A DNA stretch of 64,000 nt. It comes from Bacteroidota bacterium. GTDB lineage: Bacteria > Bacteroidota > Bacteroidia > Chitinophagales > Saprospiraceae. This document shows positions 1-64,000 of the stretch, one piece after another (position 1 is the stretch's first letter; every line of letters starts with the position of its first letter). The notes beneath the pieces are model-generated. The model was not told where the DNA came from. It ran no database searches and saw nothing but the letters and a program-made list of their open reading frames with translations. The translations under genes and the position numbers were made by a program. Where the stretch lies: positions 186,001 to 250,000 of the forward strand of contig JAKQHS010000002.1 of the NCBI GenBank assembly GCA_029557915.1, given 5' to 3'.

Positions 1-389
1 TCATCCTTCTATTAATCCTGGGACTGGTGTCCTGGATTTCTTGTGAAAAATCTTCCGATCAGGAAGCCTCTAATGGTTTGACCGGCACCTGGAATCTGGT
101 GGCGATCACCGGTGGTATTGCGGGGAACGGCTATCAGGCCAATTTTGACGCCATTCACTTTGACCAGGGGAGTTTTGACCTTTTGAAAAACAAAGCAAAA
201 ATCTTCTCCGGAACCTATACCCTTAATGCTGCTGCCGATACCTTTAAAATCACCAGCACGGCCACCGAAGCCGATCCTTTCCTCAATATCAAGGAGAAAA
301 AGATCAGCACCGACAAAGGGAATCTCATTCTCAGCGAGCCCTGCTGCGACCTTTACAACTACGAATTCAGCATAGGTTCGAATGAATGA
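1..389 (+). CDS. lipoprotein with lipocalin/META-like domain, 5' truncated
   Basis: Open from the window edge in the frame starting at base 3, so the true start is outside. The first visible residues are a hydrophobic run (ILLLILGLVSWIS) followed by Cys-Glu-Lys, which reads as the end of a lipoprotein signal peptide. The mature part (about 115 residues) begins with an LTGTWNLV motif, typical of small lipocalin-like or META-type beta-barrel domains of Bacteroidota lipoproteins, and has a CC pair near the C-terminus. The predicted location is the cell envelope; the ligand is unknown. It converges on the PolX-like gene. The family assignment rests on the TGTW motif only. Confidence 0.6.
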   Translation, partial: ILLLILGLVSWISCEKSSDQEASNGLTGTWNLVAITGGIAGNGYQANFDAIHFDQGSFDLLKNKAKIFSGTYTLNAAADTFKITSTATEADPFLNIKEKKISTDKGNLILSEPCCDLYNYEFSIGSNE

Positions 390-399
390 GGCATGACGT

Positions 400-497
400 T
401 TGAGGATTGAGGAATGAGGTACGAGTGGGCATGTCACTCTGACCTCCATCCTCAATCCTCAATCCTCAATCCTCAATCCTCAATCCTCTACCCTCTA
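400..497. repeat. heptamer tandem repeat (ATCCTCA)n with inverted partner
   Basis: Six consecutive 7-bp units (ATCCTCA, the last ATCCTCT) fill 448-489, followed by ACCCTCT-type units that contain the stop codon (CTA on +) of the convergent PolX-like gene at 495-497. A complementary stretch (GAGGATTGAGGAATGAGG) lies at about 401-418, so the two halves can pair as a hairpin. The array fills the gap between two convergent genes. It may act as a bidirectional 3' end, but that is inference. Confidence 0.8.
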
Positions 498-2138
498 CCC
501 CTTCCTGCAAAACCTTAATAGCGATTCCGACTCCATGGCATTCAGGCAGAGTTCCCTAGGCAGAAGCCCTTTCCGGGCCGCGGTGATCCCATAATCGACA
601 TCCCGGATTGAGCCGCGGTTGTGCGCATCCGGGTTAATGGAAATATAAACTTCCTTTTCAATACAATACGGGATATAGGAATAATCGAGGTCCAGGCGTT
701 GCGGATTGGCATTGAGTTCAATCGCTACCTGGTTGGCCTTGCAGGCGTCAATGATCTTTTTGTAATCCAGGGGATAACCCTCCCTGGAGAGGAAAAGGCG
801 GCCTGACGGATGCCCGAGGATATGGGTATGCGGATTTTCAATGGCCCGGATCAACCGGGCGGTGGCTTTGGCCTGATCCATCTGGAAAGCGGAGTGAATA
901 CTCGCAATCACCACCTCAAAGCGGGACAACAGCTGGTCATGGTAGTCCAGTTCACCACTCGACAAGATATCGCATTCAATGCCTTTGAGCACCCTGAATC
1001 CTTTACGGCCTTCATTGCAGTGATCGATTTCCTTCCATTGCTCCTGGAGTCGATCGGGTTTGAGTCCATTGGCATAGGCGGCAGCCTGTGAATGGTCCGT
1101 GATCACGATATACTCATACCCGGCTTCCCTGGCTCCGGCGGCCATTTCGGACAGGCTGTGAATGCCGTCGCTATAGGTGGTATGGCAATGGATCAGGCCC
1201 TTGAGGTCCCCGGACTGAACCAGGTGATCCAGTTTCCTTTTACCAAGTTTTTCAACACCATGGATATCCCTTAATTCAGGGGAAAGGTATGGCATGGCCA
1301 TGGAATGAAAAAGATCCTCTTCCTTTTTTGCGGGGATATCCTTCAGAGATGGAAGGGTTTTGACAAAATGCTCCGGGCCGGTGGTAGTGAGCAGTGCGGA
1401 CGCCCAATGTTTTTTATCCGTCAGGTGTATTTCAACGGGCAGGAAGCCGCTGAGCCGGCCTTCCAGGGTATGGGCTTGTGTTTTATTGATGGTCAACAAT
1501 TCCGGGTCCAACTGATTGAATAAATCCGGGGAACAGGTGGTGATCATCTCTGCTTTTTCCACGACCGGCAGGCCTCTTCGCAAAGGGCCGGTCATTTCTG
1601 CCAGGGCATCGGGGTCTGCTTCCTGGACCCTTCTGATCAGGGCCTGAAGATGATGCCGGGCCTGGGTAAAAAGGTATTTTCCCTGGTTGGATTGAAGGAA
1701 GACAATGGATTCAATGATTTTGTGCTGGGTTTTTTCTCCAAATCCCTTGTGCGCGGTCAGCCGGTTTTCATTGCAGGCATACATCAATTCGCCCGGGCTT
1801 TCAATACCCAGTTCTTTCCACAGGATGGCTATTTTCTTGGGCCCGAGGCCCTGGAGCTCCAGCATTTCCACCACGCCCGGAGGTGTTTTGGCCAAATATT
1901 TTTCCAGGGTGGCCATATGCCCGGTCTTCAGCAATTCGGTGATTTTGTCCGCAATGGCTTCTCCCACGCCTTTGAGGTCCAGTAATTCTTCGTGGGTAAA
2001 ATCTTTCAAAGGCCTGTCCAGTTTTCTCAGGATGAGATAAGCATTCTGGTAGGACCTTATTTTATAGGGATTCTCATGGTGCAACTCCATGATTTTACCC
2101 AACAATTCAAAGGTGTTTGCTATTTCCTTATTGGTCAC
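495..2138 (-). CDS. PolX-like HhH/PHP protein with degenerate polymerase site
   Basis: 547 residues, GTG start. Layout: N-terminal 8-kDa-like domain with helix-hairpin-helix motifs (LKGVGEAIADKI at 55-66, LQGLGPKK near 95), a nucleotidyltransferase palm, and a C-terminal PHP domain from about 312. The PHP metal ligands look complete: HCH at 317-319, DH at 348-349, later a GIECD Glu, an ASIHS His, a GHPSGR His and a PDAH pair. In the palm the GPLRRG motif (184-189) is kept, but the G-D-x-D that carries the catalytic Asps in family X polymerases reads E-K-A-E (194-197). Polymerase activity is therefore doubtful, while the PHP phosphoesterase/exonuclease activity should remain. A role in base-excision repair is inferred from the family. 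A TAccTTTA box ends 5 bases before the GTG, suggesting a leaderless transcript. Confidence 0.88.
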   Translation of the reverse strand: MTNKEIANTFELLGKIMELHHENPYKIRSYQNAYLILRKLDRPLKDFTHEELLDLKGVGEAIADKITELLKTGHMATLEKYLAKTPPGVVEMLELQGLGPKKIAILWKELGIESPGELMYACNENRLTAHKGFGEKTQHKIIESIVFLQSNQGKYLFTQARHHLQALIRRVQEADPDALAEMTGPLRRGLPVVEKAEMITTCSPDLFNQLDPELLTINKTQAHTLEGRLSGFLPVEIHLTDKKHWASALLTTTGPEHFVKTLPSLKDIPAKKEEDLFHSMAMPYLSPELRDIHGVEKLGKRKLDHLVQSGDLKGLIHCHTTYSDGIHSLSEMAAGAREAGYEYIVITDHSQAAAYANGLKPDRLQEQWKEIDHCNEGRKGFRVLKGIECDILSSGELDYHDQLLSRFEVVIASIHSAFQMDQAKATARLIRAIENPHTHILGHPSGRLFLSREGYPLDYKKIIDACKANQVAIELNANPQRLDLDYSYIPYCIEKEVYISINPDAHNRGSIRDVDYGITAARKGLLPRELCLNAMESESLLRFCRKG

Positions 2139-2142
2139 CGCG

Positions 2143-2150
2143 TAAAGGTA
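2143..2150 (-). promoter_or_regulatory. candidate -7 box for the PolX-like gene
   Basis: On the minus strand this reads TACCTTTA, one base from the Bacteroidota -7 consensus TAnnTTTG, and lies 4 bases ahead of the GTG start. If used, the mRNA would be nearly leaderless. No matching TTG at -33 was found at normal spacing. Confidence 0.3.
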
Positions 2151-2242
2151 CTTGCTGCGGCCAATTTTATCATCCTATAAAATAAAATTGCCTAACTTGT
2201 AGGGATCTTTGTAATATTATATCCTGTTAAACAAAGCGAAAT

Positions 2243-2719
2243 ATGAAAGATTTTTTTAACAAACTTTTTGGCAAAGCGAAGAAAGTAGGTTCAGACATCG
2301 CTGATAAAGCAGAGAACGCTTTTGAAGCCGCCAAGGACAAGGCGGAAGATATTTTGGAGGATCCCAAAGTGAAAGCCACCATCGATAAAGCCAAGGCCAA
2401 AGCCGCCGATCTGGCTGAAGATGCCAAGGCCTTTGGTGCAAAAGTGGCCGACAAAGCCGAAGATGCCTTTGAAGTGGCTAAGGATAAAGCAGAAGACCTC
2501 TGGGAAAAAACAAAAGACAAAGCCGAAGATCTTGCGGTGGACGCGAAGGAATTCGGAGCAAAAGTGGCCGATAAAGCAGATGATCTTTGGGAAAGGGCCA
2601 AAGACAAAGCGGAGGACCTGTTGGAAAAAAAGGAAGCCCCGGAGGCTAACGCTTCTTCCTCTCCGGAATCGAAACCCCAGGATGCCCCCGGCTCGCAGGA
2701 GGAAAATAAACCAGCCTGA
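2243..2719 (+). CDS. LEA/YtxH-like Ala-Lys-Asp repeat protein
   Basis: 158 residues, almost wholly made of degenerate 11-residue amphipathic repeats around A-K-D-K-A-E-D-L, including two near-identical longer blocks (each with FGAKVADKA), then a Pro/Ser/Ala-rich tail from about 132. No Cys and no signal peptide; strongly charged. The 11-mer pattern resembles group 3 LEA proteins and YtxH-type stress proteins, which form helices on drying or on membranes. A cytoplasmic stress or desiccation role is inference. It diverges from the PolX-like gene. The internal DNA repetition makes the repeat number prone to change. Confidence 0.75.
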   Translation: MKDFFNKLFGKAKKVGSDIADKAENAFEAAKDKAEDILEDPKVKATIDKAKAKAADLAEDAKAFGAKVADKAEDAFEVAKDKAEDLWEKTKDKAEDLAVDAKEFGAKVADKADDLWERAKDKAEDLLEKKEAPEANASSSPESKPQDAPGSQEENKPA

Positions 2720-2722
2720 GCC

Positions 2723-3901
2723 CTAAAAATAGGACCAGCCCTGGTCTCCCACTTTTAATTCGACCTCATTCCGGATTGCCGATTCCACCCGCCCAATGAT
2801 TTGATTGGGCAAATTCAGTTCGCTGGCCATTGCCGCCACTTCAGCCAGACAGGATTCCGTACCGTAGATTTCCAGGCGGGTTCCCATATTGAAGACCTTA
2901 TACATTTCCGGGAGGGAAGCCTGGCTGCACTTTTGAATCAGGGAAAAAACAGGGGGCGGTGAAAACAGTTGGTCCTTGATGATTTTTAATCCATTTACAA
3001 ACTTAAGGACCTTGGAATGCGCCCCCCCCGTGCAGTGAATAATGCCGTGTAAACCGGGGTGCGCCCGTTTCAACAGGGGATACAAGAGGGGCAGGAAGGT
3101 CCTGGTTGGGGAGAGCAACAGCTGTCCCACATTCCGGCTCTGTCCATCCCCGGTTTCGATCCGGTCAGTCATCTGGTGTGGCCCGGAGTAAACGAGATCC
3201 GGATTCACCGACGGATCAAAAGATTCGGGGTAGATCTTTCCATATTCCCCGGACAATACATCATGTCTTGCGCTGGTGAGCCCGTTGCACCCAATCCCGC
3301 TGTTGTATTCCTGTTCGTAACTGGAACGTCCGAAGGAACCAATACCGAGAATCAGGTCACCGGGACGAATATTGATTTCAAACACCGAGGATCTGGAAAG
3401 TTCCGAATAGGCCGTAAACCCGACATCAAGGGTCCGCACCACGTCGCCGACATCCGCCGTTTCCCCTCCTGCATGGTGCAGGTGGATGTCATGGGCCTTC
3501 AGGGAATCCGCAAACTCCAGAGTGCCTTCAATCAGGGCTTCCAGGACTTCGCCAGGGATCCGGTTTTTATTGCGCAGAACGGTATTGGAAATATAAAACC
3601 GGTTGACCGGCCCGCTGCAGGCCATGTCATCAATATTCATGACCAGGGCATCCTGGGCAATCCCTTTCCATACTGAAAGGTCGCCGGTTTCTTTCCAATA
3701 AAGATAGGCAAGGATGGTCTTGGTGCCGGCGGTATCGGCATGCAACATCAGGGCTGCTTTCGGATCACCAGAAAAAATATTTGGAAGGATCTTGCAAAAG
3801 GTGTTCCGGAACAATCCCCGGTCCAGGCGGCGGATGGCATGATGCACTTCATTCTTATCGCTGGAAACACCGCGGGATTCATATCTGGAAGGCTCGGTCA
3901 T
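2723..3901 (-). CDS. purM: phosphoribosylformylglycinamidine cyclo-ligase (AIR synthetase)
   Basis: 392 residues from the ATG at 3901 (MTEPSRYESRGV). The frame is open further upstream, but that extension overlaps the MATE gene and lacks family similarity, so this start is preferred. It catalyses the ATP-dependent ring closure of FGAM to AIR, step 5 of purine synthesis, in the cytosol. Visible motifs: HADTAGTK, the N-terminal substrate loop; VMNIDDMACSG; and the GGETADVGD signature of PurM-type AIR synthases. Length fits the Bacteroidota form (about 390). No other pur genes are nearby. It ends 4 bases beyond the convergent LEA-like gene and lies 25 bp downstream of the MATE gene on the same strand. 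Confidence 0.9.
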   Translation of the reverse strand: MTEPSRYESRGVSSDKNEVHHAIRRLDRGLFRNTFCKILPNIFSGDPKAALMLHADTAGTKTILAYLYWKETGDLSVWKGIAQDALVMNIDDMACSGPVNRFYISNTVLRNKNRIPGEVLEALIEGTLEFADSLKAHDIHLHHAGGETADVGDVVRTLDVGFTAYSELSRSSVFEINIRPGDLILGIGSFGRSSYEQEYNSGIGCNGLTSARHDVLSGEYGKIYPESFDPSVNPDLVYSGPHQMTDRIETGDGQSRNVGQLLLSPTRTFLPLLYPLLKRAHPGLHGIIHCTGGAHSKVLKFVNGLKIIKDQLFSPPPVFSLIQKCSQASLPEMYKVFNMGTRLEIYGTESCLAEVAAMASELNLPNQIIGRVESAIRNEVELKVGDQGWSYF

Positions 3902-3926
3902 GCCAGGTAAAGCTATAAAAACATTT

Positions 3927-5264
3927 TTAATCAAATATTCCTTTCCATTTTTCAGTCTGCAGGGCTGCGGACGAAGCAAAGAGGATCAGCAGCCAGTATA
4001 TTCCTTCTGAGGCCCAGGCCCAGACCAGGCCCATATCCCGGACCTTGATGATGTAAAAAGCGCAAAGCAGGTAAATGAGGGTGCATACGATCTGGATATT
4101 CAGGCCCTGGAAAGAGGCCCCGGTGCCGCTGAGCCCATTGAAAAAAATAGTGGCCACCGAAAACATCGCCAGCAGCCCGAGGATGACCAAAAAGACGGGC
4201 TTAGCCTCATAGACCAGGTGCATGTCTTCCGCGCCCAGCAAGGGGTACAGGAAGAACTCAGGCAGGATAAGGAAGGGGAAGGCGATGAGACAGGTGGTCA
4301 TCAGGGACAACCTGGCCGTCTTCCAGATGATCGGGATCACCGCTTTTAGTTTGTTCTTGCCGATATACCCGCTGACCATGGTTTGGATCCCCGCCGCATA
4401 ACCCCAGATCGGTACACTGAAAATAAGGTAAGCGATCCGGCCGAGGTTGGAGACGGCAAGTTCCTCTTCGCCCATGTTCTCAATCCAGGTAAACAATAAA
4501 AACCAGGAGCCCAGGCCAACAATGGACTGGACGATAAATGGGACCGAAACCCTTACGATCTGCCGGATGGATTTCCAGTTGATGGGATGAATCTGGAAAA
4601 GGAAATAAGGATTTTTTTTCCGGTCCAGAAAAATAAAGCCGGTAAAGACCACTACGGCAATGGCTTCGGCAAGCGTACTCGCAAGCCCGGCTCCGCCTAT
4701 ACCCATGGTCGGGAGGCCAAAATGGCCGAAAATAAACCCGTAATTCAAAATCAGGTTCACCACGATCAGCACTAGGGTCTGGTAGCCAATAATCGAGGTC
4801 CTGGCCACCCCCGCATACAAAGCGACGTAGGCTACACCCAGGTAACTGAAAAAAATGCCCCAGGACCTGTATTGGATGTATTCAAGGCTGTGTTGAATGA
4901 TGGTATCCGATTGGGCCAGCAACCTGAACAGCGGCTCGCTCCCGAATTTCATCAACAAAAACATCAGGGTTGCGATGAGCAGTTCGAAAACGATCATGGT
5001 ATGGGTCAGGTGGCCGATGGCCAGCCTGTTCTTCTCACCCATCCTCCGGGCTATAAAAATCTGCCCCCCTCTGGAAAAACCGTAACCTATGGCGGCAATG
5101 ATCAGATAATAAACGCCTACGAAGCCCATGGCCGCAAACATCAGTTGATCATGATGATACAAAAACAGGCTGTCGGTAAGCGCTATAATATTTTGTGAAG
5201 CCCCACCGATCATGATGGGTGCGGATATCTTGAAAATATTACGATACGAGGTACTGAGATTCAC
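3927..5264 (-). CDS. MATE family multidrug/sodium antiporter
   Basis: 445 residues with about twelve predicted transmembrane helices in two homologous halves, as in MATE (NorM/DinF) exporters. The N-terminus (ISAPIMIGGASQNIIALTDS) has the Pro, Asn and Thr-Asp pattern of TM1 in the family, and the second half starts near VRVSVPFIVQSIVG. It should export cationic compounds using a Na+ or H+ gradient across the inner membrane; the substrate cannot be read. It sits upstream of purM on the same strand and may be co-transcribed. Length is normal for the family. Confidence 0.9.
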   Translation of the reverse strand: MNLSTSYRNIFKISAPIMIGGASQNIIALTDSLFLYHHDQLMFAAMGFVGVYYLIIAAIGYGFSRGGQIFIARRMGEKNRLAIGHLTHTMIVFELLIATLMFLLMKFGSEPLFRLLAQSDTIIQHSLEYIQYRSWGIFFSYLGVAYVALYAGVARTSIIGYQTLVLIVVNLILNYGFIFGHFGLPTMGIGGAGLASTLAEAIAVVVFTGFIFLDRKKNPYFLFQIHPINWKSIRQIVRVSVPFIVQSIVGLGSWFLLFTWIENMGEEELAVSNLGRIAYLIFSVPIWGYAAGIQTMVSGYIGKNKLKAVIPIIWKTARLSLMTTCLIAFPFLILPEFFLYPLLGAEDMHLVYEAKPVFLVILGLLAMFSVATIFFNGLSGTGASFQGLNIQIVCTLIYLLCAFYIIKVRDMGLVWAWASEGIYWLLILFASSAALQTEKWKGIFD

Positions 5265-5385
5265 CTTGTGGCTGGCAAAAATAAACTCAATTCCTTATAT
5301 CCGGCCGGCAGAATCCGCGCACAGGCGGCTTTTTGAGAAAAAAAAATTATTCAGAGAAAAATGAAAAGAAATAAGGAAGTGCATA

Positions 5386-5403
5386 TAAATTTGCCTGATC
5401 AGG
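5386..5403 (+). promoter_or_regulatory. candidate promoter -7 box with adjacent palindrome
   Basis: TAAATTTG at 5386-5393 matches the Bacteroidota -7 consensus TAnnTTTG exactly and is followed at once by the perfect 10-bp palindrome CCTGATCAGG (5394-5403), about where transcription would start. No TTG is present at -33, so an activator may be needed. It would drive the 5449 gene and perhaps the decarboxylase. Confidence 0.38.
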
Positions 5404-5448
5404 ATCAGTCATTGAAGGCAATTATCAAATGAAACAATCTATTCTTTT

Positions 5449-5841
5449 ATGAAGAAAAAAGAAGAAGCAAAGGTCAACAAGAAAAGAATAGTAAAGGACT
5501 ATGAGAACCTTAACCCGGAACTCTCTAAAGCATTGCATGCGGCATACCCGGCCGGCTTTGCCGAATCCATGATTTCTTTTTTTGACCGCGATGGAAAACG
5601 GGTGTCCGCCATACCCTTTGAAACGGATGAAATTTATTACCTCATCAGGATGGTTGAGAAAAAACCAAAACCGGTGAAAGACGAAGCTGACCTGGAGTCC
5701 GAAACCGAAGCCGAAATCCCGCCAGCTGAAGAAGAGGACCTTTTCCAGGACGAGGAAGAAATAGAGGAAGAATCGGGCGACGTCTCCCTGGATGACATCG
5801 AAAATGCCGAAAATTCTTTTTCGGATGACGACAACTATTGA
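5449..5841 (+). CDS. small acidic-tailed hypothetical protein
   Basis: 130 residues, not recognised. Three parts are visible: a Lys-rich start (first 16 residues), a compact middle (about 20-72) with a hydrophobic pattern and the motif FETDEIYYLIRMVEKK, and a highly acidic tail (about 80-130) rich in Glu/Asp/Ser. No signal peptide, so probably cytosolic. The acidic tail suggests an interaction with a basic partner such as nucleic-acid-binding proteins, but that is a guess. It lies 18 bp ahead of the decarboxylase gene on the same strand, behind a plausible promoter. Confidence 0.7.
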   Translation: MKKKEEAKVNKKRIVKDYENLNPELSKALHAAYPAGFAESMISFFDRDGKRVSAIPFETDEIYYLIRMVEKKPKPVKDEADLESETEAEIPPAEEEDLFQDEEEIEEESGDVSLDDIENAENSFSDDDNY

Positions 5842-5859
5842 GTAAATATCCACCCTGTT

Positions 5860-7284
5860 TTGCCCGTTCCCTACCCCGATCCTGCATTATACCGAAAACA
5901 CGCAGCAGAACTCACGGAAATCATATTTCAATACCTCTCCTCTTGCAGGGAGGAATCCCTTCCGGTGCTGGAAACCATCCCTCCGGAAAGCGCTTACCGG
6001 TTCTGGAAAGAAGAGCTGCAAAACCCGACTTTATCCTTTCCGGCCTTGTTTTCAAAAATTATCCAGGGATCCACCCACCTCCACCACCCCGGTTATATCG
6101 GGCACCAGGTTGCGGTACCTCATCCCTACTCCATGTTGGCTGATATGGCCGCCGGGCTCCTCAACAACGGGATGGCGGTTTATGAAATGGGCCAGGTTTC
6201 GGTGGCTATGGAACGTGCGGTCTGTGAACAAATAGCCGACCGGCTTGAATGGAACGGGGATCCGGGCGGTATATTCACCTCCGGCGGTTCCCTGGCAAAC
6301 TTGACCGCGCTTTTATCGGCCAGGCAAAAGCACTCCCGGGGCAAATATTGGGAAGGCGGCCATGCGGATTCGCCCCCGCTTGCCGTCATGGTATCCTCCG
6401 AAGCCCATTATTGTATTTCCCGCGCGGTTAAAATCATGGGCTTGGGCCGCCAGGGCCTGGTTCTTCTTCCGGTTAATGAACGGTTTCAGACCGAGGTGTC
6501 CCGGCTGGAAGACATTTATCAAAAGACCCTGAGCCAGGGCATTGAAGTATTTGCCTTTGTGGCGAATGCATGCAGTACCGCGACCGGGGCTTACGACGAT
6601 ATTGAAACCATAGCAGGCTTTTGCAAAAAACACCAGATCTGGCTGCATGTCGATGGAGCCCACGGAGGGGCGGTTCTGTTCAGTGACCGTCACCGAGCCC
6701 TGCTTCAGGGGGCCGGGCTGGCGGATTCGATCACCGTGGATTTTCACAAACTGCTGCAGAGTTCCATCCTTTGCACGGCCCTGGTTTACCGGTCGATCAA
6801 GGATTCCTATCCGACGTTCTCCCAGGGTGCCCGGTATTTGTTTGAAGACGATGAACAGGAATGGTACCAGACCGGGAAAAGAACTTTTGAATGTACCAAG
6901 GCGATGATGGTGCTAAAAGCATATACCTTGCTCCATCAGCTCGGAGAAACATCCCTGGGGCAAACCATTGACCGGCAATATCAGCTGGCTTCCGATTTTG
7001 CCGAAATGCTCATCAATCACGGCCATTTTCAATTGGCCTGCAAACCCCAATCCAATATCGTCTGCTTCCGGTACACCCCGCCCGGGATCCCGCCTCAAAA
7101 CTATGACCTGCTCAACAGGGAAATAAGGGAGGAATTGGTGCGCGGAGGAAAATTTTACCCGGTCTTGACTACCATACGGGATTCCCTTTATTTGCGTACC
7201 GCCTTAATGAATCCGGGAACCACCCTGGACCACCTGGCCAGTTTAATAGATCAAATCCTCGCTTTTAATCCGGAAAAATTATGA
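5860..7284 (+). CDS. PLP-dependent group II amino acid decarboxylase
   Basis: 474 residues from a TTG start; the next in-frame ATG is about 90 residues in, too late for the fold. Belongs to the pyridoxal-dependent decarboxylase family (glutamate, aromatic-amino-acid, diaminobutyrate decarboxylases). Visible: SGGSLANLTALL (PLP phosphate region), HVDGAHGG with the cofactor Asp at 265, and DFHK with the Schiff-base Lys at 297. Substrate is uncertain; the sequence has the layout of the bacterial 2,4-diaminobutyrate/aromatic decarboxylase branch. Its stop overlaps the start of the PhzF-like gene by ATGA, so the two are translationally coupled and may act in one pathway. Confidence 0.87.
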   Translation: MPVPYPDPALYRKHAAELTEIIFQYLSSCREESLPVLETIPPESAYRFWKEELQNPTLSFPALFSKIIQGSTHLHHPGYIGHQVAVPHPYSMLADMAAGLLNNGMAVYEMGQVSVAMERAVCEQIADRLEWNGDPGGIFTSGGSLANLTALLSARQKHSRGKYWEGGHADSPPLAVMVSSEAHYCISRAVKIMGLGRQGLVLLPVNERFQTEVSRLEDIYQKTLSQGIEVFAFVANACSTATGAYDDIETIAGFCKKHQIWLHVDGAHGGAVLFSDRHRALLQGAGLADSITVDFHKLLQSSILCTALVYRSIKDSYPTFSQGARYLFEDDEQEWYQTGKRTFECTKAMMVLKAYTLLHQLGETSLGQTIDRQYQLASDFAEMLINHGHFQLACKPQSNIVCFRYTPPGIPPQNYDLLNREIREELVRGGKFYPVLTTIRDSLYLRTALMNPGTTLDHLASLIDQILAFNPEKL

Positions 7285-8096
7285 TCCAGTCCATCCCCCT
7301 TTACCAGGTAGATGCCTTTGCCAACCGATTGTTCCAGGGCAATCCTGCCGCGGTTTGTTTACCGGGCCAGGCCCTTCCCGATGCACTGATGCAGCAGATC
7401 GCCGCTGAAAATAATCTCGCCGAAACCGCTTTTGTAATTCCGCAAGGAGATCATTTTTCGATCCGCTGGTTTACGCCCACGGTGGAAGTGGACCTTTGCG
7501 GCCATGCCACCCTGGCCAGCGCTTTCATTTTATTTTTTGTCAAGTCCTTTCCCGGCGACCATATCCGCTTTGACTCCAAAAGCGGTCCGCTCTATGTAAG
7601 CCGGAAGGATGAAATGCTCGTGATGGACTTCCCGGCGGATCGTCTGGAAAAAGCCCCCTTGCCCGAATGGTTGCCGGAGGCGCTCGGCGTCCAAATCCTT
7701 GAGACCTGGACGGGAAGGTCTGATTACCTGGTCCTGGTGGATTCAGAAAAAACCTTAATCGGGATAAAACCGGATTTCAGAATGCTCTCATCACTGCCGG
7801 GCCGCGGGCTGATCGTGACGGCGGCCGGCGATAATCTTGATTTTGTCTCCAGGTGCTTTTTCCCCCAATCGGGAATTGATGAAGACCCGGTGACGGGCAG
7901 CGCCCACACTTCCCTGGTCCCTTATTGGAATAACAAACTTGGAAAGACCCGGTTCGTAGCGGCCCAGAGATCTGCCCGGGGCGGCACCTTGTACTGTGAT
8001 TTGGAGGGTGACCGGGTCCATATCGGCGGGTATGCCCGGCTATACCTGGAAGGCACCGTCCTGGTCGACCCTAAGGCCGTTGAAGAAGGAGATTAA
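7281..8096 (+). CDS. PhzF family isomerase/epimerase-like protein
   Basis: 271 residues. PhzF-like proteins have the diaminopimelate-epimerase double fold; PhzF itself isomerises dihydro-3-hydroxyanthranilate, but most members have unknown substrates. Visible: VDAFANRLFQGNPAAV near the start, NNLAETAF with the conserved acid Glu, DLCGHATLAS, and GIDEDPVTGSAH, the second signature. Full length for the family. Starts within the stop of the decarboxylase gene (ATGA). Its 3' end overlaps the convergent glycosyltransferase by 57 bp. No phenazine genes are present, so a phenazine role is unlikely. Confidence 0.87.
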   Translation: MIQSIPLYQVDAFANRLFQGNPAAVCLPGQALPDALMQQIAAENNLAETAFVIPQGDHFSIRWFTPTVEVDLCGHATLASAFILFFVKSFPGDHIRFDSKSGPLYVSRKDEMLVMDFPADRLEKAPLPEWLPEALGVQILETWTGRSDYLVLVDSEKTLIGIKPDFRMLSSLPGRGLIVTAAGDNLDFVSRCFFPQSGIDEDPVTGSAHTSLVPYWNNKLGKTRFVAAQRSARGGTLYCDLEGDRVHIGGYARLYLEGTVLVDPKAVEEGD

Positions 8097-9167
8097 CTTC
8101 CCCGATTCCTTTTCCCAGCACAAGACCTTTCGGGCTTCCAGGCAAGCGGCATGCATGCCTTTATAGGCTGTAAAATCATGGTGAATCCGGTTGATTGCAT
8201 TTGAAACGGTTTGTTCCGTGACCGAGTCTAGCAGGATGGCTACCGGCCAATGTTCATTGATCTTGCGATATTCCGGGAAATTCACCGTCAATGCCGGAAG
8301 GCCCGCCATGATATAATCCAGGTTTTTATTGGCAAGGGAAATCCAGGAATTGCCATGGTCCGCCTCAAGCAAGCTGATTCCCAGAAATGCGCCGGGTGTC
8401 CTTTTTCTCAAATCTTCCGGCTTCAGTTCTCCTGTAAACTCAATCCGGTGCCCCAGTTCCAGGGAGCGGCTCAAGGATTGCAGGTGGGAACCTAAAGGGC
8501 CCTCGCCGATGATCATCAACCTCAAAGCCGGATCCAAATTTTGGACTGCACGGATGAGCACCTCCAGGCACCTGCCTTCATTGAGCGCGCCCTGAAAGAG
8601 TACAAGGCCCGAAGCCTGCTTGGCCTCCGGAAGGATCGACTCCGGGTAAGAGAGGGGATAATTGTGTACCACCTCCGCTTTGACGGAGTAATTTTTTTCA
8701 AGGTAGGCCGCCACCCCTTCATTCACGGCTATGACATTCTTTAGCGACGGGACCGTAAGGCTTTCAATGAATTTCCAGGTTTTCTGCCTTAAGGGGTTTT
8801 TGTACAATTCAGGCATCTCACTAAAAATTTCATGACAATCCCAGATCATGGTTTTATTCCGCAGGAAGGCGGCCAGGCGGACGGCCGGGAGGGTATCCAG
8901 ATCCACCGCCATCAGACAAGCGGTGCGCGCCCTCAAGGCTTCGAAAAAAAAAAGCACATTGAGCATGAAGTAAAAACCAATGCCCTGCTGAAACCAGGTA
9001 TTCACCCGTTTTACGTCCACCTCATTCAGGATCAGGGGGACTGATTTTTTCTTTCTTCTGCCGACCAGGCTTACCTTCCACCCGGCACCCGCAAGAGTAC
9101 CTGCAATCCGTTGCATGCGTTGGTCCGTGACGAGGTCATTGGAAACAAAAATGCATATGGAGTTCAC
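8040..9167 (-). CDS. glycosyltransferase family 4-like
   Basis: 375 residues with a GT-B layout. N-terminal half: VSNDLVTDQRMQRIAGTLAGAGWKV, the acceptor-side Rossmann start of this group. C-terminal half: LVLFQGALNEGRCLE and LMIIGEGPLGSHL, the donor-binding strand-loop motifs, followed by a weak EX7E region (GISLLEADHGNSW). Probably transfers a sugar from a nucleotide donor in cell-surface polysaccharide or lipid synthesis at the inner face of the membrane; donor and acceptor are unknown. It stands alone rather than in a polysaccharide cluster. Convergent overlap with the PhzF-like gene. Confidence 0.82.
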   Translation of the reverse strand: MNSICIFVSNDLVTDQRMQRIAGTLAGAGWKVSLVGRRKKKSVPLILNEVDVKRVNTWFQQGIGFYFMLNVLFFFEALRARTACLMAVDLDTLPAVRLAAFLRNKTMIWDCHEIFSEMPELYKNPLRQKTWKFIESLTVPSLKNVIAVNEGVAAYLEKNYSVKAEVVHNYPLSYPESILPEAKQASGLVLFQGALNEGRCLEVLIRAVQNLDPALRLMIIGEGPLGSHLQSLSRSLELGHRIEFTGELKPEDLRKRTPGAFLGISLLEADHGNSWISLANKNLDYIMAGLPALTVNFPEYRKINEHWPVAILLDSVTEQTVSNAINRIHHDFTAYKGMHAACLEARKVLCWEKESGKLISFFNGLRVDQDGAFQV

Positions 9168-9202
9168 CGGGATAAATGTAAGAAGTCGGGCGGATTTGGG
9201 CT

Positions 9203-11125
9203 TCAGCCTGCGAGCAGGGCATCTCCGGCCCGGATCACCATCTGAGGATCCAGGCTGACCAGGTTTTCGCTTTCCATCATGCGAATGATCTGGAGCATTT
9301 TATCCTTCCTGAAAACCGAAACGGAATCCACCAGCTCCTGGAGCGGAATGGATTGTTTTTTTTTCAACAAGGCCATGACATAATCCTTGTACTTGAGATA
9401 TTGATTTTCTTCAATCCCCGCTTCCTGGAGGCAATGGTCGCAGATTTTACATTTTTCAGCGGTGGTTTCGCCAAAATACCTTTGCATGATTACGCTGCGG
9501 CATTCCTCCGATTCAATATAGGACCAGATCTGGGCAAGCTGGGTCCTGGACCTTGTTTTCCTGAAAGAATACCATTTCTGATCGATGACCACTTCCCTGC
9601 TTTTCTGTCTTTCCCCTTTAAAGAAAATCCTGGACTGATCGGATTTGGGCTGGTAGCGGAGAATGCCTGCCCGGTGCAGCGAAGCCAGGAAATAGGCGAC
9701 GTCGTCTTCGTGCAGGTCAAGCAATTTACCTAGGCGGTATTCCGAGATCCTGACCGGATGATGGAAAACCCCTTCGTAAGCGCGCAGGATGGCTTTGATC
9801 AGGGCATCTTCTTCCGCATGCTTTACCTGGTACCGGTAAAGGGTCTCTTTATCGGCAAGCATTTCGACCAGGGACGGCTGGTAGACCCCGTCGTTGAGCA
9901 CGATCAGCCCACTGTGCTCCAGGACTTTCAGCGCCTCGATGGTGGGCAGGATGGGCAATTTTTTCAATTCGCAAAAAGTCACCAGGTCAAACGGAAAGGA
10001 TTCTTCGGAGAGGCTGCCGGCCGCGATTTGATAATGCACGGCAAGGGTTTTGTACACCTGTTGTATGAAGCCGAGGTCAGGAAAGTTTTGCTCCAGTCGC
10101 TCCTCCATGCTCCGCCGGTCCCCTGAACTGTAAAATAAAACGGCATGGGCCTTCAGGCCGTCACGACCCGCCCGACCTGCCTCCTGGAAATAAGCTTCCA
10201 TGCTTTCCGGTACATCCAGATGGATGACGATGCGGACGTCCGGTTTGTCAATACCCATGCCAAAGGCATTGGTGGCGCAAATGACCCTCACTTCATTTCT
10301 TTTCCATTTGTTTTCCCGGTCGACCCGTTCATCCTGGCTCAGACCTGCATGATAATAGGTACTGGATATGCGTTGTTGCCGCAAATACTCGCTGACCATC
10401 TTGGCTGACTTGCGGTTGCGTACATAAATAATGGCGCATCCCGGGAGTTTCCGGAGGATAGCCGCCATCCGGGTCCATTTATCCTCTTCCTTGAGCACCA
10501 CGTAGGCCAGGTTACTCCTGGCATAACTGGACCGGACGATGTTTTCCTGCCGGAAAAGAAGCTTTTGCTGGATGTCTCTTGCCACCTCAGGGGTGGCGGT
10601 GGCGGTCAGGGCCAGGACCGGAACGGCCGGCATGGCTTCCCGGATCTTCGCTATTTCAAGGTAGGAGGGCCTGAAATCATAGCCCCATTGACTGATGCAA
10701 TGGGCCTCGTCCACCGCGATCAGATTGACCTTCATCCGGACCAGCCGGGACCAGGCTTTTTCGGAAAACAAGCGCTCCGGGGATAGATAAAGCAGTTTGA
10801 TCTCACCATACAGGCAGTTTTCCAGGATACGTTCAGTATCCTTCAGGGAGAGTCCCGAATGGACCAGGGCCGCCGGAATATTTTTTGACCTAAGCTGGCT
10901 CACTTGATCATTCATGAGCGAAATCAACGGAGAAAAAACCAGGCAAATCCCTTCCCGGCAGAGGGCAGGCACCTGGTAACACAGGGATTTTCCGCCGCCT
11001 GTGGGAAGCAAGGCCAGGGTATCTTTTCCATCCAGGATGGACAGGATGATGGATTCCTGCCGCATCCGGAAGGTCCCATAACCCCAGTATTTGGTTAAAA
11101 TTTCATATGGAGTGGGCTCTTCCAT
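9203..11125 (-). CDS. recQ: RecQ family ATP-dependent DNA helicase
   Basis: 640 residues. SF2 helicase motifs in order: LPTGGGKSLCYQVPAL (Walker A), VDEAHCISQWGYDFRPSY (DEAH plus the aromatic-rich loop of RecQ), LALTATATPEV, YYHAGLSQDERV, CATNAFGMGIDKPDVR and QEAGRAGRDG. A zinc-binding region with C-x2-C-x2-C follows near 560. No clear HRDC domain is seen at the C-terminus, so this is a short RecQ as in many Bacteroidota, which often carry several paralogues. Unwinds 3'-5' in recombination and replication-fork repair. Confidence 0.92.
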   Translation of the reverse strand: MEEPTPYEILTKYWGYGTFRMRQESIILSILDGKDTLALLPTGGGKSLCYQVPALCREGICLVFSPLISLMNDQVSQLRSKNIPAALVHSGLSLKDTERILENCLYGEIKLLYLSPERLFSEKAWSRLVRMKVNLIAVDEAHCISQWGYDFRPSYLEIAKIREAMPAVPVLALTATATPEVARDIQQKLLFRQENIVRSSYARSNLAYVVLKEEDKWTRMAAILRKLPGCAIIYVRNRKSAKMVSEYLRQQRISSTYYHAGLSQDERVDRENKWKRNEVRVICATNAFGMGIDKPDVRIVIHLDVPESMEAYFQEAGRAGRDGLKAHAVLFYSSGDRRSMEERLEQNFPDLGFIQQVYKTLAVHYQIAAGSLSEESFPFDLVTFCELKKLPILPTIEALKVLEHSGLIVLNDGVYQPSLVEMLADKETLYRYQVKHAEEDALIKAILRAYEGVFHHPVRISEYRLGKLLDLHEDDVAYFLASLHRAGILRYQPKSDQSRIFFKGERQKSREVVIDQKWYSFRKTRSRTQLAQIWSYIESEECRSVIMQRYFGETTAEKCKICDHCLQEAGIEENQYLKYKDYVMALLKKKQSIPLQELVDSVSVFRKDKMLQIIRMMESENLVSLDPQMVIRAGDALLAG

Positions 11126-11137
11126 TTATGTCCTGTC

Positions 11138-11168
11138 CAAAGATCAGGGAATTTTCGGGCCCTTCCAA
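11138..11168 (-). promoter_or_regulatory. recQ promoter candidate
   Basis: On the minus strand: TTG (11168-11166), 20 bases, then GATCTTTG (11145-11138), one base off TAnnTTTG, with the recQ ATG 12 bases further on. Both boxes at normal Bacteroidota spacing make this a reasonable promoter. Confidence 0.42.
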
Positions 11169-11170
11169 TT

Positions 11171-11848
11171 TCAGAACCTGGGGCAACCGATATTCCGGCC
11201 ATTGCTTTTACCGGCCTCCGGCACGATACCGTAAGAGATGGCCAGTTTCAGAGAGGTGTACATGTCCTTCACATTGGTAAGTCCGTGATAGCCATCCAGG
11301 CAATCGCTGAAACTCAGGTTGGTTTCGGCGTGAAGGGAGGCCTGTAACTGTTCGGACAAATGGATCCGCATGCCCGCACCGGCCGGGATCACCAGGTTAA
11401 ATATGGGGCAATCATCGCTGATATCGGTATTGTTGATGGTGGTTTTCACGGCCCCCGCACCGGCCAGGACGAAAAAATCAACTTGTCGCCGGGCCAGATT
11501 AAAATGAAAAGGACTAAAATCTCCGGAGATCTGAATTTCGATAAACGGGTACTTAAAGCGGCTGGGGACCCTGGTCCCATTCAGATCAGGGTCCAGGCTG
11601 TCATCCCCTTCAAAAGAAGAAAAATAGGCGGATGCTTTCACCCCTGCATTTGAGCCGATCGGCCTCCGTATGAAAAGACCGAACCCCGGATTGGCAAGAA
11701 TCCTGAAACTGTCCTTTAACCGGTACGAAGGATAGTCCCCCTGCATGACCGTCATCCCGGCAGTCACCCCCAGTTGAACAGGCTGGGCCAGGAGAGACCG
11801 GCCGGTGAGGAGGGAAAGCCCAAATAAAAGCCCCAGAATTTTTTTCAT
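11171..11848 (-). CDS. outer-membrane beta-barrel protein, hypothetical
   Basis: 225 residues from the ATG at 11848, which gives a clean signal peptide (MKKILGLLFGLSLLTGRSLLAQP); the longer frame upstream does not. After cleavage the chain alternates hydrophobic and polar residues in beta-strand fashion (GVTAGMTVMQGDY, GVKASAYFSSFEGD, FIEIQISGDFSPF), as in eight-stranded PorT/OmpW-like barrels. Four Cys in the mature part could form disulfides. The C-terminus is not a canonical barrel ending, so a periplasmic beta protein is an alternative. It lies downstream of, and is divergent from, the S8 protease. Confidence 0.65.
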   Translation of the reverse strand: MKKILGLLFGLSLLTGRSLLAQPVQLGVTAGMTVMQGDYPSYRLKDSFRILANPGFGLFIRRPIGSNAGVKASAYFSSFEGDDSLDPDLNGTRVPSRFKYPFIEIQISGDFSPFHFNLARRQVDFFVLAGAGAVKTTINNTDISDDCPIFNLVIPAGAGMRIHLSEQLQASLHAETNLSFSDCLDGYHGLTNVKDMYTSLKLAISYGIVPEAGKSNGRNIGCPRF

Positions 11849-12021
11849 TGAATACAAGCCTAACGTTCCAAAATAATGCCAAGGTATCAAAGGGCTGCAA
11901 AAATATGAATTCCGGCCGGCCTTATTTCCTGCGGCCTCAGGAATACAAAGGTCTTGGTGAATTATATGTTAAAAAAGGCAAATGGACCATCAAAAATTAA
12001 TGAATTCTGGTTATTTGTGGT

Positions 12022-13713
12022 ATGAAATTTAAACTTGTCCTGCTCTCCCTGTTTACGCTGGTCGGTGCTACCTGGGCTCAAATCCAATACGACCCGGAAA
12101 GACTGAAAGACTGGCATCTCCTGGACCCTAAGTCCCAGGTTCCCGGAACGGGGGTTGAGGAAGCCTATAAATCCATTCTGAAAGGCAGGACCTCCCAGGA
12201 GGTCATTGTGGCCGTCATTGATGGCGGAGTGGACATCCATCATGAAGACCTGAAAGGCAAAATATGGATCAACCCGCGTGAGATCCCCAATAATGGCTTG
12301 GATGATGATAAAAACGGATATATCGACGATATCTATGGCTGGAATTTTATTGGAAATGCATCGGGCAATAATGTGCACCACGACACCTATGAAAGCGTGC
12401 GCACGCTGGCCACCCTTAAGAAAAAATACGCCCAGGTCGATCCGACCAAACTGGATAAGGTGGCCCGTGCCGAATATGACCGCTACCTCAGCCTTCTCAA
12501 GGATATAGAAGGAAAGAGGAAGGATGCCGAAGAACAATGGAAAGAACTGAGAAAAAATGAGACCCTCCTGCTCGAAGTTTTCGAAGCCATCAAAAAAGAA
12601 CTCGGGCCCCTTCCGCTGACCAAAAACAATCTGGAAAAGATAGATACGGCCAAGAGCATTTATGTCAACATCGGCCAGAAGATCCTGCTCAGCGTACTGG
12701 AAGAAGAACCGAACATCAATTCATTCGACCAGATCACCCAATCTGTCAAACAACAATACGGTGAACCCCGTGCCGAACTGGAAGCCAAATTTCTATATCA
12801 ATACAATACGGAGTTTGACTCCCGTACCATCGTGGGTGACCATTACGAAAACCCCGACGAAAGATATTACGGCAACAACGACGTAAAAGGGCCGGATGCT
12901 TTCCACGGCACGCACGTGGCGGGAATCATTGCCGCCAACCGGGAAAATACCATCGGCATGAAAGGAATCGCCAGGGATGTCAAAATCATGGCGCTCCGGG
13001 CGGTGCCCGACGGGGATGAAAGGGACAAAGATGTGGCCAATGCCATCCGTTACGCCGTGGACCACGGAGCCCGGGTCATCAATATGAGTTTTGGCAAAGG
13101 GGAATCCCCTTATAAAAAAGCGGTGGACGATGCCATCCGTTATGCCGAAAAAAGGGATGTCCTGCTCGTGCATGCCGCCGGAAACTCGGGAGAGGACAAT
13201 GATGCCACCTTGCATTTCCCGGTAAAAACACTGGACCGCAAGGGATTATTCGTCAAAAAGAAGGTCCGGAACTGGCTGGATGTGGGTGCCCTGTCCTTCA
13301 CCATGGATGAAGACATGGTAGCCTCTTTTTCCAATTTCGGCAGAAAATCCGTGGACATTTTTTCCCCGGGAGTCAGGATCTACAGCACCGCTCCTGAAAA
13401 CAGATATGAATTTGCAGACGGCACCAGCATGGCATCCCCCGTCATTGCGGGCGTCGCTGCCCTGATCAGGTCCTATTACCCTAAACTCAGCTCAAAGCAG
13501 GTCATCAAAGCCATTCTTAAAAACGGCACGGAAATCGACCAGAAAGTCAACAGGCCGGGGTCAGGGGATAAAGTCTCCCTGAGCCAATTGTGTAAAACAG
13601 GTTCTTACGTCAATGCGACCAAAGCCCTCGAAGCGGCCTCGAAAATGAAAGGTTCACGGCCCGTGCCCGCTCCAGCCCCGGTTCCTTCTACTATGGCGCC
13701 CCCGAAAGCGTAG
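12022..13713 (+). CDS. secreted S8 family serine protease (subtilase)
   Basis: 563 residues with a signal peptide ending near Ala19. Catalytic triad: Asp67 (AVIDGGVD), His295 (HGTHVAG) and Ser469 (GTSMASP); oxyanion Asn in HAAGNSGED. In classical subtilisins Asp and His are about 30 residues apart; here about 225 residues intervene, including a charged, helical, coiled-coil-like part (about 130-220). Insertions at this place occur in other Bacteroidota subtilases. There is no T9SS tail; the end is a short Pro/Ala-rich stretch. Predicted periplasmic or exported protease. Its TAG stop is the first TAG of the following 9-bp repeat array. Confidence 0.93.
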   Translation: MKFKLVLLSLFTLVGATWAQIQYDPERLKDWHLLDPKSQVPGTGVEEAYKSILKGRTSQEVIVAVIDGGVDIHHEDLKGKIWINPREIPNNGLDDDKNGYIDDIYGWNFIGNASGNNVHHDTYESVRTLATLKKKYAQVDPTKLDKVARAEYDRYLSLLKDIEGKRKDAEEQWKELRKNETLLLEVFEAIKKELGPLPLTKNNLEKIDTAKSIYVNIGQKILLSVLEEEPNINSFDQITQSVKQQYGEPRAELEAKFLYQYNTEFDSRTIVGDHYENPDERYYGNNDVKGPDAFHGTHVAGIIAANRENTIGMKGIARDVKIMALRAVPDGDERDKDVANAIRYAVDHGARVINMSFGKGESPYKKAVDDAIRYAEKRDVLLVHAAGNSGEDNDATLHFPVKTLDRKGLFVKKKVRNWLDVGALSFTMDEDMVASFSNFGRKSVDIFSPGVRIYSTAPENRYEFADGTSMASPVIAGVAALIRSYYPKLSSKQVIKAILKNGTEIDQKVNRPGSGDKVSLSQLCKTGSYVNATKALEAASKMKGSRPVPAPAPVPSTMAPPKA

Positions 13714-13812
13714 GATAGGATTGATAGGATTGATAGGATTAATAGGATTTTTAGGATTAATAGGATTAATAGGATTTTTAGGATTGGTAGGATTGGTAGG
13801 ATTGGTAGGATC
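13711..13812. repeat. 9-bp tandem repeat (TAGGATTGR/TAGGATTAA)n
   Basis: About eleven units of TAGGATT plus two variable bases, starting at the stop codon of the S8 protease gene. Some units are TAGGATTTT. The same family recurs at 27527-27622 and, in reverse orientation, at 27740-28062. It fills most of the gap before the SWIM gene. Confidence 0.9.
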
Positions 13813-13890
13813 CTAATTGACTGGCGCGGCCTATCCTCCTTTGCTCAGCTGACGCGAGACCCCGATTTATGCCAGCAACCGCTTGCCCTT

Positions 13891-13921
13891 TTTGTACTTT
13901 CCTCTATTCGGCCTATCTTTA
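13891..13921 (+). promoter_or_regulatory. promoter candidate for SWIM gene
   Basis: TTTG at 13891-13894, 19 bases, then TATCTTTA at 13914-13921 (one base from TAnnTTTG); ATG follows 11 bases later. Both elements are at consensus Bacteroidota spacing. Confidence 0.5.
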
Positions 13922-13932
13922 AAGGTTAAACT

Positions 13933-15558
13933 ATGGTCAAAGCGGACTGGAACTATATTGAGAATTTTGTGGATCCGGAACTGTTTGAGCATGCCTATGA
14001 ACTTGCTGAGCATTCGAATCCCGACGTACTCACGCTCGTCGATAAGGGAATCTACAAGACCCGGTTTAAATCCCCGGAAGGGGTCCTGATCGAAGGCGAA
14101 ATTTCGTTCGGAAGGAAATATATTCGCCAATACCATTGTGATTGCCAGGCAGGCAAAAAAATCTTGTGTTTACACCTGGTCGCCGCCACCATTTTGTACC
14201 GGAGGGAGAGGTTGGAAATTCCTGTAGCCACCCAGGCCACCCTGCCATCAAAGATCACGATATCTTCGATCCTCAACCAGGTCCCGAAGGAAGACCTCGA
14301 ACGCTTTTTGCTCCGCTACGCCCGGATGGATAAATCCTTTGGCCAGGCCTTGAAAGTACATTTTGCAAGCCGGGTCCAGGTTGCCTCTCCGGAAGACAAA
14401 TACCGGGACCTGATCAAAAGTATGGCCAGGCTGGTGCCTAACGCCCAGGGAAAATTGCCCCGGCAGGCTATGGCATCCCTGTTTTGGATCAGCGAGGAAT
14501 TGCTGTTGCAGGCCGAAGACCTGATCGCCCTGGACAACCCTGCTGAGGCCTTCGCGATCTGCCATGAATTATTATGCAAATATGCTTCGATCTACCGGCG
14601 GCTCGAGATGTACTTCAACGACTTTGAAAAATACTGGATCATCATGCACCAGCGGCTGAAAACCATTCTCGACTTCCCCCTCGCACCGGGATTCCGCGCG
14701 GAGATGGAAAAAAAGTTATTTGATGCATTCGCGGACCCCGCTTACCCGTTTATTCATTCTCCTCATAACCTTTTTGAGCTCTTGTACCCATTGGCTGAGT
14801 CAGCCCAAAAAAAGATCCTGGAAGACCTGGTCCTGAACAAAATCAAAAGAAACGACCACAATCCCGTCCCCCTGGTATCCATTCTTAAAACAGCGATTAA
14901 AAACCAGGACCAGTCCCTTTTGGCCCTGGCATTGAGAAATAACCCGGAGCCCATGCGGTGGATCTCCGCCCTGGAATTACTGGTTTCCGGCAATAAAGCC
15001 TATGCAAAATCCCTGGGCCCCTGGCTCATCAGCCAGTTCCAGGATGAATACTGGAAACTCCGGCTGATGGAGAAATTGTACAATTGGTACCCGGAGGAAA
15101 GTTCTTCCATATCCTACGCCGCTCATTTGCTGCTTGCTCATCCGGAGGAAAAATATGTGAGGTACCTCCTGGGCCGGGGCCAGTCTGTTTCCACGATAGC
15201 CGGCTTGCTCGAACAAGCCAACCACCCCAGAAAAAACATCCTGCTGACCGAGCTTTTTCTCTCCCAGGACCAGGTGGACAAGGCAAAATCGGTCATCGAA
15301 TCCAATCCGGGCCTTGACCTGTTAAAAAGTGTAACCCCGCGCTTCCTCGACCTCGATCCAGAGTGGCTGACCCGGATGTACCAGCAATTGATCCGGGCCT
15401 ACCTGGACCAGCACATTGGCCCTGTTTCCGCCAGCCAGGTCAAATCCGTCATTTCATTCCTGAGAATGACGAAAGCCGGTACCCTGGCGGATCAACTTGA
15501 AAAATGGATAAAAAAAAATTTTCAGGACCATACCAGCCTGTCCGAAAACCTGAATTAA
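13933..15558 (+). CDS. SWIM zinc-finger domain protein
   Basis: 541 residues. Near the N-terminus (about 70-90) it has C-x-C-x7-C-x-H (YHCDCQAGKKILCLHLVAA), the SWIM zinc-finger pattern found in bacterial proteins next to SNF2 helicases and in transposases. The rest is mostly helical with TPR/HEAT-like character and no recognised catalytic motif. Nucleic-acid or protein binding is inferred from SWIM. No SNF2 helicase lies adjacent. Followed 21 bp later by the GH13 lipoprotein gene on the same strand. Confidence 0.75.
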   Translation: MVKADWNYIENFVDPELFEHAYELAEHSNPDVLTLVDKGIYKTRFKSPEGVLIEGEISFGRKYIRQYHCDCQAGKKILCLHLVAATILYRRERLEIPVATQATLPSKITISSILNQVPKEDLERFLLRYARMDKSFGQALKVHFASRVQVASPEDKYRDLIKSMARLVPNAQGKLPRQAMASLFWISEELLLQAEDLIALDNPAEAFAICHELLCKYASIYRRLEMYFNDFEKYWIIMHQRLKTILDFPLAPGFRAEMEKKLFDAFADPAYPFIHSPHNLFELLYPLAESAQKKILEDLVLNKIKRNDHNPVPLVSILKTAIKNQDQSLLALALRNNPEPMRWISALELLVSGNKAYAKSLGPWLISQFQDEYWKLRLMEKLYNWYPEESSSISYAAHLLLAHPEEKYVRYLLGRGQSVSTIAGLLEQANHPRKNILLTELFLSQDQVDKAKSVIESNPGLDLLKSVTPRFLDLDPEWLTRMYQQLIRAYLDQHIGPVSASQVKSVISFLRMTKAGTLADQLEKWIKKNFQDHTSLSENLN

Positions 15559-15579
15559 CCTTATTTTGTTAAGAAAAAC

Positions 15580-17043
15580 ATGACCCACCAATTATTCAGA
15601 CCGGGATCCCTTTCCCTCCCCTCCTTCACCTCAGCCTCAACCTCAACCTCAACCTCAACCTTAATCTTAACCTTAACCTTAACCTTAACCTCCACCCTAC
15701 TCCTCTCCTGCAAAACCCGGGAACAAACAAAACCCATGGCTGAACCACCGGCTCAGGTGGTCAAACATGGCAATCCGGATTGGGATGACCAGGCGGTCAT
15801 GTATGAGGTAAACATCCGGCAGTACACACCGGAAGGCACCTTTACTGCTTTTAGCCATCATGTGGATCGTTTGGCAAAAATGGGAGTGGATATTCTGTGG
15901 CTTATGCCCATTTTCCCGATCAGTGAAGAAAGAAGGAAAGGCAGCCTGGGCAGTTATTACAGCGTCACCGATTTCATGGAGACCAATCCCGAATTCGGAA
16001 CCAAAGCCGATTTTAAATCCTTGGTGGACAAAATCCATGGGTCGGGGATGAAGGTGATCATCGACTGGGTTCCCAATCATACGGGCTGGGGACATGTTTG
16101 GATCAAATCCCATCCGGAATATTATACCCAGGATTCGGCCGGCAATATTATCGACCCGATCGATCCTTCCACGGGGAAATCCTGGGGCTGGACCGATGTG
16201 GCCGACCTCAACTTTGACAACAAAGAAATGCGCCAGGCACATATCGACGCCATGCAATACTGGGTCAGCGAGTTTGACATCGATGGATTCCGCTATGATG
16301 TTGCGCATAACGTACCGGAGGATTTCTGGGTCACCGTCTCGGACAGCCTCCGCGTCATGAGGCCCCTCCTGCTTCTTGGAGAGAGCGAGGTGCCGGCCTT
16401 CCGGAACAATGGTTCGCTGGACCTTGATTACGGATGGGAATTCCACCATATCCTCAACGATATTGCCAAAGGCCGGAAAAACGCAAACCATATCGACAGT
16501 TTCCTGGTGAAGGACCGGATGCGGAATACAAAAGGTTATCACCTCTATTTCACTTCCAACCACGATGAAAATTCCTGGCAAGGCACAGAATTCGAGCGTA
16601 TGGGTGATGCGCACCAAACGATGGCGGTCCTGGCCTTCCTCTTTGACGGCATGCCTTTACTTTACAGCGGTCAGGAAGAACCCCTCAGGAAAAGACTTGC
16701 ATTTTTTGACAAGGACTCCATCGAATGGAAAAATTACGCTTATGAAAGTTTTTATAAAACCCTTTTTGACCTGAAACAAAATAATCGCGCCCTTGGGAAC
16801 GGGGAAGCCGGGGCTCCTTTGGAAAAACTACTTTCCCACCCGAACGTATTTGCCTTCCGGAGAACCAAAGACAATCAGTCGGTCACCGCGATCATCAATG
16901 TCACCGGTAGGAGGCAGACCATAAGCCTGGAAACGGACCTTCCCGGGATGAAAGAAGTTTTCACCGGCAAAGTCTTCACCTATCAGAAAGGACAGAAAAT
17001 AATTCTGAAACCCTGGGAATACCTGGTGTACACCAACCCCTAG
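15580..17043 (+). CDS. GH13 alpha-amylase family lipoprotein
   Basis: 487 residues. Catalytic GH13 residues: nucleophile Asp240 (GFRYDVAH), acid/base Glu268 (LLGESEVP) and Asp329 (SNHDENSW), with VNIRQYTPEGTF and DWVPNHTG as the N-terminal barrel motifs. It should hydrolyse or transfer alpha-1,4/1,6 glucans at the cell surface or in the periplasm. The signal peptide is unusual: residues 18-38 are Ser-Thr repeats followed by Leu-Thr repeats encoded by a hexanucleotide array, ending in the lipobox LLLSC with Cys44. The N-terminus is long for a lipoprotein and its hydrophobic core depends on the repeat. Confidence 0.92.
   Translation: MTHQLFRPGSLSLPSFTSASTSTSTSTLILTLTLTLTSTLLLSCKTREQTKPMAEPPAQVVKHGNPDWDDQAVMYEVNIRQYTPEGTFTAFSHHVDRLAKMGVDILWLMPIFPISEERRKGSLGSYYSVTDFMETNPEFGTKADFKSLVDKIHGSGMKVIIDWVPNHTGWGHVWIKSHPEYYTQDSAGNIIDPIDPSTGKSWGWTDVADLNFDNKEMRQAHIDAMQYWVSEFDIDGFRYDVAHNVPEDFWVTVSDSLRVMRPLLLLGESEVPAFRNNGSLDLDYGWEFHHILNDIAKGRKNANHIDSFLVKDRMRNTKGYHLYFTSNHDENSWQGTEFERMGDAHQTMAVLAFLFDGMPLLYSGQEEPLRKRLAFFDKDSIEWKNYAYESFYKTLFDLKQNNRALGNGEAGAPLEKLLSHPNVFAFRRTKDNQSVTAIINVTGRRQTISLETDLPGMKEVFTGKVFTYQKGQKIILKPWEYLVYTNP
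15629..15694 (+). repeat. in-frame hexanucleotide array in GH13 signal peptide
   Basis: Eleven 6-bp units: CCTCAG, four CCTCAA, CCTTAA, TCTTAA, three CCTTAA and CCTCCA. In the GH13 frame they encode Ser-Thr and Leu-Thr dipeptides. Because the unit is two codons, expansion or loss changes the signal peptide length without shifting the frame. Confidence 0.9.
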
Positions 17044-17046
17044 CGG

Positions 17047-17520
17047 ATGAAACTGGAAGTCTGGGCTATTGGAAAAACTTCGGAGGCCTATCTGTCCGAG
17101 GGCATCAGGGCCTATCAGCAGAAAATCAGCCATTTTATCCCCTTTGGTTACCAGGAATTGCAGGAATCCAGGCAGCAAAAATCAGCGGACAGGAGTAAAA
17201 CCATGAAAAACCAGGCAGATCTTGTGCATTCCAGGCTGACTCCGGAAGACCATGTGGTTTTGCTCGATGAAAAAGGGAAGCAGCTGAATTCGGTTCAGTT
17301 TGCACGTTACCTGAATGGATTCCTTATTTCCTCCCATAAACGGGTGGTGTTTTTGACCGGGGGAGCCTATGGCTTCCATGAATCGGTGCATAACAAATAT
17401 CCCGAGAAACTGTCCTTATCCAGCCTCACTTTTCCCCACGACATGGTTCGTCTGTTTTTACTTGAGCAGATATACCGCGGATGCACCATACTCAAAAACC
17501 AGCCCTATCACCATATTTAA
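17047..17520 (+). CDS. rlmH: 23S rRNA (pseudouridine1915-N3)-methyltransferase
   Basis: 157 residues, the usual RlmH length. SPOUT methyltransferase: LLDEKGKQLNSVQFA (start of the knotted fold), VVFLTGGAYGFH (SAM-binding loop) and LSLSSLTFPHDMVRLFLLEQIYRG at the C-terminus, all canonical. It methylates pseudouridine 1915 in helix 69 of 23S rRNA on assembled ribosomes, using SAM. Starts 3 bp after the GH13 stop and precedes the rhomboid gene by 18 bp, so it is probably co-transcribed with them. Confidence 0.95.
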   Translation: MKLEVWAIGKTSEAYLSEGIRAYQQKISHFIPFGYQELQESRQQKSADRSKTMKNQADLVHSRLTPEDHVVLLDEKGKQLNSVQFARYLNGFLISSHKRVVFLTGGAYGFHESVHNKYPEKLSLSSLTFPHDMVRLFLLEQIYRGCTILKNQPYHHI

Positions 17521-17538
17521 TCCAATGACCCTCAACCC

Positions 17539-18162
17539 ATGACCGTTACCCTATTACTGGTGATCGCCAATGTGATCATCTCCTGGCAGGCCTTTCAGCG
17601 CCACGATATCCTGGATAAACTCAAACACTGGCCCTACGCCGAGAAAAGAAACCGTGAATATTCCAGGTTGTTGACGGGGATCTTCCTGCACGGCGACTAC
17701 ATCCACCTGGCCCTGAACATGTATGCCCTGTATAGCTTCGGCACCCTGGTGGAACATCAGTTTGAAGCCTTGTTTGGAGGAACCGGCGGTAAAATCCTTT
17801 ACCTCTCCATGTACCTGTTGAGCGGGGTGTTTGCCAACCTGATGACTTATCACAAGCACCAGGACCAGCCTGCTTTCGCTTCCGTCGGCGCTTCCGGAGC
17901 CGTGTCCGGAATCATGCTGTCCTTTGTGATTTTTTATCCCTGGGTCAAACTCCTTCTCTTTTACATCATTCCCATTCCGGGCATCCTGGCTTCCCTTTTG
18001 TTCCTGCTTTATTCAAGTTATGCGGCCAGGAAGGGGCATGGTTTTATTGATCATACCGCGCATTTCTGGGGAGCGGTTTTTGGTTTCGGTTTTACTTTTT
18101 TATTAAAACCTGCTTTGTTACCTTATTTTATTAATGAAGTGATCCAAGGCATTTCTTTCTAA
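17539..18162 (+). CDS. rhomboid family intramembrane serine protease
   Basis: 207 residues with six predicted transmembrane helices. The catalytic dyad is visible: Ser119 in GASG and His175 in AHFWGAVFGF, with the preceding GIFLHGDYIHLALNMYALY (loop 1/TM2 His and Asn) typical of the family. It cleaves single-pass membrane proteins within the bilayer of the inner membrane. Substrates are unknown. Last gene of the plus-strand run; the minus-strand ABC gene converges on it. Confidence 0.93.
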   Translation: MTVTLLLVIANVIISWQAFQRHDILDKLKHWPYAEKRNREYSRLLTGIFLHGDYIHLALNMYALYSFGTLVEHQFEALFGGTGGKILYLSMYLLSGVFANLMTYHKHQDQPAFASVGASGAVSGIMLSFVIFYPWVKLLLFYIIPIPGILASLLFLLYSSYAARKGHGFIDHTAHFWGAVFGFGFTFLLKPALLPYFINEVIQGISF

Positions 18163-18241
18163 CCTTGCGAAGCGGTCCGGTAAGATTGTTTTCTGCAGGC
18201 TCAAAGGACCCGTTCCCTTTTTACTTTGAGTTCCCCGTCTT

Positions 18242-18964
18242 TTACCTGGAGCCGGCGGCCACCTCGTAACGAACTATCGTAGGATTGACCTGGTCGGTTT
18301 CCACTACGCCATCCCGCATCCGGATGATCCGGTGGGCATGCAGGGAAATATCGTGTTCATGGGTGACCAGGATGATCGTATTCCCCTGGTTATGAATTCT
18401 TTCGAAAATCCTCATGATTTCATCGCTGGTCTTTGAATCCAGGTTGCCGGTAGGCTCATCGGCCAGTATGATGCTCGGGTTATTGACCAATGCCCGGGCG
18501 ATGGCCACCCGTTGACGCTGCCCCCCGGAAAGTTCATTCGGTTTATGGGACATCCGGTCTTCGAGTCCTACAATTTCAAGCACGAATTCTGCCCGCTCGA
18601 TGCGTTGGGACTTGCTCATTCCCGCATAAATCAGCGGCAAGGCCACATTATCCAGGGCGGTAAGCCGGGGAAGCAAGTTAAAAGTCTGGAATACAAAGCC
18701 GATTTCCTTGTTGCGGATCTGCGCCAGTTCCCGGTCTTTCATATGGCTGACATCGTTTCCATTGAGATGGTAAGTGCCGCTGGTGGGCGTATCGAGGCAT
18801 CCCATAAGGTTCATCAGGGTTGACTTGCCGCTGCCGGAAGGGCCCATCAGCGCGGCGTACTCATTCTTATAAATGGACAGGTTCACGCCGTTCAGGGCAT
18901 GTACGACATCCTCGCCCATGATATAGGTTTTGGTCAGTCCTTCGATTTCAATCAATGCACTCAT
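18242..18964 (-). CDS. ABC transporter ATP-binding protein (MacB/LolD type)
   Basis: 240 residues. Walker [11 protein letters not shown]-loop [18 protein letters not shown], signature [15 protein letters not shown], Walker [13 protein letters not shown], switch His in LVTHEHD. The sequence is of the MacB/LolD/FtsE group, which powers type VII ABC systems that move lipoproteins or drugs without transport through a membrane pore. No permease is adjacent, so the partner must be elsewhere. Start overlaps the gatC stop by ATGA, meaning translational coupling. Confidence 0.92.
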
Positions 18965-19251
18965 TTTTCAATTACTTTAGGCACCAGAAAATAGGGGTCT
19001 TCCTTAAACCGGGCATTATGAAGGGCTTCCGCGGCCGGCAGGCTCGATGGCTTGTCGTCCGTACGCAGGGGACTGTGGTCCGCTCCCAGGTAAACGAGGG
19101 GCTCGAGGCCTTCCGTATTGATTTCCTGCAATTTGTCAACCATTTGTAAAATTTGCTGCAAATCCCCCTGCATTTGGCGGCGTTCCTCTTCGGTCAGCTC
19201 CAGTTGCGCCAGGGTTTCGAGTTTTAAAATTAAATCGCGGCCTATCTCCAT
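18961..19251 (-). CDS. gatC: Asp/Glu-tRNA amidotransferase subunit C
   Basis: 96 residues, standard GatC length. Typical layout: [31 protein letters not shown], a linker with GLEPLVYLG, then the [16 protein letters not shown] and FLVPKVI C-terminal motifs. Stabiliser subunit of GatCAB, which makes Gln-tRNA(Gln) and Asn-tRNA(Asn) by transamidation. gatA and gatB are not in this window, a common split in Bacteroidota. Its stop overlaps the start of the ABC ATPase. Confidence 0.93.
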
Positions 19252-19313
19252 GGTTTATTTATTAGATCAGTACCCTGAAATGATCGCTAAAGGTACGATT
19301 TTAAACTCTTACC

Positions 19314-19338
19314 TAATTTTGCCTGAAATAGTATCTTT
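19314..19338 (+). promoter_or_regulatory. promoter candidates for deoxynucleoside kinase
   Basis: TAATTTTG at 19314-19321 matches the -7 consensus; a second, near match TATCTTTC lies at 19331-19338, 9 bases before the ATG. Either could serve. No TTG at -33 is seen. Confidence 0.3.
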
Positions 19339-19347
19339 CACCCCCGA

Positions 19348-19980
19348 ATGCAGTCAGAACCGATCAAACACATCGCCATTGCTGGCAATATCGGTGCAGG
19401 CAAAACGTCGCTGGCCACCCAGCTTGCCCGCCACTACCGCTGGGACGTTTTATATGAAGATGCTTCGGACAATCCTTATCTCGCCGACTTTTATTTTGAT
19501 ATGAACCGGTGGTCCTTCAACCTGCAAATCCATTTCCTGCACAGCAGGTACCGGCAGGTCCTGTCCATTCGGGCCGGAACGTCACCGGTGATCCAGGATC
19601 GCACCATCTATGAAGACGCCCACATCTTCGCTCCAAACCTTTTCGAAATGGGCCTGATGTCCAAAAGGGATTTTGAAAGCTATCAGCATTTGTTCCAGAC
19701 CATGTCGTCCCAGATCGCCCCTCCGGACCTCCTGATCTACCTCAGGGCCAATATCCCCACCCTGGTCGACCACATCCAATCCCGGGGCCGGGATTACGAA
19801 GGCAATATGAGCCTTGATTATTTAAAGAAACTGAATAAAAAATACGATGACTGGATCGAGCAATATCCTTCCGAATTGCTGATCGTGCCTGTTGACGAAC
19901 TGGACTTTATCAACCGGTCCGAAGACCTGGGCAAAATCATCAATATGGTAGACAGCAAAATCCATGGCCTGTTCTCCTGA
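19348..19980 (+). CDS. deoxynucleoside kinase (dAK/dGK type)
   Basis: 210 residues. P-loop GNIGAGKTSL near the start, catalytic/lid motifs DRTIYEDAHIFA and SRGRDYEGN with the LID arginines. This is the Dck/dGK family, which phosphorylates deoxynucleosides with ATP for dNTP salvage in the cytosol; the exact base preference cannot be read. It diverges from gatC and is followed 18 bp later by the S9 peptidase gene on the same strand. Confidence 0.9.
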   Translation: MQSEPIKHIAIAGNIGAGKTSLATQLARHYRWDVLYEDASDNPYLADFYFDMNRWSFNLQIHFLHSRYRQVLSIRAGTSPVIQDRTIYEDAHIFAPNLFEMGLMSKRDFESYQHLFQTMSSQIAPPDLLIYLRANIPTLVDHIQSRGRDYEGNMSLDYLKKLNKKYDDWIEQYPSELLIVPVDELDFINRSEDLGKIINMVDSKIHGLFS

Positions 19981-19998
19981 CCTGTAATTTTCTTCTTT

Positions 19999-22161
19999 AT
20001 GCAAAAAAAATTATTCATCACGCTGGCCTGTCTCTGCAGTATGACGGCCTGTAAACAAAATCCATCCACCGAAACAACCATGTCAAACAGCGTCTTCCAC
20101 CCTGAGCGATTCCAGGCGCCCATTGCCTCCGAAAAACCCAAAGAACTTACGGCGAGCGGGGATACCCGGATCGACCCCTATTACTGGCTCAACGAAAGGG
20201 AAAACCCCGAAGTGACCGCTTTCCTGGAAGCGGAAAACAAGTATGCGGACAGCGTCCTGGCGCCGGTAAAACAACTCAAGGAGGATCTGTTCCTGGAACT
20301 GAAATCCCGGATCAAGGAAGACGACAGCACCGTGCCCTATCTCAAAAAGGGGTACTATTATTATACCCGATTCGAAACCGGAAAAGAATACCCGATTTTT
20401 TGCAGGAAGAAGGGCAGTCTCGAAAGCCAGGAGGAAGTATTGCTTAATGTAAACCATCTGGCGGCAGGTCATCCCTACATCCTTGCCGGCAACATCCAGG
20501 TCAGCCCGGATGACCGGTACATGGCTTATATCGAGGATACCACCGGAAGGAATTTGTTTACGGCTTATATCAAAGACCTCAGGACCGGCCAGCTGCTGAA
20601 AGACCGTTTTGAAACGGCGGGCGGCGTGGAATGGATCAATGATTCCAAAACCATCATTTACGAAACCAAAGATCCGGTGACCCTGCGCACCAACAAGATC
20701 TGGAGGCACCGCCTCGGCTCCACCCAGGATGAATTATTATTCGAAGAAAAGGACGAGACGGCTTACTGCAGCATCGGCAAGTCCAAATCGGATACCTACC
20801 TGTTTCTCAATCATGGCTACACGCAGAATATCGAGGCTCATTTTATGTCCGCCGATGATCCCAACGGCAGCTTTACCCTGATCAAGCCCAGGGAAAAGGA
20901 TTTTTATTATTCCGTCGAGCATTTCGGGGATCATTTTTATATCATGACCAATAAGGACGGGGCCAAAAATTTCAAGATCATGCAGGCCCCGGTCAAATCG
21001 TTTACGGTCGAAAACTGGAAAGACCTCATTCCCCATGATGAAGAAGTATTGATTGAAAGTTTCGACATCTTCAAAAACTTCCTCGTGGTGCAGGAACGCC
21101 AAAACGGGCTCAACCAGATCCTCGTCAGAAAATGGGCGGATTCCAGCTCCCACTTCATCGATTTTGGCGAACCGACTTATGCCGCTCATTTCGGTGCAAA
21201 TCCCGAATTCGACACGGACAAACTGCGGTATGTGTTCAATTCCTTCAAAACCCCACCATCCACCATTGATTACGACATGGTGAATAAAAGCAAGGAGATA
21301 AAAAAAGTACAAGCGGTGTTGGGAGGCTATGACCCCAATCAATACGAGACGGAACTGGTCTGGGTCGAGGCCAAAGACAAAACCCGGGTACCCCTGTCCC
21401 TGATCTACCGGAAAGGAATGAAAAAAGACGGCACGGCAGCCTGTTACCTGGTGGGCTATGGGTCCTATGGTTCCACTTATGACCCGGATTTCAACAGCAA
21501 CTGGATCAGCCTGGTGGACCGCGGATTTGTTTGTGGCATCGCCCATATCCGCGGAGGCATGGAGATGGGATTCAAATGGTATGAGCAGGGTAAAATGAAA
21601 AACAAGATGAATACCTTCACGGACTTCATCGATTGTGCCCAGTGGCTGGTGGATCAGAAATATACTTCGAAAGACCGGTTGTTTGCCACCGGCCGGAGCG
21701 CAGGAGGGCTGTTGATGGGTGCCGTGACGAACATGAGGCCCGACTTATTCCGGGGCATCATCACCGGAGTGCCTTTCGTGGATGTGCTCACCACCATGTC
21801 CGATCCCTCGATCCCCCTGACTACCGGGGAATATACCGAATGGGGCAATCCCGCCATCAAAGACCAGTACGAATACATGAAACAGTATTCACCCTACGAC
21901 AACCTGAAGGAAGGAAATTACCCCAATCTCTATGTGAGTACTTCGCTGAACGATTCCCAGGTCCAGTATTTCGAACCTGCAAAATATGTGGCTAAACTGC
22001 GCAAGCTCAAGAAGGACAACAATGCACTGCTCCTGGTCACCAACATGACCGGATCACATGGAGGCTCGTCCGGCCGCTTTGAACGCTTGCATGAAAGGGC
22101 AAATGAATACGCGTTTATGCTGGGCCTGATGGGGATCACCGACGCAAAAATCAGGAATTAG
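19999..22161 (+). CDS. S9 prolyl oligopeptidase/protease II lipoprotein
   Basis: 720 residues with a lipoprotein signal peptide (Cys18 in SMTAC). N-terminal seven-bladed propeller (about 70-440) and C-terminal alpha/beta hydrolase. Catalytic residues: Ser567 (GRSAGGLLMG), Asp652 (STSLNDSQV) and His687 (TGSHGGSSGR). Closest to oligopeptidase B, which cuts after Lys/Arg in short peptides; acidic pocket residues were not checked. The lipobox places it in the periplasm or outer membrane, unlike the cytosolic E. coli enzyme. Full length. Confidence 0.93.
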   Translation: MQKKLFITLACLCSMTACKQNPSTETTMSNSVFHPERFQAPIASEKPKELTASGDTRIDPYYWLNERENPEVTAFLEAENKYADSVLAPVKQLKEDLFLELKSRIKEDDSTVPYLKKGYYYYTRFETGKEYPIFCRKKGSLESQEEVLLNVNHLAAGHPYILAGNIQVSPDDRYMAYIEDTTGRNLFTAYIKDLRTGQLLKDRFETAGGVEWINDSKTIIYETKDPVTLRTNKIWRHRLGSTQDELLFEEKDETAYCSIGKSKSDTYLFLNHGYTQNIEAHFMSADDPNGSFTLIKPREKDFYYSVEHFGDHFYIMTNKDGAKNFKIMQAPVKSFTVENWKDLIPHDEEVLIESFDIFKNFLVVQERQNGLNQILVRKWADSSSHFIDFGEPTYAAHFGANPEFDTDKLRYVFNSFKTPPSTIDYDMVNKSKEIKKVQAVLGGYDPNQYETELVWVEAKDKTRVPLSLIYRKGMKKDGTAACYLVGYGSYGSTYDPDFNSNWISLVDRGFVCGIAHIRGGMEMGFKWYEQGKMKNKMNTFTDFIDCAQWLVDQKYTSKDRLFATGRSAGGLLMGAVTNMRPDLFRGIITGVPFVDVLTTMSDPSIPLTTGEYTEWGNPAIKDQYEYMKQYSPYDNLKEGNYPNLYVSTSLNDSQVQYFEPAKYVAKLRKLKKDNNALLLVTNMTGSHGGSSGRFERLHERANEYAFMLGLMGITDAKIRN

Positions 22162-22186
22162 ACCGGTGGTCGGCAGAACCGGGTGA

Positions 22187-22375
22187 TCAGGCCTTGGGTT
22201 TTATTTTAGTGCCGCTCACCGGATTTTCCATTTTGGGCTGTTCGCCCGAAGGCCCAGCCTGCCGCTGAGGCATGGAAACAAAGAGCAGGGCGGCCAGAAT
22301 GGCGGCGTGTACAATGATTGTAATCATCCAGGCGGCTGCCCGGTCGTTCAACTCATTCTTTTCGGATTGTTTCAT
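22187..22375 (-). CDS. small single-pass membrane protein
   Basis: 62 residues from the ATG at 22375. Not recognised. A charged N-terminus (MKQSEKNELNDRAA) is followed by one transmembrane helix (about 15-37) and a polar, Pro- and Lys-rich tail. The helix and its surroundings resemble the N-terminus of TonB-like energy transducers, but the TonB C-terminal domain is absent. It may be a stand-alone small protein or a remnant. It is antisense-free and lies between the S9 peptidase and the carbonic anhydrase. Confidence 0.5.
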   Translation of the reverse strand: MKQSEKNELNDRAAAWMITIIVHAAILAALLFVSMPQRQAGPSGEQPKMENPVSGTKIKPKA

Positions 22376-22508
22376 ACCGGTATTTCTGAAAAAAACGTGC
22401 CAAATACCTGTAAATCGTATTAATGCCTGGTTAAATGCAGAAATCATGGGTTAACAAATTATTTAAGCTTTCCGGACCACCGGCATCCAAACCAACCCGG
22501 GATGTATT

Positions 22509-22516
22509 TAATTTTG
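22509..22516 (+). promoter_or_regulatory. -7 box for carbonic anhydrase gene
   Basis: TAATTTTG matches TAnnTTTG exactly, 31 bases before the ATG. No TTG was found at -33. Confidence 0.35.
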
Positions 22517-22547
22517 TAACAGAAAAAGGTTTCAGTTAACCCCTTTT

Positions 22548-23249
22548 ATGAAAAAATTACATTCAACCTTCCTTACAGCATGCAGTCTTTTAATCCTTTC
22601 ATGCGCCACACTTAAGAATCAAAACAGCGAGCCGTCTACCGCCCTGGAACGCTTACAGGCAGGGAATGCCCGGTTTTATTCCCATCACATGAAACATCCC
22701 GACCAGGGTCCCAAACGGGTTGAGACGACCGCATTAAAACAACAGCCCTTTGCGGTGGTGGTCACCTGTTCGGATTCCCGGGTAGCCCCGGAAATCCTCT
22801 TTGATGAAGGGATCGGGGACCTCTTTGTGATCCGCAACGCCGGAAATATCGTGGAAGAAGAAGACGTCCTGGCAAGTATTGAATACGCGGTGGTCCATCT
22901 GGGTGTGCGGACCATCCTGATCATGGGCCATGAGGAATGCGGAGCCATCCAGGCTATGGTAGCAGGCCCTGATCACGCCGGCCACCATGAACCGGCCCAT
23001 ATTGAAGCGATCCTGGATAAATTAAAAAAAGAAGAGGAGGAAAAGGCCGTATTGGACAGCCCCGCACGCGGCCAGGAACGGGTCCATCAATGTGTGGTCG
23101 CCAATGTAATGCATGGAATCCATGCGGTCGAAGACACGCTGAAATCCGAGGATATGGTCCCGAAAGAAGGCCTGTCCATCCTGGGGGCCGTATATGATAT
23201 TCATTCCGGAAAGGTCGTTTTTTTACCCGCCGGCCGGAGCACCTTTTAG
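22548..23249 (+). CDS. beta-class carbonic anhydrase, lipoprotein
   Basis: 233 residues. Zinc ligands and active site: Cys74, Asp76 and Arg78 (VTCSDSRVAPE), His128 and Cys131 (GHEECGA). Interconverts CO2 and bicarbonate. Most beta carbonic anhydrases are cytosolic; this one has a lipoprotein signal peptide with Cys19 (LILSC), placing it in the periplasm or outer membrane, where it could supply or trap CO2. Full length. A GC-rich hairpin overlaps the stop codon. It is followed by the regulatory region of the Phe/Tyr operon. Confidence 0.92.
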   Translation: MKKLHSTFLTACSLLILSCATLKNQNSEPSTALERLQAGNARFYSHHMKHPDQGPKRVETTALKQQPFAVVVTCSDSRVAPEILFDEGIGDLFVIRNAGNIVEEEDVLASIEYAVVHLGVRTILIMGHEECGAIQAMVAGPDHAGHHEPAHIEAILDKLKKEEEEKAVLDSPARGQERVHQCVVANVMHGIHAVEDTLKSEDMVPKEGLSILGAVYDIHSGKVVFLPAGRSTF

Positions 23250-23260
23250 GCCGGTTATTT
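23230..23260 (+). terminator. weak terminator after carbonic anhydrase
   Basis: CCGGCC (23230-23235) pairs with GGCCGG (23249-23254) across the stop codon and is followed by TTATTT. The stem is short (6 bp) but all G-C. Confidence 0.35.
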
Positions 23261-23333
23261 CCCGCGAGAGAAAAAGAATTAAAACAGCCTTTTTTGTTAT
23301 TTTCAAATTTTATATATGTACAATAAATATTTT

Positions 23334-23372
23334 TTCCCGCGGGAACAAATCCGGAAAATCCGTATAAATTTG
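23334..23372 (+). promoter_or_regulatory. Phe/Tyr operon promoter with palindromic operator candidate
   Basis: TAAATTTG at 23365-23372 matches the Bacteroidota -7 consensus. Where the -33 TTG should lie there is instead a perfect 12-bp palindrome, TTCCCGCGGGAA (23334-23345), plus a smaller CGGA/TCCG inverted repeat (23352-23362). A DNA-binding regulator at the palindrome is inferred. The start point would be about 23378, a few bases before the leader peptide ATG. Confidence 0.5.
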
Positions 23373-23383
23373 TCCCGGTGAAA

Positions 23384-23449
23384 ATGAGTACCTATTTCGG
23401 TTTTTATTTTAGCTACTATTATTCCAATGGTAGGATGACCGAAGTTTGA
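23384..23449 (+). CDS. Tyr/Phe-rich attenuation leader peptide
   Basis: A 21-codon open frame (ATG to TGA) with Tyr at residues 4, 8, 11, 12 and 13 and Phe at 5, 7 and 9: eight aromatic codons within ten positions. It begins about 6 bases after the predicted transcription start, ends 22 bp before a strong hairpin, and precedes pheA by 77 bp. This is the classic layout of an attenuator leader peptide, in which ribosome stalling at Tyr/Phe codons under amino acid shortage alters RNA folding. It is too short for usual gene finders. Confidence 0.82.
   Translation: MSTYFGFYFSYYYSNGRMTEV
23394..23445 (+). promoter_or_regulatory. pause (1:2) hairpin of the attenuator
   Basis: ATTTCGGT (23394-23401), inside the Tyr/Phe codon run, can pair with ACCGAAGT (23438-23445), just before the leader stop codon: 8 bp with one G-U. 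A ribosome stalled on the aromatic codons would block it. A clear antiterminator partner for the terminator arm was not resolved by eye. Confidence 0.5.
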
Positions 23450-23471
23450 TTCAAATTCAAAAAAAATATAA

Positions 23472-23515
23472 ACTGAAGGGAGTCCTTGAAAATTCGAGGC
23501 TCCCTTCAGTGTTTT
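23472..23515 (+). terminator. attenuator terminator upstream of pheA
   Basis: Perfect 11-bp stem ACTGAAGGGAG (23472-23482) with CTCCCTTCAGT (23500-23510). The loop can extend the stem by CCT/AGG and GAA/TTC pairs, and GTTTT follows. The U tract is short, but stem and position between leader peptide and pheA fit a regulated terminator. Confidence 0.72.
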
Positions 23516-23526
23516 AAGAAACTGTT

Positions 23527-24399
23527 GTGACAAAATTGAATACAGACCAGACCAAACCGGAGACCCTGCGGGTAGCCATCCAGGGCTACCGGGGAGCTTT
23601 CCACGATATCGCGGTCCAGCGCTATTTTAAGGGTCATCCCCTGGAGGTGGCAGAGACCGAAACCTTTGAAGAAATCGTGCAACTGGTGGAAAAAAAACAG
23701 GTGGATTTTGGGGCGATGGCGATAGAAAATACCATTTACGGTATGCTGATGCCTAACTACAACCTGCTCAACAAAGCCAGGGTATCGATACATGGTGAAG
23801 TTTATCTCCGGATTCAGCAGAACCTGATCGCCTGGCCGGGCCAGAAGCCGGAAGACCTCAAAGAGGTGCATTCCCACCCCATCGCCATAGAACAATGCCG
23901 GGAATATTTCAAAGCCTGGCCCCATATCAAACTGATTGAGTCTGTGGATACCGCCTGGAGCGTCAGGGAGGTGAAGGAAAAAAAGCTGAAAAGCCGGGGA
24001 GCCATTGGCAGCACCCTCGCCGCACAGCTGTACGGCCTGGAAATCCTCGTACCGTCGATTGAAACCAACAAGAAAAATTTCACCCGTTTCCTCATCATTG
24101 AGCGGAAAGGCAGTTCGAATCCCCTGCCCCATTCCAACAAAGCTTCCGTGATTTTTTCCCTCACCCATGAAGTGGGAAGCCTTCACCAGGTCCTTTCCAT
24201 ACTGGCTTCCCAGGAAGCCAATCTCACCAAAATCCAGTCCATTCCCATTCTTGGCAAACCTTTTGAGTATGCATTCTGGGTAGACCTGACGGCCGATCAC
24301 ATGCAAAAACTACTCACCGCCATTGATTCCATCGCACCCATGATCCATGATCTGAAAGTGCTGGGCATTTATCCAAAAGGAGCGCATTATGACCATTAA
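23527..24399 (+). CDS. pheA: prephenate dehydratase
   Basis: 290 residues, GTG start. PDT domain from about 15 (VAIQGYRGAFHDIAVQRYF), with the catalytic TRF motif in NFTRFLIIERKG near 200, then a C-terminal ACT domain (about 207-287; HEVGSLHQVLSIL and KIQSIPILGKPFEYAFWVDL) that binds Phe for feedback inhibition. Converts prephenate to phenylpyruvate. It has no chorismate mutase domain; that activity sits on the last gene of the operon. First structural gene of the Phe/Tyr operon, behind an attenuator. Overlaps the aminotransferase gene by 11 bp. Confidence 0.95.
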   Translation: MTKLNTDQTKPETLRVAIQGYRGAFHDIAVQRYFKGHPLEVAETETFEEIVQLVEKKQVDFGAMAIENTIYGMLMPNYNLLNKARVSIHGEVYLRIQQNLIAWPGQKPEDLKEVHSHPIAIEQCREYFKAWPHIKLIESVDTAWSVREVKEKKLKSRGAIGSTLAAQLYGLEILVPSIETNKKNFTRFLIIERKGSSNPLPHSNKASVIFSLTHEVGSLHQVLSILASQEANLTKIQSIPILGKPFEYAFWVDLTADHMQKLLTAIDSIAPMIHDLKVLGIYPKGAHYDH

Positions 24400-25561
24400 A
24401 CCAGCCCACCGGATCAATACCGTGGAAGAATATTATTTTTCTTCCAAACTCAGGGAGATCGCAGGCATGCGTGCCGGGGGCGCGGATGTCCTTAATCTCG
24501 GCATCGGATCGCCGGACCTGCCTCCCCATCCTTCCGTGATCGCCACCTTGCATGAATGGGCGCTCAGGCCCGATGCCCACGGTTATCAAGGTTACCAGGG
24601 TAGGCCGGAACTAAGGCTGGCCATGGCAAACTGGTACCGGTTGTATTTTGGGGTGAGCCTGGATCCTGAAAAAGAAGTCCTTCCCCTCCTGGGTTCAAAG
24701 GAAGGGATCATGCATATTTCCATGGCCTTCATCAATCCGGGGGACCGGGTACTGGTGCCGGATCCGGGCTATCCTACTTACAGTGCCGCGACCAAACTCG
24801 CCGGAGGAATACCGGAGACCTATGACCTCCTGCCTGAAAACAACTGGAAACCGGATATGCGAGCCCTGGAAAATATCGCTCCCGGTGAAATCAAACTGAT
24901 GTGGCTCAACTATCCTCATATGCCCACCGGACAAGCTGCCGATCTCAAAACCATGGAGACCTTGCTGAATTGGGCCCGGTCCAGGAACATCCTCCTGGTC
25001 AACGACAATCCGTACAGTTTTATCCTCAACCGCAACTACCTGTCCATCCTTTCCCTTGATGGGGCCCGGGAGCAGTCGATTGAACTGAACTCCATGAGCA
25101 AAGCCCAGAACATGGCAGGTTGGAGGGTGGGCATGGCCATTTCAAACCCTGAGTTTATCAACCACATCATCCGGTTTAAAAGCAATATGGACAGCGGCAT
25201 GTTTTTACCCGTTCAAATGGCTGCCGTGAAAGCGCTGGAACTCGGTCAGGATTGGTATGATCAGCTCAACGAAATCTATACCGGCCGGAAAGACCTGGCT
25301 GCGGCCATCCTGAAGGCTGCCGGATGTACCCTGCAGGATAACCAGCAGGGTTTGTTCCTCTGGGGCAGGATCCCCGATAAGTATGAAGACAGTTATGCCC
25401 TTAGTGACCGGATCCTCCGGCAAGCCCATGTCTTTATAACCCCGGGGGGTATTTTTGGCAACAACGGAAACCAATACCTCAGGATTTCTCTCTGCAGCAA
25501 ACCGGAAGTGCTGCAGCAAGGCCTCGACCGAATTCAAAAACTTAAACTGCAGGCATCATGA
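24389..25561 (+). CDS. class I/II aminotransferase for Phe/Tyr synthesis
   Basis: 390 residues. Fold type I PLP enzyme: substrate-side LNLGIGSPDLPPHPSV, YQGYQGRPELRLAMANWY, cofactor residues in NYPHMPTGQ and NDNPYSF, and the Schiff-base Lys238 in SMSKAQNMAGWRVG. The operon context makes it the likely transaminase for phenylpyruvate and 4-hydroxyphenylpyruvate, giving Phe and Tyr. Sequence alone would also allow aspartate or LL-diaminopimelate aminotransferase. Overlaps pheA and tyrA by a few bases, so translation is coupled. Confidence 0.9.
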   Translation: MTIKPAHRINTVEEYYFSSKLREIAGMRAGGADVLNLGIGSPDLPPHPSVIATLHEWALRPDAHGYQGYQGRPELRLAMANWYRLYFGVSLDPEKEVLPLLGSKEGIMHISMAFINPGDRVLVPDPGYPTYSAATKLAGGIPETYDLLPENNWKPDMRALENIAPGEIKLMWLNYPHMPTGQAADLKTMETLLNWARSRNILLVNDNPYSFILNRNYLSILSLDGAREQSIELNSMSKAQNMAGWRVGMAISNPEFINHIIRFKSNMDSGMFLPVQMAAVKALELGQDWYDQLNEIYTGRKDLAAAILKAAGCTLQDNQQGLFLWGRIPDKYEDSYALSDRILRQAHVFITPGGIFGNNGNQYLRISLCSKPEVLQQGLDRIQKLKLQAS

Positions 25562-26403
25562 GCAGGTTATGTCTCATTGGGGTGGGCCATATCGGCGGGT
25601 CCCTTGCCCTCGCGGGAAAAAAAGCCGGGCTGTTTTCTAAAGTCACCGGGGTGGATGTCGACCCGGATAACCTCGAAAAAGCACTATCCCTGGGACTGAT
25701 CGAGGAAGCCCTTCCCCTTGCGGAAGCCATCAATGGTTCTGACCTGGTCGTCCTGGCTGTGCCGGTAAACGTCATGGTCAACCTGATCCCCCAGGTGCTT
25801 GACCTGGTTGACGACCAGCTGGTCACCGAAGTGGGTTCTACTAAAACCGCCATTCTGAAAAGCATAGCCCAGCATCCGAAAAGAAAACAATTTGTGGCCA
25901 GCCACCCTATGGCCGGTACGGAATTTTCGGGACCTGAATCCGCCCAGGCCAATCTTTTTACAGGCAAGACCTGCGTCCTGGTGGATACGGCTGACAGCGA
26001 TCCGGAGAAAGTAAAACAGCTTGAAAACGTTTATTCCGAGATCAATATGCGGCTGGTCTACCTGGACAGCGAATCCCATGACCTGCATGCCGCCTATGTG
26101 TCGCATATTTCACACATCAGTTCTTTTGCACTGGCCCTCACCGTACTGGCTAAGGAGAAGGATGAAAACCAGATTTTTCAACTGGCCAGCGGTGGTTTCA
26201 GTTCTACGGTCAGGCTGGCCAAAAGCTCACCGGACATGTGGATCCCCATTTTTGAACAAAACCGGGACAACGTGCTCGACGTGCTGGATGAGCACATCAG
26301 CACTTTGTCCCGTTTCAGAAGCCTCCTCATCAAAAGGGATTTTAAGACTTTCCGGCACCTGATCGAAGAGGCCAACCAGATTAAAAAAATACTCAAAACC
26401 TGA
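25558..26403 (+). CDS. tyrA: prephenate dehydrogenase
   Basis: 281 residues, start overlapping the aminotransferase stop by ATGA. N-terminal NAD(P) Rossmann motif GVGHIGGSLALA, followed by VDVDPDNLEKAL (acidic end of beta-2, favouring NAD+), then the catalytic His in ASHPMAGTEFSGP and the helical dimerisation half (HAAYVSHISHISSFALA). Oxidatively decarboxylates prephenate to 4-hydroxyphenylpyruvate for tyrosine. No ACT domain, so feedback control would act elsewhere, for example by attenuation. Full length for the short TyrA form. Confidence 0.94.
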   Translation: MSRLCLIGVGHIGGSLALAGKKAGLFSKVTGVDVDPDNLEKALSLGLIEEALPLAEAINGSDLVVLAVPVNVMVNLIPQVLDLVDDQLVTEVGSTKTAILKSIAQHPKRKQFVASHPMAGTEFSGPESAQANLFTGKTCVLVDTADSDPEKVKQLENVYSEINMRLVYLDSESHDLHAAYVSHISHISSFALALTVLAKEKDENQIFQLASGGFSSTVRLAKSSPDMWIPIFEQNRDNVLDVLDEHISTLSRFRSLLIKRDFKTFRHLIEEANQIKKILKT

Positions 26404-26434
26404 AATACATTATCAAATAAACAAAGCAAAAAAT

Positions 26435-27526
26435 ATGGAAACAGCAAGTCTATCCACCAGGGCCTTCATGGAAAAAGGATTTACAAAACCTTACCTGATC
26501 GCCGGCCCCTGCAGTGCAGAAACGGAAGAACAGGTCATGGCCACCGCTGCACAGATCGCGGCAGAAGGCATCAAACCGGACCTGTTCCGTGCCGGAATCT
26601 GGAAGCCGCGCACCCGTCCGGGCAGTTTCGAAGGTATTGGCAGGCCCGGATTGAACTGGCTGAAAAAAGTCAAGGAGGAATACGGCTGGAAGACGACTAC
26701 CGAGGTCGCCAATACCCAGCATGTGTTCGATGCACTGAAAGCAGGGGTCGATGTTTTATGGATCGGGGCAAGGACTACCGTTAATCCATTTTCCGTCCAG
26801 GAGATTGCCGATGCCCTGGTCGGGGTCGACATCCCCGTACTGGTCAAAAACCCAATCAATCCTGACCTGAGCCTTTGGATCGGGTCCCTGGAACGTTTGA
26901 AAAAAGCCGGCATCACCCGCCTGGGCGTCATACACCGGGGATTCAGTGCTTTTGGCAAATCCATCTACCGCAATACCCCCAGGTGGGAATTGCCGATCGA
27001 ACTGATCAGGCAATACCCCGATCTTTTTATCATCTGTGATGCCAGCCATATTTGTGGTAACCGGCCCGGACTTTGGGAGGTCGCCCAGCGTGCCATGGAC
27101 CTCAATTATGACGGGATCATGATCGAAACCCATTGCAACCCGGACGCGGCCTGGAGCGATGCCGCCCAGCAAGTCACCGGGAGCGGCCTCAAAAACATCC
27201 TTGACCGACTTGTCGTCCGGCAGGAAAAGTCAGCGGATCCGAAATTCATAGATAATATTGAGGACATCCGTCACCAGATCGATGTCATCGACAACGAATT
27301 GCTCAACATCCTGGGCGAACGGATGAAACTGGCAGACAAAATTGGCATGTTCAAAAAAATGAACAATATCAGTATTCTTCAATCCAGCCGCTGGAATGAG
27401 ATCATCCAGAAAAGCCAGGAAAAAGGCAAGGCGCTGGGATTGAGTGAAGACTTTATCACTAAGGTGCTCACCGCCATTCATGAAGAGTCCATTGAGCATC
27501 AGGAGAAGATTATGATCGAATCGTGA
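26435..27526 (+). CDS. DAHP synthase-chorismate mutase fusion
   Basis: 363 residues. Residues about 1-265 are a KDO8P/DAHP synthase barrel (AGPCSAET, FRAGIWKPRTRPGSF, VLVKNPINPD, DASHICG and the metal-binding ETHCNPDAA); residues about 272-360 are an AroQ-class chorismate mutase (IRHQIDVIDNELLNILGERMKLADKI). The first domain condenses PEP and erythrose 4-phosphate, the entry to the shikimate pathway; the second makes prephenate, the substrate of pheA and tyrA in the same operon. This domain order (mutase at the C-terminus) is characteristic of Bacteroidota. The stop codon abuts a 9-bp repeat array. Confidence 0.95.
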   Translation: METASLSTRAFMEKGFTKPYLIAGPCSAETEEQVMATAAQIAAEGIKPDLFRAGIWKPRTRPGSFEGIGRPGLNWLKKVKEEYGWKTTTEVANTQHVFDALKAGVDVLWIGARTTVNPFSVQEIADALVGVDIPVLVKNPINPDLSLWIGSLERLKKAGITRLGVIHRGFSAFGKSIYRNTPRWELPIELIRQYPDLFIICDASHICGNRPGLWEVAQRAMDLNYDGIMIETHCNPDAAWSDAAQQVTGSGLKNILDRLVVRQEKSADPKFIDNIEDIRHQIDVIDNELLNILGERMKLADKIGMFKKMNNISILQSSRWNEIIQKSQEKGKALGLSEDFITKVLTAIHEESIEHQEKIMIES

Positions 27527-27622
27527 TAGGATTAATAGGATTTATAGGATTTATAGGATTTATAGGATTAGTAGGATTAGTAGGATTGGTAGGATTGGTA
27601 GGATTGGTAGGATTAGTAGGTA
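27527..27622. repeat. 9-bp tandem repeat (TAGGATTNN)10
   Basis: Ten exact-length units (27527-27616) of TAGGATT followed by AA, TA, AG or GG, beginning directly after the stop codon of the DAHP synthase gene. Same family as 13711-13812. It can pair with the reverse-oriented array at 27740-28062. Confidence 0.93.
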
Positions 27623-27739
27623 AGATTTTATTTCGTTGGGCGCGGCTTAATTAAAAAGCCTGTCCTGGTTCCTAAGGCGGTCGGATGTGCTCACATTTGT
27701 TCAGCAAAAACTGAACCGAATCCTTACAGCCTAATCTGC
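27623..27739. other. spacer between two inverted repeat arrays
   Basis: 117 bp with no gene, promoter or structured element that I can support. It would form the loop if the flanking arrays pair. Confidence 0.5.
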
Positions 27740-28062
27740 CAATCCTTGGAATCCTACCAATCAAAAATCCTAGAAATCCTACCAATCCTACCAATCCTAG
27801 TCCTACCCATCCTAGAAATCCCACCAATCCTAATCCTACCCATCCTAGAAATCCTAGAAATCCTACCAATCCTAATCCTACCCATCCTAGAAATCCTAGA
27901 AATCCTACCAATCCTAGTCCTACCCATCCTAGAAATCCTACCAATCCTAGTCTACCCATCCTAGAAATCCTAGAAATCCTACCAATCCTAGTCTACCCAT
28001 CCTAGAAATCCCACCAATCCTAGTCCTACCCATCCTAGAAATCCTAGAAATCCTATCTATTT
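27740..28062. repeat. higher-order 9-bp repeat array (AATCCTACC/AATCCTAGA)n
   Basis: About 320 bp built from 9-bp units AATCCTACC and AATCCTAGA, the reverse complement of the TAGGATT family, mixed with 6-8 bp variants (AGTCCTACCC) that make a higher-order repeat of about 33-42 bp. The open frames within it encode only hydrophobic repeats and are not genes. It lies just upstream of the DinB gene. Confidence 0.93.
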
Positions 28063-28084
28063 TTACCGTTCAATCGATTGCATC

Positions 28085-28603
28085 ATGACACTACCCTTTT
28101 TCCAGGATTACGCCAGGTATACCATTTGGGCCAATGAAGAAGTATGCGGCTGGCTTGAACAAATCAGCGATGAACAATGGACCAGGCCCGTGGTATCCAG
28201 TTTTGGCACCCTGGAAGCAACGGTTTTGCACATCGCCGGGGCCGAAAAAATATGGCACGACCGTCTGGCCGGAATAAAACCGGCTTCCTGGCTGCCGGCC
28301 TATTTTAAAGGATCGAAGCAGGAGGCCATTGATACCTGGAGGACCCATTCCAGGAGCTTTCTCGATTTAATTACCCAACTCGATCCTTCGGTGCTTAACT
28401 CCAACCTGGCATTTAAACGCCTCAGTGGGGAGCCGGATGAGATGCCCTATTTTCAGATCCTTACCCATGTATTCAATCACTCCACCTACCACCGGGGTCA
28501 GATCATCCTTTTGCTGAGGCAATTGGGCTTTGACCGGGTAAACAGTACCGATATCACCGCATTTCTCAGGAAAAAAAAGAAGCTGGAAGTCCCACAATCG
28601 TGA
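28085..28603 (+). CDS. DinB family metal-binding protein
   Basis: 172 residues, four-helix-bundle DinB/YfiT type. Metal-binding histidines are visible: VLHIAGAEKIWHDRL near 55 and HVFNHSTYHRGQI near 140, the H-x3-D/H pattern of the superfamily. Members include thiol-dependent S-transferases (bacillithiol, mycothiol) and proteins of unknown function. The signature NHSTYHRGQ is common in Bacteroidota members with no known substrate. Its last codons form part of a minus-strand terminator hairpin. Confidence 0.88.
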   Translation: MTLPFFQDYARYTIWANEEVCGWLEQISDEQWTRPVVSSFGTLEATVLHIAGAEKIWHDRLAGIKPASWLPAYFKGSKQEAIDTWRTHSRSFLDLITQLDPSVLNSNLAFKRLSGEPDEMPYFQILTHVFNHSTYHRGQIILLLRQLGFDRVNSTDITAFLRKKKKLEVPQS

Positions 28604-28612
28604 CTTCCAGCT
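28571..28612 (-). terminator. intrinsic terminator for DUF2807 gene, inside dinB 3' end
   Basis: Perfect 11-bp inverted repeat AGCTGGAAGTC (28581-28591) / GACTTCCAGCT (28602-28612) with a 10-base loop. Read on the minus strand it is followed by TCTTTTTTTT, a strong U tract. It lies 61 bp after the DUF2807 stop and overlaps the last codons of dinB on the other strand. Confidence 0.82.
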
Positions 28613-28672
28613 CAATATTCACAGCGCCCTGACGTGGGCTTTTGACGCTCGCCCTTCGAACCAGTGCTTAAA

Positions 28673-29392
28673 TTAAAGTTTCCTGACTTTGCCCGATCCG
28701 GATACCTTTGAATTGATCCTGGGCTCTCCCAGATAATAGACGTCACCGGAGCCGGAGATATGGGCTTCGAGATAGTCTTCAACATTCACAGTAATCATAC
28801 CCGAGCCACTGATATGGGTGTCCGCCTCTTTTACTTCCACGTTGCGCATGTCGATATACCCGGAACCGCTGGTGTGGAGTTTGCTTTCATCCGCTGAACC
28901 GTCTTTTATTTCCACATGGCCTGAACCGCTCACCTGGGTCTCGATTTCCTGGGCGATTTCTGCATAGTCCATATCGATGCTGCCGGAACCGCTTACGATC
29001 AACTCGAGATTTGGATGTTTAACGGCGCCGGTCACGCGGATGTCCGATGAGCCGCTGTTAAATATGTATTTCAGGTCCGGGCCGGCAAGGTTGACGGTCA
29101 CGTCTTCACAATCGCGGATACGGACGTTGTTGTCCCATTTGACCACCAGGGACCTGCTTTCCACCTTTGTTTCCAATTCGTCAAGGATATTACGGGGAGC
29201 CTGCAATTCCACCTTATATTGCGGGGCAACCTGGAAATTAACCTGTCCGCAAATGCTGATCTTGATCCCGTCAAAATTATTTTTGTTGCGGAATTCAGTC
29301 ACGACAGGCCCTTCCCCTTCAATGATTTCACAGGAAGGCAAAAAGGCCAGTCCGGACATCAAAGCAAGGAGGTAAAAAAATTTCGTTTTCAT
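28673..29392 (-). CDS. DUF2807 (GIN domain) lipoprotein
   Basis: 239 residues with a lipoprotein signal peptide (Cys21, LPSC). The mature part is a right-handed beta-helix-like repeat: SGSSDIRV, SGSGSIDM, SGSGHVEI, SGSGYIDM, SGSGMITV, SGSGDVYY and SGSGKV follow every 18-25 residues, which is the DUF2807 signature. In Bacteroidota such proteins are secreted, abundant and of unknown role, probably structural or adhesive at the surface. It has its own intrinsic terminator and stands alone. Confidence 0.9.
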   Translation of the reverse strand: MKTKFFYLLALMSGLAFLPSCEIIEGEGPVVTEFRNKNNFDGIKISICGQVNFQVAPQYKVELQAPRNILDELETKVESRSLVVKWDNNVRIRDCEDVTVNLAGPDLKYIFNSGSSDIRVTGAVKHPNLELIVSGSGSIDMDYAEIAQEIETQVSGSGHVEIKDGSADESKLHTSGSGYIDMRNVEVKEADTHISGSGMITVNVEDYLEAHISGSGDVYYLGEPRINSKVSGSGKVRKL

Positions 29393-29595
29393 AATTAAAA
29401 TTTAAACAGTATCAGTTTTGAATTAATTTTCAATCAATAAAGAGACAAATTTGCCGGCTTAGTTGCACGGAATGAAAATTAAACGGTTTAAAGAATCCGG
29501 AAAGACGACCAATGAAATGGGCCGATCGACCGCGGGGCCCTCCATTTTTCAATTTCATTTCCATTCTTTTGGCTGCAGCCTGCCAGCCGCTTCTT

Positions 29596-29603
29596 TATCT
29601 TTG
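29596..29603 (+). promoter_or_regulatory. -7 box of mfd, 5 bases from its start codon
   Basis: TATCTTTG is an exact TAnnTTTG match and the mfd GTG begins 5 bases later, so the transcript would have almost no leader. A TTTTG lies 24 bases upstream, slightly far for a -33 box. Confidence 0.45.
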
Positions 29604-29608
29604 CGCCC

Positions 29609-32600
29609 GTGGAAAACCTGAGCCGCTTGCTGGCGATATACCGGCAGGACGCCCGGATAAGGGAGGTAGGGACTGTTTTATCAACGAAGCCAGGGCGGTT
29701 ATATCTCTCCGGTATGACTGGCTCGATGGAATCCTTTTGCCTTGTCGCCACCATCCTCAACCACCCGGGCACCCACCTCATCGTGGCCAGATCCAAGGAG
29801 GCAGCGGCTTATTTACTAAATGATCTTCAAGGACTTGCGGGAAGCCAGATCCTTATTTTTTTCCTGCCGGACTCATTCCGTCTGCCCGGCAAATTTGAAG
29901 AAATCAAACAAAGCCAGGTGGTTGAAAGGACGGAATGCATCAACCAGCTGCTCAGCCCCGGCAACACCTCCTCCTGCATCGTTACCTACCCGGAAGCTCT
30001 GTTTGAGAAAGTGGTGGCCCCTGCCGCGCTGGAAAAAAGCAGGATCCTGATCGAAAAAGGACATGAACTCGATCTGGATTTTGCCCTGGACCTGCTCACG
30101 GAATACGGATTCAGAAGGGTAGATTTTGTGACCCAGCCGGGTGAATTTTCCATCCGGGGCGGGATCGTTGATATTTTCTCCTTCGCCAATGATTATCCCT
30201 ACCGGGTGGAACTGGCCGACACCGAGGTGGAAACCATCCGGATTTTTGACCCGGAAACACAGTTGTCTGTCCGGAATTTGATCAAAATCAGCATTTTACC
30301 CAATATCCACACCGAATTCAGCCAGGTGGAAAAAGTCTCCCTCCTCGACATCCTGCCCAAAGGATCTGTTCTCTGGATGGACGACCTGCAGTTTACCCTT
30401 GACCGGCTGCAGGATTGTTTTGACAAAAGCCAGGCGGTCCGGGTTTTTGAAAAAGAGGAGGAGCAACAAACAGCCTTCGCCAAAATTTTCAGGGAAAAAG
30501 CCATTGTCTATCCCAGGGAGATTATGGATAAACTTCCGGACCATTCCCTGATCTTTTACCGGGAAAAGCCATCCTCAGAGTTATCGGGTATCCCGCAACT
30601 TCGTTTTTCATCAAGGCCGCAGCCCAGTTTTAACCGGAATTTTGACTTGCTGATCCAGGACCTGAAGAAGGAGGAAGCATCCGGTTTCGAACCTTTTATT
30701 TTTTCAGACAATCCAAGGCAACTGGATCGCCTGGATGCTATTCTCCGGGACCTTAAGGCCGGGGTCCGCCTGCAACCGGTTCCTGCAGCCATTCACCAGG
30801 GCTTTATCGATACGGACCTGAAACTCCTTTGTTATACGGACCACCAGATCTTTGAACGGTTCCACCGGTACCGGCTCAAGGAAGGATTTCAGAAAGACAC
30901 CGCAATGACCATGCGCCTGCTCCGGGACCTTCAACCCGGGGACTATGTCACCCATATCGATCATGGGATCGGGCGTTTTTCAGGATTGGAAAAAATAGAG
31001 ATCAACGGCAAGACCCAGGAGGTGGTGCGGCTGGTGTTTAAGAATAACGACCTGTTGTATGTAAGCATTCACTCCCTGCACAAAATCAGCAAGTACATGG
31101 GCAAGGAGGGGGTCGAACCGGTGCTGAATAAGATAGGCAGCGATACCTGGTCCAACCTGAAAAGGAAAGCCAAGCGCCAGGTCAAAGACATCGCCCAGGA
31201 ACTGATCAAACTCTATGCCCAGCGCAGGGCCAGCAAGGGACATGCCTTTGCCCCGGACAATTATATGCAACACGAACTGGAAGCCTCCTTCATTTATGAG
31301 GACACGCCCGACCAGCTGAAGGCCACGCAGGAGGTAAAACAGGACATGGAAAAAGAATATCCCATGGACCGAATGGTCTGCGGCGACGTGGGATTTGGGA
31401 AAACCGAGGTCGCCATCCGCGCAGCCTTCAAGGCCATTCTGGACGGAAAACAGGTGGCGGTATTGGTACCGACGACCATCCTCGCTCTTCAGCATTTTAA
31501 AACGTTCAGCGAGCGGCTCAAAGAATTCAAGGTCAGTGTGGATTTTATCAACCGGTTCCGGAGCACGAAGGAAAAAAATGAGATCCTCGAGAAAACCAAA
31601 GAGGGGAAAATAGAGATACTCATTGGCACCCATGCGATCCTCAGCCAGGACGTCCAGTTTAAAAACCTGGGCCTCCTGATCATTGACGAAGAACAAAAAT
31701 TCGGGGTGGCAGCAAAAGAGAAATTGCGCAAGAGAAAGGTGAATGTCGACACCCTGACCCTCACCGCCACCCCCATCCCGAGAACGCTGCAGTTTTCCCT
31801 CCTTTCGGCCCGGGATATGTCGATCATGCGAACCCCGCCGGCCAACCGCCAGCCCGTTCACACCGAACGAATGACTTTTAATGAAGAAGCCATTCGCGAT
31901 GCCATCTATTATGAAATCAACCGGGGCGGCCAGGTTTTTTTTGTGCACAACCGGGTGGCTTCCCTGCCCGAGCTCACTGAAATGCTGAGGGAACAATGCC
32001 CGGGAGTGGAAATCACCATGGCCCACGGACAAATGGAACCTAAAAACCTGGAAAACGCCTTACTGGACTTTATTGACCGGAAGACCGATGTCCTGGTCAG
32101 CACCAATATCATCGAAATGGGCCTGGACATACCCAATGCCAATACCATTTTTATTCACAATGCCCACCAGTTTGGGCTCAGCGACCTCCACCAGTTGAGG
32201 GGACGGGTCGGCAGGTCCAATAAAAAAGCCTACTGCTACCTGATCGCCCCTCCCTTGTCCACCCTGACTTCTGAAGCCCGCCAAAGATTAAAAACCATTG
32301 AGGAACTCACGGACCTTGGCTCCGGATTTTATGTGTCGATGCGCGACCTGGATATCCGGGGTGCCGGCAATATGCTCGGGGCAGAACAAAGCGGCTTCAT
32401 TTCGGAGATCGGCTTTGACACCTACCAGAAGATCCTGGACGAAGCCATCCAGGAACTGAAGGAAGAAGATTTCAAAGAAGTTTTCAGGGAAGAACTGGCC
32501 AATAAAAAGGAATTCGTCCGGGATTGCAATATTGACATGGATGCGGAATTACTGATCCCTGATACCTATATCCAGAACACGCCTGAACGACTCAGCCTCT

Positions 32601-33025
32601 ATACTGAACTGGACGCGATCAACGATGAGGCCGGGATTGAAAAATTTACGGTAAAACTGAAAGACCGCTTCGGTCCCATACCCGGCCAGATGCTCGATTT
32701 GTTCGAAGGCCTGCGGATCCGTTGGACCGGAAAAAGACTGGGAATGGAACGCATTATTTTTAAAAACAACCGGCTGCGTTGTTATTTCCCGGGTAATGCC
32801 AAATCCAGTTATTACGAAACTCCCTTTTTCCAGGAGCTGCTCAAAATCATTTCCACCACGGAATACAAAAAGGAATGGCATCTTAAGCAGACCAGCGATA
32901 GCCTGATCCTCGGCAGGGATGGGATAAAAAATGTGCGGACGGTCAAAAAAGTACTCGAAGAATTATTGGCTGGTGTCGAGAGCCGGCTCATCCCCCGCCC
33001 CTCACCCCTCACTCCTCATACCTAG
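29609..33025 (+). CDS. mfd: transcription-repair coupling factor
   Basis: 1138 residues, GTG start. N-terminal UvrB-like domains that bind UvrA (to about 350), then the RNA-polymerase interaction domain (GDYVTHIDHGIGRFSGLEK near 450), then RecG-like SF2 translocase: GDVGFGKTEVAIRAAF (Walker A), IIDEEQKFGV (DEEQ box), LTATPIPRTLQ, STNIIEMGLDIPNANT and QLRGRVGRS, and a C-terminal D7 domain. Removes RNA polymerase stalled at lesions and recruits UvrA. The last residues (PRPSPLTPHT) are encoded by a short C/T-rich repeat and look like a recent extension. Its stop overlaps the convergent FGE-like gene by 4 bp. Confidence 0.95.
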   Translation: MENLSRLLAIYRQDARIREVGTVLSTKPGRLYLSGMTGSMESFCLVATILNHPGTHLIVARSKEAAAYLLNDLQGLAGSQILIFFLPDSFRLPGKFEEIKQSQVVERTECINQLLSPGNTSSCIVTYPEALFEKVVAPAALEKSRILIEKGHELDLDFALDLLTEYGFRRVDFVTQPGEFSIRGGIVDIFSFANDYPYRVELADTEVETIRIFDPETQLSVRNLIKISILPNIHTEFSQVEKVSLLDILPKGSVLWMDDLQFTLDRLQDCFDKSQAVRVFEKEEEQQTAFAKIFREKAIVYPREIMDKLPDHSLIFYREKPSSELSGIPQLRFSSRPQPSFNRNFDLLIQDLKKEEASGFEPFIFSDNPRQLDRLDAILRDLKAGVRLQPVPAAIHQGFIDTDLKLLCYTDHQIFERFHRYRLKEGFQKDTAMTMRLLRDLQPGDYVTHIDHGIGRFSGLEKIEINGKTQEVVRLVFKNNDLLYVSIHSLHKISKYMGKEGVEPVLNKIGSDTWSNLKRKAKRQVKDIAQELIKLYAQRRASKGHAFAPDNYMQHELEASFIYEDTPDQLKATQEVKQDMEKEYPMDRMVCGDVGFGKTEVAIRAAFKAILDGKQVAVLVPTTILALQHFKTFSERLKEFKVSVDFINRFRSTKEKNEILEKTKEGKIEILIGTHAILSQDVQFKNLGLLIIDEEQKFGVAAKEKLRKRKVNVDTLTLTATPIPRTLQFSLLSARDMSIMRTPPANRQPVHTERMTFNEEAIRDAIYYEINRGGQVFFVHNRVASLPELTEMLREQCPGVEITMAHGQMEPKNLENALLDFIDRKTDVLVSTNIIEMGLDIPNANTIFIHNAHQFGLSDLHQLRGRVGRSNKKAYCYLIAPPLSTLTSEARQRLKTIEELTDLGSGFYVSMRDLDIRGAGNMLGAEQSGFISEIGFDTYQKILDEAIQELKEEDFKEVFREELANKKEFVRDCNIDMDAELLIPDTYIQNTPERLSLYTELDAINDEAGIEKFTVKLKDRFGPIPGQMLDLFEGLRIRWTGKRLGMERIIFKNNRLRCYFPGNAKSSYYETPFFQELLKIISTTEYKKEWHLKQTSDSLILGRDGIKNVRTVKKVLEELLAGVESRLIPRPSPLTPHT
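32994..33022. repeat. CCTCACC-type repeat at mfd 3' end
   Basis: CCCCTCA, CCCCTCA, CTCCTCA and TACC-type heptamers cover the last codons and nearly reach the stop codon of mfd. Same kind of 7-bp family as at 448-497. Confidence 0.6.
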
Positions 33026-33954
33026 TCCACGCACCTGCACCCGATATGAAACAAACTGGTTTCCGGTGTGGTAAATGATCTTGAGGAGATTTTATATCCA
33101 TGACAATAGTTCGGGGCACAGAGGAAAGACCCTCCGCGCATAGCTTTTTCCGTGGAGAGGGTAAAAGCACCCTGGATCAACTGGTCATATTCAAACCGCC
33201 AGTTGTCACACCACTCCCAAACATTGCCGGAAAGATCCAAAAAACCCAAAGGACTGGGCTCAAAACTGCCTACTGGTGCGGTGGTCTCAAAACCGTCCAG
33301 GTTTTTGAAAACTTCAGGAAAAGCCCCCTGCCATACATTGCCCCTGATCTTACCACCCGAATCCCAATCCCCTCCCCAGGGATAGAGATCCTGGTCGTTT
33401 CGGCCATTGCGGGCCGCATGTTCCCACTCCAGCTCATGGGGAAGACGCTTCCCCTGCCAGGCGCAAAAAGCCCGGGCGTCATACCAGGACAACTGGGTCA
33501 CCGGTTCTGATTTTCCGGCTGCCGGTTTGGATTTCCCTCTCGGATGTCTCCAGTCGGCGCCGTCCACCAATCCCCAGGTCCGGTCGTCCATATTAAATAC
33601 CCCTGCATTGCCAAATTTTTCCGCATCCGTCTTATAGCCCGTTTCCTTAACGAACCGCTCAAATTCGGCCACCGTCGCCTCCGTACTGTCCATAAAGAAC
33701 CCTTGAACATAAACCCTTAGGGTGGTACTTGAATTCGGATCGATGAGGTCCAGGGGCCCGGGTGGCACATAGATCATGCCTTTGACAGGGTCCGGAAGAA
33801 TATGTTTTTCCACGGAGGGAACCATTGAAACTGTAACCGGCAGTTCAAATATGCCCTGGACCGGCCTTAAGCCTTCTGATTCGCCTTTTTTACATGCTAT
33901 CAGGATCGTTAAAATCAGCGATCCGAAAAAAAATCGACCAGTCTGGCTAAGCAT
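33022..33954 (-). CDS. formylglycine-generating enzyme-type lipoprotein
   Basis: 310 residues, lipoprotein signal peptide with Cys21 (ILIAC). From about 58 a SUMF1/FGE-sulfatase domain: MIYVPPGPLDL, LDLSGNVWEWCDNW, and GGSFLCAPNYCHGYK, in which Cys279 and Cys284 line up with the two catalytic cysteines of true formylglycine-generating enzymes. Many Bacteroidota members (GldJ/GldK type) lack them, so this one may be a real oxidase that activates sulfatases by converting Cys to formylglycine. No sulfatase is in the window. Its periplasmic location is odd for co-translational action on unfolded substrates. Confidence 0.85.
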   Translation of the reverse strand: MLSQTGRFFFGSLILTILIACKKGESEGLRPVQGIFELPVTVSMVPSVEKHILPDPVKGMIYVPPGPLDLIDPNSSTTLRVYVQGFFMDSTEATVAEFERFVKETGYKTDAEKFGNAGVFNMDDRTWGLVDGADWRHPRGKSKPAAGKSEPVTQLSWYDARAFCAWQGKRLPHELEWEHAARNGRNDQDLYPWGGDWDSGGKIRGNVWQGAFPEVFKNLDGFETTAPVGSFEPSPLGFLDLSGNVWEWCDNWRFEYDQLIQGAFTLSTEKAMRGGSFLCAPNYCHGYKISSRSFTTPETSLFHIGCRCVD

Positions 33955-33958
33955 TCCA

Positions 33959-33966
33959 CAAAATTA
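33959..33966 (-). promoter_or_regulatory. -7 box of the FGE-type gene
   Basis: On the minus strand TAATTTTG (exact consensus), 4 bases before the ATG at 33954. Another sign of leaderless transcription. Confidence 0.35.
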
Positions 33967-34024
33967 AGCCAGGCGACTGCTTTTTGAGAAACTATCAGCC
34001 AATGGTTATTTGTTATACTATTAA

Positions 34025-34372
34025 ATGAAGCATAAAAAAAATATTATCCGGATTCTCAAAAAGGGCGGGTATTCTGTGATTTATTCGGCTTTGTTGCTCT
34101 ACTATGCCTTTAGGCGCAAGGATTTACCGCGATGGGCCAGAAGTATTATAATCGGAGGTTTGGGCTATCTTTTAAGCCCCATAGATACCATTCCTGATCT
34201 TACACCGCTCTTGGGATATACCGATGATTTGGGCATATTGTCCTATGCGCTGGTCCTGATCGCGGCCTATATCAATGACGAGGTTAGGGAAAAAGCAAAA
34301 GCCCGTTTTCATAAATTGGTCCGTGAACCCATGAGCGAACAGGCCATTCATTCCGTCGAAAGTTTTCTTTAA
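34025..34372 (+). CDS. YkvA family (DUF1232) membrane protein
   Basis: 115 residues. Contains LGYLLSPIDTIPDLTPLLGYTDDLGIL (about 46-72), the DUF1232 signature that gives the family its PxDxxPD motif, with hydrophobic segments before and after. Members are small membrane proteins of unknown function. Converges on rimM with 7 bp between the stops. Confidence 0.88.
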   Translation: MKHKKNIIRILKKGGYSVIYSALLLYYAFRRKDLPRWARSIIIGGLGYLLSPIDTIPDLTPLLGYTDDLGILSYALVLIAAYINDEVREKAKARFHKLVREPMSEQAIHSVESFL

Positions 34373-34379
34373 AAGATCT

Positions 34380-34913
34380 TTAAAGAGCGAGCAGCCCGGG
34401 TGGCAACTGCATGAAAAGGATCCTGTTTTTAAGGTCTACCTCGTCAATAAATTCTTCCACAAGCGGGATATGGTATTCTCTTTCCCCCGAGCGGACAAGG
34501 GCCAGCAATTGTGTAGGCATCTCATCGATGGCCTCGATCCGGCCGGTAAAACCGGCGGTTTGGTCCAAAACGGTAAAACCGATCCACTCAGCCAGTTCGT
34601 CGTCTTCTTCTTCCGCGGATTCATTATTTAATATGTCCTGCGGATGGACAAAGATCTCCTCATTCACCAGGCTTTTGGCTTCTTTGTCATCCCTGAGATC
34701 ATCAAATAAGACTTCCATCCCGTCCCGGCGTTCCTCTTTATGAAGGACAAAAAAAGGCGCCCAGACTCCATGGACCCGGATCAGGCATTTTGACAGATGG
34801 TTCCATGTTTCTTCGTAACCCGCATAAGGTTCAGCAAGGACTTTGCCCTGGTAACCGGTGGTTTTGCGCACGACACCGATAGTGCTTAAATCAGATTCAA
34901 AGGAAGGTTCCAC
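34380..34913 (-). CDS. rimM: ribosome maturation factor RimM
   Basis: 177 residues. N-terminal RimM barrel (STIGVVRKTTGYQGKVLAEP) and a C-terminal PRC-barrel (DELAEWIGFTVLDQTAGFTGRIEAI) ending in the typical HIPLVEEFIDEVDLKNRILFMQLPPGLL. Binds S19 in the 30S head during assembly. In many bacteria rimM follows rpsP; here rpsP is absent and rimM lies in a minus-strand group, with its start overlapping the stop of the lipoprotein gene by 1 bp. Confidence 0.93.
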   Translation of the reverse strand: MEPSFESDLSTIGVVRKTTGYQGKVLAEPYAGYEETWNHLSKCLIRVHGVWAPFFVLHKEERRDGMEVLFDDLRDDKEAKSLVNEEIFVHPQDILNNESAEEEDDELAEWIGFTVLDQTAGFTGRIEAIDEMPTQLLALVRSGEREYHIPLVEEFIDEVDLKNRILFMQLPPGLLAL

Positions 34914-35656
34914 TAATTATGACGGGTGATGGTTTGCCTGTAAATATATCCCTTGGTTGCCCGCTGGCTCCAGGGCAGGTTGACGGCTGCACAATCGTTG
35001 ACGTTGTTGTTGCAGTCGAGGATGATCATTTCCTTATAGACCAGGCCGGTTCCTGCCGCATATTTCTCCAGGCTGTACCGCTTGGCGAGCAGGTTTTCCT
35101 CATCGGTTTGAAGGATAGACACCACATCGTCAAACACGAGGTTACCGCTGGTAAAACCGCCCGGGGACTCACCGGCTTTGAAGTTTTCCCAATCGCGGTA
35201 TATTTCAACGGATTCCCCTTCAACGTTAAATACCTGGTCAGGCCGGACCAGGCCCAGGCCGTTCCAGGAAATGCCGGGCAAGAGCGGGAAGACCAATTTA
35301 ATGAAATGGACGTTGGCTTCATTTACGATAGCCCTGTTTTGAAATACCCTGGCCGTATAACTGGCATAAGGGACCCAGGGTTCACCGGCGCCAGGGCGGT
35401 GCGAGCGCAGAATGGTATAAAATGGACCAAGACTGTCCTGGCCTTCTGTCAAGATTTCTTCCCGTGCTTCGAAGCGGGTGGAATCCAGCAGGCTGCCTTG
35501 GCGGAATACGATGGAATCGGCCACGTATTCTATGAACTTGCCTTTCCGGAGGGGAAAATATTTTTGATCCGATAAAATATCGGTTTCCTCTGTTTCATTG
35601 CTGACGCATCCGGACAAAGGAAGCAACAGGAACAGCATAAGACCCAGGTGTTTCAT
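34913..35656 (-). CDS. hypothetical lipoprotein
   Basis: 247 residues. Lipoprotein signal peptide with Cys17 (PLSGC). The mature part has a YFPLRKGKFIEYVADSIVFRQ start seen in a group of unnamed Bacteroidota envelope proteins, beta-rich, with two Cys near 210 (DCNNNVNDC). Function unknown. It sits between mnmA and rimM, overlapping each by a few bases, so it is probably transcribed with them. Confidence 0.75.
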   Translation of the reverse strand: MKHLGLMLFLLLPLSGCVSNETEETDILSDQKYFPLRKGKFIEYVADSIVFRQGSLLDSTRFEAREEILTEGQDSLGPFYTILRSHRPGAGEPWVPYASYTARVFQNRAIVNEANVHFIKLVFPLLPGISWNGLGLVRPDQVFNVEGESVEIYRDWENFKAGESPGGFTSGNLVFDDVVSILQTDEENLLAKRYSLEKYAAGTGLVYKEMIILDCNNNVNDCAAVNLPWSQRATKGYIYRQTITRHN

Positions 35657-36765
35657 TCGCTGGGATCAAAGGTATAACCGGATTGAATGATCCCTCCGCC
35701 TACCACATCATCTCCTTCATAAAAAACGGCGGACTGTCCCGGGGTGATGGATTTGGCGGGTACATGAAAAAGGACATTGGCAGAATGGTTCGGTCCGCTG
35801 TCCAGGATACCCCAGGTTCCGGGGTCCCGGTATCTTATTTTTACAATGCATTCCATGGATTGAGGCTCTTCTTTTTTCTGCCAGTTGGTTTTATAAACGC
35901 GCATGCCGCTGCGTTGCAGATCGTCTTCATGACCCAGGACCACGATATTTTGGTCCGGTTGAATATCCGTCACGAACATCGGTTGTCCGAGATGAACGCC
36001 CAGGCCTTTTCTCTGGCCAATGGTGTAAAAAGGATAGCCCTCATGCGTACCCAGGACCTTCCCGTCCTGATCGACGTAAAGCCCCCCTTTCAAAGCGGAT
36101 TCCAGTTCCGGACGTTTGCGTTTTAAAAATCCGCGGTAATCGTTGTCCGGCACAAAACAGATCTCGTAACTCTCCGCTTTTTTGGCCAATTCTTCATAGC
36201 CCCGTTCTGCCGCCAGGGTCCGGACTTCAGGCTTCACCAGCTCGGACAAGGGAAAAAGGGTCCTCTCAAGGCAGGCCTGGCTCAGGCCCCAGAGCACATA
36301 GGATTGGTCCTTGCTCGTATCTTTTGCCCTTGAAATATATTTTCTGCCTTCCAGTTCACCGACCCTGGCATAATGACCGGTGGCTATGAATGGACAGTCC
36401 AGGGCATCGGCCCGCTTGAGCAGGGCTTCCCACTTGATATGGGTATTGCAAAGCACGCAGGGGTTCGGGGTCCGTCCGGCCAGGTATTCTTCCACAAAAT
36501 TGTCGATCACGGAATCCCCGAATTCATTCCGGATATCGAGAATAAAATGGTGAAAACCCATTTTTACGGCCACCGTACGAGCGTCATTGATGGAATCCAG
36601 GGAACAACAGCCGGTTTCCTTTTTTGCCCCGCCGCTGTTGGCATAATCCCAGGTTTTCATGGTAATGCCGACCACCTCATAACCCTGTTCATGAAGCAGC
36701 ATGGCGGCGACCGTGCTGTCAATGCCCCCGCTCATGGCTACCAGTACCCTTCCGTGTTTGCTCAT
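35653..36765 (-). CDS. mnmA: tRNA 2-thiouridine(34) synthase
   Basis: 370 residues. PP-loop AMSGGIDSTVAAMLL at the start, catalytic cysteines in NPCVLCN (about 100) and in ESYEICFVPDND (about 200), central GHYAR motif, and a C-terminal beta barrel. It thiolates U34 of Lys, Glu and Gln tRNAs using ATP and a sulfur carrier. Full length. First gene of the mnmA-lipoprotein-rimM group; a textbook Bacteroidota promoter lies directly upstream. Confidence 0.95.
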   Translation of the reverse strand: MSKHGRVLVAMSGGIDSTVAAMLLHEQGYEVVGITMKTWDYANSGGAKKETGCCSLDSINDARTVAVKMGFHHFILDIRNEFGDSVIDNFVEEYLAGRTPNPCVLCNTHIKWEALLKRADALDCPFIATGHYARVGELEGRKYISRAKDTSKDQSYVLWGLSQACLERTLFPLSELVKPEVRTLAAERGYEELAKKAESYEICFVPDNDYRGFLKRKRPELESALKGGLYVDQDGKVLGTHEGYPFYTIGQRKGLGVHLGQPMFVTDIQPDQNIVVLGHEDDLQRSGMRVYKTNWQKKEEPQSMECIVKIRYRDPGTWGILDSGPNHSANVLFHVPAKSITPGQSAVFYEGDDVVGGGIIQSGYTFDPSE

Positions 36766-36778
36766 AATTTCTGAGTTG

Positions 36779-36808
36779 CAAAGATAAGGGGAACGTTCGA
36801 TCCCGCAA
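36779..36808 (-). promoter_or_regulatory. mnmA promoter
   Basis: On the minus strand TTG (36808-36806), exactly 19 bases, then TATCTTTG (36786-36779), exact matches to both Bacteroidota boxes. ATG lies 13 bases beyond. The best promoter in the window by sequence. Confidence 0.62.
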
Positions 36809-36901
36809 TCAGCCTGTCCTGAGGGTGGGTTTCATTGATCCGGACAGCCGAAAGCACTTAACTTCACCTTAAAGAGCTGCATAAAATCCTCAATTCAGCA
36901 C

Positions 36902-37579
36902 ATGACCAGGTCCAGACGATGGGTGATCGGAGACATCCACGGATGCAATAGAACGCTAAACGGGCTGTTATTCAACAAACTGAAGGTGTCTTCAAAGGAT
37001 GAATTGTTTTTCCTGCGTGATTACATAGACCGGGGACCGGACAGCAAAGGAGTGATCGACACCCTGCTGAACCTCAAGGAGCGCCAGATCCGGGTCCATG
37101 CCCTGCTTGGAAACCACGAGCAAATGATGATGGAATCGGAGCACGACGAGTTACTTTTAGAATTCTGGATCCGTAACGGGGGCGATGCCACGCTAGAGAG
37201 TTTCGGACTGGAATCCTATTCCTCTTTCCCGGACCCTTACAAAGCCTTTTTTACTGACCTGCCTTATTATGCAGAAACGGGGAAATATATTCTGGTCCAT
37301 GCAGGTCTCAATTTTGAAGAGCCGGACCTCTTTTCAGATGAGTACCTTATGCTTTACCAAAGAATTCAGGACACGAATCAAGCCGCACTCGGTGACCGTG
37401 TCATGCTCCACGGCCATACTCCTTTGCCCCTCGGCCAGATCCTGGCTCAGACGGCCAATTGCAGGAATCTGGACGGAGGCTGTGTGTTCTCCCGGCGGAG
37501 GAAAGATTTGGGTTACCTCGTGGCCTACAATCTGGATGACGGAGACTATGTGTATGAAAAATGCATGGACTGGGATTAA
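36902..37579 (+). CDS. metallophosphoesterase (PPP-type serine/threonine phosphatase family)
   Basis: 225 residues. Metal-binding motifs in order: GDIHGC near 8, a GDxxDRG-type block reading RDYIDRGPDS near 40, GNHEQ near 70, VHAGLNFEEP near 135 and MLHGHTPLP near 175. The second motif normally starts with Gly; here it is Arg, next to the bridging Asp, which is kept. Closest to the short diadenosine-tetraphosphatase/PrpA-like phosphatases. Substrate not predictable. Stands alone ahead of the AraC gene. Confidence 0.88.
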   Translation: MTRSRRWVIGDIHGCNRTLNGLLFNKLKVSSKDELFFLRDYIDRGPDSKGVIDTLLNLKERQIRVHALLGNHEQMMMESEHDELLLEFWIRNGGDATLESFGLESYSSFPDPYKAFFTDLPYYAETGKYILVHAGLNFEEPDLFSDEYLMLYQRIQDTNQAALGDRVMLHGHTPLPLGQILAQTANCRNLDGGCVFSRRRKDLGYLVAYNLDDGDYVYEKCMDWD

Positions 37580-37692
37580 CGGTTTGAATTTCGTAATGAA
37601 CGCTTTGATCTTCGTTTTTAAAAAACAGGTCCGGGCCATACTTTGCAAAAGAAATGAATGCCGCGGCGCGCGGCAGGATTAACTCTAATAAA

Positions 37693-39668
<1,976 letters not shown>

Positions 39669-39724
39669 TAGAGTATTATGGAAACAAAAACCCATAATCT
39701 CAAAATACAAGAATAAATTTGTGA

Positions 39725-39763
39725 AAACCCGGGTTTAAACAAGACCAAATCATTGATTGGTCT
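39725..39763. promoter_or_regulatory. two palindromes upstream of molybdenum hydroxylase locus
   Basis: AAACCCGGGTTT (39725-39736) is a perfect 12-bp palindrome; AGACCAAAT (39742-39750) with ATTGGTCT (39756-39763) is a second inverted repeat with one bulged base. They could be operators for the AraC-type or another regulator, or a terminator after the aldo-keto reductase gene. Confidence 0.35.
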
Positions 39764-39828
39764 GGAGTTTATCAGCCGATTTTATAACTTAAAGTAAGGA
39801 GTAAATTTTACACCTTTAAACCGGAAAC

Positions 39829-42075
39829 ATGACCCTTGTAAAAACATTTAATGGCAGGCGTTCATTTTTGAAAGCCACCGCATTGGCCGGAGGCGGCATG
39901 ATGATAGGGTTCAGTTGGCTGCCCTCCTGCCAGTCCGATTCGAACGCTGATTTGACCCTGCCCAAGGAATGGTTCGACCTCAACGGTTTTTTGAAGATAG
40001 GCGATAACGGCCTTATAACCATAATGTCCCCCAATCCGGAAGGGGGTCAGAATGTAAAAACCTCTATGCCCATGATCGTAGCGGAGGAACTGGATGTGGA
40101 CTGGGAGAAGGTGGTGGTGGAACAGGCCCCCCTGGATACGAAATTATATACCCGCCAGTTTATTGGCGGCAGTCAGGCCATCCGGCAGGGCTGGCATGGT
40201 CTTCGGATGGCCGGCGCCACGGCCAGGCATATGTTGAAGCAGGCGGCGGCCCAAGCCTGGCAAGTGCCCGAAACGGAGATCACTACCGCGGAAGGGGTAT
40301 TGCTTCACGAAAAAAGCGGCAGGTCGGCGGGATATGGCGAAATGGCGGCTGCAGCTGCCAGGATTCCAGTGCCGAAGGAGGTGCCCCTCAAGGATACCAA
40401 GGAATTTAAACTGGTCGGCACCTCCCGTAAGAATGTGGACGGGAAAAAAATCGTAACCGGGCAAGCCCTTTTCGGAATGGACTACCACCGGCCTGGAATG
40501 CTCATCGCCATGATCGTACATCCACCCGCCTTCGGGATGAAATTGAAATCGTTTGATGACCAGTCTGCAAGGAAAATGCCCGGAATCAGGGACATTTTTA
40601 CCATTAAGGCCTTGCAAGACGAATATGAAAGGCAATACTTTGATACCTGTACCTTTACCGACCTGGTCGCGGTGGTGGGCGAGACCACCTGGGAGGTCCT
40701 GAATGCCAAAAAAGCCCTGGTCGTAGAATGGGAACTCTTCACCGCTTACACGGAATCCAAATTGACTCCGGGTGGAAAACAAACCGTGCGGTTCCCCGCC
40801 GGTTTGGAAAACTCTTCAGAACATATTTTGCAAATGGAGAAGGAAGCGGCTAAACCAGGAAAGGTGCGTCGAAAAGATGGAGAGCCGGAGGCAGTTTTCA
40901 AACTCCCCGCCCGCGTCATTGAACGTACCTATACCGCCCCCTTCCTTGCCCACAACTGCATGGAACCGATGAACTTTTTTGCCCATGTGACTGCGGATAA
41001 AGCTGAACTTGCAGGACCCCTTCAGAAACCGGAGTATACGGAAAAGACCCTGTCGGCCCGGCTGGGCCTGCCCCTTGAAAAGATAGATATCCAGATGACC
41101 CGACTGGGCGGTGGATACGGAAGAAGGTCCTATGCGCATTGGCTGGTGGAGGCCGCCCTGATCTCACAGAAAATGAATGCGCCGGTCAAACTCATCTATA
41201 CCCGGGAAGACGATATGACTTCAGGCATTTACCGCCCGGCTTATCATGCGCATTACCGGGCTGCACTGGATGCCGAAAACAATCTTATCGCTTTCCAGGT
41301 TAAAGCCGGAGGAATTCCGGAAAGCCCGCTTTATGCCGACCGGTTTCCCGCCGGAGCGGTGGACCATTACCTCGCAGAGGATTGGGCCATTGAATCAAAC
41401 ATAACCGTAGGCTCTTTCCGGGCCCCAAGGTCCAACTTTATGGCTGTCGCCGAGCAATCTTTCCTCGATGAGGTGGCGGAGGCCGCCGGCAAAGATCCGA
41501 TTGAATTCCGGCTTGAGCTTTTAAAAAAGGCCAAAAACCATCCGGTCGGCAAAAACAACGATTATGACCCGGACCGTTATGCGGGGGTATTGGAATTGCT
41601 AAAAGAAAAATCCAACTGGGAGGAAGAAATTCCGGGGATTTACCGGGGGGTATCGGCCTATTTTTGCCACAACAGCTATGTCGCCCAGGTGCTCGACCTG
41701 GTGATGGAGCAAGGCAAACCAAAAGTCGCAAAAGTCACCTGTGTCGTGGATTGTGGCATCGTGGTGAACCCGGACGCGGCCCGCAACCTTACCGAAGGTG
41801 CCATCGTGGACGGCATCGGCAACGCGATGTATGGATCCATGACCTTCCGGCAGGGTGAACCAGAGATGAATAATTTTGACAAATACCGGTTGATCCGAAT
41901 GGAAGAAGCGCCAGGAGCCATTGATGTGCATTTTGTCAAAAGCGATATAGACCCAACCGGTTTGGGTGAACCCGCCTTCCCACCTGTTTTTGGAGCTTTG
42001 GCCAATGCACTTTATAAAGCAACGGGTAAACGGCATTACCACCAACCTTTCATTGGAAACGGCTTGGCGGGATAG
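39829..42075 (+). CDS. molybdopterin-binding hydroxylase large subunit, copy 1
   Basis: 748 residues, xanthine dehydrogenase/aldehyde oxidase family (isoquinoline 1-oxidoreductase beta-subunit type). Twin-Arg signal (RRSFLK at 10-15) followed by a hydrophobic stretch and Cys34, so exported folded, possibly as a lipoprotein. Mo-cofactor regions visible: GGSQAIRQGW, GGGYGRRSYA and GSFRAPRSNF; the catalytic base is Glu714 in GLGEPAFPP. Oxidises an aldehyde or N-heterocycle by hydroxylation with water. Electrons pass to the [2Fe-2S] subunit encoded next. Paralogous to the gene at 42739. Confidence 0.9.
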   Translation: MTLVKTFNGRRSFLKATALAGGGMMIGFSWLPSCQSDSNADLTLPKEWFDLNGFLKIGDNGLITIMSPNPEGGQNVKTSMPMIVAEELDVDWEKVVVEQAPLDTKLYTRQFIGGSQAIRQGWHGLRMAGATARHMLKQAAAQAWQVPETEITTAEGVLLHEKSGRSAGYGEMAAAAARIPVPKEVPLKDTKEFKLVGTSRKNVDGKKIVTGQALFGMDYHRPGMLIAMIVHPPAFGMKLKSFDDQSARKMPGIRDIFTIKALQDEYERQYFDTCTFTDLVAVVGETTWEVLNAKKALVVEWELFTAYTESKLTPGGKQTVRFPAGLENSSEHILQMEKEAAKPGKVRRKDGEPEAVFKLPARVIERTYTAPFLAHNCMEPMNFFAHVTADKAELAGPLQKPEYTEKTLSARLGLPLEKIDIQMTRLGGGYGRRSYAHWLVEAALISQKMNAPVKLIYTREDDMTSGIYRPAYHAHYRAALDAENNLIAFQVKAGGIPESPLYADRFPAGAVDHYLAEDWAIESNITVGSFRAPRSNFMAVAEQSFLDEVAEAAGKDPIEFRLELLKKAKNHPVGKNNDYDPDRYAGVLELLKEKSNWEEEIPGIYRGVSAYFCHNSYVAQVLDLVMEQGKPKVAKVTCVVDCGIVVNPDAARNLTEGAIVDGIGNAMYGSMTFRQGEPEMNNFDKYRLIRMEEAPGAIDVHFVKSDIDPTGLGEPAFPPVFGALANALYKATGKRHYHQPFIGNGLAG

Positions 42076-42261
42076 GTCAATTGAAGAAAGAATGAGCAGG
42101 AAAACCGTTTATTTTGCCAATGTCATGATACTCAGCCCATGGGCATCTCCAAACGACTTTGCTTCGTGATCTTTGAATTCTGTAACAAATCGTTTGAATT
42201 TAGTAAACTGCTACCGCGGACTTGTCCGTAATTTTATTTATTCTAAAAAAACATAACCCGT

Positions 42262-42717
42262 ATGGCCATATTTAATCTGAATGTCAATGGAAAGAAGACG
42301 CAAGTGGACCTTGATCCGGCAACACCTGTACTTTGGGTGCTGAGGGACCATCTCAACCTGGTTGGCACCAAATATGGTTGCGGCATTGCCCAGTGCGGAG
42401 CCTGCACCATCCATCTCGATGGGGTCGCCACAAGGTCATGCCTGCTTCCGGTGGCCGCCGTCGGCAACAAAGCCATTACCACCATTGAAGGACTTTCGGA
42501 AAACGGGGACCATCCGGTCCAAAAAGCCTGGCTGGAACACGATGTGCCGCAGTGCGGCTATTGCCAGGCCGGTCAGATCATGACCGCAGTCGCTTTTTTG
42601 AAAAATAATCCGCATCCAAGCGATGAAGAAATTGAAACGGCCATGAACGGAAACCTCTGCCGTTGCGGCACCTATCTCCGGATCAGGGCTGCAGTCAAAA
42701 CCGCCTCAAAATCCTAA
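42262..42717 (+). CDS. [2Fe-2S] subunit of molybdenum hydroxylase
   Basis: 151 residues. Plant-type ferredoxin domain (CGIAQCGACTIHLDG plus a later Cys near 60) followed by the all-helical second [2Fe-2S] domain (CGYCQAGQIM and NLCRCGTY). Passes electrons from the molybdenum site to an acceptor, in this family often a membrane cytochrome c. It has no signal peptide and is probably exported with the twin-Arg partner. Only one such gene lies between the two large-subunit copies, so it may serve both. Confidence 0.93.
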   Translation: MAIFNLNVNGKKTQVDLDPATPVLWVLRDHLNLVGTKYGCGIAQCGACTIHLDGVATRSCLLPVAAVGNKAITTIEGLSENGDHPVQKAWLEHDVPQCGYCQAGQIMTAVAFLKNNPHPSDEEIETAMNGNLCRCGTYLRIRAAVKTASKS

Positions 42718-42738
42718 TCCCCCTAACTTTTCCATAAA

Positions 42739-44994
42739 ATGACCACGGTAAAAACAACTATAAACAGGAGATCCTTCATCAAAGTCACTTCCCTGGCAGG
42801 TGGAGGAATGATGCTTAGTTTCAACTGGTTAGCCGGATGTAAACCCACTTCCCAAGAAATATTGGCCCTTCCCAAAGAGTGGTTTGAACTGAACAGCTAT
42901 ATCAAGATTGGGGAAAACGGGGCGGTCACCCTGATGTCTCCCAACCCGGAATTCGGATCAAATGTGAAGACCTCCATGCCAATGATCCTGGCAGAAGAAT
43001 TGGATATAGACTGGAAAAACGTCAGGGTGGAACAAGCTGATTTTTTTCCTGAACGGTTTGAACGCCAGTTCACCGGCGGCAGCCAGGCCATTCGCCAGGG
43101 ATGGAAAATTCTTCGCACGGCGGGGGCGACGGCTCGTCAAATGATGATCCGAGCGGCCGCACAGACCTGGAACGTCCCTGTCGAAGAGATTACCACCGAA
43201 GCCGGCACGCTGCAGCACCTGCCAAGCGGAAAAAAAGCGGGATATGGCGAATTGGCTTCCCTGGCCGCCACCCTTCCCGTCCCTGAAGAAGTCCCCTTGA
43301 AAAAGGTCAAGGATTTTAAGATCATCGGGACGTCCAGGAAAAATGTGGATGGCCTGAAGATTGTGACCGGCAAGCCCATGTTCAGCCTGGATCATACCCA
43401 GGACGGGATGCTCGTCGCCATGATTGCCCATCCCCCCGCATTCGGAATGAAAGTGAAATCGGTGGATGACACCGCAGCCAGGGCTATGCCCGGGATCAAG
43501 GATGTTTTTACGATTAAAACCCTTGCGGACGAATATGAAAGAAACGGATTCGATACGACCAGTTTCACGGAACTGGTGGTCGTAGCGGGAAATACCACCT
43601 GGGAAGTAATGAATGCCAAAAAGGCTTTGGTCATCGAATGGGAAAAAATATCCGATTCCCATATTGTGGTCAATGGATGGGGAGGCAAACAAACGGTCCG
43701 GATTCCGGCCGGATTGGAAAGCACGGCAGGGCACAAAGCCCAGATGGCTGAAATGGCGAAAAAGCCCGGGAAGGTGCTCCGTAAAGACGGTGATCCGGAA
43801 GCCGCTTTTAAAAGAGCGGCCAAAGTGATCGAGAGGACCTACTCCGCCCCTTACCTTGCCCATAACACGATGGAGCCGGTCAATTGTTTTGCCCGGGTCA
43901 CTGATGAACATGCGGAAATATACGGCCCCATCCAGGCGCCGGAATCCATAATGCAAACCCTGGTTGCCAGGCTGGGGATGCCGAAGGAGAAAATACATAT
44001 CAAACTGGCGAGGATGGGAGGAGGATTTGGCCAGAGGGCTTATGGCCACCATATGGTTGAGGCTGCGGTGATCTCCCAAAAGTTGAAGGCGCCCGTCAAA
44101 CTGGTTTATACCCGCGAGGACGATATGACCTACGGCATATACCGGCCTACCTATACCGCCACTTACCGGGCGGCCCTGGATGAAAAAAACCAACTCCTGG
44201 CCTTTCATGTGAAAGCCGGAGGAATCCCGGAGACCCCCATTCACCCAAACCGCTTCCCTGCCGGAGCCATTGACCATTACCTGGCGGAAAGCTGGTCCAT
44301 TGAATCCAATATCACCATCGGCGCCTTCAGGGCGCCCCGCTCCAATTTTATGGCGGGCGCCGAACAGTCCTTCCTGGATGAACTGGCAGAAGAATTGGGA
44401 AAAGATCCTATCGAATTCAGGCTGGAACTATTGGACCGGGCCAAAACCAATCCGGTAGGGGAAAACAACGACTATGATCCCGATCGATATGCCGGGGTTC
44501 TAAAACTGGTCAGGGAGAAATCCAAATGGCAGGAACCGCAGCCCAATATCCACCGGGGCGTATCCGCCTACTTCTGTCACAACTCCTACGTCGCCGAGGT
44601 CCTGGATCTCGTAATCCAAAACAAGAACCCGGTCATTCAAAAAGTTTACGCCGCGGTGGATTGCGGAATTGTAGTCAATCCTGACGCCGCGGCCAATATG
44701 GGTGAAGGAGGGATTGTGGATGGTATCGGAAATGCCCTATACGGCGAGATGACTTTTCAGGATGGGGTACCCCAAAAAACAAATTTTGACACCTACCGCA
44801 TGATCCGGCAAGTAGAGGCGCCAAAATCGATCGAGATCCATTTTGTGGAAAATGAAACCGATCCGACCGGTCTCGGGGAGCCTCTTTTCCCTCCTGTGTT
44901 CGCTGCCCTATCCAATGCCCTCTACAAGGCAACCCAAAAACGGTTTTATGAACAGCCGTTTATTTCAGGCCTGGACCAAGGGTTTGCAGACTGA
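42739..44994 (+). CDS. molybdopterin-binding hydroxylase large subunit, copy 2
   Basis: 751 residues, collinear with the 39829 gene over its full length: twin-Arg RRSFIK at 10-15, Cys34, GGSQAIRQGW, GGGFGQRAYG, GAFRAPRSNF and catalytic Glu714 in GLGEPLFPP. Differences cluster around the substrate funnel and surface, so the two copies may accept different substrates. Start is 21 bp after the Fe-S subunit gene. The organisation large-small-large suggests duplication within the locus. Followed by a heptamer repeat array. Confidence 0.9.
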   Translation: MTTVKTTINRRSFIKVTSLAGGGMMLSFNWLAGCKPTSQEILALPKEWFELNSYIKIGENGAVTLMSPNPEFGSNVKTSMPMILAEELDIDWKNVRVEQADFFPERFERQFTGGSQAIRQGWKILRTAGATARQMMIRAAAQTWNVPVEEITTEAGTLQHLPSGKKAGYGELASLAATLPVPEEVPLKKVKDFKIIGTSRKNVDGLKIVTGKPMFSLDHTQDGMLVAMIAHPPAFGMKVKSVDDTAARAMPGIKDVFTIKTLADEYERNGFDTTSFTELVVVAGNTTWEVMNAKKALVIEWEKISDSHIVVNGWGGKQTVRIPAGLESTAGHKAQMAEMAKKPGKVLRKDGDPEAAFKRAAKVIERTYSAPYLAHNTMEPVNCFARVTDEHAEIYGPIQAPESIMQTLVARLGMPKEKIHIKLARMGGGFGQRAYGHHMVEAAVISQKLKAPVKLVYTREDDMTYGIYRPTYTATYRAALDEKNQLLAFHVKAGGIPETPIHPNRFPAGAIDHYLAESWSIESNITIGAFRAPRSNFMAGAEQSFLDELAEELGKDPIEFRLELLDRAKTNPVGENNDYDPDRYAGVLKLVREKSKWQEPQPNIHRGVSAYFCHNSYVAEVLDLVIQNKNPVIQKVYAAVDCGIVVNPDAAANMGEGGIVDGIGNALYGEMTFQDGVPQKTNFDTYRMIRQVEAPKSIEIHFVENETDPTGLGEPLFPPVFAALSNALYKATQKRFYEQPFISGLDQGFAD

Positions 44995-45370
44995 TGTGCA
45001 AATTAGGGTTGAGGAATTGAGGATTGAGGGTTGAGGAATTGAGGGTTGAGGATTGAGGGGGAAACCCACTTTGCCAACTTGGTAACTGAATATTGACCTC
45101 AATAAATATGGGTGAACGGTTAAGGGTCAAGGGTTAAAGGAGCAAAAATACAATTACAGACCACTGAGATCTGATTGCTGAATACTTTTGGCGACAGCAC
45201 ACACAGCCCCCGCCTGACCATCCATTTCCTTGTCATACAAGTTAGGCAGGACTAAAGAAGCCAGCAGCGAGAAGCCAGCAGCGAGTATCGAGATTAACTA
45301 CTGGCTAACTTACAAACTTGCCAACTTGCTAACTGACTACTGACTACTGACCACTGACCACTGAAATTCG
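44995..45370. repeat. gene-free region with several short tandem arrays
   Basis: Holds a GGTTGAG/GAATTGAG/GATTGAG array (45008-45057), a 14-bp direct repeat AAGCCAGCAGCGAG twice (45258-45285), and CTGACTA/CTGACCA heptamers (45333-45364) that begin 7 bases from the tRNA-Leu 3' end. No gene is supported in between. The array units share the GATTGAGG motif of the one at 400-497. Confidence 0.8.
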
Positions 45371-45456
45371 TACCCGGGGCGGGACTTGAACCCGCACGGC
45401 CATTACTGGCCACAGGATTTTAAGTCCTGCGTGTCTACCAATTCCACCACCTGGGC
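45371..45456 (-). tRNA. tRNA-Leu (UAA)
   Basis: 86 nt. Anticodon loop CTTAAAA with anticodon TAA; long variable arm as expected for Leu; T arm GCGGG-TTCAAGT-CCCGC. Acceptor stem GCCCAGG / CCCGGGT has one A-C mismatch at pair 5-68 and a G-U at 1-72. CCA is not encoded. Transcribed leftwards; a heptamer array begins just after its 3' end. Confidence 0.92.
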
Positions 45457-45458
45457 GT

Positions 45459-45520
45459 GTCAAGAGTCAATAGTCAATAGTCAAGAGTCAAGAGTCAATA
45501 GTCAATAGTCAATAGTCAGT
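45459..45520. repeat. heptamer array (AGTCAAT/AGTCAAG)n
   Basis: About nine 7-bp units of AGTCAAT or AGTCAAG in the gap between tRNA-Leu and the four-helix-bundle pseudogene, i.e. 3' of the pseudogene in its own orientation. Confidence 0.9.
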
Positions 45521-45575
45521 AAGTTCTTCTACTTCCTAGAACAGGCCTTTGCTAAAGTATTGAATGACAAAGATA

Positions 45576-45926
45576 TTATTTGGGAGCCAGTTTGCCCCTG
45601 GCTTTAGAGAATATTTTAACCAGTTCCAAGGATTCCGCCTTTATTTCTTTTAAAGCTTCCTTATTAGATGGATATAGTTTTTCTATCAGTTCAATCCAGA
45701 ATAAGGTTTCATCGGATTCTTCAATGACTATGCAGATTTTGGAATACCATTCGTTTTTAGATCTGCTTACGCATGACGCCCTGAAATTGGCTGCCATTGA
45801 ACTTATGGATCTGATCAACTGACTTTTTAAAATCCTTCATTCCTGATTTTCAGGAACATTCCTCAATACTTTTATGGCATCAACAGCAAAGTTAAACGTC
45901 CGTACACGGAGTTCATCATTAAACAT
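45576..45926 (-). pseudogene. four helix bundle protein, broken by one in-frame TGA
   Basis: Read from the ATG at 45926, the frame gives residues 1-29 (MFNDELRVRTFNFAVDAIKV..., ending PENQE), a TGA at 45837-45839, then continues in the same frame for about 86 residues (RILKSQLIRS, ...ANFRASCVSRSK..., ...ESDETLFWIELIEKL). This is the small four-helix-bundle family first found in 23S rRNA intervening sequences. The stop stands where relatives have Gly (GGA would need a single G-to-T change). The rest looks intact. Either a recent point-mutation pseudogene or a sequencing error. Confidence 0.75.
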
Positions 45927-45950
45927 GATAGGAATTGGGTGCTCATTAAT

Positions 45951-46044
45951 CAATAGTCAATAGTCAAGAATCAAGAGTCAAGAGTCAAGAGTCACTCCCT
46001 AACAGTTTAACTCTTGACTATTGACTATTAACTTTTGACTCTTG
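45951..46044. repeat. inverted pair of heptamer arrays next to tRNA-Gly
   Basis: Left arm of AGTCAAT/AGTCAAG/AATCAAG units (45951-45995) and right arm of the complementary CTTGACT/ATTGACT units (46009-46044), with a short centre. Together they could fold into a stem of more than 30 bp directly after the 3' end of the minus-strand tRNA-Gly. Confidence 0.88.
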
Positions 46045-46046
46045 TT

Positions 46047-46122
46047 TGGAGCGGAAAACGAGACTCGAACTCGCGACCCCAACCTTGGCAAGGTTGTGCT
46101 CTACCAACTGAGCTACTTCCGC
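46047..46122 (-). tRNA. tRNA-Gly (GCC)
   Basis: 76 nt including an encoded CCA (complement of TGG at 46047-46049). Acceptor GCGGAAG / TTTCCGC with a G-U at 7-66, D arm with AGCTCAGTTGGTAGAGC, anticodon GCC, T loop TTCGAGT. All arms pair well. Confidence 0.95.
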
Positions 46123-46222
46123 TTTTTTAGCTTCGCAAAGATACTACTATTCTCTGTTTTTGCAAGAGGCCTTTAGCTTATTTCATACATGACCGAACGT
46201 GAAGTTTAAAGACCGGCCCGGT

Positions 46223-46720
46223 CTATTCCTTTTCGTACAAAAGGACCCCGCTGGCCATGAATTTCAACTCTTCCTTGGGCTCGGTAATAGCGGCAATTTC
46301 TTCGGCAGAAGCCCCTTTGTCTTCCGCATAATGCCTCAATTCATCTACGGGAGTGACTTCCCGGTAGGCGATCCCTTCCATGACCACCTTTTTTCCCGCG
46401 CAGTCTTTCGGGACAAAAAATCCATAATCTTTGAACTTAACAAAAACAGTTTGGCTCTCCCCGCTCTCTGCGACCACATTCATCCAACAGCCTTTGTTCT
46501 GACATACTTCTTTCACCGTACCGCTCAGTTTAAGCGGCAAACTGTCTACCCCTCCCAGCATGGCAGTGGCCTGATCAAGGGTCACAAATCCGTCTTCGGT
46601 GATCTCGGCCCCGAAGGATTTGATGCCGCCGGCCTGGGAGGAAAGCGTTTCATTGGTCGGCAGGTTTTTACATGCACCGGCCATCAAGACCATTGCCGTC
46701 AATAAAGAGAAGATTCGCAT
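46223..46720 (-). CDS. DUF4920 lipoprotein
   Basis: 165 residues. Lipoprotein signal peptide with Cys17 (AGAC). Contains SGTVKEVCQNKGCWMNV (about 67-83) and FVKFKDYGFFVPKDCAGKKVVMEG, the DUF4920 signatures; the CxxxGCW Cys pair suggests metal or redox chemistry, unproven. Envelope location. Function unknown. Diverges from the MORN-caspase gene. Confidence 0.88.
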   Translation of the reverse strand: MRIFSLLTAMVLMAGACKNLPTNETLSSQAGGIKSFGAEITEDGFVTLDQATAMLGGVDSLPLKLSGTVKEVCQNKGCWMNVVAESGESQTVFVKFKDYGFFVPKDCAGKKVVMEGIAYREVTPVDELRHYAEDKGASAEEIAAITEPKEELKFMASGVLLYEKE

Positions 46721-46807
46721 TCAATAAAATTTTCGGCGAAGTTAAATATTTTAAAAACAAACGGGGCTTTGCAATAAGCATGCCGGCAAATGTATTTAGT
46801 CCTTATC

Positions 46808-48487
46808 ATGGCCAGAATATTCCTCCTCGTCTCCTTGTTTTTTGTTTTAAACCCCAGGTCCTTTACCCAGTGCCTCCAGGGGAACTGCAACAACGGGTCG
46901 GGCACCTATGTGTATCCCAGCGGAGCCAGGTACTCCGGCGAATTTGTGAACACCAAAATCCATGGTAAAGGCACACTCTGGATGAGCAACGGGAACATCT
47001 ATACCGGGGAGTGGGTCCAAAATTACCGGGAAGGCAGGGGTAAGATGGTTTTTAAAAACGGGGATACCTATACCGGGGAGTTTTTGCGGTCCAAACTTCA
47101 CGGAACAGGCACCATGCAATACAGCCTGGGGGGACAGTACTCCGGCGAATGGAAATCGGACCTTCCCGACGGCAAAGGCAAATACACCTATGCCAATGGA
47201 GAAACCTATGAAGGATTATTGACCGAGGGCCGCCGGAATGGTTATGGCCGGTACCACTATTCGGACGGTTCGGTCTATGATGGCCAATGGAGGGACAACC
47301 TGCGCGAAGGCCAGGGAAGCCTCCTGCTGGCCAATGGGAAAAAAACCTCCGGAAACTGGTCCGGGGACCGGTTACTGGCTGAAGGGGAAAGCCTGGCTGC
47401 CAGTCAGGAAAACCTGCCTGAAAACGTCAACGCAAACGCGGCCCTGCCCACCTTGTCCACCCCGAACCTTCAAAACTGCAACGAGATCCGCTGCATGTAT
47501 GGCCTGGGCTTTTATATCTACAAGGACGGTTCCAAATACGTCGGTCCTTTCAGGGATGGGAACCCCTACGGCCGGGGCATCGTCTATTATGCCAACGGGG
47601 ACCGGTATGAGGGCCAATGGGACGATACGGCGCCCCAGGGAGAAGGCATCATGTATTTCAGGAGCGGGAAGGTATTCGCCGCCGTTTGGGACCGGGGGCG
47701 GCCGGTGAGGCAACTCGAAAACCGCCCCGCAATCCGTCCCAGAACGGATATCCGCCCGGAAACGGATGAGGAAGTCCGGGTTTGGGCAGTCATCGTTGGG
47801 GTTGCCCGGTACGCCCATATGCCGGTGCTCAAATACGCCGATGATGATGCTTACCAGATTTATGCTTTTCTCAAAAGTCCGGAAGGGGGCGCGATTTCAG
47901 ACCACCAGATTAAAGTGCTGATCGATGAGGATGCCTCCCGCCAGAAGATCATCGATGCCTTGCAGGAACAATTTGGCAAAGCGGACGCCAATGACGTGGT
48001 GATGCTCTATTATTCGGGCCACGGGGTCAACGGAGCCTTTCTGCCCATAGATTATGACGGCTATAACAACAAGCTTTTCCACGAAGAAATCAATCAGATC
48101 ATGGAAGAATCGGAAGCCAAACACAAATTGTGCATGATCGACGCGTGCTACGCCGGCAGCATGGCCGATGCGAAGGCGGATTTTTCCGCTTCGCTTAATA
48201 AATTTTATTCGATCCTGGAAGCCGAAAAAGGGGGGGCCGCCTTCATCCTCTCCTGCAAGAACCGTGAAGTTTCCCTGGAAGACAGCGGTTTGAGACAGGG
48301 CATATTCAGCCATTACCTGATCCGGGGGCTTAAAGGCGAAGCCGACGGGGACCGCAACAAAATAGTGAGTGTCCAGGAATTGTTCAATTACATCAGCCAG
48401 GAGGTTAAGACATATACCGGCAATATCCAGAATCCGGTCATGGAAGGGAATTACAATCCCAACATGCCCGTCGCCATACTCCGTTAA
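46808..48487 (+). CDS. secreted MORN-repeat caspase-like (C14) protein
   Basis: 559 residues from the ATG at 46808 (an in-frame ATG lies 18 bases earlier); signal peptide to about Gln21. Then about nine MORN repeats (GxGTYxYPSGxxYxGEF type) in two blocks, about 25-190 and 230-310, and a caspase/peptidase C14 domain from about 330 (VWAVIVGVARYAHMPVLKYADDDA). The catalytic dyad is His405 (YYSGHGVNG) and Cys447 (MIDACYAGSM), both intact. A MORN-metacaspase chimera exported to the periplasm or beyond; cleavage specificity is unknown, though such enzymes usually cut after Arg/Lys or Asp. Confidence 0.88.
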   Translation: MARIFLLVSLFFVLNPRSFTQCLQGNCNNGSGTYVYPSGARYSGEFVNTKIHGKGTLWMSNGNIYTGEWVQNYREGRGKMVFKNGDTYTGEFLRSKLHGTGTMQYSLGGQYSGEWKSDLPDGKGKYTYANGETYEGLLTEGRRNGYGRYHYSDGSVYDGQWRDNLREGQGSLLLANGKKTSGNWSGDRLLAEGESLAASQENLPENVNANAALPTLSTPNLQNCNEIRCMYGLGFYIYKDGSKYVGPFRDGNPYGRGIVYYANGDRYEGQWDDTAPQGEGIMYFRSGKVFAAVWDRGRPVRQLENRPAIRPRTDIRPETDEEVRVWAVIVGVARYAHMPVLKYADDDAYQIYAFLKSPEGGAISDHQIKVLIDEDASRQKIIDALQEQFGKADANDVVMLYYSGHGVNGAFLPIDYDGYNNKLFHEEINQIMEESEAKHKLCMIDACYAGSMADAKADFSASLNKFYSILEAEKGGAAFILSCKNREVSLEDSGLRQGIFSHYLIRGLKGEADGDRNKIVSVQELFNYISQEVKTYTGNIQNPVMEGNYNPNMPVAILR

Positions 48488-48698
48488 CCAGGCCCTCACC
48501 GGCCGGTCAGGGTATTACAGAATCGTAATCCAAGGTCACCCCCGGATAAACTGGGCGAAACCCTTCAAGTCCTTACCGGTCTCCCCGGTAATTTTGACCC
48601 CAGTGGCCACGGGCTTCGAACCGGATACTCCGTTCTTCAAATCCATACCCGCCTCCGTCCAATCCCTGATTAAACTCCCTTTTTAAATCAGGAATGTG

Positions 48699-48718
48699 TA
48701 CTTTTGCAGCGTTAACGC
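48699..48718 (+). promoter_or_regulatory. promoter and palindrome of the PPIase operon
   Basis: TACTTTTG (48699-48706) is an exact -7 box; the perfect palindrome GCGTTAACGC (48709-48718) follows at the expected start site. The PPIase ATG is at 48727. This supports 48727 over the upstream start at 48694. Confidence 0.45.
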
Positions 48719-48726
48719 TTTACCCT

Positions 48727-50703
48727 ATGAAGTTCTCAAAACGAACCAGTTATACTTTAATATTTATTTTGTGGTGTACGGTTTTCGCCTCAGGTCAGCA
48801 AGCCGATGAAATCCTGTTTTCCGTCAACGGACAAGGCATCGGGGTCTCCGAATTCTTGTATATCTATGGAAAAAACAATGCAAAGGATGCGGATTTTTCC
48901 CGCAAATCGCTCCAGGAGTACCTTGACCTGTACAAAAAATTCAAGCTGAAGGTAGCCAAGGCCAGGGCCATGAGGCTGGATACTTTACCTGAACTCATGG
49001 AAGAGTTGAATACCTATAAACAACAGGTTTCCAACTCTTATATCATGGACAAGGAAGTCACCGAACAGCTCATTCGAGAAGTTTATGAACGCCAGCGAAA
49101 CGATATTGCCGTAAAACATATTTTTTTCCAGCTCTCTCCCAATGCCCCACCCCAGGACACTCTTGCGGCCTGGAAACGCGCCATGAAGGCCTACGGGGAA
49201 CTGACCGGCGGGGTGCCTTTCGGAAAAGTGGTCCAGGAAAATTCCGACGACCGTTCAAACATCAATCACAGCGGCGACCTTGGATATGTCACTTCCATGC
49301 TCCCGGACGGTTTTTATGAGGTGGAAAACACCATTTATTCCCTGCAGCGCGGCGCGTTTTCCAAGCCGGTAAGGAGTTCGGCCGGTTATCATATCCTCCG
49401 GGTCGATGACATCCGCCCGGCCCGCCGTGAAATGGAAATCGCCCAGATCCTGATTAAAAAACCTGCGGAAAGAGAACATGACCAGGGAGGTAAACCCACG
49501 GCTGAAAAAATTTACAAAATGCTGAAGAACGGAGCTGATTTTGCTGAACTGGTCCGGACTTTTTCCCATGACGAAAGCACCAAAGCCAAAGACGGTTATA
49601 TCGGTTTCGTAGGGATCAACCAGTTTGAAAAATCATTTGAAGATGCCATCTTCCAGCTTGAGCAGGACGGGGACATCTCCATGCCCATAGAATCCAGGGT
49701 GGGCTGGCACATCATCAAACGAATCAGCAGGAAAGCGGAATTGCCTTACGAGGAATCCCGGGAAAAAATCAAAGCCCAGGTCGAAGCGGATGGACGCTTT
49801 GCGTATGCGCGGAACAGGGTCATAGACAAAATCAAACAGGCCAACGGGTTTAAAGTCAACCAGGAACACCTGAATACGTTTATTCAGTCCCTTCCGCCGG
49901 ACTTCACTTCCTATTCCTGGGAGGTTTCCCCTTCCCTGCCCGATCTGGACCTGTTTACGCTCAGCTCCAAATCCTATGGCACCCGCGAATTCGCGCATTA
50001 TCTGAAGCAGAATACCCGGGAAAGGCTGCAATACGCGGCAGGCACCCCGGCCAGCCAGGTCGTACCCGGCATATTCAATACTTATGTTACGGAAAAAACC
50101 ATTGAGTTTGAACAGGACCACCTCGCAAAAACTTACCCTGAATTCAGGAACCTCATGCGTGAATACGAAGAAGGCATCCTGCTTTTCGAGATCACCCGTC
50201 AATCGGTCTGGGATAAAGCCTCATCCGACACCCTCGGCCTAAACCAGTTTTTCAACAAAAACAGGAATAAATACAAATGGGGCGAAAGAGCCCTGGTCAC
50301 CGACTATACCGTGGCTTCCAAGGATGAGGCCACGATCAAGGCGATCTATGAGATGAGCCGGAAGAAAGAAGTGGATAAGCTGGCAAAAAATCTGGAAAAA
50401 AGCTATCCCGGATTGGTCCGCTTTGAAAAAACCTTTGCTGAAAAACCGGAGGCAGGGACCGCTGAAGTCCCCTGGGCGGCCAAACAGGTGACCCCCTACT
50501 CCATTGACAAGGAAAACGGGATCGCGACCTGGCGGAAAGTGGAAAAAATAGTCCCTCCCCAGTTGAAGAGCCTGGATGAATCCCGAGGCTATGTCATTGC
50601 AGATTACCAGGACTTCCTGGAAAAAGCATGGATCACCGATTTGGAAAAAGAATTTCCAATCACCCTGAACCAGGGTGTATTCGAATCGCTCATAAAAAAA
50701 TAA
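48727..50703 (+). CDS. SurA/PpiD-like periplasmic peptidyl-prolyl isomerase
   Basis: 658 residues from the ATG at 48727 (signal peptide ending near Ala-Ser-Gly-Gln). N-terminal chaperone helices (LYKKFKLKVAKARAMRLDTLPEL), then two parvulin domains (about 120-225 with VKHIFFQLSP and GDLGYVTSMLPDGFYE; about 230-340 with AQILIKKP and GYIGFVGINQFEKSFEDA), then a long C-terminal helical part. Assists folding of outer-membrane and secreted proteins. First of three adjacent folding-factor genes. Confidence 0.9.
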   Translation: MKFSKRTSYTLIFILWCTVFASGQQADEILFSVNGQGIGVSEFLYIYGKNNAKDADFSRKSLQEYLDLYKKFKLKVAKARAMRLDTLPELMEELNTYKQQVSNSYIMDKEVTEQLIREVYERQRNDIAVKHIFFQLSPNAPPQDTLAAWKRAMKAYGELTGGVPFGKVVQENSDDRSNINHSGDLGYVTSMLPDGFYEVENTIYSLQRGAFSKPVRSSAGYHILRVDDIRPARREMEIAQILIKKPAEREHDQGGKPTAEKIYKMLKNGADFAELVRTFSHDESTKAKDGYIGFVGINQFEKSFEDAIFQLEQDGDISMPIESRVGWHIIKRISRKAELPYEESREKIKAQVEADGRFAYARNRVIDKIKQANGFKVNQEHLNTFIQSLPPDFTSYSWEVSPSLPDLDLFTLSSKSYGTREFAHYLKQNTRERLQYAAGTPASQVVPGIFNTYVTEKTIEFEQDHLAKTYPEFRNLMREYEEGILLFEITRQSVWDKASSDTLGLNQFFNKNRNKYKWGERALVTDYTVASKDEATIKAIYEMSRKKEVDKLAKNLEKSYPGLVRFEKTFAEKPEAGTAEVPWAAKQVTPYSIDKENGIATWRKVEKIVPPQLKSLDESRGYVIADYQDFLEKAWITDLEKEFPITLNQGVFESLIKK

Positions 50704-50730
50704 ATAAGGGGACAAATAGGTTAAAGGAGC

Positions 50731-51591
50731 ATGAGGCCTCTGCATTTACATTTTTTTTTAGTACTGACCGTATGGACAGCTGCATGTCAGTTCATTGCGC
50801 CCGATCCGGGCGCCGGGGACCCGGTACTGGCTTCCGTTTATTCAAAAAAGCTGTACCTCAGCGACCTCGAGGGCATCTTCCCTCCCGAATGCACCCGCGA
50901 GGACAGCACGCGGATAATATCGAACTTCACCTCACGATGGACCCAGGAACAGGTGTTTTTGAATGAAGCCGAAAAACATGTCCCGGCCGACCTGAAAATC
51001 GAACAATTGCTGAAAAAGTATAAAGAGTCCCTGATCGGCCTCAATTTCCAGCAAAAACTGATCGAACAAAACCTGGATTCCATGGTTTCTGAGCAGGAAC
51101 TCCGGGATTTTTATGAGAAAAATAAAGACCAGTATCAACTGGAGACCTCCATTATTCGTTGTTACTTTGTAAAAATTCCCGCAAATATTGATGAAATGAG
51201 GAGGGCCAGGGAGTGGTGGGATGACCTGGAAAAAAACAACAACAAAAAAAGGCTCGCGGGCCTGGCCGATAAGTACAACGGTATTTATCACCTGGAAGAC
51301 AGCGTGTGGCACAATTTTTCGGATATCGAAGCCCTCTTTCCCAAGGACCGGATCAGCGCCCGAAACTGGTCCAGGAATGAAAGGCTGAGCATCAGTGATG
51401 CGGAGTTTCAGTATTTTTTTAAAGTGCTTGAATTGGTCTCCACCCGGGAAAACGCGCCTTTCTCTTATGTTGCGGAAAAAGCCAAACTGATTATTCTCAA
51501 TAAAAGGAAAAACAAATTGGTCGAAGAATTCAAAACCAAATTGTACGAAACAGAACTAAGAAAAAACAATGTCAAAATCCATATTCAATAG
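50731..51591 (+). CDS. SurA-N-like lipoprotein without parvulin domain
   Basis: 286 residues; lipoprotein signal peptide with Cys19 (TAAC). The helical part around DLKIEQLLKKYKESLIGLNFQQKLIEQNLDSMVSEQELRDFYEKNK (written as a region, about 90-130) resembles the chaperone core of SurA/PrsA, but no parvulin PPIase domain follows. Probably a periplasmic holdase working with its neighbours. Its 3' end overlaps surA by 23 bp in another frame. Confidence 0.78.
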   Translation: MRPLHLHFFLVLTVWTAACQFIAPDPGAGDPVLASVYSKKLYLSDLEGIFPPECTREDSTRIISNFTSRWTQEQVFLNEAEKHVPADLKIEQLLKKYKESLIGLNFQQKLIEQNLDSMVSEQELRDFYEKNKDQYQLETSIIRCYFVKIPANIDEMRRAREWWDDLEKNNNKKRLAGLADKYNGIYHLEDSVWHNFSDIEALFPKDRISARNWSRNERLSISDAEFQYFFKVLELVSTRENAPFSYVAEKAKLIILNKRKNKLVEEFKTKLYETELRKNNVKIHIQ

Positions 51592-52960
51592 GTCCATCCC
51601 CGCACCCCGCTTCCTTTTGATCCTGGCCGTCCTGCTTTCCGGCTTCGGCCTGGAAGCCCAAAAACAGGTCATCGACAAAGTCATTTGCGAAGTGGGAAAT
51701 GAGGTCATCCTGCTTTCAGACCTGGCTGAACAGATTAAAATGACCGAGTCCAGGCAGGGGCCCATGCGGCCGGAAGACAAATGTTTTTTATTGGAAAACA
51801 TGATGGTGTCGAAACTCCTGGTGCACCAGGCCTTTGTCGACAGCGTCATTGTCTCGGAGGAAGAACTGGAATCGCAACTCGATGCCCGGATCGAACGCAT
51901 CCTGGAAAGCATGGGCAACGATGTCACCCAGTTTGAAGCTTATTACGGCAAAACCACCAGCGAAGTCCGGGATGATTTCCGTGAAGATCTCCGCAATCAG
52001 CTTACGGCCGAACGAATGAGGACCCAACTGATGGAGGAAGTCCTCATCACCCCATCCGAAGTGCGCCAGTTTTATGAAAGCATTCCCAAGGACAGCATGC
52101 CTTACCTCAGCAGTGAAGTGGAAGTTTCGGAGATTGTCCTCTACCCCGTACCCAATGAGGAATCCAAAAAGAGGGCGAAGGACAAGATGGATAAAATCAT
52201 TGCCCGCCTGAAGGCTGGAGAAAAATTTGAAGAACTGGCAGCCACCTTTTCAGACGACCCCGGTTCGGCACGGAACGGCGGCGACCTGGGCTGGGCCAAG
52301 CGCGGCAGTTTTGTGCCCGAATACGAGGCCGCGGCCTACAACCTCGAACCGGGACAGGTATCCGAGATCGTGGAATCCGAATTCGGGTACCACCTGATCC
52401 AACTTCTGGAATTGCGCGGGAATACCATCCACACGCGGCATATCCTGATCAAACCCGAGATTGAAGTACAAGACCTGGACCTCGCACGAAATACCCTGGC
52501 TAAGGTGAGGATGATGATCCTGAACGATTCCATCACCTTCTCCAAAGCGGTTAAACAATACGGCCATAAAAAGGAACAGAGTTACAGCAACGACGGACGG
52601 ATCACCAACCCCAGGTCCGGAGACACCTTTTTTGAAATCAGGGACCTGGAACCGGAAGTTTATTTCACGCTGGACACCATGAAGGTCAAAGGCATTTCCT
52701 CCCCGGTTGAGCTGATTGCTCCCACGGGCGAGAAATATTACAAAATCCTCTTGCTGAATTCCAGGACGGATCCCCACCAGGCAAACCTCAAACAGGATTA
52801 CGCCAAATTCCAGGCCCTGGCCAAAGAATCCAAAAAAAGCGAATTGCTGGTCAAGTGGCTGGAGACCCATATCGAATCCACTTATATCCGCGTGGACCCC
52901 TTGTTTTTGAACTGCCCAAACATTCAGCAGTGGATCGTAAAACAAAAGAATGAGAACTGA
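51569..52960 (+). CDS. surA: SurA-type peptidyl-prolyl isomerase
   Basis: 463 residues, signal peptide ending near Ala-Gln. Layout as in E. coli SurA: N-terminal chaperone region (VICEVGNEVILLSDLAEQI), first parvulin domain (about 180-280; ARNGGDLGWAKRGSFVPEYEAAAYNLEPGQVS), second parvulin-like domain (about 290-390) and a C-terminal helix. A periplasmic chaperone for outer-membrane beta-barrels. Overlaps the preceding gene by 23 bp. Naming follows family layout. Confidence 0.9.
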   Translation: MSKSIFNRSIPAPRFLLILAVLLSGFGLEAQKQVIDKVICEVGNEVILLSDLAEQIKMTESRQGPMRPEDKCFLLENMMVSKLLVHQAFVDSVIVSEEELESQLDARIERILESMGNDVTQFEAYYGKTTSEVRDDFREDLRNQLTAERMRTQLMEEVLITPSEVRQFYESIPKDSMPYLSSEVEVSEIVLYPVPNEESKKRAKDKMDKIIARLKAGEKFEELAATFSDDPGSARNGGDLGWAKRGSFVPEYEAAAYNLEPGQVSEIVESEFGYHLIQLLELRGNTIHTRHILIKPEIEVQDLDLARNTLAKVRMMILNDSITFSKAVKQYGHKKEQSYSNDGRITNPRSGDTFFEIRDLEPEVYFTLDTMKVKGISSPVELIAPTGEKYYKILLLNSRTDPHQANLKQDYAKFQALAKESKKSELLVKWLETHIESTYIRVDPLFLNCPNIQQWIVKQKNEN

Positions 52961-52995
52961 TGCGAGATGCGAGCAGCGAGCGGCGAGACTGACTA

Positions 52996-53029
52996 CCATC
53001 CACCACCCACCATCCACCACCCACCACTC
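52996..53029. repeat. 14-bp repeat CCATCCACCACCCA before rarA
   Basis: Two full copies and a partial third between surA and the rarA start; preceded by GCGAG-type repeats (52965-52987) similar to those at 45258-45285. If translation began at the ATG at 52967, the array would encode a His/Pro-rich N-terminus. Confidence 0.85.
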
Positions 53030-54301
53030 TTGATCCCCCTTGCAGAACGAATGCGGCCCCGGACCCTTGATGAATTTGCAGGGCAAAGCCACCTCATGGG
53101 CCCGGAGGCGGTTTTGAGGAAGTTGATTGAGTCGGGCAATACTCCTTCGATGATTCTTTGGGGACCGCCGGGATCGGGCAAGACAACTCTGGCTCGATTG
53201 ATCGCCGCCACCCAGCAAAGGCCGTATTTCCCGATGAGCGCCATTGAATCAGGGGTCAAAGATGTCCGGGAGACCATTGAAAAGGCGCAACGTCACCGTT
53301 TTTTTGACAAACCCAATCCCATCCTGTTTATTGATGAGATCCACCGGTTTTCAAAAGCGCAACAGGATTCCCTGCTCCACGCGGTGGAAAAAGGCATCAT
53401 CAACCTGATCGGAGCCACTACGGAAAACCCATCCTTTGAAGTCATCCCCGCCTTGCTTTCCCGCTGCCAGGTTTATGTCCTGAACCCGCTTTCGGAAACG
53501 GAACTTCTTCAAATGGCCCGTCATGCCTGTGTACAGGATGAATATCTGAAAACAAGGCATTGGATTTTTACAGAGACCGATGCCCTGATCCATCTGGCAG
53601 GAGGAGACGGACGAAAATTGTACAACATACTGGATATCCTTTATTCCGCCCATACCGGCGCCGGGGATATACAGGTCACCAACCTGGCGGTCAGCCAGGC
53701 GGTACAGCAGAACCTGGCCCGCTACGACAAAGGAGGCGATCAGCACTACGACATGGCCTCCGCCCTGATCAAATCAGTACGGGGCAGCGACCCCAATGGA
53801 GCCGTCTATTGGCTCGCCCGGATGCTGGAAGGAGGTGAAGACATCGAGTTCATCGCCCGGCGCCTGATCGTGTCGGCATCTGAAGACATCGGACTCGCCA
53901 ACCCGAATGCCCTCCTGATCGCCCAGGCCTGTTTTCAAGCCATCCACAATATCGGCATGCCGGAAGCCCGAATCATCCTGTCCGAAACCGTGATTTACCT
54001 GGCCACTTCCCCCAAAAGCAATTCAGCTTATATGGCCATTGAAGACGCCACCCGGCTCGTGCGGCAGACCGGGGATCTGCCGGTGCCCCTTCATCTCCGA
54101 AATGCCCCGACGCGGCTGATGAAATCCCTGGATTACGGCAAAGACTATCTTTATTCGCACTCTTTCGAACAAAATTTCGCCGCCCAGGAATATTTACCCG
54201 ATCCCGTTTCAGGGACCCGCTTGTACTCCCCCCAGGACAATCCCACTGAAAACAAGATTCAGGAAAGGATCTTATCCTGGTGGAAGGATAAGTACCAATG
54301 A
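53030..54301 (+). CDS. rarA: replication-associated recombination protein A (AAA+ ATPase)
   Basis: 423 residues from TTG at 53030, which gives the canonical start IPLAERMRPRTLDEF. An ATG at 52967 in the same frame would add 21 residues encoded by repeat DNA and is thought less likely. Walker A GPPGSGKTT, Walker B FIDEIHRF, sensor 1 ATTENPSFEV, arginine finger LLSRCQV, and the C-terminal MgsA tetramer domain (SASEDIGLANPNALLIA). Acts at stalled replication forks. Ends 37 bp before the GDPD gene. Confidence 0.92.
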   Translation: MIPLAERMRPRTLDEFAGQSHLMGPEAVLRKLIESGNTPSMILWGPPGSGKTTLARLIAATQQRPYFPMSAIESGVKDVRETIEKAQRHRFFDKPNPILFIDEIHRFSKAQQDSLLHAVEKGIINLIGATTENPSFEVIPALLSRCQVYVLNPLSETELLQMARHACVQDEYLKTRHWIFTETDALIHLAGGDGRKLYNILDILYSAHTGAGDIQVTNLAVSQAVQQNLARYDKGGDQHYDMASALIKSVRGSDPNGAVYWLARMLEGGEDIEFIARRLIVSASEDIGLANPNALLIAQACFQAIHNIGMPEARIILSETVIYLATSPKSNSAYMAIEDATRLVRQTGDLPVPLHLRNAPTRLMKSLDYGKDYLYSHSFEQNFAAQEYLPDPVSGTRLYSPQDNPTENKIQERILSWWKDKYQ

Positions 54302-54337
54302 CCATCCTTTGCCATCATCCCAATCCAATATTAAAAC

Positions 54338-55111
54338 ATGCTGCTTATTTTCCTTCTTTTCGTTTCCCAAATGGTACAGCAACCCTTGATCCGGTTTCAT
54401 GAAAACCCGGTGGTGGCACACCGGGGCGCCTGGAAAAAAAATAATCTTCCCGAAAATTCCATTGCAAGCCTCCGGGAAGCCATCCGGCTCCGGTGTACGG
54501 GCAGCGAATTTGACATCCGGATGACCAACGATGAGGTGCTTATCGTAAACCATGATCCCGAATTCCATGGCATGCCCATTGAAAAAACCAATTATTCACA
54601 ATTGGCTGCCATTAGATTATCCAACGGGGAAACCCTGCCGACCCTGGAAAATTATTTATTGGAAGGCATGAAAGAGAATCCCGGTACCCGGCTGGTCCTG
54701 GAAATCAAACCCTCTCCGGCCGGGGTGGAAAAAGGCAGGAAGATTGCAAAACGGGTAGTCGAAATGATTCAAAATCTCCATGCGGAACCCTGGGTCACCT
54801 ATATCAGTTTTGACCTGGAGATCCTCAGGGCCGTCCTTGCCCTGGATCCCCAGGCTGCCACCCAATACCTCAACGGGGAGCGCTCCCCCGGAGAGCTAAA
54901 ACAGGATGGCATTTCTGGGCTGGACTATCACTTTTCTGTTTTTAATAAAAATCCGGGTTGGGTGGTTGAAGCGAAAAAAAGCCAACTGGCCCTGAATGTC
55001 TGGACCGTGAATTCAGCGGAAGACCTGGAACGGTTCGTCAGCCAGTCTTTCGATTTCATCACCACCAACGAACCCGAATTGCTTTTCGATATCCTAAAAG
55101 CAAAACCTTAA
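54338..55111 (+). CDS. glycerophosphodiester phosphodiesterase
   Basis: 257 residues with a short N-terminal hydrophobic segment. Active-site motifs VVAHRGAWKKNNLPENS (His and Arg, then Glu-Asn) and EFDIRMTNDEVLIVNHD (Glu, Asp, His), followed by LVLEIKPS with the third metal ligand. Hydrolyses glycerophosphodiesters to glycerol 3-phosphate and an alcohol. The leader may be a signal peptide, so a periplasmic place is likely. Its stop codon abuts that of the convergent lipoprotein gene with no gap. Confidence 0.92.
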   Translation: MLLIFLLFVSQMVQQPLIRFHENPVVAHRGAWKKNNLPENSIASLREAIRLRCTGSEFDIRMTNDEVLIVNHDPEFHGMPIEKTNYSQLAAIRLSNGETLPTLENYLLEGMKENPGTRLVLEIKPSPAGVEKGRKIAKRVVEMIQNLHAEPWVTYISFDLEILRAVLALDPQAATQYLNGERSPGELKQDGISGLDYHFSVFNKNPGWVVEAKKSQLALNVWTVNSAEDLERFVSQSFDFITTNEPELLFDILKAKP

Positions 55112-56221
55112 TTATTTGGGATGTGCCACAGCGATCGTTCCGGTGCCCTTGAAGGGTATCGCGGTGCGGTCGGGTCCGAAGAGCAAAAGATCAAAATGGA
55201 TCTTCAATTTGCGGGTCGGCTGTTGTTGGGCATTTTCTTCAAATGGGGCCGATTCGAGGATCTCGAATACTGAAGAGGCGGGTTGAGGCATCAAGGAACT
55301 CAGGTACTTTTGGCCGCCTTCGTTGACAAAAACGATTTCCGTGGTATTGTACTGGGTCCATTGATTCAGCCTGGAGATATCAGCGGTCAGTTCAAAATCC
55401 GCCCGGCATTTAACCTTTCCTTCCGGATTAAAATCGACGCAGGCGCTGGCTGTATTGCCCCTGGCATCCTGCACGGTGACGCAATGGCTGGACGCTTGTT
55501 TGGGATCGAGTTCCTGCACGGCGTCCGCGGATTTATTGTCCCATTTATATTTGAACGGCCCGAGGCCCCTTACTTTGGGTACGAGGGTCCATCCCCGGCT
55601 TTGGTTATACTGCGTCTCGATACTCACCCTCAGTCCGGGGAAACTGTCTTTGACCGAATAATCGATCACCTGGCACTGGCTGGCCTTGCTCCCATCGGGA
55701 TGACTCACATAAAGACAAACCGTATTTTTTATCTGAGGATTGAAAGGAAACGAAACGATTTCCTTGTCCGCCACCTTTTTATCATTCAGGGTCCAGCCAA
55801 AATCATACCTGCCCGAACCCGAATTGGGCAATTGGGACAGGCTCTTACCATGTACGATAAAACTGTCCCGGGCCTCCCTGTAAAAGGGTCGTCTGCCCGG
55901 GTTGAGGCCGATGCCCGAATTCCCCAGGAAGTCCTGTCGATTTTGCCTGAGGCTTAGCCGCAAAGAGTTGGGACAGGGCGGGTTACAATTTTTCTTTTTT
56001 AGTTCTCCCTGTAAGATCAATACATCCAGATTTTCGGAAATAAAGCGGGTATCCAGTTCGAGGCCATCCACCCCCGCGGCCAGATTGACGGCCTGGTTTC
56101 CAAAATTCGCTTTCATTTCAAAAATCGGGGTTTCCGCCGGGTTCAACGGGAGTTCAATCTTATTGCAGGTCACGCTCAGGAAACCGGTCAGGATCAATCC
56201 GATATATTTTAAAGGCCTCAT
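55112..56221 (-). CDS. lipoprotein of ECF operon with Ig/PKD-like cysteine modules
   Basis: 369 residues from ATG at 56221 (an alternative ATG lies 6 bases upstream and would overlap the previous stop). Lipoprotein signal peptide with Cys19 (SVTC). The centre (about 210-280) has a module FKYKWDNKSADAVQEL... SSHCVTVQDARGNTASACVDF that repeats the pattern of the modules in the T9SS protein at 58178 (W-x-G/N, YC/HC-V-T-V, then two more Cys). Third gene of the sigma operon. Function unknown; it may be the surface partner of the trans-envelope protein. Confidence 0.75.
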   Translation of the reverse strand: MRPLKYIGLILTGFLSVTCNKIELPLNPAETPIFEMKANFGNQAVNLAAGVDGLELDTRFISENLDVLILQGELKKKNCNPPCPNSLRLSLRQNRQDFLGNSGIGLNPGRRPFYREARDSFIVHGKSLSQLPNSGSGRYDFGWTLNDKKVADKEIVSFPFNPQIKNTVCLYVSHPDGSKASQCQVIDYSVKDSFPGLRVSIETQYNQSRGWTLVPKVRGLGPFKYKWDNKSADAVQELDPKQASSHCVTVQDARGNTASACVDFNPEGKVKCRADFELTADISRLNQWTQYNTTEIVFVNEGGQKYLSSLMPQPASSVFEILESAPFEENAQQQPTRKLKIHFDLLLFGPDRTAIPFKGTGTIAVAHPK

Positions 56222-56223
56222 GA

Positions 56224-57522
56224 TCATTTGAGCTTGTAAGAAATGCCCATGCCCAGATTCCATTTAGCTCCGGCATGCTGGGCAATATCACCGGGAAGCG
56301 GACGGTACAGATCATTCAATAAGCGGCTGGCCTGCAAACCTATACCAAATTTGGGGTGAAACTGGTATTCATATCCCAGGTGCACGTTGAATACGAGCTG
56401 ATGCAGCGAGCCTTTATCCAGCCAGCCATTGGCCAGGTTGGAAATTTCCGCCGATGAAAGGTCCCTGACCGCAGCCCCATCCTTAAAACGGATCTGGTCC
56501 ACCTCACCGATGGCTCCCAATAGAAGCTGGGGCCGGATGCCTGCAAAGGCCCGGTGCTTATTCAATTGCATGCCACCGGCCATTTGCAGGTACAGGTAGT
56601 GTATCCACTCCGGCTTGACGCCATAGTTTTTTACCGTAGATCCAAAACCCTGGAATTGATAAGACGTGAGGACCTCGGAATAGAGGGATGAATTAAAGAA
56701 AGAATTGTATCCCAGGCTCAGGTCCCAATAGGTTTTGGTCCCAAGGGTTTTCCTGGCAAAAACTTCCAGGCCTGCCATGCTCATGGAGGCCGATCGGCCG
56801 TTTTCCGCCTGGCGGGTGAGGTCAAGCCTCAGACCGAATTCCTTTCGCCGGAATGGTTTATAATCCACTTCCACCGGTATCTCCAGGACGGTCACCGGCA
56901 ATGTTTTATGGGAGGAGGTCATCGCCATAAAGTCCAGCGGGTCCAAACCTTCCTCAGGGAGGCTTTCCCTTTGCGGGACCGGCGTAGCCGGGGTGGCGGC
57001 TTCTGTGGATAAGCCGGGAGCGTTGATCCGGATGGATGAAGACAGGCTTGGATCGGCAGGATAAGGTTTGGCCTGCCGGATCTTTTCTTTATTCTTTAAT
57101 CCGATGGTCCGGGGGGCCTGATTATTGGAGAAATAGGCTTGAGAGGATGGGTTGGAAGATGAACCTTGTCCCGAAGTGTTTTCGGCAATAGGTCCAATGG
57201 CCTGGACGGGGAATCCAGGGGCCGGGGAATCCGTCGTTCCGGAGGCCTGGGCCATGGGCTCAGCCGCGGGGCTTCCTGCAGGCTGGGGTTCCGCTGCGGG
57301 TGAGCTTTCTGAAGGACCATTCCTCCAAAGGATCAGGATCAAAAGCAGGATCAGGGCTGCCCCGCTGAGTCCGGCCATCCGGATCCAGACCGCCCGTTTC
57401 TTTTTCTTATCCCGGCGATCGATCAGCGATGCAGCCTGTTGCCAGTGATCCAGGTTCACCGGCACATCCCAGGTTTCGGTTGATTCTTTGTAAACCCGGT
57501 CAATCCAAGGTTCGTTTTTCAT
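56224..57522 (-). CDS. probable dual-membrane-spanning anti-sigma factor with beta-barrel
   Basis: 432 residues. Three parts: a cytosolic N-terminus (about 1-44, WIDRVYKESTETWDVPVNLD, with Trp/Asp pattern of short anti-sigma domains), one transmembrane helix (about 46-66), a Pro/Ala/Ser/Gly-rich linker (about 68-200), and a C-terminal domain (about 205-432) of alternating beta strands ending in WNLGMGISYKLK, typical of an outer-membrane barrel. This architecture, co-transcribed with an ECF sigma factor, fits the dual-membrane-spanning anti-sigma (Dma) proteins of Bacteroides. Overlaps the sigma gene by ATGA. The anti-sigma role is inferred from layout and position. Confidence 0.75.
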   Translation of the reverse strand: MKNEPWIDRVYKESTETWDVPVNLDHWQQAASLIDRRDKKKKRAVWIRMAGLSGAALILLLILILWRNGPSESSPAAEPQPAGSPAAEPMAQASGTTDSPAPGFPVQAIGPIAENTSGQGSSSNPSSQAYFSNNQAPRTIGLKNKEKIRQAKPYPADPSLSSSIRINAPGLSTEAATPATPVPQRESLPEEGLDPLDFMAMTSSHKTLPVTVLEIPVEVDYKPFRRKEFGLRLDLTRQAENGRSASMSMAGLEVFARKTLGTKTYWDLSLGYNSFFNSSLYSEVLTSYQFQGFGSTVKNYGVKPEWIHYLYLQMAGGMQLNKHRAFAGIRPQLLLGAIGEVDQIRFKDGAAVRDLSSAEISNLANGWLDKGSLHQLVFNVHLGYEYQFHPKFGIGLQASRLLNDLYRPLPGDIAQHAGAKWNLGMGISYKLK

Positions 57523-58115
57523 ACTGGGTTAACTTTAATTTTTGGTATAAGTGGGTTGGTATTTCTTTCGGAGGCCGTTTCCACCCTTTCCTGAAGTTGT
57601 TTCCTGGCGGTGAAGAGGTGCCATTTGGAAGCCGCTTCGGAAATGGAAAGCATGGAGGCAATATCCTTGTGCGGGAAGCCGTCAAGTACATACATGTTAA
57701 AAACGCTGGCCGTCAGCGGGTTCAATTCATGGATATAACTCACCAGTTGTTCCACATTCAGGTTGATTTCAGCATTGTTGTAGTCGACATGCACTCCGTT
57801 GACGGCCACTTCCTTTTCATAGTCCACGGCGCCGCTTTCGCTGGAAAACCGGGCACTGCTGCGGAATTCGTCGATCAGGGTATTGACCATGATTTGCCGC
57901 ATCCAGCTTTTGAACGAATGATTTTCCCTGAAGCGGTCCAGGTGATTCAGGATCTTCAAAAAAGCCATATTGACGGCGGAGGCGGCCTCTTCCCTTTGTT
58001 TCCGGTACCGGAGGGCCACTCCCATCAAATAGGGATAACAGAGCTCGTACAAACGGAACTGGGACCGGCGGTCCCCTTTCCTGCATCCTTTCAATATGTC
58101 TTCATCAATTTGCAT
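57519..58115 (-). CDS. ECF RNA polymerase sigma factor
   Basis: 198 residues. Region 2 (about 20-90; LYELCYPYLMGVALRYRKQREEAASAVNMAFLKILNHLDRF, cited as a region) binds core and the -10 element; region 4 (about 130-185) has LNPLTASVFNMYVLDGFPHKDIASML and SEAASKWHLFTARKQL. Region 2 carries the A-V-N-M-A-F variant common in Bacteroidota. No signal. It is preceded by a terminator, so it has its own promoter, not identified. Controls its own operon and perhaps the secreted protein next door. Confidence 0.92.
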   Translation of the reverse strand: MQIDEDILKGCRKGDRRSQFRLYELCYPYLMGVALRYRKQREEAASAVNMAFLKILNHLDRFRENHSFKSWMRQIMVNTLIDEFRSSARFSSESGAVDYEKEVAVNGVHVDYNNAEINLNVEQLVSYIHELNPLTASVFNMYVLDGFPHKDIASMLSISEAASKWHLFTARKQLQERVETASERNTNPLIPKIKVNPV

Positions 58116-58116
58116 G

Positions 58117-58158
58117 CAAAAAAGACAAAAACCCGCCTCATTCCTGATGGGCGGGTTT
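58117..58158 (-). terminator. intrinsic terminator after T9SS protein gene
   Basis: Inverted repeat AAACCCGCC (58129-58137) / GGCGGGTTT (58150-58158) with a 12-base loop; on the minus strand it is followed by TTGTCTTTTTTG. It separates the T9SS gene from the sigma operon. Confidence 0.85.
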
Positions 58159-58177
58159 CCGTTGACCTGTACTTTTA

Positions 58178-59977
58178 TTATCGTTCAATGATCAGTTTTT
58201 TGGATGAAATAAATCCCTGCTGGTGGATGTTCACCATATACACCCCGGGAGGCAGGAAGGACAGGTCCAGCTGTCCGTAAGAAAGTCCGTCCTGTACATC
58301 GATTTTTTCCTGGTAAATGGTTTTGCCGTAAAGATTCATGACCGACAATTGCCCTGCTTCGCTCAGTTTGGAATTGACCTGGTAAACCAGGCGGTCGGCC
58401 GTGGGATTGGGGTGAATATTGAGCTGGATCTGGGCTCCTTCGGCCAGGGGCTGAACGCCCAGCTTGATCTTATCTGCATCCGGAAACAGGTTTCCCCCTG
58501 AAGGTTTTTCAAACAATACTTCCACGCAAGCCTGCATGGTGCATCCGGCCGCATCCTTGATGGTCACACAATATTTCCCCGAATTTTTCACCGTAATGTT
58601 GGCATCCGTCGAACCTGTGATCCATTGGTAAGTGAAGGGGGCTTTGCCGGCCGCTTTGGTGATCAGATCGAGTTCCCCCGTGGTTTTTTGATAGACCACG
58701 ATGGAGGCCTCGCAGCGGGAAATATTCGGGCCGGGCAAATCCACCTTAACGCAGGAGGCAGTCTTGCAATTCACTCCATTGCTGACGGTCACGCAGTATT
58801 CTCCGCTTTTTTCCACCAGGATGGAAGGCGTGGTATCCCCGGTGTTCCAGTAATAAAGATTGGGTTTGAAGGTCGTTTTAGCGGTCAGCCTGACCTTGTG
58901 TCCGGCGTCCGTATTCGAGGTCACTGGAATCTTTTCCATATGGATAAATACGCGGCAGGAGTCATCACCCAATTCCACTTTTTTGCAGATATACATTTTG
59001 CAACGGACGTTGTCGCTGACCGAGACACAGTATTCACCAGATTTCCGGACCACGATGGTCCTGGTAGTCTCCCCGGTGCTCCACAGGATGTATTTTAAAT
59101 CGAAGCCGGATTTGACCTGGAGCCGGATGCCCGGGGTACTATCCTGGTTGTCGGAACCCAGGCGTTCCGCCACGATTTCGGCCGCACAGGGATCCAGATT
59201 TACGGGTTTCACGAGGATGCAGGCTTTGGCTTCGCAACCGGAGGCCATCACCGCTTTGACGCAATATTCGCCGGGTTCTTTGATCTCTATTTTTTCCCCA
59301 TCCGCCCCGGTGCTCCAGAGCAGGGACACGATGCGTTCTTCTTTGGATTTGGCAATCAGGAAACGACCATCCTGTTCGATATAAATTCCACAGGAGTTGT
59401 TAAAGCCGGGCACACAAGCTTCCGATTTGCAGCCGGTCGAATCCTTGGTGACCACGCAGATCCTGATCTTAAGCTGCGGGTTGAACCGGATGGTATCCCC
59501 GGTCAGCCCATTGGTCCATTGGTGCATGAAAGGAGGTATTCCTTTGGCCCTGACCCATGCAATGGCAAGGGTATCGTTGATCTTTTTTGCAATGACTTCA
59601 GATGCACAGGGTTTCCCAACCGGACGTTCACAGAAAATCAATTTCGCCTCTATCACCGGTTTATTCTTTGAAAATTCGAAGCGCGCGAAAATTTCCTTTC
59701 CTTCACAATTCTGAAATCCCAGAAGCAGGACGCCGCCCGGAATGCTGTCGGGGATATAAACCGGCCATTTAAATTCCCCGGATGGAAGGGTACTTACTTT
59801 TTCATTAACGGTAAAGGGCGATCCCGGCGCCTGGCTGATGTAGATGACCGCATTGCCTATCCCGTTTCCACCCCCATCTACCAACCGGCCATAGACCGTG
59901 ACCAGGTAGTTGTCAGCCGCTGCAAGGACAGGCAGGCCCGCAAAAAGCAAGAAAAATAACGTTCTGAAGTTCATCAT
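58178..59977 (-). CDS. secreted T9SS protein with five cysteine-rich Ig/PKD-like modules
   Basis: 599 residues, signal peptide ending near Ala20 (VLAAAD). After an N-terminal carboxypeptidase-regulatory-like domain (about 25-120) come five modules of about 75-85 residues, each with W-x-G/T...G-x-YC-V-x-V...C-x3-C (modules start near Cys at about 127, 200, 265, 335 and 420). The last about 85 residues (NIHPNPTADRLVYQVNSKL... GVYMVNIHQQ... KLIIER) are a type A T9SS C-terminal sorting domain. Exported across the outer membrane. Structural or adhesive role is inferred. It shares modules with the lipoprotein of the sigma operon. Confidence 0.85.
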   Translation of the reverse strand: MMNFRTLFFLLFAGLPVLAAADNYLVTVYGRLVDGGGNGIGNAVIYISQAPGSPFTVNEKVSTLPSGEFKWPVYIPDSIPGGVLLLGFQNCEGKEIFARFEFSKNKPVIEAKLIFCERPVGKPCASEVIAKKINDTLAIAWVRAKGIPPFMHQWTNGLTGDTIRFNPQLKIRICVVTKDSTGCKSEACVPGFNNSCGIYIEQDGRFLIAKSKEERIVSLLWSTGADGEKIEIKEPGEYCVKAVMASGCEAKACILVKPVNLDPCAAEIVAERLGSDNQDSTPGIRLQVKSGFDLKYILWSTGETTRTIVVRKSGEYCVSVSDNVRCKMYICKKVELGDDSCRVFIHMEKIPVTSNTDAGHKVRLTAKTTFKPNLYYWNTGDTTPSILVEKSGEYCVTVSNGVNCKTASCVKVDLPGPNISRCEASIVVYQKTTGELDLITKAAGKAPFTYQWITGSTDANITVKNSGKYCVTIKDAAGCTMQACVEVLFEKPSGGNLFPDADKIKLGVQPLAEGAQIQLNIHPNPTADRLVYQVNSKLSEAGQLSVMNLYGKTIYQEKIDVQDGLSYGQLDLSFLPPGVYMVNIHQQGFISSKKLIIER

Positions 59978-60123
59978 ATTATCGGTTTTATCAGGCTATA
60001 CGAGCCGAAGGCCTTTAAAGTTAGTTGAATCGGAAGCTTCAAGTGTTAAAATCGAAGGGATAACGAACAAAAGGGAGGTTTTAGCCTTTTTTGGAAATTG
60101 ACTATCATTGTGCCGTCATATTT

Positions 60124-61272
60124 ATGCCTTCCGTTCACAGTATCCCCGACCTTCAACTGATCCAGCAGACCTGTCGCGACTTCGCCCTCCGGAACATTAA
60201 ACCCAAATCGATGGAATGGGATGAAAGTCAGCACTTTCCTGCTGAATTGTTCAAAGAATTAGGTACCCTGGGTTTTATGGGCGTCCTGGTTCCCGAGCAA
60301 TATCAGGGCGCCGGCCTGGGTTACCAGGAGTACATCACCATCCTCGAAGAAATCTCCAAAGTCGATCCGAGCATCGGGCTTTCGGTGGCAGCCCATAACT
60401 CCCTGTGTACCGGACATATCCTTCAGTTTGGCAACGAAGAACAAAAGGAAAAATACCTTCCGCTCCTGGCCACCGGCGAATGGATCGGCGCCTGGGGCCT
60501 CACCGAGCCCAATACCGGTTCGGATGCCGGCCGGATGCAATGCATCGCCCGGGAGGATGGGGACCATTATATCATCCAGGGTACCAAATCCTGGATCACT
60601 CACGGTAAATCGGGGGATGTGGCAGTGGTCATTGCCCGGACGGGGGAATTGCTGGACAATAACGGCATGACCACATTTATTGTGGAAAGGGGGACGCCCG
60701 GATTTTCCGGAGGTAAAAAAGAAAACAAATTGGGCATGCGTGCTTCGGAAACCGCTGAAATGATCTTTGACCAATGCCGGGTGCATAAGTCACAGGTCCT
60801 GGGCAAACCCGGAGACGGTTTCAGGCAAGCCCTTGGGGTCCTCGATGGCGGGCGCATTTCGATTGCCGCGCTCAGCCTGGGCATTGCCAAAGGCGCCTAC
60901 GAAGCCTCCGTACAGTATGCCAAAGAAAGGCACCAGTTTGGCCAAGCCATCGCCCACTTCCAGGCGATCGGCTTTAAATTGGCCGATATGCAAACCAAAA
61001 TCCAGATGGCTGAACTGCTCACCCGCAAAGCCGGCAGCCTGAAAGACAGCGGGGAAAAAATGACCCGGGAAGCGGCCATGGCCAAATATTACGCTTCGGA
61101 GATCTGTGTACAGGTGGCCACCGATGCCGTCCAGATATTTGGGGGATATGGATATACTAAAGACTTTCCGGTGGAGAAGTTTTTCAGGGACTCCAAGCTC
61201 TGCACGATCGGGGAAGGCACTTCGGAGATCCAGAAACTGGTGATTGCAAGGGAGATTGGCAAGAATCGCTAG
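60124..61272 (+). CDS. acyl-CoA dehydrogenase
   Basis: 382 residues from the ATG at 60124 (MPSVHSIPDLQLIQQTCRDFA); the longer frame lacks similarity. FAD-binding ACAD fold: WGLTEPNTGSDAGRM, GTKSWITHG, the C-terminal helical half and the GGYGYTKDFPVEKFFRD and IGEGTSEIQKLVIAR motifs, the latter holding the catalytic Glu of the short-chain type. Removes the alpha-beta hydrogens of acyl-CoA for fatty-acid or branched-chain breakdown and passes electrons to ETF. Chain-length preference is not predictable. Confidence 0.94.
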   Translation: MPSVHSIPDLQLIQQTCRDFALRNIKPKSMEWDESQHFPAELFKELGTLGFMGVLVPEQYQGAGLGYQEYITILEEISKVDPSIGLSVAAHNSLCTGHILQFGNEEQKEKYLPLLATGEWIGAWGLTEPNTGSDAGRMQCIAREDGDHYIIQGTKSWITHGKSGDVAVVIARTGELLDNNGMTTFIVERGTPGFSGGKKENKLGMRASETAEMIFDQCRVHKSQVLGKPGDGFRQALGVLDGGRISIAALSLGIAKGAYEASVQYAKERHQFGQAIAHFQAIGFKLADMQTKIQMAELLTRKAGSLKDSGEKMTREAAMAKYYASEICVQVATDAVQIFGGYGYTKDFPVEKFFRDSKLCTIGEGTSEIQKLVIAREIGKNR

Positions 61273-61414
61273 GTTTCCCCTGGGAGATTTACAGAAATAT
61301 ATTTATGTACCCCGTCGATGCCGGGCAGTCTGGCGGTCTGCTCACTGAGTATCGGTTTTTCGTAGGTAAGCGCACGGAGGTATGGAGGTCACGGAGTTTG
61401 GGTCCCGGATAGCT
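61273..61414. other. gene-free spacer before the 179-bp repeats
   Basis: 142 bp with no supported gene; contains small ACGGAGGTATGGAGGTCACGGAG-like runs. No promoter or terminator stands out. Confidence 0.5.
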
Positions 61415-62212
61415 ATCGGGCTTCGCTAAGTGATTGCCACATGCTGACGCTCAGGGCGGGCGCGAAGTGACAACCACTTGCAACACGCTTTACCACATGC
61501 TGGAGCTCAGGCTGCAAACCCCGGCCTTCAGGCTGGGGTTTGGGGGCTCGCTCCGGAATGGGGGCTTTAGCCCAGATCCAGGTTTATGAGGGTATCGGGC
61601 GGCGCTAAGTGATTGCCACATGCAGGCGCTCAGGGCGGGCGCGAAGTGACAACCACTTGCAGCCCGCTTTGCCACATGCTTGCACTCAGGCTGCAAACCC
61701 CGGCCTTCAGGCTGGGGTTTGGGGACTCGCTCCGGGATGGGGGCTTTAGCCCAGATCCAGGTTGATGAGGGCATCGGGCTTCGCGAAGTGATTGCCACAT
61801 GCTGGCGCTCAGGGCGGGCGCAAAGTGACAACCACTTGCAACCCGCTTTGCCACAGGCTGGCGCTCAGGCTGCAAACCCCGGCCTTCAGGCTGGGGTTTG
61901 GGGGCTCGCTCCGGGATGGAGGCTTTAGCCCAGATCCAGGTTTTTAAGGGGTTTCGGGCTTCGCTAAGTGATTGCCACATGCGGGCGCTCAGGGCGGGCG
62001 CTAAGTGACAACCACTTGCAGCCCGCTTTGCCACATGCTGGCGCTCAGGCCGCAAACCCCGGCCTTCAGGCTGGGGTTTGGGGCTCGTTCCGGGATGGGG
62101 GGCTTTTGCCCAGATCCAGGTTTATGAGGGTATCGGGCTTCGCTAAGTGATTGCCACATGCTGGCGCTCAGTGCGGCGCGAAGTGACATCCACTTGCAGG
62201 CTTTGGCACTAT
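61415..62212. repeat. 179-bp tandem repeat, 4.4 copies
   Basis: Copies start at 61415, 61594, 61773, 61953 and 62132 (periods 179, 179, 180, 179), judged from the ATCGGG and CAGATCCAGG anchors; the last is partial and runs to the NUDIX stop codon. Each unit has two copies of a CCACATGCTGGCGCTCAGG-like segment and a hairpin AAACCCCGGCC / GGCTGGGGTTT. Copies differ by scattered substitutions. 179 is not a multiple of 3 and the frames through it are not conserved, so it is not a gene. It fills the gap between two convergent genes. Confidence 0.95.
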
Positions 62213-62844
62213 TGCGCCACAAATTGCAACAAGTCCGCCAGGTTCGGATATACCTTATTTTTAAACATAATCAATTTATTGTTTGTAAACCATTTATGCC
62301 CTGTTATATCTTCAACTTCTTGAAGCCTTGTCCTGCTATTTGAAGAAGCCATCAGGTACCAGTAGGTTTTTTTCAGGATGAGCTCTCCGTTCAGCCGGTA
62401 AATATGCCAGGTATCGGGTAAGGCGGAAAGGATCCTGCAGTCCAGGCCCACTTCTTCCTTTACCTCTCTTAAAGCGGCTTTGCGAGGAGTCTCACCAGCG
62501 TCTATTTTTCCTTTGGGAAGGTCCCACCATCCCCTCCGGTGGATCAGCAGGAATTTGCCCTGCGGATTTTTTACCACCCCTCCTGCCGCCTTGATCAGTG
62601 TGTTCTTGACCAGGATTTTTTCCCAAACCGCCTTCGGATCCGGGGTGGAGATGATCACCGGCATGCGGATGATATCGTCCAGCAATTGATGCATGGTTTC
62701 CCGGATCAGGGCCATGCCCGGCTCCTGTAAAACCAGGGCCATAGGAAAATCTTTCATGCTCAGTTTGTGCAGCCGTTTTTTATCCAGGATCAGGATCCAG
62801 GTGGTATTGATGCAGAATTTATATTTTTGCGCCCTCAGATTCAT
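62209..62844 (-). CDS. NUDIX hydrolase
   Basis: 211 residues. N-terminal extension (about 1-70, with KYKFCINTTWILILD) common in Bacteroidota homologues, then a NUDIX domain with the box GKIDAGETPRKAALREVKEEVG (22 residues, cited by its span about 132-153), matching G-x5-E-x7-R-E-x2-E-E-x-G. Likely hydrolyses a nucleoside diphosphate derivative; the substrate is unknown. The start codon overlaps that of pyrE on the other strand by two bases; no other good start fits. The 3' end runs into the 179-bp repeat. Confidence 0.9.
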   Translation of the reverse strand: MNLRAQKYKFCINTTWILILDKKRLHKLSMKDFPMALVLQEPGMALIRETMHQLLDDIIRMPVIISTPDPKAVWEKILVKNTLIKAAGGVVKNPQGKFLLIHRRGWWDLPKGKIDAGETPRKAALREVKEEVGLDCRILSALPDTWHIYRLNGELILKKTYWYLMASSNSRTRLQEVEDITGHKWFTNNKLIMFKNKVYPNLADLLQFVAQ

Positions 62845-63481
62845 GTTGACCCCCGAGCATATTGCCTATCGGTTGCTGCAAATAAAAGCAATTAAACTTA
62901 GTCCTCAAAAACCCTTTACCTGGGCATCCGGACTGAAATCACCCATTTATTGCGACAACCGGCTCATCCTGTCCTACCCGGAATTCCGGAGCCAGGTGGT
63001 CGATGCCTTCATCCGCGAATCAAGACCTTTTGTGCCTTTTGACGTCATTGCCGGGGTAGCCACCGGAGGGATTGCCTATGGAGCCCTGATTGCGGACCGG
63101 ATGGAATTGCCCATGATCTATGTCCGGTCGGAAGCCAAAGGCCACGGCCTCGGCAACCAGATCGAAGGCAGGCTGGAAGCAGGCCAGCGGGTCCTGGTGA
63201 TCGAAGATCTGTTGTCCACGGGCGGCAGCAGCCTCAAAGCGGTCCAGGCCCTTCGCGATGCGGGGGCAGTGGTTACCGGTCTGCTTGCTATTTTCTCCTA
63301 TGGTTTTGAAGCCTGCACCAGGGCCTTTAAAGAGGCAGAGGTCAAGGCTCAAACCCTGACCGATTACCCCACCCTGCTCCGGGTGGCCAGTTCCAATGAG
63401 GTGATCAGCCGGGATGATTTTGATCTGCTCCAATCCTGGAACAAGGACCCAAAAGCCTGGTCAGAAAAACATTCCGTTTAA
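62843..63481 (+). CDS. pyrE: orotate phosphoribosyltransferase
   Basis: 212 residues from ATG at 62843 (MLTPEHIAYRLLQIKAIKLS), the usual length. Substrate loop FTWASGLKSPIYCDNRLI, VAGVATGGIAYG, flexible loop YVRSEAKGHG, and PRPP loop VLVIEDLLSTGGSS. Makes OMP from orotate and PRPP in pyrimidine synthesis. Divergent from NUDIX with overlapping starts, so its promoter must lie inside the NUDIX coding sequence. Precedes the M42 peptidase gene by 18 bp. Confidence 0.95.
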   Translation: MLTPEHIAYRLLQIKAIKLSPQKPFTWASGLKSPIYCDNRLILSYPEFRSQVVDAFIRESRPFVPFDVIAGVATGGIAYGALIADRMELPMIYVRSEAKGHGLGNQIEGRLEAGQRVLVIEDLLSTGGSSLKAVQALRDAGAVVTGLLAIFSYGFEACTRAFKEAEVKAQTLTDYPTLLRVASSNEVISRDDFDLLQSWNKDPKAWSEKHSV

Positions 63482-63499
63482 CCTAATTTAAATTTTCGA

Positions 63500-64000
63500 A
63501 TGACACCACTCAGCTCCGAACAGTTTCTTGAAAATTATATCAACAATCCCTCTCCAACCGGCTTTGAAGTGAAGGGCCAGCAGCTCTGGCTCGAATACGT
63601 CAAGCCTTTTACCGATTCCTGGGAACTGGATGATTACGGGACCGCCTTTGCGGTGATCAATCCCGGGCAGGACTACCGGGTGGTCATCGAGGCCCATGCC
63701 GATGAAATCTCCTGGTTCGTCAACTACATCACCGACAACGGCCTCATCCACGTGATCCGTAACGGCGGTTCAGACCACCAGATTGCCCCATCCAAACGCG
63801 TAAACATTTTTACGGATAAAGGGATCGTGAAAGGCGTGTTCGGCTGGCCTGCCATACACACCCGTTCTTCGACCGCGGAAGACCCCAAATTGTCCATAGA
63901 AAACCTTTTTGTGGACGTAGGCGCCAAGGACAAGGAGGAAGTCGGTAAACTGGGCATCCATGTCGGATGCGTCATGACCTATGAGGATGACTTTTTTGTT
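63500..64000 (+). CDS. M42 family metallo-aminopeptidase, 3' truncated
   Basis: 167 residues visible to the window end, no stop. N-terminus EQFLENYINNPSPTGFE with the SPTGxE motif, VVIEAHADEISWFVNYI with the first metal ligand His and Asp, and PAIHTRSS, as in the M42/M20 aminopeptidases (FrvX, TET). These are cytosolic, zinc- or cobalt-dependent and often form dodecamers. The rest of the active site is beyond the window. Follows pyrE on the same strand. Confidence 0.88.
   Translation, partial: MTPLSSEQFLENYINNPSPTGFEVKGQQLWLEYVKPFTDSWELDDYGTAFAVINPGQDYRVVIEAHADEISWFVNYITDNGLIHVIRNGGSDHQIAPSKRVNIFTDKGIVKGVFGWPAIHTRSSTAEDPKLSIENLFVDVGAKDKEEVGKLGIHVGCVMTYEDDFFV

Follow-up and report, generated by a model that had tools for sequence, protein, structure and literature searches.

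A highly probable ribosome-mediated Phe/Tyr attenuator ahead of pheA in a Saprospiraceae genome, and related leaders across Bacteroidota

The aromatic amino-acid operon and its leader

Within the window (the whole 64,000-nucleotide stretch analyzed here, part of a Saprospiraceae genome assembly of 5,038,466 bases in 209 contigs), a set of genes for phenylalanine and tyrosine synthesis lies downstream of a carbonic anhydrase gene that ends at 23249 on the same strand. Pfam assignments confirm the operon that an earlier reading of the sequence (hereafter the original prediction) had placed behind a short leader, namely pheA, an aminotransferase gene, tyrA and a DAHP synthase/chorismate mutase gene; they likewise agree with its description of TyrA as a protein that lacks an ACT domain, with PDH_N and PDH_C found and no Pfam ACT hit at E 0.001. 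An ACT match below threshold (23.7 bits, cut-off 27) lies in PheA, not in TyrA. The features of the locus are:

23365 to 23372, + strand: -7 box of a promoter, TAnnTTTG, TAAATTTG (read from the sequence)
23384 to 23449, + strand: leader peptide ORF of 21 codons, MSTYFGFYFSYYYSNGRMTEV (sequence, shuffles, alignment with the leader of a genus-mate)
23394 to 23445, + strand: protector (1:2) hairpin, AUUUCGGUU at 23394-23402 with GACCGAAGU at 23437-23445 (MFE fold)
23432 to 23448, + strand: predicted antiterminator 5' strand, AGGAUGACCGAAGUUUG, within the coding tail of the leader (stalled-ribosome folds, duplex energy)
23469 to 23486, + strand: predicted antiterminator 3' strand, UAAACUGAAGGGAGUCCU, overlapping the terminator 5' arm (folds, two-genome alignment)
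23472 to 23510, + strand: predicted intrinsic terminator hairpin, -27.4 kcal/mol (fold, two-genome consensus)
23511 to 23518, + strand: short, weak U-tract, GTTTTAAG (sequence)
23527 to 24399, + strand: pheA, prephenate dehydratase (Pfam PDT, 172.6 bits; open from a GTG at 23527)
24389 to 25561, + strand: class I/II aminotransferase (Pfam PF00155)
25558 to 26403, + strand: tyrA, prephenate dehydrogenase with no ACT hit (Pfam PDH_N and PDH_C; NCBIfam NF006307 over its cut-off)
26435 to 27526, + strand: DAHP synthase/chorismate mutase fusion (Pfam DAHP_synth_1 and CM_2)

The leader ORF runs from an ATG at 23384 to a TGA at 23447-23449, and direct reading upholds the five Tyr and three Phe codons within ten residues that the original prediction had counted in this 21-codon peptide: codons 4 to 13 contain Tyr at positions 4, 8, 11, 12 and 13 and Phe at 5, 7 and 9. 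Judged from the sequence, this Phe/Tyr-rich ORF is not a product of chance, since shuffling the 277-nt upstream region 10000 times, dinucleotides preserved, never produced an ORF with eight Phe/Tyr residues in ten. The leader aligns with that of G001, which is the sole genus-mate among the search results and the partner in every two-genome comparison with the window below, and a 207-nt stretch folds better than all 200 of its shuffles (z -5.57). Sequence, conservation and shuffles alike point to a short ORF that looks translated and carries a run of codons for the amino acids made by the operon. The exact -7 box reported shortly before the leader start is also present, with TAnnTTTG at 23365-23372 ending 11 nt 5' of the ATG; inspection by eye found no TTTG -33 element upstream of this box. 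A short way 5' of the box, at 23334-23345, lies a perfect palindrome, TTCCCGCGGGAA, with ACCCGGGT at the same place in the genus-mate; it could be an operator or could have arisen by chance.

Between the leader and pheA, folding bears out the perfect 11-bp terminator hairpin at 23472-23510: ACTGAAGGGAG...CTCCCTTCAGT form 11 perfect pairs, followed by a bulged U and an inner helix. This hairpin supplies an intrinsic terminator between the leader and the first gene, with a U-tract that is short (four T in eight nucleotides); a sigma-70/terminator consensus scan of 23240-27700, which needs five T in eight, returned no terminators. The position of the carbonic anhydrase gene on the same strand would suit a reading in which the hairpin is the constitutive terminator of that gene and the ORF is accidental. 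A promoter box and a leader stand between the two, and the arrangement recurs in relatives; this reading is very improbable, the least likely of those we considered.

Mutually exclusive pairings and ribosome position

In the MFE fold, the protector hairpin encloses a smaller hairpin that takes in the last Tyr codons, and its outer helix is kept in the two-genome consensus with one one-sided change. A hairpin overlapping the aromatic codons had been described before as a pause hairpin; the structure is present, but is better named a protector (1:2) hairpin because it competes with the antiterminator. The latter, which the original prediction could not resolve by eye, was found as a pairing of 23432-23448 with 23469-23486 that, in predicted folds, buries the terminator 5' arm. 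In last two coordinate digits, the pairs are A32-U36 with G82-U86, C39-C40 with G78-G79 and A43-G48 with U69-U74, and the stalled-ribosome fold leaves G37-A38 and G80-A81 as an internal loop. The 5' strand begins 9 nt past the last Phe/Tyr codon. The option of codons 5-7 pairing directly with the terminator arm, weighed by eye, was dropped; it would act in the wrong sense.

Stalled-ribosome folds for codons 8-13 give the antiterminator an energy of -11.7 to -12.6 kcal/mol. As an isolated duplex it reaches -15.9 kcal/mol, which 15 of 5000 shuffles equal, and 21 of 5000 shuffles do as well as the corresponding duplex of G001; a stricter partition-function measure, matched by 204 of 2000 shuffled tails for the window, is alone not significant. 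Alignment of the two genomes shows that the spacer between the strands has diverged while the strands themselves are kept: the 3' strand is identical, and the 5' strand is changed at its first base only, turning an A-U pair into G-U.

The dependence of these pairings on ribosome position was examined with a footprint model, in which the ribosome covers 16 nt from the P site and only RNA 3' of it, up to the terminator loop, is folded. For the window, burial of the terminator arm is 0.50-0.57 with the A site on codons 4-13 and 0.13-0.18 on codons 14-17; it recovers in part at codon 18 (0.42), is close to zero from codon 19 and is 0.00 at the stop codon. The modeled antiterminator is therefore free as long as the A site has not moved beyond codon 13, the last Tyr, and is largely lost thereafter; footprints between 12 and 18 nt in the model move this switch point roughly one codon in either direction. 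The G001 antiterminator has gone by the time the A site reaches the last Tyr (0.15, a value equalled by 885 of 2000 shuffles). Folding without a ribosome leaves the terminator arm free in the window (0.08) and buries it in G001 (0.61); as modeled, the default state differs within the genus, since the G001 fold favors the antiterminator and that of the window leaves the arm free.

Taken with results from relatives described below, these pairings make it very likely that the element is a ribosome-mediated transcription attenuator responding to charged tRNA-Phe and tRNA-Tyr, with the pheA-aminotransferase-tyrA-DAHP synthase/CM operon under its control. With Phe and Tyr plentiful, the leading ribosome would pass codon 13 and cover the leader tail at 23432-23448; the antiterminator would then be blocked, the hairpin at 23472-23510 would form, and transcription would stop near 23515. 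Were either amino acid short, the ribosome would stall within codons 4-13 and break the protector hairpin, leaving 23432-23448 free to pair with 23469-23486, burying the terminator 5' arm and allowing read-through into pheA. On a leader devoid of ribosomes, the protector hairpin is predicted to favor termination in the window. The attenuator would very probably switch the Phe/Tyr synthesis genes on when those amino acids run short; tight ribosome-polymerase coupling, termination in vivo and the starvation response itself are parts of this scheme that we infer.

The leader and its pairings in relatives

Conservation of the leader codons had been set in advance as one point on which the original prediction could fail, and the leader proved to recur in all three sample sets (110 order/family regions, 40 class-level regions and 77 named loci), which overlap in part. 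Counting all start codons, a Phe/Tyr leader precedes pheA in 99 of the 110 order/family regions and is absent from 11. Same-family loci make up 104 of these regions, from 66 genera; 97 of them (62 genera) carry the leader, and among the seven that do not is L034, where the contig extends only 147 nt upstream. The class-level set, with 40 upstream regions taken from the 58 of 197 searched genomes that gave a pheA match and 39 of them outside the order, shows the leader in 28, the same-order locus L138 included. Genomes with no pheA match (60 of 199 in the order/family search, 139 of 197 at class level) stand outside all counts, and the query detects only relatives of the window PheA. Among the named loci, 80 in total with three dropped for having less than 150 nt upstream, 57 of the 77 usable have a leader, distributed as follows over groups assigned from record titles:

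Cytophagales/Flammeovirgaceae/Cyclobacteriaceae: 17 of 17
Marinilabiliaceae/Carboxylicivirga: 11 of 11
Other Bacteroidales: 14 of 19
Solitalea: 2 of 2
Saprospiraceae: 5 of 13
Flavobacteriales: 1 of 6
Others: 7 of 9

Records titled Sericytochromatia and Micrarchaeota (L180 and L236) hold pheA genes 48% and 41% identical to that of the window; these are perhaps mis-binned contigs.

The codon bias of these leaders bears on a reading in which the ORF is untranslated, the RNA senses a protein or a metabolite, and the Phe/Tyr codons arise incidentally from its U-rich composition. The stretch is indeed U-rich and strongly folded, and when 12 other residue pairs were tried, 11 gave 0 to 9 of 108 regions while Leu/Phe, which has the T-rich codons in common, gave 30. 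Against this, an ATG ORF with at least six Phe/Tyr residues in ten occurs in 98 of 108 regions (two of the 110, with less than 250 nt upstream, being left out) and in only 34 of 2160 dinucleotide shuffles and none of the 108 reverse strands; at the level of eight in ten, none of the 2160 shuffles of related regions qualifies. Elsewhere in the same genome, codon runs for other amino acids occupy matching places: a His leader, MLIHHGHHHHHLLQHANG, with eight His codons, precedes hisG (L151), and a Trp leader, MKKTNNSWWWQVPDPRVV, with three Trp codons, precedes a gene for a chorismate-binding enzyme (L152), each followed by a hairpin. In Rfam, too, neither this region nor any of nine related loci gave a hit at cut-off, and a sensing RNA of this kind is accordingly very improbable. 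On account of the His and Trp leaders and their hairpins, attenuation looks like a habit of this organism as far as its sequence tells. No clear Ile/Leu/Val leader was seen upstream of two PF00920 loci (L153 and L154).

Two of 146 leaders start with GTG or TTG, one of which (L107) is probably spurious. In 42 of the 146, the peptide ends in F/Y-G-x-Pro directly before the stop codon, an ending that may reflect RNA pairing or slow termination at Pro-stop. As to the downstream genes, tyrA lies downstream of pheA and on its strand in 90 of the 104 genomes for which upstream DNA was retrieved, out of 139 with a pheA match; its main match is on another contig in 13, which may be contig breaks, and only a fragment was found in G195. 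Three short tyrA fragments were left out of this count (G128, G131 and G195), that of G131 being on the same contig as pheA. Saprospiraceae pheA genes that have no leader include those of G035 (L012), G157 (L074), G215 (L083) and G176 (L064). In the first three of these genomes tyrA is on a different contig; leader and operon may have been lost together there, or the contigs may be broken.

A hairpin lies 3' of 142 of the 146 leaders, at -9 kcal/mol or better in 138; leaving out the four with no hairpin and one with a hairpin of -2.1 kcal/mol gives a set of 141 attenuators. The 8-nt tail holds more than four T in 102 of the 141 and four T, as in the window, in 39, the window included. These tails, and the distance from hairpin to gene, bear on the choice between transcriptional control and a variant in which leader and stalling are kept and the hairpin acts mainly on translation, hiding the pheA initiation region until stalling opens it. 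In the window, the hairpin ends at 23510, only 16 nt before the pheA GTG at 23527, and the U-tract is short, as translational control would allow. Across relatives, by contrast, more than 16 nt separate the hairpin of the last leader from the beginning of the PheA match in 90 of 96 loci (distances being to the protein match, the start codon unproven), most tails hold more than four T, and the upstream hairpins of tandem leaders (below) lie well over 100 nt from pheA, which translation would hardly explain. We regard control mainly of translation as unlikely, though a good deal less so than a sensing RNA.

Antiterminator pairing recurs with these terminators. Many relatives carry a copy of the terminator 3' arm (such as GGGGCUU or GGGACUU) just after or inside the leader end, able to pair with the terminator 5' arm. 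The 20 nt around the stop codon reach -10 kcal/mol with their own arm in 98 of 141 attenuators, as compared with 33% of swapped pairs; the own arm does better than the median swapped arm in 116 and ranks within the top tenth in 66. When a 20-nt window is moved along the RNA, complementarity to the 5' arm peaks at the stop codon, at -10.1 to -11.0 kcal/mol (positions -9, -3 and +3), versus -2.8 to -6.3 kcal/mol away from it. In a narrow post-stop window, G001 scores poorly (-1.5), because its antiterminator strand precedes the stop codon. With segments placed instead by the last Phe/Tyr codon, own pairings in the 141 attenuators average -13.98 kcal/mol against -9.61 (sd 0.20) for swapped ones, a difference that none of 20000 permutations reached, nor did any when the test was confined to the 126 attenuators with distinct arms. 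The 28 class-level attenuators behave in the same way (-16.2 own, -11.3 swapped, 0 of 20000 permutations). Counted from the last Phe/Tyr codon, the median distance to the beginning of the antiterminator strand is 12 nt in the family set (137 of 141, at -9 kcal/mol or better) and 10 nt in the class-level set (28 of 28).

Applied to the 141 attenuators, the footprint model gives a mean burial of the terminator 5' arm of 0.72 with the A site on Phe/Tyr codons and of 0.19 at the stop codon. Burial is higher in the stalled state by more than 0.3 in 123, the difference falls below -0.1 in none, and 77 satisfy a strict definition (stalled above 0.5, stop below 0.2). Footprint model, swap test, duplex shuffles and the alignment with the genus-mate support an antiterminator that cannot coexist with the terminator and whose formation depends on where the ribosome stands. 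Folded with no ribosome, the terminator arm is free (below 0.2) in 38 of the 141 and buried (above 0.5) in 84; in view of this mixture, the protector hairpin is, so far as such folds tell, not a general part of the design, and the untranslated leaders of many relatives would be expected to read through. Leader, terminator, mutually exclusive pairings and conservation have all been computed for the window element, and the attenuation reading of the original prediction draws support from the conserved leader, the antiterminator (by duplex shuffles, not by the stricter measure), the genus-mate and the family-wide swap test.

Known attenuators and tandem leaders

Ribosome-mediated attenuation is a textbook mechanism. 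In the pheA (pheL) attenuator of E. coli, a leader ORF rich in product codons, a protector, an antiterminator and a terminator precede the prephenate dehydratase gene. All of these are read or predicted in the window too; the window leader differs in mixing Tyr with Phe codons, and the operon in comprising both branches plus DAHP synthase/CM. Rfam models fell short of their cut-offs: the window scored 15.7 bits with Phe_leader (RF01859, cut-off 55) and 22.1 bits, on the other strand, with Bacteroid-trp (RF01692, cut-off 49), no T-box riboswitch matched at gathering score in a whole-window scan that gave only two tRNAs, and the Phe, Trp and T-box leader models found nothing at cut-off in the window region or nine related loci. 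Bacteroid-trp, described in Rfam as 'Bacteroidete tryptophan peptide leader RNA' and also entered in a table of PMC2864571, resembles the window element in being a peptide leader that serves an aromatic amino-acid pathway in Bacteroidetes and is unlike it in the amino acid concerned.

Leader-peptide attenuation as a kind is already known, also in Bacteroidota. For Flavobacterium psychrophilum, passages of PMC9723704 describe strong clues to it upstream of amino-acid operons, together with structured 5' elements upstream of pheA and hisG that are kept in other Flavobacteriaceae and have no Rfam hits. Those elements come from the same phylum as ours and also occur at pheA; in these passages, however, the pheA element is not expressly called one of the leader-peptide kind, and neither an antiterminator nor a tandem is given. 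Because these 5' elements and leader-peptide clues were already reported in Flavobacterium, the weight that the original prediction put on novelty seems somewhat high. Parts of other papers mention long 5' UTRs in Bacteroides thetaiotaomicron with short ORFs reminiscent of leader peptides (PMC7366714) and count leader genes in Bacteroidetes among others (PMC4833913); in the main text of the attenuator survey PMC2965389, the terms 'Bacteroid' and 'pheA' are absent.

The window locus has a single leader, and tandem Phe/Tyr leaders occur in 45 of the 110 order/family regions, two in 43 and three in 2, the three-leader assignments being doubtful. All 45 are same-family loci (of 104), from 31 genera. 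Examples are L003, L005, L007, L033 and other Saprospiraceae loci, the leaders extending up to about 400 nt upstream of pheA. The two starts are 128-175 nt apart in 42 of 45 pairs, both leaders have their own hairpin (-7.5 kcal/mol or better) in 42 of 43 two-leader loci, and Phe and Tyr both occur in all 90 tandem leaders compared. A TAnnTTTG box lies within 60 nt 5' of the first leader at 78 of 99 loci, as against 2 of 47 second or third leaders; within the 45 tandem loci, the figures are 41 first and 2 second leaders, from which it follows that the pair is most likely carried on one transcript.

For Salmonella mgtCBR, PMC3641672 describes a leader RNA that holds two leader ORFs and their attenuators, the signals being ATP and proline; that tandem senses two different signals, whereas in the Saprospiraceae both members of a pair contain codons for Phe and for Tyr, and the window has one copy. 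A literature search, with supplements and subscription papers outside its scope, yielded among the matches listed no same-signal tandem of leader-peptide attenuators and no resolved pheA antiterminator from Bacteroidota. Neither a resolved antiterminator with a position rule, nor a spread over many Bacteroidota, nor a same-signal series was met in this literature, which does not imply absence from print; the same-signal tandem in relatives is a probable new variant. We consider it reasonably likely, with less assurance than for the window element itself, that Phe+Tyr attenuators are widespread at Bacteroidota pheA and obey a position rule, in which the antiterminator strand begins about 10-12 nt past the last Phe/Tyr codon and a ribosome that has cleared those codons covers the strand directly, often with no protector, and that part of the Saprospiraceae has a same-signal tandem behind one promoter.

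If so, such a tandem should multiply repression, and would allow a single sensor to be compared, in nature, with two like ones in series. For attenuation of the classic type, ribosome and polymerase have to advance together, and to our knowledge how close this coupling is in Bacteroidota has seen few tests; a Phe/Tyr attenuator found repeatedly at a single locus across many Bacteroidota would report on it directly. Passages in PMC3155529 and PMC9976891 state that translation in Bacteroidota works without Shine-Dalgarno pairing by the ribosome.

A recent within-genome origin of the tandem copies was considered by comparing their similarities. Between genomes, mean similarity was 0.388 for first with first, 0.337 for second with second and 0.332 for first with second copies; within a genome, first and second copies averaged 0.361.
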